Source of the DNA: Candidatus Sulfotelmatobacter sp. | Lineage (GTDB): Bacteria; Acidobacteriota; Terriglobia; Terriglobales; Acidobacteriaceae | NCBI GenBank assembly: GCA_030038255.1 | Contig: JASHPH010000238.1 | Span: 1-35,365 of the forward strand | Length of the DNA stretch: 35,365 nucleotides | Reading direction: 5' to 3' | Part shown: piece by piece, positions 1 to 35,365 of the stretch | Layout: every line of letters begins with the position of its first letter | Position numbering within the stretch: position 1 is the stretch's first letter | Translations under genes and position numbers: made by a program | Notes under the pieces: model-generated | Databases searched by the model: none | The model's input: only the letters and a program-made list of their open reading frames with translations | Told to the model about the DNA's origin: nothing

Positions 1-21
1 TAGTAAAGCATACAAGAATAT

Positions 22-1416
22 CTAGCCTGTGCGCTGTCCCTCTTCTCGATCTTCCCGTTCTTCCGGTTTCATCCTCGACAGCAACTGATAGATGGTCGCG
101 CGGCCGATGCCCAGCACTTCCGCGGCTCGAGCCTTGTTACCGCCGACGCCCTCCAGTACGCGCAAAACGTGTCGCCGTTGTAATTCCTCCAAAGAGAGGA
201 ACGCATCACTCCCGCCAAGGTCTTCGCTCACCGGCTTCCGGAGCCGTTCGGGGAGGTCGCTGATATCGATCAGGTTTCCTTCGGCCATCATGCAGGCATT
301 GCCGATGACGTTCTCCAGTTCGCGAATATTGCCGGGCCAAGGATAAGTTGCCAAGCGAGTCTGTGCCCTCCGCACCAAACCGGCGATGGGCTTCTTGTAT
401 TCAGTGGAGAATTTCTCAATGAAGTATCTTTCCAGTAGGGCCAAGTCCTCGCGGCGATCGGCGAGGACAGGCAGTCCGATCTCCACTACCGCAAGCCGGT
501 AGTAAAGGTCCTCGCGGAAGTTGCCTTCGTTCACCATCGCTCTGAGATTACGATGAGTAGCCGCGATGACGCGGACATCGATGTTCCGCGGAGTCAGCGA
601 TCCCACGCGCTGTACCTGGCGGTTCTGCAAGACTCGTAATAACTTGGCCTGGGCAGCCGGCGCGAGCTCTCCGATCTCGTCCAGAAAGATGGTGCCCCCA
701 TCCGCGTGCTCGAAAAGTCCTATCTTGTCTTGCGTGGCGCCAGTAAATGCTCCGCGGACGTATCCGAACAGCTCGCTCTCAACCAGGTTTTCTACGAGAG
801 CGGAGCAGTTGCATACCACGAATGGCCCGCGCGATGCTGGGCTCAATCGATGCAGCGCGCGAGCCACGAGTTCTTTGCCGGTTCCGGTAGCACCCGTCAC
901 CAGAACCGTTCGAAAATGGGGCGCGATTCTGCGAATTCTGGCGAACACTTCCAGCATGATGGGGCTGCGCCCAACCATACCCTCGAACTGATAGGCGTTG
1001 AGTAGCTCGGTCTCCAGCCGGAGCGTTCTTTGTCGAGTCTCAGCATCCAGGAAGAGATTCTTGATCCGGGATCTGAGCCTTTCGATATCAAGCGGCTTCG
1101 TCAAATAATCGCAAGCACCTTTCTGAATTGCCTCGACCGCTGATTCGGCAGAGTAGTGAGCGGTAATCAGGATGACGTCCACACCAGGGTCAAGAAGAAC
1201 GATACGCTCCAGCAGTTCAATGCCGCTCACCTGTGGCATTACGAGGTCCAGGAGAACGATCCGGGGCCGGACGCGCATGAACGTGCGAAACCCCGCCTCT
1301 GGGTCTTGCTCCGTCAGGATCTCCAATCCTTCGAACTCAAGTGCTGAACGAATGAACTCCAGGTTTTCCGGACTGTCGTCGATAGCTAGCAACTTGAGCG
1401 TACTCGGTGAACTCAT
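22..1416 (-). CDS. Sigma-54-dependent response regulator (NtrC family)
   Basis: A 464-residue bacterial enhancer-binding protein. It has an N-terminal receiver domain (about 7-120) with acidic residues D13/D14, phospho-acceptor D57 in LLDLVMP and K107. The AAA+ domain carries Walker A GATGTGKE (175-182), an intact GAFTGA loop (222-227) that contacts sigma-54, and Walker B GGTIFLDE (240-247). A Fis-type helix-turn-helix lies near 423-450. The start is the ATG at 1416, because AAGGAG sits six bases upstream (1423-1428, complement). A longer reading to 1476 has no such site. It would be phosphorylated by a partner kinase and activate RNA polymerase-sigma-54 at target promoters. The kinase at 2519-4405 is the obvious candidate partner, two genes upstream on the same strand. 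Target genes cannot be told from the sequence. Confidence 0.95.
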   Translation of the reverse strand: MSSPSTLKLLAIDDSPENLEFIRSALEFEGLEILTEQDPEAGFRTFMRVRPRIVLLDLVMPQVSGIELLERIVLLDPGVDVILITAHYSAESAVEAIQKGACDYLTKPLDIERLRSRIKNLFLDAETRQRTLRLETELLNAYQFEGMVGRSPIMLEVFARIRRIAPHFRTVLVTGATGTGKELVARALHRLSPASRGPFVVCNCSALVENLVESELFGYVRGAFTGATQDKIGLFEHADGGTIFLDEIGELAPAAQAKLLRVLQNRQVQRVGSLTPRNIDVRVIAATHRNLRAMVNEGNFREDLYYRLAVVEIGLPVLADRREDLALLERYFIEKFSTEYKKPIAGLVRRAQTRLATYPWPGNIRELENVIGNACMMAEGNLIDISDLPERLRKPVSEDLGGSDAFLSLEELQRRHVLRVLEGVGGNKARAAEVLGIGRATIYQLLSRMKPEEREDREEGQRTG

Positions 1417-1804
1417 CGAACACTCCTTGCGATGTACAAAGTACGGACCCGAATGATGCCGTGACGCTGCCTGCATTGAGATGGTTTTCCGGATGATCGG
1501 AGTGAGCGAAGACGATCGATCGACACTTGCACTGTGGGCTCCTGCAACTGCGGACGAATTTCGCCCCGCCTCGTGTATGCGGTCGTCCCGATCCGCTCGT
1601 GTTCTTGAAAAGTGCTTATAATACGCTTATATCAAATCAACGCCAAGGTCAATAGAGGGTATTACCGCAAGGGGAGTCCAAGAGGGCAGAGCAATGTCGC
1701 CGGCTTGCACGATCGTTGAGCTTCATAACTCATCGTTTCAGAGGCTACGACACACGCCCCCCAATACTACGGGCGTCTAAAGAGAGTTTGGAGTCATATC
1801 CTGA
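1417..1804. other. 388-bp intergenic spacer
   Basis: Separates the receiver-PilZ gene from the sigma-54 activator, both on the minus strand. It contains a candidate sigma-70-type promoter (listed separately), suggesting the activator has its own transcript. A short inverted repeat, ACGCCC/GGGCGT, lies around 1752-1774 just past the end of the PilZ gene, but no T-run follows it on the minus strand, so it is not called a terminator. No convincing small gene was seen. Confidence 0.5.
1618..1646 (-). promoter_or_regulatory. Candidate sigma-70-type promoter for the sigma-54 activator
   Basis: On the minus strand, TTGGCG (1641-1646) and TATTAT (1618-1623) are separated by exactly 17 bases. The -10 matches the consensus at five of six positions and the -35 at four of six. 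It would give a leader of about 195 bases before the ATG at 1416. The call rests on pattern only; overlapping AT-rich hexamers nearby make the exact boxes uncertain. Confidence 0.4.
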
Positions 1805-2476
1805 TCAGTCTTGCAAGATCCACTCTGACGACCGCTCAACAAATTGAAACGCATAGCGTTGCAAGGGAGTTTCGGGCGCCTCTCGACGTACAACCCGGGC
1901 GCGTCCTACGTAACAGTCGTGGCCGGACGCGGTGAGAAACACCTGCAGTGTGGAATCGGCATGCAGAGTTATTGCCAATGGGCAAAGGAAGCCGCCCGCA
2001 CTCACGTTCTCGGTTGTCGTAAGCTGCTCGAATGTCCGCTGCGATGCATCTGATCCCTTCAGCTTAAGGACCAGTTTCATCCGCAGTCGCACGTGTGCGC
2101 GCCGTTCGAGCTTCTGCGCTTGTAACTCCGTGGCGAGCCGACTCTTCAATTTGGCGAAGTCGATCGGTTTCTCGAAATAGCCCGCAGCCCCTAGATTGCT
2201 CATGTAGTCCCGGTACTTTGCCGCTGATTCGCCGGTCACAACGAAGATCGGAATCCGCGCTGTGTAACTCAGGTTATGAAGGCTTTGGCACAGTTCGAAG
2301 CCAGAGCAATCCGGCATCATAAGATCCAGCAGAATGGCCCGAGGTTTGTGCTCCAGGGCAAGTTCCAGCGCCTGAACGGGATTGCCCGTGTCAATCGTCT
2401 CGTAACAATCGGAGAGGCGCATCCGTATGAGACCGCGCATGGCATCATCATCATCGACAACCAGGATCTTATCCAT
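1805..2476 (-). CDS. Response regulator with receiver and PilZ domains
   Basis: A 223-residue protein with a receiver domain (1-115: acidic DDDD at 8-11, phospho-acceptor D51 in LLDLMMP, K103) followed by a PilZ domain (about 124-220). The PilZ part shows the two classical c-di-GMP-binding elements: an RRxxxR-type start (R125, R126, R130) and the NxSxxG motif ENVSAGGF (N157, S159, G162). The start is the ATG at 2476, with AAGGAG five bases upstream (2482-2487, complement); two upstream in-frame starts lack this. It follows the kinase gene by 42 bases, so co-transcription and phosphotransfer from that kinase are likely. It should couple a phosphorelay to c-di-GMP. What its output touches is unknown, since no DNA-binding or enzymatic domain is present. 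Confidence 0.92.
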   Translation of the reverse strand: MDKILVVDDDDAMRGLIRMRLSDCYETIDTGNPVQALELALEHKPRAILLDLMMPDCSGFELCQSLHNLSYTARIPIFVVTGESAAKYRDYMSNLGAAGYFEKPIDFAKLKSRLATELQAQKLERRAHVRLRMKLVLKLKGSDASQRTFEQLTTTENVSAGGFLCPLAITLHADSTLQVFLTASGHDCYVGRARVVRREAPETPLQRYAFQFVERSSEWILQD

Positions 2477-2518
2477 TTTGGCTCCTTGCATGTTTCCCTT
2501 CTGAGTTTGCAATTCCGT

Positions 2519-4405
2519 CTATACTGCAGCCGCCGACGCCAGCCGGCTATCGAGTACCTCCCGCACTTTTCTCGCTAACGCTTCCCGCGTGAAGGGCTTG
2601 GGGAGAAAGAAACTGCCCTCTGCCAGAACGCCGTGTTCACCAACCGTCTGGCCGGTATAGCCGGACATGTACAGCACGCGAGTATCCGGCCGTTGCTTCG
2701 CGATATTGTCGGCCAAGGCTCTGCCGCTCATGCCGGGCATAACAACGTCAGTCAGGAGTAAGTGAATAACTCTGCCATTGTGATCCTGACTGATCTTCAG
2801 TGCCTCAGTGCCGTTCTCGGCTTCCAGAACGGAGTAGCCGCAGAGCTCAAGCAGTTGGCGGCTGAGCTTGCGGAGAGAGAGCTCGTCTTCGACCAGAAGC
2901 ACGGTCTCCTTCCCATGAAGAGAATCGGGCAAGTCTGCAGTTTGTCTCTGAGCGTCAAGAGCCTCTTCCACCTTAGGGAGGTAGATCTTGAACGTGGCTC
3001 CCGCTCCCGGCTCACTGTGAACTTCGATATAGCCGCCGCTCTGTTTGACGACTCCGTAGACTGTGGACAAACCGAGTCCCGTGCCCTTGGCTTTCCCCTT
3101 GGTGGTAAAGAAAGGCTCGAAGACTCGCGTGCGAGTCGCCGCATCCATTCCGATTCCGGTATCGATTACAGTAAGCAGAACATAGTCTCCTACTAGCACG
3201 GGATAGGGATAGCGGCGGACGAAGTTATCGTCCATATGAAAGTTAGAGGTTGAGATTTCCAATTGCCCACCGTTGGGCATGGCATCCCGAGCATTGACGG
3301 CTAGGTTCATGATGACTTGCTCGATCTGACCTGGGTCGGCTTTGATTCGCGCGAGCCCAGGGTCCAAATCGGTCCTGAGCTGAACGTCCTCGCCGATCAG
3401 ACGCTTCAGCATCTTCTCCATGTCTTTGACCACGGAGTTCAAGTCGAGGACCCGCGGGTCCATGACCTGCTGACGGCTAAACGCCAGTAACTGACGCGTC
3501 AGGGAAGCAGCTCGATGGCCGGCTTTCAGCATCTCTTCGACGCTGGTGCGCAGCGGACTCTCCGCTGCGGTACCTTCTTGGACAATTTCTCCGTAGCCGA
3601 TGATCACTCCGAGCAGGTTGTTGAAGTCATGGGCCACACCTCCAGAGAGTCGCCCGACGGCTTCCATCTTCTGGGACTGGCGAAATTGTTCCTCTAATCG
3701 CTTGCGTTCCGTGATGTCGCGATTGACGATGACCAGCTTTTCGACTTGTCCTGCTTTGACAATCGTGCTGGCCCTGGATTCAAGAGTCCGCCAACTCCCA
3801 TCTTTGTGGCGCATCCGGTACTCCAGCGTGCTGCCGGTCCCGGTAGACAACGCGTCTGCAGCCGCCTTCGCCACCTTGTCGCGATCTTCGGGATGGATCT
3901 GCTCGAGCGAGGTTGTAGTTCCCAACTCCTCCGCCGTGAAACCTAGGATCTTCTCGTACGATGGGCTGTTGTATATCCGCTTGCCGTTCGCATCAACCAC
4001 GGCGATCATGTCGGCCGCGTTTTCGCTGATCAGGCGGAACAATTCCTCGCGCTCAATCACATCCCTCCGGACTTGCTGAATCTGGAAATGTTGGTAGATG
4101 GTATAGATGTCGAACAGCAGGACAAGCCCAACTAGCCCGAGAATCGTGTCATTTAGTGGAGCAGTATTAAGTTCCGGGTGCCGCATGTGGAGGGCGGGGA
4201 AGCCGAAGGAAACAATGCCAGCCGTCAAGAGCAGCGTGATCAGAACCGCGCAGGCCCATAACCACCAATCGCGACGTTCGACGACACGCATGCGCTCGCC
4301 CATGCTAGTGCCGGCGTCTATACCTCCCATTGGTGAAGCGACGAATTCCGATGCTTCCATTGCAACCTGAGTCCAAGCACGAAGCCTTCCATGTCCAATA
4401 GGCAT
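2519..4405 (-). CDS. Membrane-bound hybrid histidine kinase (PAS-HisKA-HATPase-REC)
   Basis: A 628-residue kinase. From the chosen start it has two membrane helices (about 48-68 and 86-104) with only a short loop between them, a linker helix, one PAS domain (121-236), the HisKA domain with phospho-acceptor H259 in [14 protein letters not shown], an HATPase domain (N371 in [16 protein letters not shown] 415-420, GTGLGLS 441-447) and a C-terminal receiver (500-620, D553 in [12 protein letters not shown]603). The FNNLLG signature and C-terminal receiver place it with hybrid kinases common in Acidobacteria and delta-proteobacteria. The start is uncertain: the ATG at 4405 is used; a TTG at 4432 and several internal ATGs (4360, 4330, 4303, 4291) have no better ribosome site. 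The gene precedes the receiver-PilZ gene by 42 bases and diverges from the second hybrid kinase. Confidence 0.93.
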
Positions 4406-5134
4406 GTCGTTCTCTAACCCTTTTATGAACAAGTACTTGGCGGGACCAGAGTGGCCCCGAAAAGGATGCAGGGGCGAGTGGTTGTCTGCCAGATGGAATT
4501 CTCATCTGGATTGTGGACAGCCTAGGAGGGTTTGAACGTCAGAGCCATTTTCCCCTGGGGCGCTCACTCTGGTTACTTTTTGTATGCGTTTACCCAGAAC
4601 GAAATTGACAGCGTTCGGAGCTTTTGTTTGACTCAGACATACTTGAAACGGCAGGGTGCCGCCCATGTTTCCAGTCGGATTGCGGAGCTGCCGGAGAAAT
4701 CCGAAAGTCGAAGGGAGACAGCGATGTGCTGCTTGATCGCGTCTCCGGGCCTAGTGCGGGGGCCCATGCTTTCGAAAGAAATGCCAGGGGGTAGTGTGCA
4801 GTATGGCGTCCGCTCGATGTCTCTCGGGTCTTCGCAGTCAGTTGGGCTGTTTCCATGGTCGTGCGATCCAGCAGCGGCTCAGCCACGTATTCGGAGGTCT
4901 GAGGGTCCTGCTTCCACCTTTTGTACGCCGCCATCTTAAGCTCATACCACGTCATTCGCTTCTGTCCGCATCTTCCTCGATCCAATCGTCTGGAGTGTCG
5001 TTGGATGGCGGACTGCATTACCGCGGATTGACATGCCGTCCTCAACCCCATCCTGCGGACGCAACTTCACATCCACCCACGGCGTGTAGTCACGGTTGGC
5101 GCTCGGTGACCAGAGTTTCGATGGGGATCTCAAG
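4406..5134. other. Long spacer between two divergent kinase genes
   Basis: About 730 bases between oppositely oriented kinase genes. It holds the inverted repeat at 4489-4509. On the minus strand an open frame from 4958 to 4590 begins MTWYELKMAAYKRWKQD and looks protein-like for about 50 residues before becoming low in recognisable character; it has no clear ribosome site and is not called as a gene. A perfect TTGACA occurs near 5027 on the plus strand, but no acceptable -10 box lies 16-18 bases after it. Confidence 0.4.
4489..4509. promoter_or_regulatory. Perfect 7-bp inverted repeat, candidate operator
   Basis: CCAGATG (4489-4495) and CATCTGG (4503-4509) are perfect reverse complements around a 7-base spacer that itself contains the palindrome GAATTC. 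The site is about 85 bases upstream of the membrane kinase start, where an operator or promoter element would be expected. No regulator family can be assigned from the sequence. Confidence 0.35.
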
Positions 5135-7576
5135 ATGAGTTCCTCCGGCATTGACCTGAGCGGCGGCGGCTCCATAGAGTCACTGAGGCACGCAATGGCC
5201 ACGGAGATGACCAGCCGCGGCCCGACTAAAGTCCTCTTGCTTGAAGACAATGTCGAGGACGCACGGCTTGTCGTCAATACGTTAGCTGCCGCCGAACTGC
5301 CAATCGAGGCCGAGCAGGTTCAAAGCTTGGAGGAGTTTAAGGAGAGGTTGGCTTCCAACGCGTACGACCTGATTCTGTGTGACTTCGCCCTTCCCGGCTG
5401 CAATGGTTTGGACGTCCTTCGGTGGGTGAGGCAGTCTGGGCACGACACTCCTTTCATCTACTTCTCCGGCACATTCTGGGGCGACAATGCGGTCGATTGC
5501 ATCCGTGAAGGGGCTGCGGATTATGTCCGCAAGAGTGACCTGTCGCGCTTACCCCACGCCGTGCATCGTGCCCTCAGCGAACAGGAACTGCGGCGTAGGC
5601 ACCGGTACCTTGAACAGGAGAAGCGAAAGTCGGAAGAGGAATACCGCCTACTTTTCGAGAGCAACCCTCAGCCGATGTGGGTTGTTGATTGCACCAAACA
5701 CACTTTCCTCGCGGTGAACCAGGCAGCGATTTGGCAGTACGGATATTCGCGCGATGAATTTCTGCAGATGACCGACCTCGACTTGCAGTCGAAACCAGAG
5801 AGCAGCGACATTTCAGGAACAATTCTCGGCCAAGGTCCGCATGGAATCGCATCGCGGGCGAGTGAGACTCACCGCAAGAAGGATGGCACTCTTATTTTTG
5901 TCGAAATCTCCTGCAATCAGGTCAATTTCCGGGGAGTCGATGCCATGCTGGTTCTCGCGCAAGATGTCAGCGACCTCGTGAGAAATGAGCAGAAGCTCCG
6001 TCAATCAGAGGAGAGGTTTTTCGTTGCGTTTCGGCGCAGTCCAATGCCCATCACAATCAGCACACGAGATGAAGGACGCTACCTGGATGTAAATGAAGCC
6101 TTCTTGCGCCTGATGGGTCGTCGGCGACACCAAGTGGTCGGGCACACGGCTTTTGAACTTGGCGTGTGGGAAAGCACCGAGGACAGGGCCAAGGCTATTG
6201 AGGAGTTGGACCGGACAGGCGCAATCGACTCGTTCAAAACTGTAATCCATTCGCCGACAGTCGGGCGAAGATCGGTCGAAATTTCTGCCGAACTAATTGA
6301 ACTGGATGGAATTCCATGTGTCCTCGCCATCACCGACGATGTGACCGAAGAAAAGATCGTGGAAGAGCGGTTACGACAGTCTCAGAAGCTCGAGGCTGTC
6401 GGACGGCTGGCTGGCGGGATTGCACATGACTTTAACAATATGCTCGGCGTGATCATGGGCTACTGCGATTTGGCTGAGAGCAGGACCGATCACCAGAAAG
6501 TAAGAGGGGATGTTGTTCATATCAAGAAGGCGGCTCAACGTGCCTCCGCATTGACCACTCAGCTTCTAGCGTTCGGCCGACAACAAGTCCTGCGCCCCAG
6601 CATTCTCAACGTTAACACTGTCGTGGCGGGCGTGCTTCAGATGCTCCGCCGTGTGATCTCTGCAGACATCTGTTTGACATTTTCGGAACGCTGCCGCGGC
6701 GGAAACATAAGGGCAGACGTCAGCCAACTGGAGCAGGTCTTATTGAATCTCGTCGTGAATTCGCGCGATGCTATGGCCGACGGGGGCACGATCCTGATCG
6801 AAACTGCGGACGTGGAACTCGATGACAATTATGCGACGCTTCATCCCGGAGTTCATGCAGGTCGCTACGTTGCGCTTTCCGTGATTGACACGGGATGCGG
6901 TATGTCTGCAGAAATGATGTCGAAAATTTTCGAGCCGTTCTTTACGACCAAACTTCCGGGAAAGGGCACGGGGTTGGGGCTGTCCATGGTGTACGGCGCG
7001 ATGAAACAGGCGGGAGGACATATCGATGTCGCCAGCGAACAAGGTAAGGGCACAGCGTTCAGACTCTATTTCCCACGAGTTGAGGAAGAAACGGAACGGC
7101 ATTCATTTCGCGTCCCCGACTTATCACGGAGAGGCTCGGAGGTGATCTTGCTGGTAGAAGACGAACGTGACCTACGAGAGGTGACTGCCAAGCTGCTTCG
7201 AAACGAAGGCTACACGGTGTTGGAGGCAAAAGATGGCGCGACTGCAATCACCGTATCCACTCATCATATAGGACCGATTCATGTCCTGCTCAGCGATGTC
7301 ATGCTGCCCGACTGCGGTGGATTTGCAATCGCAGCCAGGATTGCTGAATCTCGCCCCGACATGAAGGTGATCTATACATCCGGCAACAACGCGCCTATTG
7401 ATGCCGCGCAAGAGTCTATCCACGTGACAGGCACTTTTCTCCAGAAGCCTTTCACCAAGCAGGCGTTGTTGAGTCAACTATGGGCGGTGTTGAAAAACGC
7501 CCACGAGTCGGAGGGCGGGATGGGGCTGGCGTCGAAAGCGACATTCGCCGGAGTTGAACGGCTCGCAGATCGATGA
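5135..7576 (+). CDS. Soluble hybrid histidine kinase with receivers at both ends
   Basis: About 813 residues without membrane segments. Order: receiver 1 (32-148; D83 in LCDFALPG, K133), a charged helix (148-170), PAS (170-285), a second PAS (290-410), HisKA with H431 in AGGIAHDFNNMLGVI, HATPase (VNSRDAMADGG 541-551, DTGCGM 585-590, GTGLGLS 611-617) and receiver 2 (668-790; D721 in LSDVMLPDCGG, a KPF lysine near the end). Both receivers keep the phosphorylatable Asp. An N-terminal receiver on a kinase usually means it is itself controlled by another kinase, and the divergent membrane kinase is a natural candidate (inference). The start is set at the ATG at 5135 (GGGGA upstream). The ATG at 5195, with GAGG six bases before it, is an equally good alternative that loses 20 residues. 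Confidence 0.92.
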   Translation: MSSSGIDLSGGGSIESLRHAMATEMTSRGPTKVLLLEDNVEDARLVVNTLAAAELPIEAEQVQSLEEFKERLASNAYDLILCDFALPGCNGLDVLRWVRQSGHDTPFIYFSGTFWGDNAVDCIREGAADYVRKSDLSRLPHAVHRALSEQELRRRHRYLEQEKRKSEEEYRLLFESNPQPMWVVDCTKHTFLAVNQAAIWQYGYSRDEFLQMTDLDLQSKPESSDISGTILGQGPHGIASRASETHRKKDGTLIFVEISCNQVNFRGVDAMLVLAQDVSDLVRNEQKLRQSEERFFVAFRRSPMPITISTRDEGRYLDVNEAFLRLMGRRRHQVVGHTAFELGVWESTEDRAKAIEELDRTGAIDSFKTVIHSPTVGRRSVEISAELIELDGIPCVLAITDDVTEEKIVEERLRQSQKLEAVGRLAGGIAHDFNNMLGVIMGYCDLAESRTDHQKVRGDVVHIKKAAQRASALTTQLLAFGRQQVLRPSILNVNTVVAGVLQMLRRVISADICLTFSERCRGGNIRADVSQLEQVLLNLVVNSRDAMADGGTILIETADVELDDNYATLHPGVHAGRYVALSVIDTGCGMSAEMMSKIFEPFFTTKLPGKGTGLGLSMVYGAMKQAGGHIDVASEQGKGTAFRLYFPRVEEETERHSFRVPDLSRRGSEVILLVEDERDLREVTAKLLRNEGYTVLEAKDGATAITVSTHHIGPIHVLLSDVMLPDCGGFAIAARIAESRPDMKVIYTSGNNAPIDAAQESIHVTGTFLQKPFTKQALLSQLWAVLKNAHESEGGMGLASKATFAGVERLADR

Positions 7577-8089
7577 CGTGCCCCGGTGTGACGTCGATAT
7601 GAACGATCCCAATCGAACCCCTGGTGGTAGTTCGGGATGTTGACAATCACGGACGTCTGCGTGTATGTGGCATTGGAATTGTGCACTCCGCCGGATCCGT
7701 GTAGCCTACGGACCGGTCCTTGACTACTCCCCAAACGCGGGCCTGCTATTCCGTTCACATAGGGTGTTAGGATTCGTCTTGCGGCTGATCGGCGCAATGC
7801 ACCGGCTGATGAGTCTTTTTGCCTAAGAAGGGGCGCTATTCAGCCTGCAACGGTCCATTCGCAAGGCCACTTCATACAGATTGTCAAAACTTGCCAGCTT
7901 GATGCCCCAGTAAGAAACCGACTGTCCTCGCGGAAAGTTACCTGCCAGCGATTCCGCCAGATTCGTGGCAACAGGTAAAAGCCGACGGAGCCACTTCGTT
8001 CACCTGAACCCTCGGGACGCGGTGAACGTCTTTGTAGACTCGCAGCAGCCGAGTTCATTTTCAGTGCGGGAGCGAAGAGCGACAGACTT
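7577..8089. other. Gene-poor stretch with eroded coding fragments
   Basis: No intact gene was seen. On the minus strand, about 8006-7823, an open frame without a start codon reads like protein (ATNLAESLAGNFPRGQSVSY, then WGIKLASFDNLYEVALRMD) and ends at a TAG at 7823-7825. In a neighbouring minus frame just upstream (about 8055-7945) another protein-like run occurs (RLLRVYKDVHRVPRVQVNEV). Together they look like one short gene broken by a frameshift. Minus-strand 7797-7577 also has an open frame of unrecognised sequence running into the kinase 3' end. I do not recognise these families. Confidence 0.3.
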
Positions 8090-8353
8090 TTAGGACGACC
8101 CGGACCTAGCGGCGGCCTTCTTTGCCGCTTCGGCCTTCGTTATAGCGTCGAGCTCGCACTGGTGCTGTTTGAGTTCGTCCGCCATCGATTGGGCTAATTC
8201 TCTGATCCCTAGCAAAGCTTTCGATAGCTCAGAACTTTCGTCTGTGCTATCACGAAGAAGCTCACAACGACCGACGATCACGGCCAGTTTGTTGATGTGT
8301 TCGTGCGCTAGGAAGCAACTCGGCCGATACTTTCCGAGGTTGATTTTCTCCAT
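8090..8353 (-). CDS. Mini-protein resembling a histidine kinase phospho-acceptor helix
   Basis: An 87-residue soluble protein. Residues 16-33 (AHEHINKLAVIVGRCELL) align without gaps to the HisKA region of the neighbouring hybrid kinase (AHDFNNMLGVIMGYCDLA): shared A, H, acidic residue, N, L, VI, G, C, acidic residue and L. H17 falls exactly on the phospho-acceptor histidine. A second predicted helix (about 40-68) would complete a two-helix dimerisation hairpin, followed by a lysine/alanine-rich tail. There is no ATPase domain and no room for one. It may be a phosphotransfer module, a dominant partner of a full kinase, or a degenerate remnant that is still translated. The start is the ATG at 8353; the GGGGAG upstream is about 14 bases away, farther than usual. 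A CRP-type palindrome lies 61 bases upstream. Confidence 0.7.
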   Translation of the reverse strand: MEKINLGKYRPSCFLAHEHINKLAVIVGRCELLRDSTDESSELSKALLGIRELAQSMADELKQHQCELDAITKAEAAKKAAARSGSS

Positions 8354-8413
8354 ACTGCCACTGCTTTCTCCCCCTCACAATTGGCCGAGTGTCCCACACT
8401 TCGGTACGATCCA

Positions 8414-8429
8414 TGTGATTAAAATCACA
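8414..8429. promoter_or_regulatory. CRP/FNR-type palindrome
   Basis: TGTGATTAAAATCACA is a perfect inverted repeat with the TGTGA-N6-TCACA spacing of the classical CRP consensus. It sits 61 bases before the start codon of the kinase-helix mini-protein on the minus strand and about 85 bases before the truncated transposase on the plus strand. A CRP/FNR-family regulator acting on the mini-protein gene is the simplest reading. No convincing -10 box was found between site and gene, so the position class of the site cannot be given. Confidence 0.45.
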
Positions 8430-8513
8430 CGCCGCATTACCAAAGTAAATAGAGTAGCCGGACTCTTAGGACTACTGATACCGTTCCCACTCTGTGGGTA
8501 TAACGTTCGCCTT

Positions 8514-9067
8514 TGCGGGAGGCGATGAAGGAGGCCGACATCGAGAGGATTCTGGAACGCGCCAAGAAGAAGTACCCGGAGGCCAAGCCGAGGATCATCT
8601 CCGACAACGGGCCGCAGTTCATCGCGCGCGACTCCAAGGAGTTCATTCGCATCTCGGGGATGACGCACGTGCGCACCTCGCCGTACTATCCGCAGTCGAA
8701 CGGGAAGATCGAACGCTGGCATAAGTCGCTCAAGCAGGAGTGCATCCGGCCGCTGACGCCGTTGACGCTGGAGGATGCGCGGCGCTTGATTCAGACCTAC
8801 GTGGATCACTACAACACGGTGCGTTTGCACAGCGCGATCGGCTATGTGACGCCGCAGGACATGCTGGCGGGGCGACAGGCCGAGATCCACGCGGCTCGCG
8901 ATCGCAAGCTGGAACAAGCTCGTCGGCAGCGGCAACTTCGCCGGCAACAGGCAACGTCTTCGACGGTTGCGCATTCGGCCGGCGCAGCTACAATGATTTC
9001 GCCAGGTGAAACGGAGGCGGGCACTCCAGGAAAAAGTCATCGGACGATAGACCCCAAGATGCCTTGA
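8514..9067 (+). pseudogene. 5'-truncated IS3-type transposase (OrfB, integrase core)
   Basis: About 180 residues of the C-terminal half of an rve/DDE integrase-core transposase of the IS3 group. The second Asp is in RIISDNGPQF and the Glu in YYPQSNGKIERWHKSLK, followed by the typical HYNTVRLHSAIGYVTPQDML block. The first catalytic Asp and the OrfA helix-turn-helix are missing: an in-frame TAA lies a few codons upstream (about 8501-8503), so homology begins abruptly. It cannot be an active transposase alone. The C-terminal tail, basic and Q/R-rich, appears complete. I did not find matching terminal inverted repeats, so the element's true borders are not defined. Confidence 0.85.
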
Positions 9068-9073
9068 AAATCC

Positions 9074-9090
9074 CCGCCCCGAAGGGGCGG
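9074..9090. repeat. GC hairpin after the transposase remnant
   Basis: CCGCCCC (9074-9080) and GGGGCGG (9084-9090) form a perfect 7-bp stem with a 3-base loop, seven bases after the transposase stop. On the minus strand it is followed by GGATTTT, so it could act as a weak terminator for transcription reading leftward; on the plus strand no T-run follows. It may also be a dispersed intergenic repeat, which a genome-wide search would settle. Confidence 0.4.
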
Positions 9091-9260
9091 AATCTACACT
9101 AACGGAGAACGCCCCTTCTCCATTTCACGCTGAGCCAAAACATTCCAAGAATTCCTTGCGCCACGGGATTCTAGCGAGAAAAGTGGTATTGAACACGCAC
9201 GAAGAACGCCAAGCACATCGAATGATTAAGCGGCGCTGGAGAAATCACTAACATCCGCAG

Positions 9261-9764
9261 GGGGCCGAAGAGAAATTCTTGGTGGAGGAAATAACGCGGA
9301 TATGCTGGAAGCTTGGGATCGTGGAAGGCCTTGAAACACAAGAACTGTTAAGGCTGGAGGGCAGTTGCAATGAAATCGATGGTGTTTTTCGCGGGCGCCT
9401 CGAGCTCCCCGTCAGTGATTGGGATCTGCCGGTCGACCGCGGGTGGCAATGCGAGCGTATGGTCGTTAGGGCAGTTGCGGGAGATCACAGCGCAGACTCC
9501 AGTGGTACCACGCGCCCGGCGATCGTGGATGACAAAGTTTTGCTCGGTACCCAATCTGTGACGAACCGTCACGATCGCAAAACAGGTCACCTAGAAGTGC
9601 ATGCAGTCCTGGGAAGTTCTCTCAATACCTTTAGCCGTTACCGTACGACACTAATGCGGGGACTTGACCATGCGATCGACCGCCTACGTGCACTACAAAA
9701 GGAAAGGCGCGAACGCGAACAGGCAGGTTCCGGGCCAACCTCTGCAGAGGCTTGGGACGGGTAG
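9261..9764 (+). pseudogene. 5'-truncated gene of an acidobacterial hypothetical family
   Basis: The open frame begins after an in-frame TAA (9249-9251) and reads GAEEKFLVEEITRICWKLG near its start, then SSLNTFSRYRTTLMRGL and DHAIDRLRALQKERRERE near its end. This is the central-to-C-terminal layout I associate with a very common hypothetical family (V-x-x-I-x4-W-K/R-L then R-Y-x12-L-x-R-L-Q) found in many copies in Acidobacteria and Planctomycetes; that link is from memory. The N-terminal part, usually containing a NAxKHGxxS-type motif, is absent. The TTG at 9279 is the first possible start but has no ribosome site. Likely a decayed copy still transcribed up to the terminator just downstream. 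Confidence 0.5.
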
Positions 9765-9814
9765 GACGGAGCCTGGGCAATGCCGGTTCACATCGCTCTT
9801 AAAGCAACATGCGA

Positions 9815-9854
9815 ACGGCCTGCGCCAAACACCATGGCGCAGGCCGTCCTTTTT
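9815..9854 (+). terminator. Strong rho-independent terminator
   Basis: A perfect 12-bp stem, ACGGCCTGCGCC (9815-9826) with GGCGCAGGCCGT (9836-9847), a 9-base loop, and the tail CCTTTTT. It lies 50 bases past the stop of the truncated family gene, so it probably served that gene when it was intact. Confidence 0.85.
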
Positions 9855-9989
9855 GACTATGCCGGTGCGCAGAGTAGAACCGTGTGGGACGATGAATCGG
9901 GCTTTTTGCGAAACGAACCCACTAAGTTGTTTGTTTACAGCAGCTGTGTTTGCACCCGGCCATTGTGCTCGTCGGTGAAGCGTGGCCGA

Positions 9990-10011
9990 GGGCTCGCACA
10001 TTGGCGAGCCC
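9990..10011. repeat. Perfect 8-bp hairpin without T-tract
   Basis: GGGCTCGC (9990-9997) pairs with GCGAGCCC (10004-10011) over a 6-base loop. Neither side carries a T-run, so it is not called a terminator. It sits in non-coding DNA between two gene remnants. Confidence 0.35.
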
Positions 10012-10030
10012 TGGGTGTTCGCACGCTCAC

Positions 10031-10180
10031 TTACGTGATCGTATACGTTGCAGTGGCTACTTTACTCGTAGCATACCCATTGCCGGCAGCGGTCGCGTTG
10101 ATCGTCGTTGTCGAGAAGATAAACGGACCTGTGTAGGGAGTGGATTGGGTGGTCGGAGCCGTCAATTGTGTATGGTGGCG
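10031..10180 (-). pseudogene. C-terminal remnant of a chitobiase-like (CHB_HEX_C) repeat protein
   Basis: The minus strand encodes TPYTGPFIFSTTTINATAAG followed by a YATSKVATATYTIT ending and a stop at 10031. This is the end of the beta-sandwich repeat (CHB_HEX_C type) that is frequent at the C-terminus of secreted Acidobacteria proteins. Just upstream, the expected preceding strand (YTIDGS, about 10160-10177) is present but in another frame, showing a frameshift. Nothing further upstream belongs to the same protein before the aminotransferase gene begins. It is therefore a fragment of a deleted gene, not a small gene. Confidence 0.6.
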
Positions 10181-10254
10181 GCATCCGGCACGAACTCTCC
10201 GCCAACCTGGCACACGCCATAGGGCTCTGGTTTCTGAATCAATTCAGGACGCGG

Positions 10255-11376
10255 CTAGCGAGTTGCCGCTAGGCTCGCCAAGGCGTCGGCGACCTTCTGA
10301 ATCTGGTTATCAGTCATCTCCGGGTACAAAGGCAGCGATAGCACCTCCTTCGCCGCCTTCTCGGAATGCGGAAAAGCTCCACGGGAATATCCCAACTCAG
10401 CATAAGCAGGCTGCAGGTGCACGGGCACTGCGTAGTGAATGGCAGTCTGAATTCCCTCTGTCTGGAGCGCTGCCTGCAGACTGTCGCGGTCCTCGGCTCG
10501 CAGCGTGTAGACGTGGTACACATGTCGGGCCCAAGGCATTTCGGTGGGCAGTTCTAACCCGCACTCGGCCAGCAGGTGATTGTATCTGCTTGCTACAGCC
10601 CGGCGTGCCTCAGTCCATTTCTCTAAGTGGCGAAGCTTGACCCGTAGAATCGCGCCCTGAAAGCCTTCCATCCGGTAGTTGTAGCCGCGCAGGACGTGGT
10701 GATACTTGCGATCCTGTCCCCAGTCGCGCAGCATGCGGACTGTGCGGGCGTATTCCGGGTTGTTGGTCGTGACTGCCCCGCCTTCACCGTAAGCTCCCAG
10801 GTTCTTGGTGGGGTAGAAACTGAAGCCCGCGATGTCTGCGAGGCTTCCCACCGGCCGCCCTTTGTACTTTGCGCCGTGGGCCTGCGCGGCATCTTCAATG
10901 ACCACCAATCCATGTTGGCGCGCCAATTCCATGATCGGATCCATGTCGGCGGGCTGGCCATAAAGATGAACTGGCAAGATCGCTTTCGTGCGCGTCGTGA
11001 TCGCCGCCTGCACTGCCGCTGGATCCAGCGTGAAGGAGCGCGGATCGATATCTACCAGAACGGGTCGTGCCCCGGCATAGAGGACCGCCGCGACACTGGC
11101 CACAAAGGTGAACGGCACGGTGATTACCTCGTCGCCGGGACCCACTCCGGCTGCCAGCAACGCCAGATGCAGGGCGCTGGTGCCAGAATTGACCGCAATG
11201 CACTCGGCTGCGCCACAATAAGCGGCAAACTCATGCTCGAACTCAGCCACCTCGCTGCCCAGCACAAACTGAGAACTGTCCAAGACTCCGGCGAGGGCGG
11301 CATCGATCTCGGGCTTAATGCTCTGATACTGCGCTTTCAAATCTAGGTAGGGCACTTTTATGGAGAACTCTGCCAT
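10255..11376 (-). CDS. DegT/DnrJ/EryC1/StrS-family aminotransferase
   Basis: A 373-residue PLP enzyme of the sugar aminotransferase family, full length for the family. Landmarks: [20 protein letters not shown] (PLP phosphate site), the [15 protein letters not shown] segment with the cofactor-contacting Asp, and the Schiff-base lysine in [27 protein letters not shown] and the C-terminal [12 protein letters not shown] complete the family pattern. Members convert keto-sugar nucleotides to amino sugars for polysaccharide, O-antigen or glycosylated natural products. The exact sugar cannot be assigned. No other sugar-nucleotide gene lies nearby, so it is an isolated copy here. The start is the ATG at 11376, with only a weak purine-rich stretch upstream. 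Confidence 0.93.
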
Positions 11377-11714
11377 GTGAAATCCGTTTCGATCGTCCAG
11401 CTATTACCGCTGCGGAATAAGCAGATCACAGCAGCATTGGCGACGAAGAAGCCAACAATCGGACCATACAACAGAATGCGGGCCGCATCAACCGAACGAA
11501 CGGAGATCCTGCCCAACAGCCAACCGCTCTCCGAAGCATGCGCACAGCCGACCTGGCAGGGTTACCACTCCCAAGCCTGCCTGCAGAGCTTTATCGCCTA
11601 TCGTGATTGTCTGGGACACCGCACTTGAGTGTGCCAGTAACCATGGAAGGTAATAGAAGCTCAACCTATGCCGACGTAGGCTGCTTGGAGGGCTTGTCGG
11701 TGTCGGGAGATGCC
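11377..11714. other. Divergent intergenic region
   Basis: About 340 bases between the aminotransferase and the FecR-like gene, which point away from each other. Both promoters should lie here, but no -35/-10 pair good enough to report was found. In-frame starts for the FecR-like protein at 11607 (TTG) and 11643 (ATG) exist in this stretch but lack ribosome sites. Confidence 0.35.
11705..11709 (+). promoter_or_regulatory. Ribosome-binding site supporting a GTG start
   Basis: GGGAG lies five bases before the GTG at 11715. This is what decides the start of the FecR-like protein: the GTG start puts a signal peptide at the very N-terminus, while the upstream ATG at 11643 has no ribosome site. Confidence 0.6.
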
Positions 11715-12311
11715 GTGAGAGGGTGTAGTGTAGCTTTGGCTGTCTTGATGATGATTCTGCCAGTTCGTTCCCCTGCCGCGGAGAACGGCGCAATTCTGCG
11801 TACCCAGGGCCGTGTTTTGCTTGACGGAAATCCTGCCCTCCCTTCCGTCGCAATTTTTCCGCCCGCTGTCATTGAAACTGAGAAGAACTCAACTGCTTTA
11901 ATAGTAGCTACAGGCTCCCGCATCGAAATCAATGACGAGAGTGTCATCGAGTACGACGGCGACCAAGTGAGGTTAGAACATGGAAGTCTGTCCGTGCTGA
12001 CATTCCAGGGACTGATCGTAAGAGTTGGTTGTATCGTTGCGACACCTGTCAACAATGAGGAGACGCAGTATGAGGTCACTGATCGAACGGGCCAGGTTAC
12101 GGTATCAGCGATCAAGAATGACGTTTACATCGAAGAAAGTGCGTCGCGAAATCCCAAGTTGGTAACGGATACTGCACGTTCAGGGCGAGTCACCGTAACG
12201 CAAGGTCAGCAAAAATCGCGTGAGGAGAAGTGCGGCGCACCAGAAGTCAAGACTCCTCCCCTCCCGCCTAGAGGTCCCACAATCAACAAACTGGGGAACA
12301 GGCGACTCTGA
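11715..12311 (+). CDS. Secreted FecR-like domain protein
   Basis: About 198 residues from a GTG start. The N-terminus RGCSVALAVLMMILPVRSPA is a Sec signal peptide with likely cleavage near the AEN that follows. The mature part has alternating beta strands like the FecR fold: GSRIEINDESVIEYDGDQ, LEHGSLSVLTFQGLIV and YEVTDRTGQVTVSAIKNDVY. FecR-like secreted proteins without a sigma-factor partner are common in Acidobacteria. There is no membrane helix after the signal and no extracytoplasmic sigma gene nearby, so a signalling role is not supported. The C-terminal 40 residues are proline- and charge-rich. It points toward the YjbQ gene, which is on the opposite strand. Confidence 0.75.
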   Translation: MRGCSVALAVLMMILPVRSPAAENGAILRTQGRVLLDGNPALPSVAIFPPAVIETEKNSTALIVATGSRIEINDESVIEYDGDQVRLEHGSLSVLTFQGLIVRVGCIVATPVNNEETQYEVTDRTGQVTVSAIKNDVYIEESASRNPKLVTDTARSGRVTVTQGQQKSREEKCGAPEVKTPPLPPRGPTINKLGNRRL

Positions 12312-12427
12312 GGTGACGCGCCGCACTTCGTGAGTTGCCCCTCAACAGTATGGTTCGTTGCTGCTAGCCGTCCTGCCTGCCCCTTCCTGAGCCACAAATG
12401 ACGAGAGGTTCTAAAGGCGCTCAAGCC

Positions 12428-12841
12428 CTATTCTCCCATCACCTTCACGACGACTCGCTTGCTTCTTTGTCCGTCAAACTCTGCATAGAAAATTCGCTGC
12501 CACGTCCCCAGATCGAGTTTGCCGGCGGTAATCGGCACGATCACTTCATGATGGATAAGTAGCGCCTTCAGGTGCGAATCGCCATTGTCCTCGCCGGTCT
12601 CATGATGCTTGTAATCCTTGCGAAACGGAGCCAGATGCTCCAGCCAGTGATCAATGTCTTCAATCAGACCGCTCTCGTTGTCATTGACGTAGACACCGGC
12701 CGTAATGTGCATCGCTGAAACCAGCACCATGCCCTCCTGCACGCCGCTCTTGCGGACGATCTCTTCCACCTGCGGCGTAATGTGCACGTAAGCGCGGTGC
12801 GTCTTGGTGTTGAATTTCAGGTAGTCGGTGAAGGTTTTCAT
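12428..12841 (-). CDS. YjbQ/UPF0047 family protein
   Basis: A 137-residue single-domain protein of normal family length. It has the conserved [18 protein letters not shown] block, [20 protein letters not shown], and the ending [20 protein letters not shown]. Members form small trimeric barrels with a His-rich site; the E. coli homologue shows weak thiamine-phosphate synthase activity, but the true function is unsettled. The start is the ATG at 12841, which gives the family's usual N-terminus; a longer frame overlapping hutH is a shadow. It begins 35 bases after the hutH stop, so co-transcription is likely. Confidence 0.9.
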
Positions 12842-12876
12842 CGCACTCGTGTCCGTGTCAAAACAGCATAAAGACC

Positions 12877-14406
12877 TCAGCCCAGCACTTCTGCCAGCTT
12901 GCCCGTTGCGATCAGCGCGGAAATTCCCGCCAGATCGGGATACATGACTCGATCTTTCTCCATCGCCGGACATACAGAGCGAATTGCGGCATGGACAGCC
13001 TGGCCGCGTTTCGAGCTCTTCAGCGGAGCAAGCATATCAAGAGCCTGAGCCACGGCCATCGCCTCGATGGCCAGTACGTTCCGCGTGTTTTCGACGATCC
13101 GCTTCAGCTTGATGGCGGCCGTCATGCCCATGGAAACGAAATCTTCCTTGTTGCCTGAGGTCGTAATCGAATCGACCGAGGCGGGATGCGCCAGCACCTT
13201 GTTTTCGCTGACCAGTGCTGCCGCCGTCACCTGCGGCATCATGAAGCCGGAGTTCAACCCGGCGCCCGGCGCCAGGAATGGTGGCAAGCCCTCGCTGAGA
13301 GCGGGATTCACCAGTCGCTCGATCCGCCGCTCGCTGATGCCGGCCAGGGCGCTGAGCGCGATGGCAAGAAAATCGAGGGCAAACGCCAACGGCTCCCCAT
13401 GAAAATTTCCACCAGAGATTACATCCCCCTGTGTGTCCTTTCTGTCACGAATGAAAACCAGCGGATTATCAACCGCGGAGTTGGCCTCCGTCTCAAACAC
13501 GCTGCGGCAGTATGCCAGTGTGTCGCGCACTGCGCCATGCACCTGCGGAATACAGCGCAGCGAATAGGCGTCCTGGACGCGGCCGCACGTCCGATGCGAT
13601 TCGCGAATCTGGCTGCCTTCCAGCATTCGCCGTAGATTTGCCGCGCTTTTGATCTGGCCGGGATGCGGACGCGCCTGATGAATGCGTTCATCGAACGCAG
13701 CATCGGTTCCTTTCAGCGCATCGCAACTGAGACCGCCGAGCACGTCCGCAGAGTCAACCAGCGCTTCCGCCGCCAACAGGGCGAGAGTGCCCACAGCGAG
13801 CATCGCCTGCGTGCCGTTGATCAGCGAAATTGTTTCTTTCGCTTCGAGTACGAGCGGCTTTATCTGCGCCCGCTTGAGAGCATCGGAACTGGGCCCCCAC
13901 GCACCTTTCTCATCCAAGCATTCGCCTTCGCCAATCAAGGCAAGCGCCAGATGCGCCAGCGGAGCCAGATCGCCGCTCGCGCCCACGCTTCCCTGCGAAG
14001 GGATGACTGGCGTAACGCCGCGATTGAGCATCTCGCACAGCGTGTCGATGACAATGGGCCTCACGCCTGAATGGCCCTTGGCCAGCGAATTCGCCCGCAG
14101 CAGCATCATGGCGCGCGTCTCCGGCTGGGAAAGCGGTTCTCCCACTCCGACGGCATGCGAGCGGACCAGATTGACCTGCAGCTCGCGAATTTGGTCGCCG
14201 GCGATGCGCACATCGCTCAGCTTCCCCACGCCCGTCGTAATGGCGTAAGCCACTTTATCGCTGGCCACAATGTCGTCCACCACGGAGCGCGCCAACATAA
14301 CGGCTTCTCGCGCATCGGGTGCGAGGAGCACGGCGCGGCGTTCAGTCGCAACTTCGCGCACCGATTCCAGACTCAGATCGTTTCCGTTGATATGAAGTGC
14401 GTTCAA
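12877..14406 (-). CDS. hutH: Histidine ammonia-lyase
   Basis: A 509-residue enzyme, normal length for HutH, that deaminates L-histidine to urocanate in the first step of histidine degradation. The self-made MIO cofactor triad Ala-Ser-Gly is at 143-145 in [17 protein letters not shown], and the catalytic Tyr is Y53 in AYAITTGVG. The start is a TTG at 14406: no ATG exists before residue 37, GGGG lies about five bases upstream, and the resulting N-terminus [11 protein letters not shown] fits the family. hutU, hutI and hutG are not in the window, so either the pathway is completed elsewhere or urocanate is used differently. The neighbours are acyl-CoA catabolic genes. Confidence 0.95.
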
Positions 14407-14472
14407 AAGAGCCCCAGACTTTCAGAAGTTAAGAATTTTGACGAAGCACACGAATCGCAGCGTGCGACGTCA

Positions 14473-14907
14473 CTACTGCTTGCCGGCCGCCGCGCGAAAG
14501 ACTTTCAGATATTTCTCCGGCAATGCCGCAATCTTCATGCTCGTATCCGTCACGATATGCAAAGTCTCGCCTTCGGCCAGCAGCGCTCCGTTATCGGCAC
14601 GCAGCAGTTCATAACTGAATGCGACTACGGACTCGCGCACCGATTTCAGCCACGTCCGCACGATTACTTCCTCGTCGTAATAGACCGGCGCTCGATAGCG
14701 GCAAGTGGCCTCGGCTACGGCGATGAAGCGACCGTCCTCGCGCTCCATGTCGCGATACGAGAATCCCATCTGCCGCATCAATTCGACTCGCCCCACTTCG
14801 AACCAGATGAGATGGTTCGAATGATAGACCACCCCCATCTGGTCAGTCTCAGCGTAGCGCACACGCAGCCTGGTTTCGTTGATCGCTAGGCGATTGTTGG
14901 AATTCAT
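14473..14907 (-). CDS. Hotdog-fold acyl-CoA thioesterase (YbgC/4HBT type)
   Basis: A 144-residue protein of usual family length. The signature RVRYAETDQMGVVYHSNHLI contains the catalytic Asp (D22) and the following His of the 4-hydroxybenzoyl-CoA thioesterase/YbgC subgroup, followed by WFEVGRVELMR. Such enzymes hydrolyse short acyl-CoA thioesters. Its ATG overlaps the stop of the upstream hydratase gene by four bases (ATGA at 14904-14907), which implies translational coupling. That places it in the same acyl-CoA pathway, perhaps releasing CoA from dead-end intermediates (inference). Confidence 0.9.
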   Translation of the reverse strand: MNSNNRLAINETRLRVRYAETDQMGVVYHSNHLIWFEVGRVELMRQMGFSYRDMEREDGRFIAVAEATCRYRAPVYYDEEVIVRTWLKSVRESVVAFSYELLRADNGALLAEGETLHIVTDTSMKIAALPEKYLKVFRAAAGKQ

Positions 14908-15686
14908 TTCCCCGTCCAGACCGGACGCCGCCTTTCCAGAAACGACAGAATTCCTTCGCGGAAATCGGGCGTCGTGCGGATGGCGGCATTTTCTCTGACC
15001 GCGGCATCGATCTGCAGGTCGAGCTCCGCGCGGGCATGGTCGTTCAGCAACTTCTTGGTTGCCCGTAACGACGTCGGGCTATTCTGCATCAAAGTGGCCG
15101 CCAGTTCGCGCGCCCTCGGCATCAGGCCATCCAGCGGAAGAATCTCATTGATCAGGCCAAGCCGCAATGCTTCAGCCGCGTCAAAGATGCGGCCGGTGAG
15201 CAATAAATCGCGCGCTTGCTTCTCACCGACCTGGCGCAGGAGAAATGTGGAAACGATCGCCGGCACAAAGCCGATGCGAACTTCGGTATAGCCAAATTTT
15301 GCTTCCGGCACCGCCAGTGTGAAGTCGCACAACAAGGCAAGACCCGTGCCCCCGGCGATGGCCGGTCCGTTAACCGCGGCGATCGTCACCTTGGGAAACT
15401 CATAGAGTGAGCGAAACAGCCGGACCATGGTCTCGGAGTCTTTCAGATTCTGATCGGGAGTTCGCCCCAAAAGCGCCTTCAGATTCTCCAGATCCATGCC
15501 GGAACAGAACGCCGGGCCCGCCCCGGTCAGGATAAGAATGCGATCATCTGACGTGGCGACATCGTTGAGCGCGCCCAGCAGATCGTCGATCAATTCGAAG
15601 CTGATGGCGTTGCGCTTGTCAGGCCGGTTCAGCGTGACGGTAGCAACGCTGCCCTCAGACGTAACTTGGACGGTCTTATAGTTCAT
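14904..15686 (-). CDS. Enoyl-CoA hydratase family, LiuC-like methylglutaconyl-CoA hydratase
   Basis: A 260-residue crotonase-fold protein. The oxyanion-hole strands are FCSGMDLENLKAL and NGPAIAGGTGLALLCDF, and the catalytic Glu is E135 in FGYTEVRIGFVPAIVSTF. The combination S/T-EVRIG-x-x-PA-I/V with a Gly in place of the first crotonase glutamate is the pattern of bacterial methylglutaconyl-CoA hydratases rather than generic crotonases. Its neighbour HMG-CoA lyase, 11 bases upstream, and the carboxylase subunit support a place in leucine degradation. The start is the ATG at 15686; no strong ribosome site is visible. Confidence 0.88.
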   Translation of the reverse strand: MNYKTVQVTSEGSVATVTLNRPDKRNAISFELIDDLLGALNDVATSDDRILILTGAGPAFCSGMDLENLKALLGRTPDQNLKDSETMVRLFRSLYEFPKVTIAAVNGPAIAGGTGLALLCDFTLAVPEAKFGYTEVRIGFVPAIVSTFLLRQVGEKQARDLLLTGRIFDAAEALRLGLINEILPLDGLMPRARELAATLMQNSPTSLRATKKLLNDHARAELDLQIDAAVRENAAIRTTPDFREGILSFLERRRPVWTGK

Positions 15687-15697
15687 TGGTTAGTTCA

Positions 15698-16576
15698 TCA
15701 GTCCGCCGCGTGGGAGTCTGCATATTTTGCGCCGATTCCGGCAGTCGCTTTCAGCAATGCGTCCAGTGGCTTGAGTGGAGGCAGCTTCGCTCCACGCCTT
15801 GCGAGCGCCTCGATCGCGGTCTCCGTCGGGATGTTACCAACCAGGCTGCTCTGCGCAAACGGACACCCACCAAGCCCGCCCAAAGCCGAGTCGAAACGCC
15901 GGCAACCGGCATCGTACGCCGCCAAAACCTTGTCTGCTGCCTGTTCCGGGCTGCTGTGCAGGTGGACGCCAATCTCCAGGTAGTCGTACTTCGCCATCAC
16001 AGCCCCGACCAGTTCTCCGATCTGTTGCGGCGTGGCCATCCCGACCGTATCGGCGAGCGAGATCATGTGCAGATCCTCTGCCTCCAGCAGATCAATCGCG
16101 CCCACGACTTCCTCGACACTCCATGCGTCTCCGTAAGGATTGCCGAAGGCCATCGAAATATAAACTGCAATATCCAGTCCTGCATCGTCGGCTTTTTTCT
16201 GGATTTTTTCCAATTCGTCGAGCGCATCCTCAGGTGACTGGTTCTGATTCTTGCGCAGAAAAGTCTCCGAAATCGAATACGGAAAACCTAGAGTAGAAAC
16301 CGCCTGTGTCTCGATGGCGCGCGTCGCGCCTTTTTCGTTCACCACGATGCCGATAATCTCGACATCATCGGGCGGGTCGAGTTCCTTCAGCACTTCTTCC
16401 GAGTCCGCCATCTGGGGTACGGCCTTGGGCGACACAAACGACACCGCATCAACGTGTTTAAACCCCGCGCTGATCAAGGCTTTCAGGTAATCGACCTTCA
16501 GATCGGCGGGAATCATCCCTTTCAGCCCTTGCCACGCATCGCGCGGGCATTCAATCAGTTTGACAGAATCAGTCAT
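15698..16576 (-). CDS. Hydroxymethylglutaryl-CoA lyase
   Basis: A 292-residue TIM-barrel lyase that splits HMG-CoA into acetyl-CoA and acetoacetate. Catalytic landmarks are spaced as in characterised enzymes: R12-D13 in CPRDAWQG, metal ligands H205 and H207 in GVHLHSSPEQA, and the active-site loop GGLGGCPFAQSSLVGN with C238 and N248. The usual PRDGLQNE and HCHDTYG motifs are altered to PRDAWQG and HLHSSPE, marking a divergent bacterial clade, although all residues that bind metal or act in catalysis remain. Related aldolases acting on other 3-hydroxy-3-methylacyl-CoAs cannot be excluded. Confidence 0.88.
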   Translation of the reverse strand: MTDSVKLIECPRDAWQGLKGMIPADLKVDYLKALISAGFKHVDAVSFVSPKAVPQMADSEEVLKELDPPDDVEIIGIVVNEKGATRAIETQAVSTLGFPYSISETFLRKNQNQSPEDALDELEKIQKKADDAGLDIAVYISMAFGNPYGDAWSVEEVVGAIDLLEAEDLHMISLADTVGMATPQQIGELVGAVMAKYDYLEIGVHLHSSPEQAADKVLAAYDAGCRRFDSALGGLGGCPFAQSSLVGNIPTETAIEALARRGAKLPPLKPLDALLKATAGIGAKYADSHAAD

Positions 16577-16589
16577 ACGAACTTCTTTG

Positions 16590-16669
16590 CCACGGATTTC
16601 ACGGATGCGTACAGATCAGTAATGGCAATTGCTACGTTTAGTCCGTGTTCATTCCGAGTGATCCGAGGC
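16590..16669. repeat. Imperfect dyad repeat (CCACGGATTTCACGGAT type)
   Basis: The left arm CCACGGATTTCACGGAT (16590-16606) is mirrored by an imperfect right arm containing TCCGTGTTCATTCCGAGTGA and ending ATCCGAGG (to 16668). It fills almost the whole gap between the carboxylase and HMG-CoA lyase genes. Similar CCACGGATTTCACGGAT dyads are, from memory, a dispersed intergenic element in several bacterial genomes. As RNA it could fold into a long hairpin within the operon transcript. Confidence 0.55.
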
Positions 16670-16682
16670 CGAGGAAGGTGAA

Positions 16683-18392
16683 TCACGTCTGCAGCACTCC
16701 CACTTTGAACTCCGGCACGTCCGGATTCAGCGCGGCCGCTTCGAGTGCCTGTGCGATCGCGTCCCGCGTCTCGATCGGATCGATGATCTTGTCGATCCAC
16801 AGCCGGGCGGCACCGTAGCGCGGATCAGTCTGCTCGTCGTAAGTATTTTTCACCGATTCGTAGAGCGCTTTCTTCTCTTCCTCGGTCAATTTCTTTCCAC
16901 CGCGCTCGAGTTGCTTTACCTTGATCTCAACCAGCGTTCCCGCGGCCGAATCGCCGCTCATCACGGCGTATCGGGCCGTGGGCCAGGCAAACACAAAGCG
17001 CGGGTCGTACGCTTTGCCGCACATGGCATAATGGCCAGCGCCGAACGATCCGCCCACGATCACAGTAATCTTGGGCACGACCGAATTCGACACGGCATTC
17101 ACCATTTTCGCGCCGGCCTTAATGATTCCGCTCCACTCCGCATCCCGCCCGACCATGAATCCATTCACATCGTGAAAGAAAATCAGCGGGATCAGATTCT
17201 GATTGCAATCCATGATGAACCGCGCCGCCTTCTCCGCCGATTCGGTATAGATGACGCCGCCAAACTCAATGCGCTTGTGGCCTTCGTGATCGGTCTGCTG
17301 CGCATGCAATTTCTGGTTGGCGACAATGCCTACGGCAAAGCCGCCGATTCGAGCGTAGCCGCAGATCAGCGTCTTGCCGTACTCCGGCTTGTATTCGTCG
17401 AAGCGGCTGCCGTCGAGCACGCGCGCCAGAATCTCCTTCATGTCATAGGGGCGCGCCGGCGAGGAGTCGTAGATGCCGTAGATTTCCTCAGCGGCCAGTT
17501 CCGGCTCGACCGGCTTCTTGCGATCCCACGGCGAAAGCCGCCGGTAGCCCCATTTTTCGACGATCGAGCGAATCCGCGCGATGCAGCCTTCGTCATTGGC
17601 CTCGCGGAAGTCGATGGTGCCGCTAATCGCCGAATGCATCGCCGCTCCACCAAGTTCTTCGGCAGAAACCTTCTGCCCAATCGCTGCCTGCACCAGCGCC
17701 GGGCCGGCAAGAAACAGGCCGCTGCCATCGGTCATGAGCAGGTGGTCGCACATCACCGGCAGATAGCCCCCGCCGGCCACACACATGCCCATGATGGCGG
17801 CAATCTGCGGAATTCCCATCGCCGACATCACCGCATTGTTGCGGAAGACGCGGCCGAAATCGTCGGTGTCGGGAAACACATCCTCTTGCAGTGGCAGAAA
17901 TACCCCCGCGGAATCGACCAGGTAGATCGTGGGAATACGATTCTCGATTGCGATGTTCTGCGCGCGAATCACCTTCTTCGACGTCATGGGAAAAAACGCG
18001 CCCGCCTTTACCGTCGCGTCATTCGCGATGATCATCACAAGCCGCGTGTGTATACGCGCCAATCCAGTGATCACACCCGCGGCCGGTGCTCCGCCCCATT
18101 CTTCGTACATGCCGTGCGCGGCGTGCAGACCGAGTTCGAAGAACGTTCCGGGATCGATGAGCAGTTCGATGCGCTCGCGCGCCGTGAGCCGTCCCTTGGC
18201 GTGCTGGCTCTCGATCGCTTTGCTGCCGCCGCCTTCGCGGATCTTTTCCTCTTCGTTGTGCACTTGCGACATCAGGTCGGCCAGGAACCGCATGTTGGCC
18301 TCAAAGCGCGCCGAGGTGGGGTCGACCCGCGATGCCAGCACGTTGGACAGCGCAGACGAGTTCATCGTGGAGGTTTCGTCGCGGTTGGCCAT
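16683..18392 (-). CDS. Acyl-CoA carboxylase beta subunit (methylcrotonyl-CoA type carboxyltransferase)
   Basis: About 569 residues with the two crotonase-like halves of a biotin-dependent carboxyltransferase. The N half includes MCVAGGGYLPVMCDHLLM; the C half includes IFFHDVNGFMVGRDAEWSGI and VGGSFGAGHYAMCGKAYDPR with its oxyanion-hole glycines. The FVFAWPTARYAVMSGDSAAG segment and the charged insertion after it are typical of methylcrotonyl-CoA carboxylase beta rather than propionyl-CoA carboxylase. It would transfer CO2 from biotin to 3-methylcrotonyl-CoA. The partner biotin carboxylase/carrier subunit is not in the window. The start is uncertain: the ATG at 18392 is used, with ATG 18365 and TTG 18443 as alternatives; none has a clear ribosome site. 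Confidence 0.9.
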   Translation of the reverse strand: MANRDETSTMNSSALSNVLASRVDPTSARFEANMRFLADLMSQVHNEEEKIREGGGSKAIESQHAKGRLTARERIELLIDPGTFFELGLHAAHGMYEEWGGAPAAGVITGLARIHTRLVMIIANDATVKAGAFFPMTSKKVIRAQNIAIENRIPTIYLVDSAGVFLPLQEDVFPDTDDFGRVFRNNAVMSAMGIPQIAAIMGMCVAGGGYLPVMCDHLLMTDGSGLFLAGPALVQAAIGQKVSAEELGGAAMHSAISGTIDFREANDEGCIARIRSIVEKWGYRRLSPWDRKKPVEPELAAEEIYGIYDSSPARPYDMKEILARVLDGSRFDEYKPEYGKTLICGYARIGGFAVGIVANQKLHAQQTDHEGHKRIEFGGVIYTESAEKAARFIMDCNQNLIPLIFFHDVNGFMVGRDAEWSGIIKAGAKMVNAVSNSVVPKITVIVGGSFGAGHYAMCGKAYDPRFVFAWPTARYAVMSGDSAAGTLVEIKVKQLERGGKKLTEEEKKALYESVKNTYDEQTDPRYGAARLWIDKIIDPIETRDAIAQALEAAALNPDVPEFKVGVLQT

Positions 18393-18479
18393 GGGCGAAG
18401 GAGCGGACTGATTACGGTATACCACGGGAGCGGAAAGGCGCAAACCGCACGCCAGTAGCCGCGGTCGGGGATGCGGCGG

Positions 18480-19088
18480 TCAGCTGGGCTGCTCCTGGCG
18501 GCCAGCACTGGCGACTCGACGCACTGCCTCGGCCACAGGATCTTCGGCGATGGCGTCCACCAGTCCCACGTCCAAAGCCCGCAATGCAGTGATTTTCTCG
18601 GCAGCTACAAACATCTCCAGCGCGCGTGCTTTCCCGACCAGCCGAGGCAACCGCTGCGTACCGCCCCAGCCCGTGATCAATCCGAGAGCGGCTCCGCGAT
18701 GGCCGAAGATCGCATGCGGCGAGGAAATCCGATAGCGGCAAGCCAGCGCCAGATCCAGGCCTCCGCCCATGCAGTATCCAGAGATCGCTGCAGCCACCGG
18801 AGCCGGGAATTCGTCCACCAACTGCATCAAGGCCTGCCCCATCTTGGAAAACTCAAACGCGGCAGGGCCATCGAGAGCGGCTATCTCAATTAGTTCCGCT
18901 CCTGCAGAAAAAAACCTCTCATTTCCCGTGATCACGAGCGGCAATCTTTCGCTCGCCAATTGCGGCACCACATCGGCGAGCGCCAGCACACGCTGTCGCG
19001 TAAGTCGATTGGTCCCATCCTCAGAGCACAGGCGCAAAACCGAGACCCGCTGCTGTCGTTCTACGACAAAGAATGAGAGGTCCTTCAT
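18480..19088 (-). CDS. Short crotonase-fold protein lacking both catalytic glutamates
   Basis: A 202-residue enoyl-CoA hydratase/isomerase family member, about 55 residues shorter than usual because the C-terminal helical part is missing. The oxyanion-hole elements FFSAGAELIEI and GYCMGGGLDLALACR are present. The two glutamates used by crotonase are replaced: Asp (D112) in GGGLDLALAC and Ala/Gly in FGHRGAALGLITGWGG, where QPEILLG is usual. It may catalyse another crotonase-family reaction, or only bind acyl-CoA. It sits 87 bases upstream of the carboxylase subunit on the same strand, so a role in the same acyl-CoA pathway is likely. Confidence 0.85.
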   Translation of the reverse strand: MKDLSFFVVERQQRVSVLRLCSEDGTNRLTRQRVLALADVVPQLASERLPLVITGNERFFSAGAELIEIAALDGPAAFEFSKMGQALMQLVDEFPAPVAAAISGYCMGGGLDLALACRYRISSPHAIFGHRGAALGLITGWGGTQRLPRLVGKARALEMFVAAEKITALRALDVGLVDAIAEDPVAEAVRRVASAGRQEQPS

Positions 19089-19151
19089 CTTGTAAAGCGC
19101 AGGGCTTTTCCTTGTCCGATCTTGTTCTTGGAAGGATAAAAGGATTGGCGC

Positions 19152-19571
19152 CTATCCCGCGGCGGGCACGCCGGGCGTCTTCACGTGCGTGCGAATGAAC
19201 TGCACAATGTCATCCATGGCAGTTCCGGGCTGGAAGATTGCCGCGACTCCCGCCTTCTTGAGGCCTTCGACATCCTGATCAGGAATGATGCCGCCGACCA
19301 GCACAATCACATCTTCCATCTTGTTTTGCTTGAGCAGATCCATGACGCGTGGCACGATGGCGTTGTGCGCACCGGAGAGAATCGACAGCCCGATCACCTG
19401 CACATCTTCCTGCAACGCTGCATTGACAACCATCTCTGGCGTTTGCCGCAGGCCCGTGTAAATGACTTCCATGCCGGCATCGCGCAGCGCGCGCGCAATC
19501 ACCTTGGCGCCGCGATCATGCCCGTCGAGCCCGGGCTTGGCCACCAGGACGCGAATCTTGAGATCAGCCAT
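19152..19571 (-). CDS. B12-binding small subunit/domain of methylmalonyl-CoA mutase type
   Basis: A 139-residue stand-alone cobalamin-binding domain. It has the base-off DxHxxG motif (D16, H18, G21 in LDGHDRGAK), the [10 protein letters not shown] loop with S63, and the [10 protein letters not shown] glycine motif (93-94). In two-subunit mutases this chain pairs with a catalytic TIM-barrel chain that isomerises methylmalonyl-CoA/succinyl-CoA or related substrates. That partner is not in the window. The start is the ATG at 19571; upstream in-frame codons run into an intergenic repeat. A clear ribosome site is lacking. Confidence 0.92.
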
Positions 19572-19582
19572 GACAGAACATT

Positions 19583-19659
19583 TAACCACAGAGAGCACTG
19601 AGGATCACAGGCGAATTCTGCGGTGATGTCCCTGTGTTCCTCTGTGGCCTCTGTGGTTA
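19583..19659. repeat. Dyad repeat TAACCACAGAG...CTCTGTGGTTA
   Basis: Perfect 11-bp inverted arms at 19583-19593 and 19649-19659, with further partial symmetry inside. It occupies the whole gap between the glycosylase and B12-subunit genes. The TTA at 19657-19659 is also the stop codon (TAA on the minus strand) of the glycosylase, so the element's end is part of the gene. This AACCACAGAG-type dyad is, from memory, a widespread intergenic element. Confidence 0.6.
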
Positions 19660-20256
19660 CAGCGTCTTGATATCCAGACTCCGCCACAAATACCAGCACG
19701 CGATGCTGCGGTACGGCGCCCACGGTTTCGCGATTTTCTCCATGACGTGCGGTTTGGGCAGTTTGCGCTTGCGGTAATGCTTCTTAATCGCCGCCTGCAC
19801 GCCGTAATCTCCCGTGGGCAGCACATCCGGACGCCGCAGCGTGAACATCAGAAACATGTGCGCCGTCCACACGCCAATCCCTTTCACCTGGGTTAGGTGC
19901 TTGATCACTTCATCGTCAGTCATGTCGGGCAATCTCGCGAAGTTCAGCAAGCCGTCGCGGGTCTTAATCGCCAGGTCCTTCAGGTACGCGGATTTTTGCT
20001 TCGAAAGCCCCACGCCGCGCAGTTGCTCGTCATTCAGCTTGAGGATTCCCTCCGGCGTGAGAGGATCGCCGGCAAGATCGGTGAAGCGCTTGAAGATCGT
20101 CGCCGCAGCCTGGCCGTTCAACTGCTGATAGAGGATCGATTCAGCCAGGCTGTGAAACTCCGGCGGCCCGTACTCCATGCGGAAGGGGCCCACACGTTCG
20201 ATGATCGAACGCAGAACCGGATCGGCTTTCTTGAGGTGCGCGACTGCTTTTCGCAT
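19657..20256 (-). CDS. DNA-3-methyladenine glycosylase II-like (HhH-GPD, AlkA type)
   Basis: A 199-residue base-excision DNA glycosylase. The helix-hairpin-helix is LTQVKGIGVWTAHMFLMF (121-138), followed by the GPD region and catalytic Asp D150 in VLPTGDYGVQ. No C-terminal CxxC iron-sulfur cluster is present, which points to AlkA/Mag rather than MutY/Nth. The N-terminal AlkA extension is absent, as in Mag1-type enzymes. It would remove alkylated purines from DNA. It is unrelated in function to the acyl-CoA genes that follow it on the same strand. Confidence 0.9.
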   Translation of the reverse strand: MRKAVAHLKKADPVLRSIIERVGPFRMEYGPPEFHSLAESILYQQLNGQAAATIFKRFTDLAGDPLTPEGILKLNDEQLRGVGLSKQKSAYLKDLAIKTRDGLLNFARLPDMTDDEVIKHLTQVKGIGVWTAHMFLMFTLRRPDVLPTGDYGVQAAIKKHYRKRKLPKPHVMEKIAKPWAPYRSIACWYLWRSLDIKTL

Positions 20257-20340
20257 GCCCTATAGGTTTAACACAAAAAACCGTTTCTGGGCGAACAAAA
20301 AACGAATCGCCGCAGCCGCGCAGCGTGCCTCACGCCCGCC

Positions 20341-20790
20341 CTATTGCGCCCTCTTGATCGCGATCCCCATCACTTCAAACCTTCCCCCGCGCACGAGTTT
20401 ATCGGTGCCAATGAACGCCCGGGCCGGATAGTCGCCGTGAAAATATGTCTTGTAGACCGCATTGAAAGTCTCGTATAGCTTCAAGTCTGTACAAAAAATC
20501 TGCAGCGACACCACATCTTCCATGGACATCCCCGCCGCCTCGACCGTCGACTTGATTCCTTCGATCACTAGGCGCGCTTCGTCTTCCGCGCCGGCCGGCG
20601 GCTGGCCGGTCTTCTCCAGGCCGATATGCCCGGCAATGTAGAGGGTGTTTCCGACCAACACCGCATCGCTGAAGGGCAACGCCTGGGCGTCCGCGGGTCT
20701 CGGTTTCACAATGAATTTGCGATCTGCACCTGCCGCCGCCAAGCATGCTGTAAGGAACAAAACTGCCACAAACATTCTTTGAGATTTCAT
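20341..20790 (-). CDS. RidA/YjgF-family protein with signal peptide
   Basis: A 149-residue protein. Residues 1-21 (RMFVAVLFLTACLAAAGA) form a signal peptide, so it is exported, unlike most cytosolic RidA deaminases. The rest is a complete RidA fold: FSDAVLVGNTLYIAGHIGLE, then AAGMSMEDVVSLQIFCTDL, then YPARAFIGTDKLVRGGRFEV. The Arg of PAR, which in RidA binds the substrate carboxylate, is kept. The start is the ATG at 20790 with GAGG six bases upstream. Its periplasmic substrate is unknown. Confidence 0.9.
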   Translation of the reverse strand: MKSQRMFVAVLFLTACLAAAGADRKFIVKPRPADAQALPFSDAVLVGNTLYIAGHIGLEKTGQPPAGAEDEARLVIEGIKSTVEAAGMSMEDVVSLQIFCTDLKLYETFNAVYKTYFHGDYPARAFIGTDKLVRGGRFEVMGIAIKRAQ

Positions 20791-20837
20791 GGTTGTCCTC
20801 GCGAAGAGATTCAAATTGGACCTGCAGGCTACCACCA

Positions 20838-22037
20838 TTACCACCACGCGGCCAGCAGCAGTCCCGCGCCGCCTCCGCCCAGCACCACCCACGCCGGATT
20901 CACTTTCCACCGCAACAGCACGGCCAGCGCCGCCGCAGCGATGACCCACGCCGGCCAGCCGTGAAGGGCGTCGGCGGCCAGCTTGAAGGTCACCCCCGCC
21001 ATCAATGCCACCGCGCATACATTGACGGCGTCCAGAAACGCCGCCATCCACGCGGACTGGCGCAACCGAAACAATACCGGCGCCAGCAGCGCCACAAAGA
21101 AAAACGACGGCAGAAAAATGGCAACCGTAGCGACCGCCGCTCCCGGCACACCACCGAGAATGTATCCGATAAACGTTGCCGTCGAGAGCACCGGCCCGGG
21201 TGTAAATTGCCCGATCGCGACCGCGTCCAGCAATTGCTGTTGCGTCAGCCACGCATGCTGCCGGATCAATCCATCCTCAAGAAATGCCAGCAGCACGTAT
21301 CCGCCGCCGTAAAGCACCGCGCCCACGCGCAGGAAAAAAAGCGCGATTTTCCCCATCGATGGCACGGTCGGCGGAACGGCAGCCGAGATCGCAGCCGCAA
21401 GCGTGAGAAATCGTGGCCGCATCCACGTTGGCAGAACCCACATTGCCGCGCTCGCCCGCAGCGCTGACGCCCGCCGCGCCAGCATGCCAACGATCGCGCC
21501 ACCGAAAAGAATCGCAATCGGATTCAGCCCGAGAAAGAATGCAGCCAGCGCTAGCGCACCGAGCACCACCAGCCCTGCATCCTTCACCGCCGTTTTTCCT
21601 AACCGCCAGATCGCGATCGCGATCACCGCAATCACCGCCGGCTTGATCCCGTACAGAACAGACGCGGCCTGCGGCAGCGCCCCGAATCGGGTGTAGGCCC
21701 ACGCGAATGCCCCCGTGATCAGCGCGGCCGGCAGAATAAAGCTTGCTCCGGCGACGCACAGCCCCGCCCACCCCGCCCGCGCGAACCCCACGTTGATGGC
21801 CATCTCCGTGGAAGTGGGTCCAGGGATCAGGTTGGCCGCGCCCAGCATGTCGAGGAATTGTTGCCGCGTGAGCCACTGCCGCTTGCGAACGACTTCACCC
21901 TCGATCAGGGCGATGTGCGCCGCCGGCCCGCCAAAGCTGATCGCGCCAAGCTTGAGGAATAGAAACGCCAGCTCCCGCAGCCGAGCGGCGAACGACGGTG
22001 GCAATGCCGCGGGAACCGCTTCCTGCGGGGCAATCAT
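20838..22037 (-). CDS. chrA: Chromate transporter (ChrA, long two-domain form)
   Basis: A 399-residue membrane protein with the duplicated CHR domains of the long ChrA family and about ten to twelve membrane helices. The first domain has LGAISFGGPAAHIAL and NLIPGPTSTEMAINVGF; the second has GAVLYGGGYVLLAFLE and GQFTPGPVLSTATFIGY. Characterised members export chromate; many homologues have untested substrates. The DoxX gene ends four bases before its start, so both are probably one transcript. No chromate reductase or ChrB regulator is nearby. Confidence 0.92.
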   Translation of the reverse strand: MIAPQEAVPAALPPSFAARLRELAFLFLKLGAISFGGPAAHIALIEGEVVRKRQWLTRQQFLDMLGAANLIPGPTSTEMAINVGFARAGWAGLCVAGASFILPAALITGAFAWAYTRFGALPQAASVLYGIKPAVIAVIAIAIWRLGKTAVKDAGLVVLGALALAAFFLGLNPIAILFGGAIVGMLARRASALRASAAMWVLPTWMRPRFLTLAAAISAAVPPTVPSMGKIALFFLRVGAVLYGGGYVLLAFLEDGLIRQHAWLTQQQLLDAVAIGQFTPGPVLSTATFIGYILGGVPGAAVATVAIFLPSFFFVALLAPVLFRLRQSAWMAAFLDAVNVCAVALMAGVTFKLAADALHGWPAWVIAAAALAVLLRWKVNPAWVVLGGGGAGLLLAAWW

Positions 22038-22041
22038 TCGC

Positions 22042-22470
22042 TCACCATGGCTTCCTGTCGGTTTCTGAGCCCAGGTTGCGTCGGCCTCCGGACACCAGAA
22101 GAAAAATCAGGCACATCAGCATGGCAAAATCGGTGCGGGCATCGCTGACCATAAACCAAAATCCCTGGGTTGGTCTAGTCAACTCGGGAATTTTCGTAGT
22201 GACGATCGCCGTACAAATGATGATCAAGAGGGGAATCGCCGCGATCCTGGTAAGCACCCCGATCAGAACCAACAGCCCGCACACGATTTCAAACGTTCCC
22301 ACGAAATGCGCCGTAAATGCAGGATGCGCAAAACCAATCCGCGTGAACCGGTTCACTCCCATGTTCGGATCGGTGAATTTCAAAATTCCCTGGTAGAAAA
22401 AAATCAGCCCCACAGCAACCCGGATGAATACGGCACCCCGGCAAGCGACCACTTTTTGTCTGAAGCTCAC
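22042..22470 (-). CDS. DoxX family membrane protein
   Basis: A 142-residue protein with four predicted membrane helices (about 14-31, 54-72, 77-95 and 112-128). The pattern VAVGLIFFYQGILKFTDP at the first helix and HFVGTFEIVCGLLVLIGVLT at the second is that of DoxX. The start is a GTG at 22470, preceded by AGGTGAG at a suitable distance. Members are often tied to redox stress or quinone-linked oxidation, but the role here is unknown. It lies immediately upstream of chrA on the same strand. Confidence 0.88.
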   Translation of the reverse strand: MSFRQKVVACRGAVFIRVAVGLIFFYQGILKFTDPNMGVNRFTRIGFAHPAFTAHFVGTFEIVCGLLVLIGVLTRIAAIPLLIIICTAIVTTKIPELTRPTQGFWFMVSDARTDFAMLMCLIFLLVSGGRRNLGSETDRKPW

Positions 22471-22517
22471 TTTCGTCTCACCTGTCTCGCGCGACGCAAG
22501 AAATGCATTCTTTCAAC

Positions 22518-23480
22518 TCAGGAAAGAAATTCCACCGTTTTTTGAATCAGGTCAGCTGTCGGCTTGTAGGGATCGCCCGGCGCATCGTACTCGATCGAGC
22601 AATATCCCTTGTAGTTGTTTTTCCTCAGGATTCGAAATGTCCGCGCCAAGTCGACGTGCACCGCCTTGCCTTGTTCATTTACTTCGCCATCTTTCACGTG
22701 GCAGATGCCGTAAGCATGCGCAAACATCGCATCCACGGCGCGGTAGGCAAAGTCTTCGTCGTGGGCCGCCAGCGAGTTGCCGAAATCAGGCAGCCCGCGC
22801 AGCCACGGACTGTTCACTTTTTCGATGACCTGCACAATGAAGAAGGGATCTTCGCTGACCGGGTCGTCGTTTTCGAGATGCACTACGACATTTTTCTTCT
22901 GCGCATATTCGACCACGCGCGAAAGCGTATCTGCCGTGCGGCCCACGTCCGGCTTTGAGTCCTGCGCTCGTTCAATATGTGTACGAATGCTCGGCGATCC
23001 GAGTGCCGCCGCCACATCCACCCAGTGTTTACCCGCCATGATAGCGCGTTCGCGCTCGAGCGCGTCCGCTGAGTACTGGCTGAATTCTTCGTCCACCGCA
23101 ATGTTCACAACTGACGAGTGCGCTTTCTCAACGCCCGTCCGGAACTGTTCGAGATACGCTGCGTCGGTCGCAGGAAAAACGCGGCTCCAGGGCTCAATGT
23201 TGTGGATGTTGAACCTCTGCGCAACGTGCCCTGCGAAATTCTTGAATTCGATTTGTTGCGCAGCTGGAACCGGACTCGGTGTCCTGCCGTCCCATCCCTT
23301 CCAACCCAAGATGTGTTCGCGAAAAGGATACGCTGCCACGGCAATCCGCTTGCGGGGTTCAGAAGGAAAATGAACCGAAGGCTGCGCACTCTCTGCACGC
23401 AAGAATTGAGGCAGCAAACAGGTGCCGGCAACCATTCCCGCGCATCGGCCAAGAAACTGTCTGCGAGTAGTCGCACTCAT
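22518..23480 (-). CDS. Tat-exported sugar phosphate isomerase/epimerase-like TIM barrel
   Basis: A 320-residue protein. The N-terminus MSATTRRQFLGRC followed by a hydrophobic segment is a twin-arginine signal, implying export in folded form. The body matches the AP-endonuclease-2/xylose-isomerase-like barrel: VVVHLENDDPVSEDP, PDFGNSL, ICHVKDGEVNE and YCSIEYDAPGDP provide the usual Glu/Asp/His metal ligands. Family members isomerise or epimerise sugars and inositols; the substrate cannot be assigned. The start is the ATG at 23480, which places the RR motif at residues 6-7. Confidence 0.88.
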   Translation of the reverse strand: MSATTRRQFLGRCAGMVAGTCLLPQFLRAESAQPSVHFPSEPRKRIAVAAYPFREHILGWKGWDGRTPSPVPAAQQIEFKNFAGHVAQRFNIHNIEPWSRVFPATDAAYLEQFRTGVEKAHSSVVNIAVDEEFSQYSADALERERAIMAGKHWVDVAAALGSPSIRTHIERAQDSKPDVGRTADTLSRVVEYAQKKNVVVHLENDDPVSEDPFFIVQVIEKVNSPWLRGLPDFGNSLAAHDEDFAYRAVDAMFAHAYGICHVKDGEVNEQGKAVHVDLARTFRILRKNNYKGYCSIEYDAPGDPYKPTADLIQKTVEFLS

Positions 23481-23506
23481 GCGCGACAGTGTAACAGAGG
23501 GAAATC

Positions 23507-23704
23507 TCAATGGCAGTTGCTGCTAACAGGCGGTCGGTGGCGGCTCTGCGACTGCTTGTGGTGCACCTCCCACATGTGCACAACCCCAAACAGGACGTAC
23601 ATCGCTATGGAACCGACTGCAGGGAGGACATAAATGAGGGCGCGCTCCATGCCGAACAGCACGCTCGACACGATGACAGTCGAGACCAACACGATTCTCT
23701 TCAT
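23507..23704 (-). CDS. Small membrane protein, unknown function
   Basis: A 65-residue protein with two hydrophobic helices (about 3-19 and 22-42: IVLVSTVIVSSVLFG and LIYVLPAVGSIAMYVLFGVV) and a His-rich basic tail. The ATG at 23704 is preceded by a perfect GGAGG (23710-23714, complement) at six bases, which is strong evidence that it is translated. I do not recognise the family. It precedes the TIM-barrel gene by 26 bases. Confidence 0.65.
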   Translation of the reverse strand: MKRIVLVSTVIVSSVLFGMERALIYVLPAVGSIAMYVLFGVVHMWEVHHKQSQSRHRPPVSSNCH

Positions 23705-23779
23705 CGGGACCTCCCCATCCACCGCGCTCCCTGAAGTGTCAAAAAGCCGCCCCACGTGCTCGCGGCGCGGGACGGATGC

Positions 23780-25291
23780 TCACGGCTGTACCCCAATCTC
23801 AAAGTTCAAAGTTGAGAGAGACAGCCGGTACTGATATTGCGCGTTCACATAGCCGATCGCGGCATCGGTCTGCTGCAACTGTGCCTGACTCAGTTCGACA
23901 ATCGATCCCAGGCCAAGCTGATATCTGCTCTGCGCGAGACTCAAGCCCAGATCGGCTTCCTTCGCCAGTTCAGCTGCCACGCCCACGCGCTGAAATGCAG
24001 TGTTGGTAGAGAGCCATGCCGTGCGCACGTCGCGGACTACCCGGTCTCGCAGATCGCGTGTGCTTTCTGCAGCGGCCTGGGCCTTATAATTTGCCTCTGA
24101 TGCCTGTGCCGTGAATAGAAAGCCATTGAAGATCGGAATGTTCATATTCACGCCAATGGCTCCGTACCAGCTGGAGACGAAATAGTTGGGAAAGCAGTTT
24201 CCGAAGCAGTCCGGGCGCACGGGGGTCACACCCACCAGGCCGAGAGTGCTGATAGTGGGCAAGAGTTGATCGCGCTGGGCGCGACGGAACTTTTCCGCGG
24301 CTTGCTGCTCGTAGGCGAGTGCCTGCAGATCGGGGCGCTGGCGCAACGCAGTGCTGATGAGCACGTCCACGTCCGGTGGCGGTGCCGGGGTTTGCGACTC
24401 CTCATCGCTTAGCTCATAGCTAACCTGCTTGTCGAAGCCGAGTACCGCTGAAAGCGCTGCGCTCGTGGAATCGACGTTGTTTTGCGCATCGAGCTGCAAC
24501 AGCTTGGCCTGCGAGAGATTTACTTGCGCAAAAGCCAAATCCAGGTTTGACTTCAGCTTGTTCTTCGCCAGTTCGTCGACCTGATGTTCCACCGATTGCC
24601 GCGTCGTCACCGTCTGCTGCGCGACCTTGAGCAGAGCTTGCGCCTGCAACGCGTTGTAAAAGGCTTGGTCCGTGGCGAGAACGATATCTTCCACGGTAGC
24701 CAGCGCATTTGCGTTTTGCGCTTTTTCTTGCAGCTTTGCGGACGACACCAAATTGACGGTGCGCCCGAAATCCGTGATGAGCTGGCTGAGGCTTACCCCG
24801 GTTCCGGCATGTTCCAGCAGCCGCGATGCCGTCAGAGCGCCGGCTCCAATACGGCTGCCTTCATTCGCGTCGACAGCCGTCATGGCGCCATTGAAGTTGG
24901 GAAGTTCCGCCGCTCTGGTCTCGCGATAGATCTGATGTTGCGCCAGCGCGAGCAGGCGTCCCACGCTGATACGGGGATTGTTCTTCAAGGCCAGCTGCTC
25001 CGCCTGCGCGCGCGTCAAATGCATTGCGCCGGCAGGTGCTTGAGGCGCCTGCTGCCCTGGCGCCTGGCCCATGGACGAGTCAGCCTGCAATTCCGTGCTG
25101 CGAGGCAAGCCCGCAGCCAGCGAGACCTCCAACCGCGGGGCCGCAACCGCGGGCGTTGGCAGTGATGATGACTGCGGTTCCGGCGCCGAAGGCAAGCCAT
25201 CGCCAGAAACTCGCTGGTCAGGCGCCTGTGCGGATAGAAGTGTCGGCAAGATTAACAGCAGCGTGCACAGCAAAGTATTGGCCCTCGTCAT
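23780..25291 (-). CDS. TolC-family outer membrane efflux channel
   Basis: A 503-residue protein with signal peptide (TRANTLLCTLLLILPTLLSA) and two outer-membrane efflux repeats rich in long helices, for example LTRAQAEQLALKNNPRISVG and YQLGLGSIVELSQAQLQQTD. A proline/serine-rich linker of about 60 residues follows the signal. A CFGNC pair near WYGAIGVNMNIPIFNG lies at the repeat junction. The start is the ATG at 25291 with GAGG upstream; the longer frame reaching 25465 overlaps the permease stop. It is the third gene of the adaptor-permease-channel operon. Confidence 0.92.
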   Translation of the reverse strand: MTRANTLLCTLLLILPTLLSAQAPDQRVSGDGLPSAPEPQSSSLPTPAVAAPRLEVSLAAGLPRSTELQADSSMGQAPGQQAPQAPAGAMHLTRAQAEQLALKNNPRISVGRLLALAQHQIYRETRAAELPNFNGAMTAVDANEGSRIGAGALTASRLLEHAGTGVSLSQLITDFGRTVNLVSSAKLQEKAQNANALATVEDIVLATDQAFYNALQAQALLKVAQQTVTTRQSVEHQVDELAKNKLKSNLDLAFAQVNLSQAKLLQLDAQNNVDSTSAALSAVLGFDKQVSYELSDEESQTPAPPPDVDVLISTALRQRPDLQALAYEQQAAEKFRRAQRDQLLPTISTLGLVGVTPVRPDCFGNCFPNYFVSSWYGAIGVNMNIPIFNGFLFTAQASEANYKAQAAAESTRDLRDRVVRDVRTAWLSTNTAFQRVGVAAELAKEADLGLSLAQSRYQLGLGSIVELSQAQLQQTDAAIGYVNAQYQYRLSLSTLNFEIGVQP

Positions 25292-25382
25292 TGGGTTGCC
25301 TCTGGTTCTCCTTGCATGAGGTGCCGTGTATGACGTGCCGTGACGATTTCCGAGCGACCCCACGACGCGCGGTGTTTCTGCG

Positions 25383-28300
25383 TCATTGTGCCGGCTCCGT
25401 CGGCACACTTGCCTCGTTTTGCGGAGTGCGCTTGCCGTACACCAGCAAGTACGCCGCGGGCACAATGAAGATGGTCAGCAACACCGAAGAAGTCAGGCCT
25501 CCGATGATGGCCTTCGCCATCGGCGAGTACTGCTCCGCCCCCGTGCCTAGCTTCATCGCCATCGGAATCATGCCGATGATCGTGGCCAGCGAGGTCATCA
25601 AAATCGGTCGCAGGCGGACGCGGCACGCGGTAATCACCGCGTCCATCGGCGACATTCCCTGCTTCTCCAGATTGTGTGCGAAGTCCACGATCAGGATGCT
25701 GTTCGAGTCGGCGATGCCAACCAGCATCAGCACTCCCATCAGCGACATTACGTTCAGCGTGGCGCCCGTCAGCGGCAGAATGATGAAGACGCCGACGAAT
25801 CCCATCGGAATCGCCAGCATGATCAGGAAGGGATCGATGAACGATTTGAATTGAGCGGTCAGAATCAGATACAGCAGCATGAACGAGATGAGAAATCCCA
25901 GCGCAAAGCTCTTGAACGACTCCTCCATCCCGTTCACCATGCCGCGCAGGTTGATACGCACGTTGGCGGGAATCATTCCCTTGGACCGCTCCCTCGCAAG
26001 AATGTTGCGGATCTTACTCGTCACATTTTGCAGGTCTTCACCGGAAGGCGTGACATAAATGTCGGCGATCCGCTGAATCTGGTAGTGGTCCACTTCGGTC
26101 GGAGTCTGAATCTGCTCCACCTGGACCACGTTGTTGAGCACAGTTGTCGGTCGTCCTTGCCAGCAGTTCCATGGCGGCTGGCCGCTTCCCGGCGAAGGCG
26201 GCCGCCCGGAGGGTCCGCAATTAACGGACCCCTGGTCAGGATCGCGCAACGGAATCTGGCCGAGGTCGGCCATACTTCGAATGGCCGCATCGCCCTTCTC
26301 GAAATATTGCACCGTCAGGTAATAGTCATTGCCCGTGTGGCGATCGACCCAGTAGTTGGGCGCAATCATGTAGTTGGAGTTCAGCGCCGTGATGACGTTA
26401 TCCACGACCTCTTTCTGCGTCAGGCCCATTTCGCCGGCGTGCACGCGGTCCACATCCAGTCGCAAAGCCGGATAGTTCATGTCCTGCGGGATATAAATCT
26501 GTCCGACTCCATGAATTTCGCGGATGCGTGACGCCAGATTCTGCGCGATGCCGTAAATCTGATCGAGGTCCGGGCTGCTCACCTGCACGTCGATCGGCGC
26601 CTGCGCACCCTGGTTCAGGATGGCGTCCACCATCGAGCCGGTCGAAAAGAAGGTGCGAATCTCGGGAAACTCATTCGCCATGCGGTGTTGAATGCGGTCC
26701 ATGTACTCGAAACTGCTCAGCTTGTGCGAATCGTTCAACTGCACTTGAACCGTAGCCGTGTACGGACCGGCATTCGTGGTGTAGAGCGCCGAGAAATCCG
26801 GAACCACGCCGAGGTTCGAAACAATTCTCTTGAAGTCCCTGGGCGCGACCTCCTGCCGGATCAAGTCTTCCACTTTCGCGACATACTGATCCGTCACTTC
26901 GAGGCGAGTCCCGGTCGGAACTTTCAGATTGATGGTGAACTGCCCGGCGTCGGTCTTCGGGAAGAACGCCAGGCCGAGCAGAGGATAGATCGCCAGACTG
27001 GCCACGAACACGCCGCTCAGAATGGCGACCGTAAGCCCGGGACGTTTCAGCGCCCGCCGCACCCAGTACTCGTAATAATCGAGAACCTTGTTGAACATGT
27101 GGTTGAAGCGGTTGTTGAACCGGTCCATCCACGAGATCTTCACTTCGGCTGGGTGATACTGCTTGTCGTCGTGAACCTCGCCGTGCGGCTTCCCCTTTAA
27201 ATAGCGCGAGCAAAACAACGGAATCACCGTCATGGCCACAACAAACGAAGCCAGCAGCGACAGGCAAAACGCCAGGGCCAGGGCGGAGAACAGGAACTTG
27301 CCCACGCCGTACAGGAAGACGACCGGGAAGAAGTCCACCACGTCGACCAGCGTGGCCGCCAGCACCGCAAGATTAACCTCCGCGCCGCCCACTTCGGCAG
27401 CCACCATGGGCACCGCTCCCATCTCGAGATGGCGATAAATGTTCTCGAGCGAAATCACCGAGTTGTCGATGACTCTCGAGAACGCCAGCGCCATTCCTCC
27501 CAGGATCATTGTGTTCACGGTGCCGCCCATCAGCGCCAACACCACGAACGCGGCCAGCGCCGACAGTGGAATCGACAGCAAAACCGCCGACGTGGCGCGG
27601 AAGCTGCCCAGAAAAATCAGAATCATCAGGCTGATCAGAATCAGACCGAGAAAGCCTTCGTGCAGCACGGTATCAATCGCGTCCTTCACATAGACCGACT
27701 GATCGAAGACAATGCTGGTCTTCAACTGCTCAGGAATGTCGTAAAGATGTTTGATGAGCTGGCGAACTCCGTCCACCACGGCGATCGTGTTGGTGTCACC
27801 GCCCTGCTTCATGATCGGGATGTAGGCCGATTTCTGGCCGTCGATACGCACTTCGTTGTATTGAATCTGGTTGGCGTCTTCAGCTTTGCCGACGTCGTTG
27901 ACCGTGACCCACGAATTTCCTTTGACTTTGATCGGCACCTGGCCCAGCTGGTTCATGTTGTCGACCAGGCTGTTCGAGTACACGAAGTAGTCGTACGGGC
28001 CCATCTTCACGTCGCCGGCTGGCAAAATCAGGTTGGAGTTGTTCACCGCACCCACCACGTCCATCAGGCTGAGCTGGCGCGACGACAGCTTGTACGGATC
28101 CACATACACCATGATCTGGCGGTATTTGCCGCCGAACGGAATCGGAATCTCCGCGCCGGGCACTACCGCGATCTGGTTGCGAATCTGGAACTGCGCGTAG
28201 TCGTGCAGCTGCGTTTCCGTCAGTCCCTCACCTTTCACCGTGACCAGCGCCACCGGCAGGCTCGATGCGTCGAACTTCAGCACCACGGGAGGCAGCGTGC

Positions 28301-28658
28301 CCGGCGGCAAACGCTTCAGGTCGGCCAGGGCCAGATTGGCGAGTTCGCTCGCGTCGGTGTCAGGATTCGTTCCAGCCTGGAAATAAACCTTGATGATGCT
28401 CACGCCCAGCAGCGATCGCGACTCCATGTGATCAACACCGGCGGCCAGTGTGAAGAAACGCTCCAGAGGATCGGTAATGTCGAACTCGATATCCTCCGGC
28501 GGCATGCCGCTGTAGAAGGTCGCCACCACTGCCTGCGGCAGATTGATTGGCGGAAACAAATCAACCGGCATGCGCGTGATGCTGGTGACCCCGATCACCA
28601 CCAGCGCAAGGCAAATCACGATGATGAAATACGGGTTGCGAATCGAAAACCCTGGCAT
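25383..28658 (-). CDS. RND efflux permease (HAE-type)
   Basis: A 1091-residue inner-membrane pump with the full RND layout: N-terminal helix, two large periplasmic loops and two six-helix bundles. Helix 4 reads GGMALAFSRVIDNSVISLEN. The aspartate pair that carries protons in AcrB (D407/D408) is Asp-Asn here (D398/N399). A Pro/Gly-rich insertion with two cysteines (NCGPSGRPPSPGSG, then PPWNCWQG, around 26140-26225) lies in the second periplasmic region. It probably exports organic toxicants or drugs with the neighbouring adaptor and channel, but the substrate is not predictable. It starts 49 bases after the adaptor stop. Confidence 0.93.
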   Translation of the reverse strand: MPGFSIRNPYFIIVICLALVVIGVTSITRMPVDLFPPINLPQAVVATFYSGMPPEDIEFDITDPLERFFTLAAGVDHMESRSLLGVSIIKVYFQAGTNPDTDASELANLALADLKRLPPGTLPPVVLKFDASSLPVALVTVKGEGLTETQLHDYAQFQIRNQIAVVPGAEIPIPFGGKYRQIMVYVDPYKLSSRQLSLMDVVGAVNNSNLILPAGDVKMGPYDYFVYSNSLVDNMNQLGQVPIKVKGNSWVTVNDVGKAEDANQIQYNEVRIDGQKSAYIPIMKQGGDTNTIAVVDGVRQLIKHLYDIPEQLKTSIVFDQSVYVKDAIDTVLHEGFLGLILISLMILIFLGSFRATSAVLLSIPLSALAAFVVLALMGGTVNTMILGGMALAFSRVIDNSVISLENIYRHLEMGAVPMVAAEVGGAEVNLAVLAATLVDVVDFFPVVFLYGVGKFLFSALALAFCLSLLASFVVAMTVIPLFCSRYLKGKPHGEVHDDKQYHPAEVKISWMDRFNNRFNHMFNKVLDYYEYWVRRALKRPGLTVAILSGVFVASLAIYPLLGLAFFPKTDAGQFTINLKVPTGTRLEVTDQYVAKVEDLIRQEVAPRDFKRIVSNLGVVPDFSALYTTNAGPYTATVQVQLNDSHKLSSFEYMDRIQHRMANEFPEIRTFFSTGSMVDAILNQGAQAPIDVQVSSPDLDQIYGIAQNLASRIREIHGVGQIYIPQDMNYPALRLDVDRVHAGEMGLTQKEVVDNVITALNSNYMIAPNYWVDRHTGNDYYLTVQYFEKGDAAIRSMADLGQIPLRDPDQGSVNCGPSGRPPSPGSGQPPWNCWQGRPTTVLNNVVQVEQIQTPTEVDHYQIQRIADIYVTPSGEDLQNVTSKIRNILARERSKGMIPANVRINLRGMVNGMEESFKSFALGFLISFMLLYLILTAQFKSFIDPFLIMLAIPMGFVGVFIILPLTGATLNVMSLMGVLMLVGIADSNSILIVDFAHNLEKQGMSPMDAVITACRVRLRPILMTSLATIIGMIPMAMKLGTGAEQYSPMAKAIIGGLTSSVLLTIFIVPAAYLLVYGKRTPQNEASVPTEPAQ

Positions 28659-28707
28659 AAGAACCTGTCCCGTCTTGCTTTCCTAACTCGTTGCTGCGCG
28701 AATCTTC

Positions 28708-29985
28708 CTATTGCTGCCCATTCGCTGGGTTGTACTCCGGCACCGCCACGACCTGGGCGCGCACCTTTTCTCCCGCCTTCAGACCGGCGCGATCGCTGAC
28801 CACGACCTCCTCACCGTCGCTCAGCCCCGAAGTGATTTCAGCATCAGTGCTGGTTTCGATTCCGACCTGTACTTTTCGCTGTTCCAGCGTTCCATTGGTG
28901 TTCACCACAAAGACGCCGGTTTCCCCGCCACGATGGCTCAATGCCTGCACCGGAATGCAAGGAATGTTGTCCTTGCGGTCGAGCTGAAGATCGGCTTCCG
29001 CGTAGAGCCCAGGCAGCAAGACTCGCTGCGGATTGGGAACGTCCACCTCGGTGTGCATAGTGCGAGTGTCGGCTCGCACATCCACCGAGAAGCGCGCCAC
29101 CTTGCCGGGAAAGGTCCGGTTCAGGGACGGAACACGAACATTCACCGGATCACCAATCTTGATGTACTGCACGTAGCTTTCCGGCACAGGGATGACCAGA
29201 CGAAACAGGTCGTCCTGCGACAGTCGCACCAGCGGCATCGCCTGCGTGCTCGAACCCGTGCCGGCCTGCATCAGCGTGCCCAGGTTCGCATAGCGTTCGG
29301 TGACCACGCCCGAAAACGGCGCGGTGATCCGCGAATAATCGAACAGACTCTGGTCATGAGCGAGCTTCGCCTTCGCCGCGGCCAGCTGGCTCTGCGCCGC
29401 TTCCAGCGCTGCTTGCGACGCATCCACCTGCGACGAAGCCGCCAGATCCTTGCCTTGCGCGTCATCGACTTCCTGCTGCGCTACGATTCCCGGCTGGCTC
29501 TGAAAAACGTCGTTTAACCGCGTGTACTCAAGATGCAGCGCCTTGTACTGCGCCTGATAGCGCGCCACATCATGCTGCGCTCGCGTCACCTGGTTCGTCG
29601 CGTTCTTGATCTGCGCCTGGTCTTCTTCCAACTGCGCTTGCAACTCGGGAATCTCCAACACGGCCATCACTTCGCCCGCTTTAACGTGCGTGCCGTAATC
29701 CACCTTGAGATCCTTCACGTAGCCTGACTCCTTGGCATACACATCGATCTCCTGAAAAGGCACCAACTCGGAAGAGAGCGTCAGTTCGCGGCCGAGAGAC
29801 TTCTTCACCACTTTCGCCACGCCGACCGTGATCGTCGGCCCACTCGCCTGAACGTCGCTCCGGCTTCCGGAACATGACGCCGCTCCGATCGCAATCGCGA
29901 TCACAACTGTCGCAGACACCAATCGACGATGCGCACCGCGCCTGCCGCGTCTCATCGTCTTACGTTTACGGTCATCTTGGCTCAT
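28708..29985 (-). CDS. RND efflux periplasmic adaptor (membrane fusion protein)
   Basis: A 425-residue HlyD-like protein. The basic N-terminus and hydrophobic helix end in GAASCSG, a possible lipoprotein cleavage site (Cys about 38). A lipoyl half-motif (VYAKESGYVKDLKVDYGTHV), a long coiled coil (about 115-205), the second half (ITAPFSGVVTERYANLGTLM) and beta-barrel domains follow. It bridges the permease and the outer-membrane channel. The start is the ATG at 29985 with AGAGGA about six bases upstream. It is first in the pump operon. Confidence 0.92.
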   Translation of the reverse strand: MSQDDRKRKTMRRGRRGAHRRLVSATVVIAIAIGAASCSGSRSDVQASGPTITVGVAKVVKKSLGRELTLSSELVPFQEIDVYAKESGYVKDLKVDYGTHVKAGEVMAVLEIPELQAQLEEDQAQIKNATNQVTRAQHDVARYQAQYKALHLEYTRLNDVFQSQPGIVAQQEVDDAQGKDLAASSQVDASQAALEAAQSQLAAAKAKLAHDQSLFDYSRITAPFSGVVTERYANLGTLMQAGTGSSTQAMPLVRLSQDDLFRLVIPVPESYVQYIKIGDPVNVRVPSLNRTFPGKVARFSVDVRADTRTMHTEVDVPNPQRVLLPGLYAEADLQLDRKDNIPCIPVQALSHRGGETGVFVVNTNGTLEQRKVQVGIETSTDAEITSGLSDGEEVVVSDRAGLKAGEKVRAQVVAVPEYNPANGQQ

Positions 29986-30038
29986 TGCTTTCCTCTGGAA
30001 CTCGGCCGACGACTCTGATCTTGGTCTTCGGCACTGGC

Positions 30039-30737
30039 CTACCCGATCGTCTTCAGCACTTCGCTGAGTTTCCGCACGGAAAATGCACTCGATCGGCAGA
30101 AATCAATCACTTTTTGTTCCCTGTCCCGCAACTGTGCCGCCGCGGCTGGAACCTCAGCCGCAATCTCCATCGGAATCGTGAGTACGCCATGCCGGTCTCC
30201 GTGCAACAGGTCTCCGGGACGAACGTCCATTCCCCCCACGCGAATGGGAGCGCCGATGTCGAAAATATGCGCGTAGGCGTGGGAAACCGCGACGCTCCCG
30301 GCGAACAATTGAATTCCCATGCTGCGCACTGATGGCAATTCGCGCACGGCGCCGTTCGTCACATAACCGATGCAGCCCAGCGCCTTCAAAATCGCCGCGT
30401 GCATATCGCCGATAAAAGCTCCGCGTCCCGGGGGGGCATCCATATCCTCCAGCACCAAAATGCGCGGTGCGGGAATTTCCAGGATGCGGTTCCAGAACTC
30501 CGCGCGATCGTGAAAAGTTGCGCCATACGTTGGCGGTTCGCCACTGCGCAGCCGGGCGGTTGCTGCGTACCCCACCATCGGGGGAGCGTCGTCGAACATG
30601 CATTGCACCCGGGAATCGGTGAATCCGGTGTTGCGCAATCGGACCCGGAAGGTCTCGACCGCGTTGGCCACCATGCAGGTGTCGAATTGGCGAAGCGCAT
30701 CCAACTCTTCTTCCGTCAACCGGGCAGAAACGGTCAT
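30039..30737 (-). CDS. RraA-like family protein
   Basis: A 232-residue protein of the RraA/HMG-aldolase/oxaloacetate decarboxylase fold. It shows GAFIGDMHAAILKALGCIGY and the GAVRE motif (R132, E133); the enzymes of this fold usually have Arg-Asp at that place, so the metal-contacting Asp is a Glu here. DLLHGDRHGVLTIP near 177-190 is the usual family motif. It may be an aldolase/decarboxylase acting on 4-hydroxy-2-ketoacids; RNase E inhibition is unlikely for this longer form. It lies 53 bases upstream of the pump operon on the same strand. Confidence 0.85.
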   Translation of the reverse strand: MTVSARLTEEELDALRQFDTCMVANAVETFRVRLRNTGFTDSRVQCMFDDAPPMVGYAATARLRSGEPPTYGATFHDRAEFWNRILEIPAPRILVLEDMDAPPGRGAFIGDMHAAILKALGCIGYVTNGAVRELPSVRSMGIQLFAGSVAVSHAYAHIFDIGAPIRVGGMDVRPGDLLHGDRHGVLTIPMEIAAEVPAAAAQLRDREQKVIDFCRSSAFSVRKLSEVLKTIG

Positions 30738-30873
30738 GTTGGTCGTCCTCTCGGGGATCCCGGCCTCCGGAACAGATGCAATTCCTCACGGGAGCGGAAA
30801 CCCGCAGGCTCTCCAGCGGTCAGATTTGACCACACTACATCACTCTCTACAACGCAATGCCAGATGCTGGATA

Positions 30874-31221
30874 TTAAGACAGAGTGTCAGAAGATGGAGG
30901 TGGCCGGTTGTACAGCCACTCTTCGAACACAACGCTCGGCGCTGTCGGCCTTGCGGGCGCGACGCGAGCATAAAAGGTGGGTGCCCACAGCAGCGCAGAA
31001 CTCACCGCAGGCGGTTGCCATGCTGCTGCATTTTTTAGCAGGCGCTGTCGGCTGGGCTCGGGCAGGGAATGTTTCTGCACAGTCGCAACGGACGCAAGTG
31101 AAGAGCCAAGGGAGCAATAGCGCGTGGCCACACTCACGGTCAGGGCGCATATGGCCAACAGAACCACCGCTGCGCACCAATGCTGGCGCCGTCCGCACGC
31201 TGTATTGTTCGCTTCGTTCAT
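30874..31221 (-). CDS. Small single-pass membrane protein, unknown function
   Basis: A 115-residue protein with one N-terminal hydrophobic helix (WCAAVVLLAICALTVSVATR) and a proline-rich, otherwise polar remainder ending in FEEWLYNRPPPSSDTLS. I recognise the style, a membrane-anchored short protein with a FEExLYNRPPP ending, from Acidobacteria genomes but not a function. It is transcribed away from the TonB-receptor region. The start is the ATG at 31221; a TTG at 31239 is possible. A candidate promoter lies 32 bases upstream. Confidence 0.65.
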   Translation of the reverse strand: MNEANNTACGRRQHWCAAVVLLAICALTVSVATRYCSLGSSLASVATVQKHSLPEPSRQRLLKNAAAWQPPAVSSALLWAPTFYARVAPARPTAPSVVFEEWLYNRPPPSSDTLS

Positions 31222-31529
31222 TCTTGCGCTTACAGTCAAGAACCCCGCCTGTAATATATAAAACCGCAGTCACCAGCGGCAAGTAACTGAAGTGACGAGC
31301 CCGGCCACTCTCCTCCTTATCTTTTGGATCGCTCGTTCTCGCCACGGGGTTGCATGCTCGGACCCGAATCGCATGGCGAGACCATCGGATCTCCCCGGCT
31401 CAGTCTGAACGTTTGCAACCACAGCGGCCTTCGGCTCATCGATTGGAGGAGAAGCGGAATCCATCGCCTCCCTTGCCCACCTGGACGTTGGCGGTATCCA
31501 CGTTCTGATCGCGGTCTTAGAGGTGATGC
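31222..31529. other. Divergent spacer
   Basis: About 308 bases between the small membrane protein and the broken secreted-protein gene. It carries the candidate promoter at 31253-31282 for the minus-strand gene. No gene in this stretch was convincing on either strand. Confidence 0.35.
31253..31282 (-). promoter_or_regulatory. Candidate promoter for the small membrane protein
   Basis: On the minus strand TTGCCG (31277-31282) is followed by TATATT (31253-31258) with an 18-base spacer, or TATATA with 16. The -10 ends about 32 bases before the ATG at 31221, a normal leader length. Confidence 0.4.
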
Positions 31530-31712
31530 ATGAAAACCCTGGTGCTGATCCTGCTCGCCATGACAGCGGGAGTGCCGGCCGCAGGATCGCTGACAACCAG
31601 ATCGTCCGCGCAAGAGGCGATTCCAGCGGGCACCATTCTTCCGGTTCAGTTGAGCCATCTGCGCCCCTTGCTTTCAATTGGTTACAGACCCTGTCCCTCC
31701 GGCGTTCTGTAA
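31530..31712 (+). pseudogene. Truncated gene of a secreted protein
   Basis: It has a good ribosome site (AGAGG at 31519-31523) and a clear signal peptide (KTLVLILLAMTAGVPAAGS), then AIPAGTILPVQL, which is the start of a secreted-protein family frequent in Acidobacteria (IPAGTILPVxL). After that the sequence loses any likeness and stops at residue 60. The remaining few hundred residues expected for the family are missing. It may still be translated as a short exported peptide, but deletion of the 3' part is the simpler explanation. Confidence 0.5.
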
Positions 31713-31871
31713 ATTTGTAACAACTAGCCGACTTGCGAGGTTGAATTGAGTAGTAAAGCGCCAGCAAATATGTTTGTGACCGTTCCGAAGTAGTAAATTT
31801 AGCGAAACCTTGCGGCTGGCTCTAATTTCGGTGTAGATTCGATTTAGTCGTTTGGTGGGGAAAAGCTCTTC

Positions 31872-32144
31872 ATGCGGTCAGGCTTAAAGCCAATTGCGTG
31901 GCTTTGTCTATCGCTGACGTTGTTGTCGGCGTATATTTTTGCCGCGCACCAGCATTCCAGTTCCAGCGACGAAGCCCAGTGTACGATCTGCGTCGTTGCG
32001 CATTCTGCTTCCCCCGCTTCCACATCCACGCTACCGAGCACTGTTTTCGTTCTGGTCGTAGCCATTGTGCTAGCGGAACTGGTCTCGGCTAAACAGCGGC
32101 TTGTCTCCTTTGCGCTTACTGTTCGTCCGCCTCCCGCAGTCTAG
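31872..32144 (+). CDS. Small membrane protein with His/Cys motif (DUF2946-like layout)
   Basis: A 90-residue protein: hydrophobic N-terminal segment (IAWLCLSLTLLSAYIFA), then AAHQHSSSSDEAQCTICVVA, a second hydrophobic helix (STVFVLVVAIVLAELVS) and a basic end. The HxH...CxxC...H arrangement looks metal-binding and resembles the layout of DUF2946 proteins, which often sit beside TonB-dependent receptors. The link is by pattern only. It is followed after 100 bases by the receptor gene on the same strand, so a shared transcript is likely. GGGGA lies upstream, somewhat far from the ATG at 31872. Confidence 0.65.
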   Translation: MRSGLKPIAWLCLSLTLLSAYIFAAHQHSSSSDEAQCTICVVAHSASPASTSTLPSTVFVLVVAIVLAELVSAKQRLVSFALTVRPPPAV

Positions 32145-32244
32145 AGATCAACTTTCAGTCAACCTAAAGGGCCGGTCTAGGTGCGCGACCGTGTCTTTGT
32201 TTCTTTGGCTGGACTCAATCTCTTCAATCTTTCGGGAGGAATTC

Positions 32245-35097
32245 ATGCGGACTTCTTGCGAAAAGTCGCTTCACGCGGCTTTTGTAGCGGTTTTCTGTTT
32301 TGCTATTGCAGTTTACGCTGCTGCCCAATCAGCAGGTACTTCAGGGTCAATCACCGGAACGGTTGTGGATTCGACAGGAGCGGTGGTCAGAAATGCGATA
32401 GTCGAGATTCATAACATCGTCAGCGGATACGATCTAAGCACGAAAACCGATAGCAACGGTACATTCAGTCTGACGAATGTCCCGTTCAATCCTTACCACC
32501 TGACGGTGACGGCTGCGGGATTTGCCACTGCCGTCCAGGATGTGGAAATTCGCTCGGTGGTTCCTGCGAGCGTCAAGATCACACTTCAGGTGACCGGATC
32601 CCGAGAGACAGTTACGGTCGAAGCGAATGCGACTGACCTAATCGAAAACGATCCGACATTCCACTCGGATATCGACAAGAACCTTTTCGATAAACTCCCT
32701 CTGGAAAGTCAATCTTCATCCCTCAGTTCGCTCGTCACCTTATCGACGCCGGGCATCGCTGCGGATTCGAACGGCCTTTTCCACGGCATCGGCGATCACG
32801 CGGAAAATTCCTTCTCCGTCGACGGCCAACCCATTACGGACCAGCAAAGCAAGGTCTTCTCGAATCAACTTCCGGTGGATTCAATTCAGTCGATGGAAGT
32901 GATTTCTGGAGCGCCTCCCGCGGAATACGGTGGCAAAACCAGCGTTGTCATCGTGGCGACAACCCGCTCGGGACAGGGAGTGACGACACCTCACGGCAGC
33001 GTGAGTGCTTCTTATGGCACCTTTGGAACTTCCAATGTCGCGGCTGATCTCGCGTACGGTGGCAAGAACTGGGGCAACTTCATCTCGGTAGGCGGCTTGA
33101 ATACCGGCCGCTTTCTCGATCCTCCGGAATTCGTGGTCTTCCACGACAAGGGCAACGAAGAAAACCTCTTCGACCGTGTGGACTATCAACTTTCCTCTGT
33201 CGACTCAATTCATCTGGACTTGGGTTATAGCCGGAGCTGGTTCCAAACGCCGAACAACCTAGATGCTGAAAACGCAACGGCCTGGAGCGGACTGTTCGGG
33301 CTCGAACCGCAAATGGCTCTGAACGGAATTGGTCCGAACGGAAATGTCGTTGGCCCCACAGATCAACGCTCCAAGATCGGCACCTTCAACATTGCTCCGT
33401 CGTGGACGCATGTCCTGACTGCCCACTCCGTATTTACCTTGGGCGCATTTGTGCGTCGCGACGACTACAACTACTACCCGAGCAATAATCCCTTTGCCGA
33501 TCTCGGTCCACCCAGCCTGCAACGGCAGTCCGTCGGTCAGAATCGGACCCTCACTAATGCCGGGCTTCGCTCCGATCTGTCCTATGTCAAGGGCATTCAC
33601 CAGATCAAAGCGGGCATCACCTACGAACAAACGTTTCTGAATGAGGATGACACTCTCGGCATCGTCGATCCAACCTTCAATGCGCCCTGCATCGCTGCCG
33701 TGGCAACGAGTGCGGTGAACCCGTTCCCCTTTGTTGCCGCGCCTGGACTCACTTCCGCCGATTGTCCCGGCAACACAGGCGCTTTGCAGCAAAACAACGC
33801 CTCGAACCCGAACGCGCCGGGCTCCGCTTTTTATCCTTATTACGACCCGATCCTGGCTCCTTACGATTTGACGCGTGGCGGAAGCTTGTACACATTCAAC
33901 GGCCACACCGACGTGAAAGAACTCGCGTTGTACGTTCGTGACAACATCACAAAGGGGAACTGGTCTCTTAACCTCGGCTTGCGCGGTGATGTCTACAACG
34001 GGATCACCAGCGCTTCGCAGGCCGAACCGCGTCTCGGGATTGCGTACAACGTCAAAAAGACCAATACCATCCTTCGCGTTTCCTATGCCCGAACCCTGGA
34101 GTCTCCGTTCAATGAGAATCTGGTGCTTTCGAGCATTGGTTGCGCGAACGCGGTCCTGAATCCGCTCCTGCTGTGTTCTTCGACGGCAACGAACCCGCTG
34201 AGTCCAGGCTTTCGCAATGAGTTCCATGCCGGTCTTGAGCAGGCATTTGGTCGATACTTGGTGTTTTCCGGGGAATGGATTTCGAAGTACACGCACAATG
34301 GCTACGATTTCAGCGTGCTCGGCAACACTCCGATCACGTTTCCCATTGAGTGGCACAACTCGAAGATTCCCGGATACGCGGGCCGTGTGAGCGTCCCGAA
34401 CTTTCACGGTTTCTCCGCGCTCATGGTCTTCTCCAGCGTCGCTGCCCGCTTCTTCACTCCCCAGATCGGCGGTGCTGGCGCGACACCGGCTGCTGTGGGA
34501 CCCTTCCGTATCGACCACGATGAACATTTCAATCAAACAACCCACTTTCAATACCAGTTTTGGAAGGAGGGTCCATGGCTGGGATTCAACTGGCGGTACG
34601 ACAGCGGACTTGTAGCGGGCGCCACGCCTTGCTTCGGGATAAATCCGTCCAATGATTGTCCAGGAACAATCCCCGCTGTCGGCGTACCGGGTGGGGGCTA
34701 CATCAGCACGGTTGCGTCCAACGTGGAAAGCATTCCCTTATCTGCCGATCAAGAATCTGAGGCTGGGTTTTTCTGCAACGGGGTGCGCGCAACGCCGACG
34801 GCACCGCTGCCTTACAATTGCCCGGCCGCACAATGGGGATCGAATCTCATTCAGGTGCCGGCGCCCAACACAGAAGATGATGACCTCCACCCACCCCGCA
34901 TTGCCTCGCGCAACCTGTTCGATCTGGCGGTAGGAGATGACAATCTGTTCAAAGGGGAGCACTACAAGTGGAGCCTCACTCTGACCGCCATCAACGTGAC
35001 CAACAAGTTCGCGTTGTACAACTTCCTCTCAACGTTTAGCGGCACGCACTACGTGACCCCGCGAACGTTGACCGCCCAACTAGGTTTCCACTTCTAA
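32245..35097 (+). CDS. TonB-dependent receptor with carboxypeptidase-regulatory-like domain
   Basis: A 950-residue outer-membrane protein. Signal peptide (FVAVFCFAIAVYAAAQ), then a CarboxypepD_reg-like beta sandwich (SGSITGTVVDSTGAVVRNA through about 115), a plug domain (FSVDGQPITDQQ, SIQSMEVISGAPPAEYGG) and a long beta barrel ending in aromatic TAQLGFHF, the usual outer-membrane C-terminus. This Oar-like architecture is strongly expanded in Acidobacteria. The ligand is unknown; peptides or glycans are typical guesses. The start is the ATG at 32245 with GGGAGGA four bases upstream, whereas longer frames lack the signal peptide at the N-terminus. A terminator follows 16 bases after the stop. 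Confidence 0.95.
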   Translation: MRTSCEKSLHAAFVAVFCFAIAVYAAAQSAGTSGSITGTVVDSTGAVVRNAIVEIHNIVSGYDLSTKTDSNGTFSLTNVPFNPYHLTVTAAGFATAVQDVEIRSVVPASVKITLQVTGSRETVTVEANATDLIENDPTFHSDIDKNLFDKLPLESQSSSLSSLVTLSTPGIAADSNGLFHGIGDHAENSFSVDGQPITDQQSKVFSNQLPVDSIQSMEVISGAPPAEYGGKTSVVIVATTRSGQGVTTPHGSVSASYGTFGTSNVAADLAYGGKNWGNFISVGGLNTGRFLDPPEFVVFHDKGNEENLFDRVDYQLSSVDSIHLDLGYSRSWFQTPNNLDAENATAWSGLFGLEPQMALNGIGPNGNVVGPTDQRSKIGTFNIAPSWTHVLTAHSVFTLGAFVRRDDYNYYPSNNPFADLGPPSLQRQSVGQNRTLTNAGLRSDLSYVKGIHQIKAGITYEQTFLNEDDTLGIVDPTFNAPCIAAVATSAVNPFPFVAAPGLTSADCPGNTGALQQNNASNPNAPGSAFYPYYDPILAPYDLTRGGSLYTFNGHTDVKELALYVRDNITKGNWSLNLGLRGDVYNGITSASQAEPRLGIAYNVKKTNTILRVSYARTLESPFNENLVLSSIGCANAVLNPLLLCSSTATNPLSPGFRNEFHAGLEQAFGRYLVFSGEWISKYTHNGYDFSVLGNTPITFPIEWHNSKIPGYAGRVSVPNFHGFSALMVFSSVAARFFTPQIGGAGATPAAVGPFRIDHDEHFNQTTHFQYQFWKEGPWLGFNWRYDSGLVAGATPCFGINPSNDCPGTIPAVGVPGGGYISTVASNVESIPLSADQESEAGFFCNGVRATPTAPLPYNCPAAQWGSNLIQVPAPNTEDDDLHPPRIASRNLFDLAVGDDNLFKGEHYKWSLTLTAINVTNKFALYNFLSTFSGTHYVTPRTLTAQLGFHF

Positions 35098-35113
35098 CTC
35101 ATCGACTGAATAG

Positions 35114-35141
35114 AGGGCCCGCGAAGACGGGCCCTGTTTTT
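35114..35141 (+). terminator. Rho-independent terminator of the TonB receptor gene
   Basis: AGGGCCCG (35114-35121) and CGGGCCCT (35128-35135) form a perfect 8-bp stem over a 6-base loop, followed by GTTTTT. It lies directly after the receptor stop codon. Confidence 0.88.
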
Positions 35142-35183
35142 CAGTCAAGTCATAGTTCGTCGTGATCGGGGTCTGCAAAGAGG

Positions 35184-35205
35184 CCAACGCCGTGGGAGGC
35201 GTTGG
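35184..35205 (+). repeat. Perfect 8-bp hairpin in the leader of the last gene
   Basis: CCAACGCC (35184-35191) pairs with GGCGTTGG (35198-35205) over a 6-base loop. No T-run follows. It is 32 bases before the start of the next gene and so would lie in its leader or promoter region. Confidence 0.4.
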
Positions 35206-35237
35206 GTCACACTCCTCCATTTTGTGGGGTGAGCACG

Positions 35238-35365
35238 ATGAGGACATACTCGCTTGGAAGAGGAAGAAAGAAGGCTGTCAAGAAATTTACGACCCGTCAG
35301 GGCCTGCGGATGACGGTGATGGTCGGTGCTGCGATGCTTGGAATGCTGATGCTTTGGCTGATCGG
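35238..35365 (+). CDS. Partial gene, membrane-anchored protein (cut by window end)
   Basis: An open frame from the ATG at 35238 with GGGGTGAG upstream. It encodes a basic N-terminus (RTYSLGRGRKKAVKKF) and then a methionine-rich hydrophobic helix (MTVMVGAAMLGMLMLWLI). The C-terminal part is outside the window, so the family cannot be named. Confidence 0.6.
   Translation, partial: MRTYSLGRGRKKAVKKFTTRQGLRMTVMVGAAMLGMLMLWLI

Follow-up and report, generated by a model that had tools for sequence, protein, structure and literature searches.

A stand-alone DHp-like hairpin protein family in Candidatus Sulfotelmatobacter and other Acidobacteriota with a possible role as phosphatase or phosphate sink for receivers

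Kinase, transfer and phosphatase activities share one domain in sensor kinases and are hence hard to separate. Spo0B, which passes phosphate from Spo0F to Spo0A, carries a second, ATPase-like domain in addition to its DHp hairpin, the isolated DHp of EnvZ (domain A) is reportedly a phosphatase without the catalytic domain, and the small hairpin protein Sda is not known to carry a phospho-acceptor motif. For CrdS and three other kinases it has been reported that the acidic residue following the phospho-acceptor histidine (H+1) is required for kinase activity and dispensable for phosphatase activity, that the reverse holds for Thr or Asn at H+4, and that the histidine merely enhances phosphatase activity; with D at H+4, the phosphatase activity of CrdS was abolished (PMC3510030). 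A count based on SMART lists 1556 of 42417 HisKA proteins without HATPase, 711 of them with the motif HE/DxxN/T, which were proposed to be split kinases, and the same article mentions that EnvZ domains stay active when split in vitro (PMC3591291). In the open-licence PMC literature on DHp-only or orphan DHp proteins and on HisKA proteins without HATPase we recognized no description of the family presented here, nor did we find anything in that literature on Sulfotelmatobacter histidine kinases.

The window analysed here is the whole stretch of 35,365 nucleotides of contig JASHPH010000238.1 from Candidatus Sulfotelmatobacter sp. (assembly GCA_030038255.1). On its minus strand it contains a mini-gene with a single in-frame ATG and a TAA stop codon (8353..8090). 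In the following, group 1 denotes the members from Candidatus Sulfotelmatobacter and relatives, i.e. the bacterial family of the window, and group 2 those from other lineages of the phylum. The features concerned are:

8090..8353, minus strand: gene for a stand-alone DHp (HisKA-like) hairpin protein of 87 aa, assigned from translation, homologues and the AlphaFold hairpin
8315..8317, minus strand: codon of Cys13 (H-4), specific to the family, with Cys in 20 of 25 aligned group-1 members versus 1 of 31 kinases
8303..8305, minus strand: codon of His17, presumably the phospho-acceptor; 24 of 26 aligned group-1 members, 42 of 42 kinases and 19 of 19 group-2 members have His here
8300..8302, minus strand: codon of Glu18 (H+1), acidic in the window protein, an acid in just 12 of 26 aligned members versus 42 of 42 related kinases
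8291..8293, minus strand: codon of Asn21 (H+4), the position on which the phosphatase activity of HisKA kinases reportedly depends (PMC3510030), Asn in 24 of 27 aligned group-1 and 19 of 19 group-2 members
8156..8158, minus strand: codon of Cys66, which is located in helix 2 and again specific to the family, present in 17 of 24 aligned members
8414..8429, no strand assigned: perfect CRP/FNR-type palindrome TGTGAN6TCACA, 60 nt upstream of the start codon, found by pattern match
5096..7576, plus strand: neighbouring hybrid kinase (PAS, HisKA, HATPase_c, two receivers; Pfam), convergent with the mini-gene, its DHp found by the mini-protein profile
2519..4432, minus strand: second hybrid kinase (PAS, HisKA, HATPase_c, receiver; Pfam)

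The first-pass annotation had read the mini-gene product as a free DHp-like hairpin without ATPase domain, and homologues, the kept histidine and the predicted two-helix fold all bear this out. AlphaFold predicts a hairpin of helices 14-35 and 42-84 with a mean pLDDT of 87.5, reaching 96-98 across residues 21-60. HATPase_c has no Pfam match within the 87 residues, HPt is absent from the four Pfam matches of the protein at E <=1, and an NCBIfam scan yielded one match only, which is sub-threshold and unrelated. Just upstream of the mini-gene promoter, 8513-9067 on the plus strand encodes part of a transposase integrase core (rve_3, E 3e-19), perhaps a truncated insertion element. A GAGGGGGAGAA stretch (8366-8376, minus strand) is situated about 12-22 nt 5' of the mini-gene start and by eye is seen again in front of several members (G017, G004, G012, G427); its distance to the start is too large for a usual ribosome site.

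As judged from profile comparisons, the mini-protein is a relative of kinase DHp domains. The gap-free alignment to the adjoining kinase that had been noticed earlier is confirmed, by eye and by profile alignment, with residues 16-32 AHEHINKLAVIVGRCEL falling on AHDFNNMLGVIMGYCDL of the 5096-7576 kinase and agreement at A16, H17, the H+1 acid, the H+4 N, the H+6 L, V25, I26, G28, C30, acid 31 and L32. In a single-sequence comparison of these two proteins the likeness is not significant (E 0.36), and Pfam HisKA (PF00512) gives the window protein 13.7 bits, under the cut-off of 26.9, such that surveys applying that cut-off would miss similar proteins. The family profile, which scores the window protein at 91 bits when made without the window row, matches the 5096-7576 kinase with 24.8 bits (E 4e-6, Z=5000; His aligned on His), the 2519-4432 kinase with 22.7 bits (E 2e-5, Z=5000; His17 on the phospho-acceptor His) and full kinases of other genomes with up to 46.9 bits. 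At E <=0.1, Pfam HisKA recognizes 8 of 20 group-1 rows (best 1.3e-4) and 15 of 15 group-2 rows; the SPOB_a model hits none of the 20 group-1 rows at the same threshold and 5 of 15 group-2 rows (best E 7e-4, under its cut-off of 28.1 bits). One group-1 row matches a zinc-finger model (E 0.013). Among PDB sequences the profile finds the DivL DHp (E 0.0039) and CckA (0.95); two coiled coils that are unrelated rank between or next to these. A fold search with the predicted hairpin produced no match at E <0.001; besides the DHp of ZraS and GacS, its top rows consisted mainly of unrelated hairpins (ING4, ESCRT-III and channel domains). Such hairpins are common and fold matches thus add little, which is why structure was left out as evidence of kinship.

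Homologues of the 87-residue protein, for which the first-pass annotation had proposed to search, exist in both groups: at least 28 stand-alone members were listed for group 1 and 19 for group 2. A second copy is located on another contig of the window's genome (42% identity, E 1.5e-14). Within the genus, 14 of 45 genomes contain a match at E <=1e-8, in 18 places; the open frame measures 56-153 aa at 17 of them and 346 aa at the other. Further copies are carried by other genera of the family, as found by searching 399 genomes from the class and 398 from the family; most matches there were full kinases, set apart by their long open frames, and 13 candidates per genome were scored, so that some copies may have escaped notice. 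The first scan of named genomes with the window protein alone retrieved no relatives. A DNA-pattern scan with a 7-row profile led to six loci already among those found, all from Acidobacteriota MAGs including Candidatus Sulfotelmatobacter, and no relative was found in the viral contigs and plasmids searched. The 28 listed group-1 members include three that are decayed or without a clear start (G007, G467, G616) and one cut by a contig end (G025), and the start sites of some others were guessed. In a tree built on about 52 columns, 26 of 27 group-1 members cluster apart from 41 kinase DHps (support 0.75); the exception, G369, groups with the kinase DHps and could represent an independent truncation. 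The ratio dN/dS is 0.15-0.63 in seven pairs of members, three of which stem from one trio and one of which has saturated dS.

Group 2 goes back to a single short match, G721, in another family of the phylum (396 genomes). A search of 99 genomes around G721 gave matches in 73, many of them full kinases, and from these 20 regions were picked for short open frames, G721's included; one of them (L261) holds a kinase and the other 19 hold stand-alone members. In these, as established by pattern search and check by eye, His and H+4 Asn are present in 19 of 19 and an H+1 acid in 13 of 19, and both His and Asn are invariant in a 15-row alignment. AlphaFold again predicts a hairpin (helices 9-32 and 39-62, mean pLDDT 88.0), and a profile comparison relates the two groups with 98% probability (E 1.6e-13), His on His. 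The group-2 members were found through protein likeness, not through neighbourhood, and 11 of the 19 loci feature a same-strand receiver-domain gene downstream, with a possible start -14 to +30 nt from the end of the mini-gene. One of these coupled regulators was scanned by Pfam and is of the NtrC type (receiver, sigma-54 domain, Fis HTH).

Residue conservation was compared in a common alignment of the 28 group-1 members with 42 kinases, gaps being set aside. Whether H17 is invariant had been raised as a question earlier, and the answer is divided: all group-2 members and 24 of 28 in group 1 keep the histidine, and four group-1 members are without it, two of which (G007 and G467) are unaligned at this position and have no His by eye. 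Both aligned members with R or A replacing His retain the H+4 Asn; conversely, G004, G596 and G606b deviate at H+4 (S, D or H) and keep His. The acidic residue directly following the histidine, which had been listed among the shared features, is present in the window protein as E18 and is not constant in the family. Members and kinases differ more clearly at H+1 (Fisher p 8e-8) than at H+4 (Asn in 42 of 42 kinases, Fisher p 0.056), p-values that serve merely as a guide since the kinases were chosen as matches to the mini-protein profile and the rows are related. F at H+2 occurs in 0 of 27 aligned members versus 39 of 42 kinases, K at H+5 in 20 of 27 versus 0 of 42, and Cys30 in 26 of 28 members versus 13 of 42 kinases. 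With His and the H+4 Asn kept and H+1 relaxed, the phospho-acceptor and phosphatase positions appear to be retained while the autokinase position is drifting. Assuming residue pairing along the hairpin, with the numbers at the two helix ends adding up to about 77, Cys13 would roughly face Cys66; a redox or metal site formed by the two is speculation.

The surroundings of the group-1 homologues are varied. Pairing with the adjoining hybrid kinase in particular was considered and is unsupported among the relatives. At 9 of 26 group-1 loci a gene for a kinase or receiver is found no more than 1.5 kb away, versus 24 of 325 random positions (p 2e-4, against a background of 20 stretches of the window's genome that rests on three kinase/receiver genes); 17 of 26 loci have none within this distance and some neighbourhoods contain no visible signalling gene. 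Member G017 is followed by a single-domain regulator with its first ATG 47 nt on, and the G012 and G441 members by a tandem LuxR-type HTH protein. At the locus of the His-less member G012 (L073), 4577-4999 codes for a 141-aa protein that SPOB_a matches weakly (E 0.014) and 5334-5918 for the tandem LuxR-type HTH protein, both on the plus strand. At the G003, G442 and G596 loci (L068, L140, L170), the mini-gene adjoins a large gene (some 930-950 aa in its complete copies) that by eye seems to be the same at each of these loci; other members differ in this respect. Fusions occur as well. A 334-aa protein (L171:2497-3498, minus strand) carries the mini-domain N-terminal to a HisKA_3 kinase and thus has two phospho-acceptor domains; here the mini-domain is above the Pfam HisKA cut-off (32.6 bits). 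In L175:2810-3442 (plus strand) a PilZ-like domain (E 4.6e-4, just below cut-off) is joined to a mini-domain with sub-threshold HisKA, and L178:2432-3037 (plus strand) is similar by eye. The mini-DHp of these two proteins keeps His and has G or T at H+4. The PilZ-like fusions hint at a possible link to cyclic-di-GMP.

Taken by itself, the single palindrome upstream of the mini-gene is unremarkable, as 0.91 boxes with at most one mismatch are expected by chance in the window. Within 250 nt upstream, 14 of the 28 group-1 members have such a box, nine of them a perfect one, and 11 of the 14 boxes are placed at 54-70 nt. The same box precedes 9 of 242 other ORFs (p 2e-10, the true significance being lower because the members are related) and, in a less fair sliding-window control, 25 of 2220 positions, and the reversed pattern with at most one mismatch is found upstream of 1 of 28 members. 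The window's genome contains 32 perfect TGTGAN6TCACA sites versus one of the reversed pattern, and in seven other genomes the numbers are 10-41 versus 0-2. Of the 31 regions read around the other sites in the window's genome (L106-L136), four have the site inside an ORF of at least 150 aa. Ten genes were chosen near sites, and nine have a Pfam match, among them cytochrome c assembly, cytochrome c, NiFe hydrogenase small subunit, pyruvate:ferredoxin oxidoreductase, citrate synthase and FTR1 iron permease, pointing to a respiratory or anaerobic regulon as the probable context of the box. Five CRP/FNR-type regulators are encoded in the window's genome. Three of them (L267, L269, L270) exhibit an N-terminal Cys cluster together with the helix sequence RETVSR, a combination which we take to be FNR-like. 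A further CRP/FNR-type regulator with an FNR-like Cys cluster and RETVSR helix is encoded at L068:9722-10435, about 3.7 kb from a mini-gene.

The role of the protein had originally been left open between accepting phosphate, heterodimerizing with kinases and blocking them. The kept His and H+4 Asn, the relaxed H+1 and the coupling to response regulators favour action on receivers over a purely structural antikinase or a kinase subunit. The explanation that we tentatively prefer, at somewhat less than an even chance, is that the free-standing DHp serves as phosphatase or phosphate sink for phosphorylated receivers, either of response regulators or of hybrid kinases. In this scheme, for which we infer homodimer, activity, partner and inducing condition alike, two copies would form the usual four-helix DHp bundle with His17 and Asn21 facing the receiver. 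Asn21 would direct hydrolysis of the aspartyl-phosphate, or the phosphoryl group would pass to His17 and be lost there. The mini-protein would probably be made when a CRP/FNR-type regulator switches on respiratory and anaerobic genes and would thus lower receiver phosphorylation in that state. It is not a kinase, given the missing ATP-binding domain and the relaxed H+1 acid in the family. Several observations speak against a phosphatase or sink: the window protein retains E at H+1, three members with His have S, D or H at H+4, the strong retention of His exceeds what a pure phosphatase needs, most group-1 loci (17 of 26) are without a nearby kinase or receiver gene, and K at H+5, as in Spo0B, equally suits a shuttle.

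Such a shuttle, in which His17 would carry phosphate between receivers in the manner of Spo0B without net hydrolysis, draws on the same retention of His in both groups and on the sequence NKL after it, which is absent from the 42 kinases and matches RHDWMNKLQLI of Spo0B; transfer from receiver to His should not need the H+1 acid, and the neighbouring hybrid kinases carry many receivers. We nevertheless regard it as rather unlikely, for retention of the H+4 Asn is nearly as strict as that of His, there are still members in which R or A replaces His, usually a single regulator is coupled, and SPOB_a matches fewer rows (none in group 1, five in group 2) than HisKA (8 and 15). If the protein instead handled no phosphate and bound or blocked a kinase DHp in a mixed bundle, the predicted DHp-type hairpin and an own regulated promoter would be apt for an inhibitor, and Sda/KinA and RetS/GacS are given as precedents (PMC12189002). 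This leaves the kept catalytic His and Asn without a reason and does not agree with group-2 genes being coupled to regulators, not kinases, and we consider it unlikely.

Less probable still is that the mini-protein constitutes one half of a split kinase whose His17 is phosphorylated by a separate ATPase-only protein. The proposal made for HisKA proteins without HATPase and the activity of split EnvZ in vitro would allow for it (PMC3591291), but 14 of 26 group-1 and 6 of 19 group-2 members are without an acid at H+1, none of the 27 aligned group-1 members retains F at H+2, and the neighbourhoods that were read showed no ATPase-only partner; we hold this to be very unlikely. A functionless kinase remnant or chance ORF might be suspected from G007, G467 and G616, which look decayed or lack a clear start, and from the grouping of G369 with kinases, yet the separate clustering of 26 of 27 group-1 rows (support 0.75), dN/dS <1 in seven pairs, the promoter box common to members and the family-specific K at H+5, Cys13 and Cys66 make this extremely improbable.

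As for action on receivers, the group-2 pairs in which the hairpin gene runs into a regulator gene allow the question to be tested with two small proteins. If the family keeps His and the phosphatase Asn and drops the autokinase residue together with the ATPase domain, it would represent evolution's own separation experiment, and it could explain the switching-off of some regulators in kinase-rich soil bacteria. A bolder version, which we deem quite unlikely as a whole, is that of a class of DHp-only response-regulator phosphatases, i.e. hairpins of about 60-90 residues that are never kinases and are coupled to their own regulator, with a Sulfotelmatobacter branch that is FNR-like-induced and redox- or metal-gated through Cys13-Cys66. 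If true, the redox state of the cell would directly reset receiver phosphorylation.

Compared with the HisKA (PF00512) DHp of hybrid kinases with an HDFNN H-box, the mini-protein shares the hairpin, the phospho-acceptor His, the H+4 Asn and the VIxGxC-acid-L tail; it differs in having neither sensor nor ATPase domain, in the relaxed H+1, in K at H+5 and in the added Cys13 and Cys66. Spo0B (PDB 1ixm) is similar as a DHp hairpin without kinase activity and with NKL after His, but is of the SPOB_a type, which none of the 20 group-1 rows matches. Domain A of EnvZ is likewise a DHp alone, but one engineered fragment and not a natural protein. Sda resembles the mini-protein as a small hairpin and RetS through DHp pairing, both acting on kinases (PMC12189002), and RetS differs as a large kinase-like protein. 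HisKA proteins without HATPase have been enumerated before, and some of them keep H-acid-xxN; as far as the portions available to us extend, that survey is a database count that describes no family (PMC3591291), whereas we have here a defined family in which the acid is relaxed. What appears to be new is thus the combination of such a family, relaxed in the H+1 acid, with coupling to a regulator in one branch (group 2) and a CRP-type box in the other (group 1).
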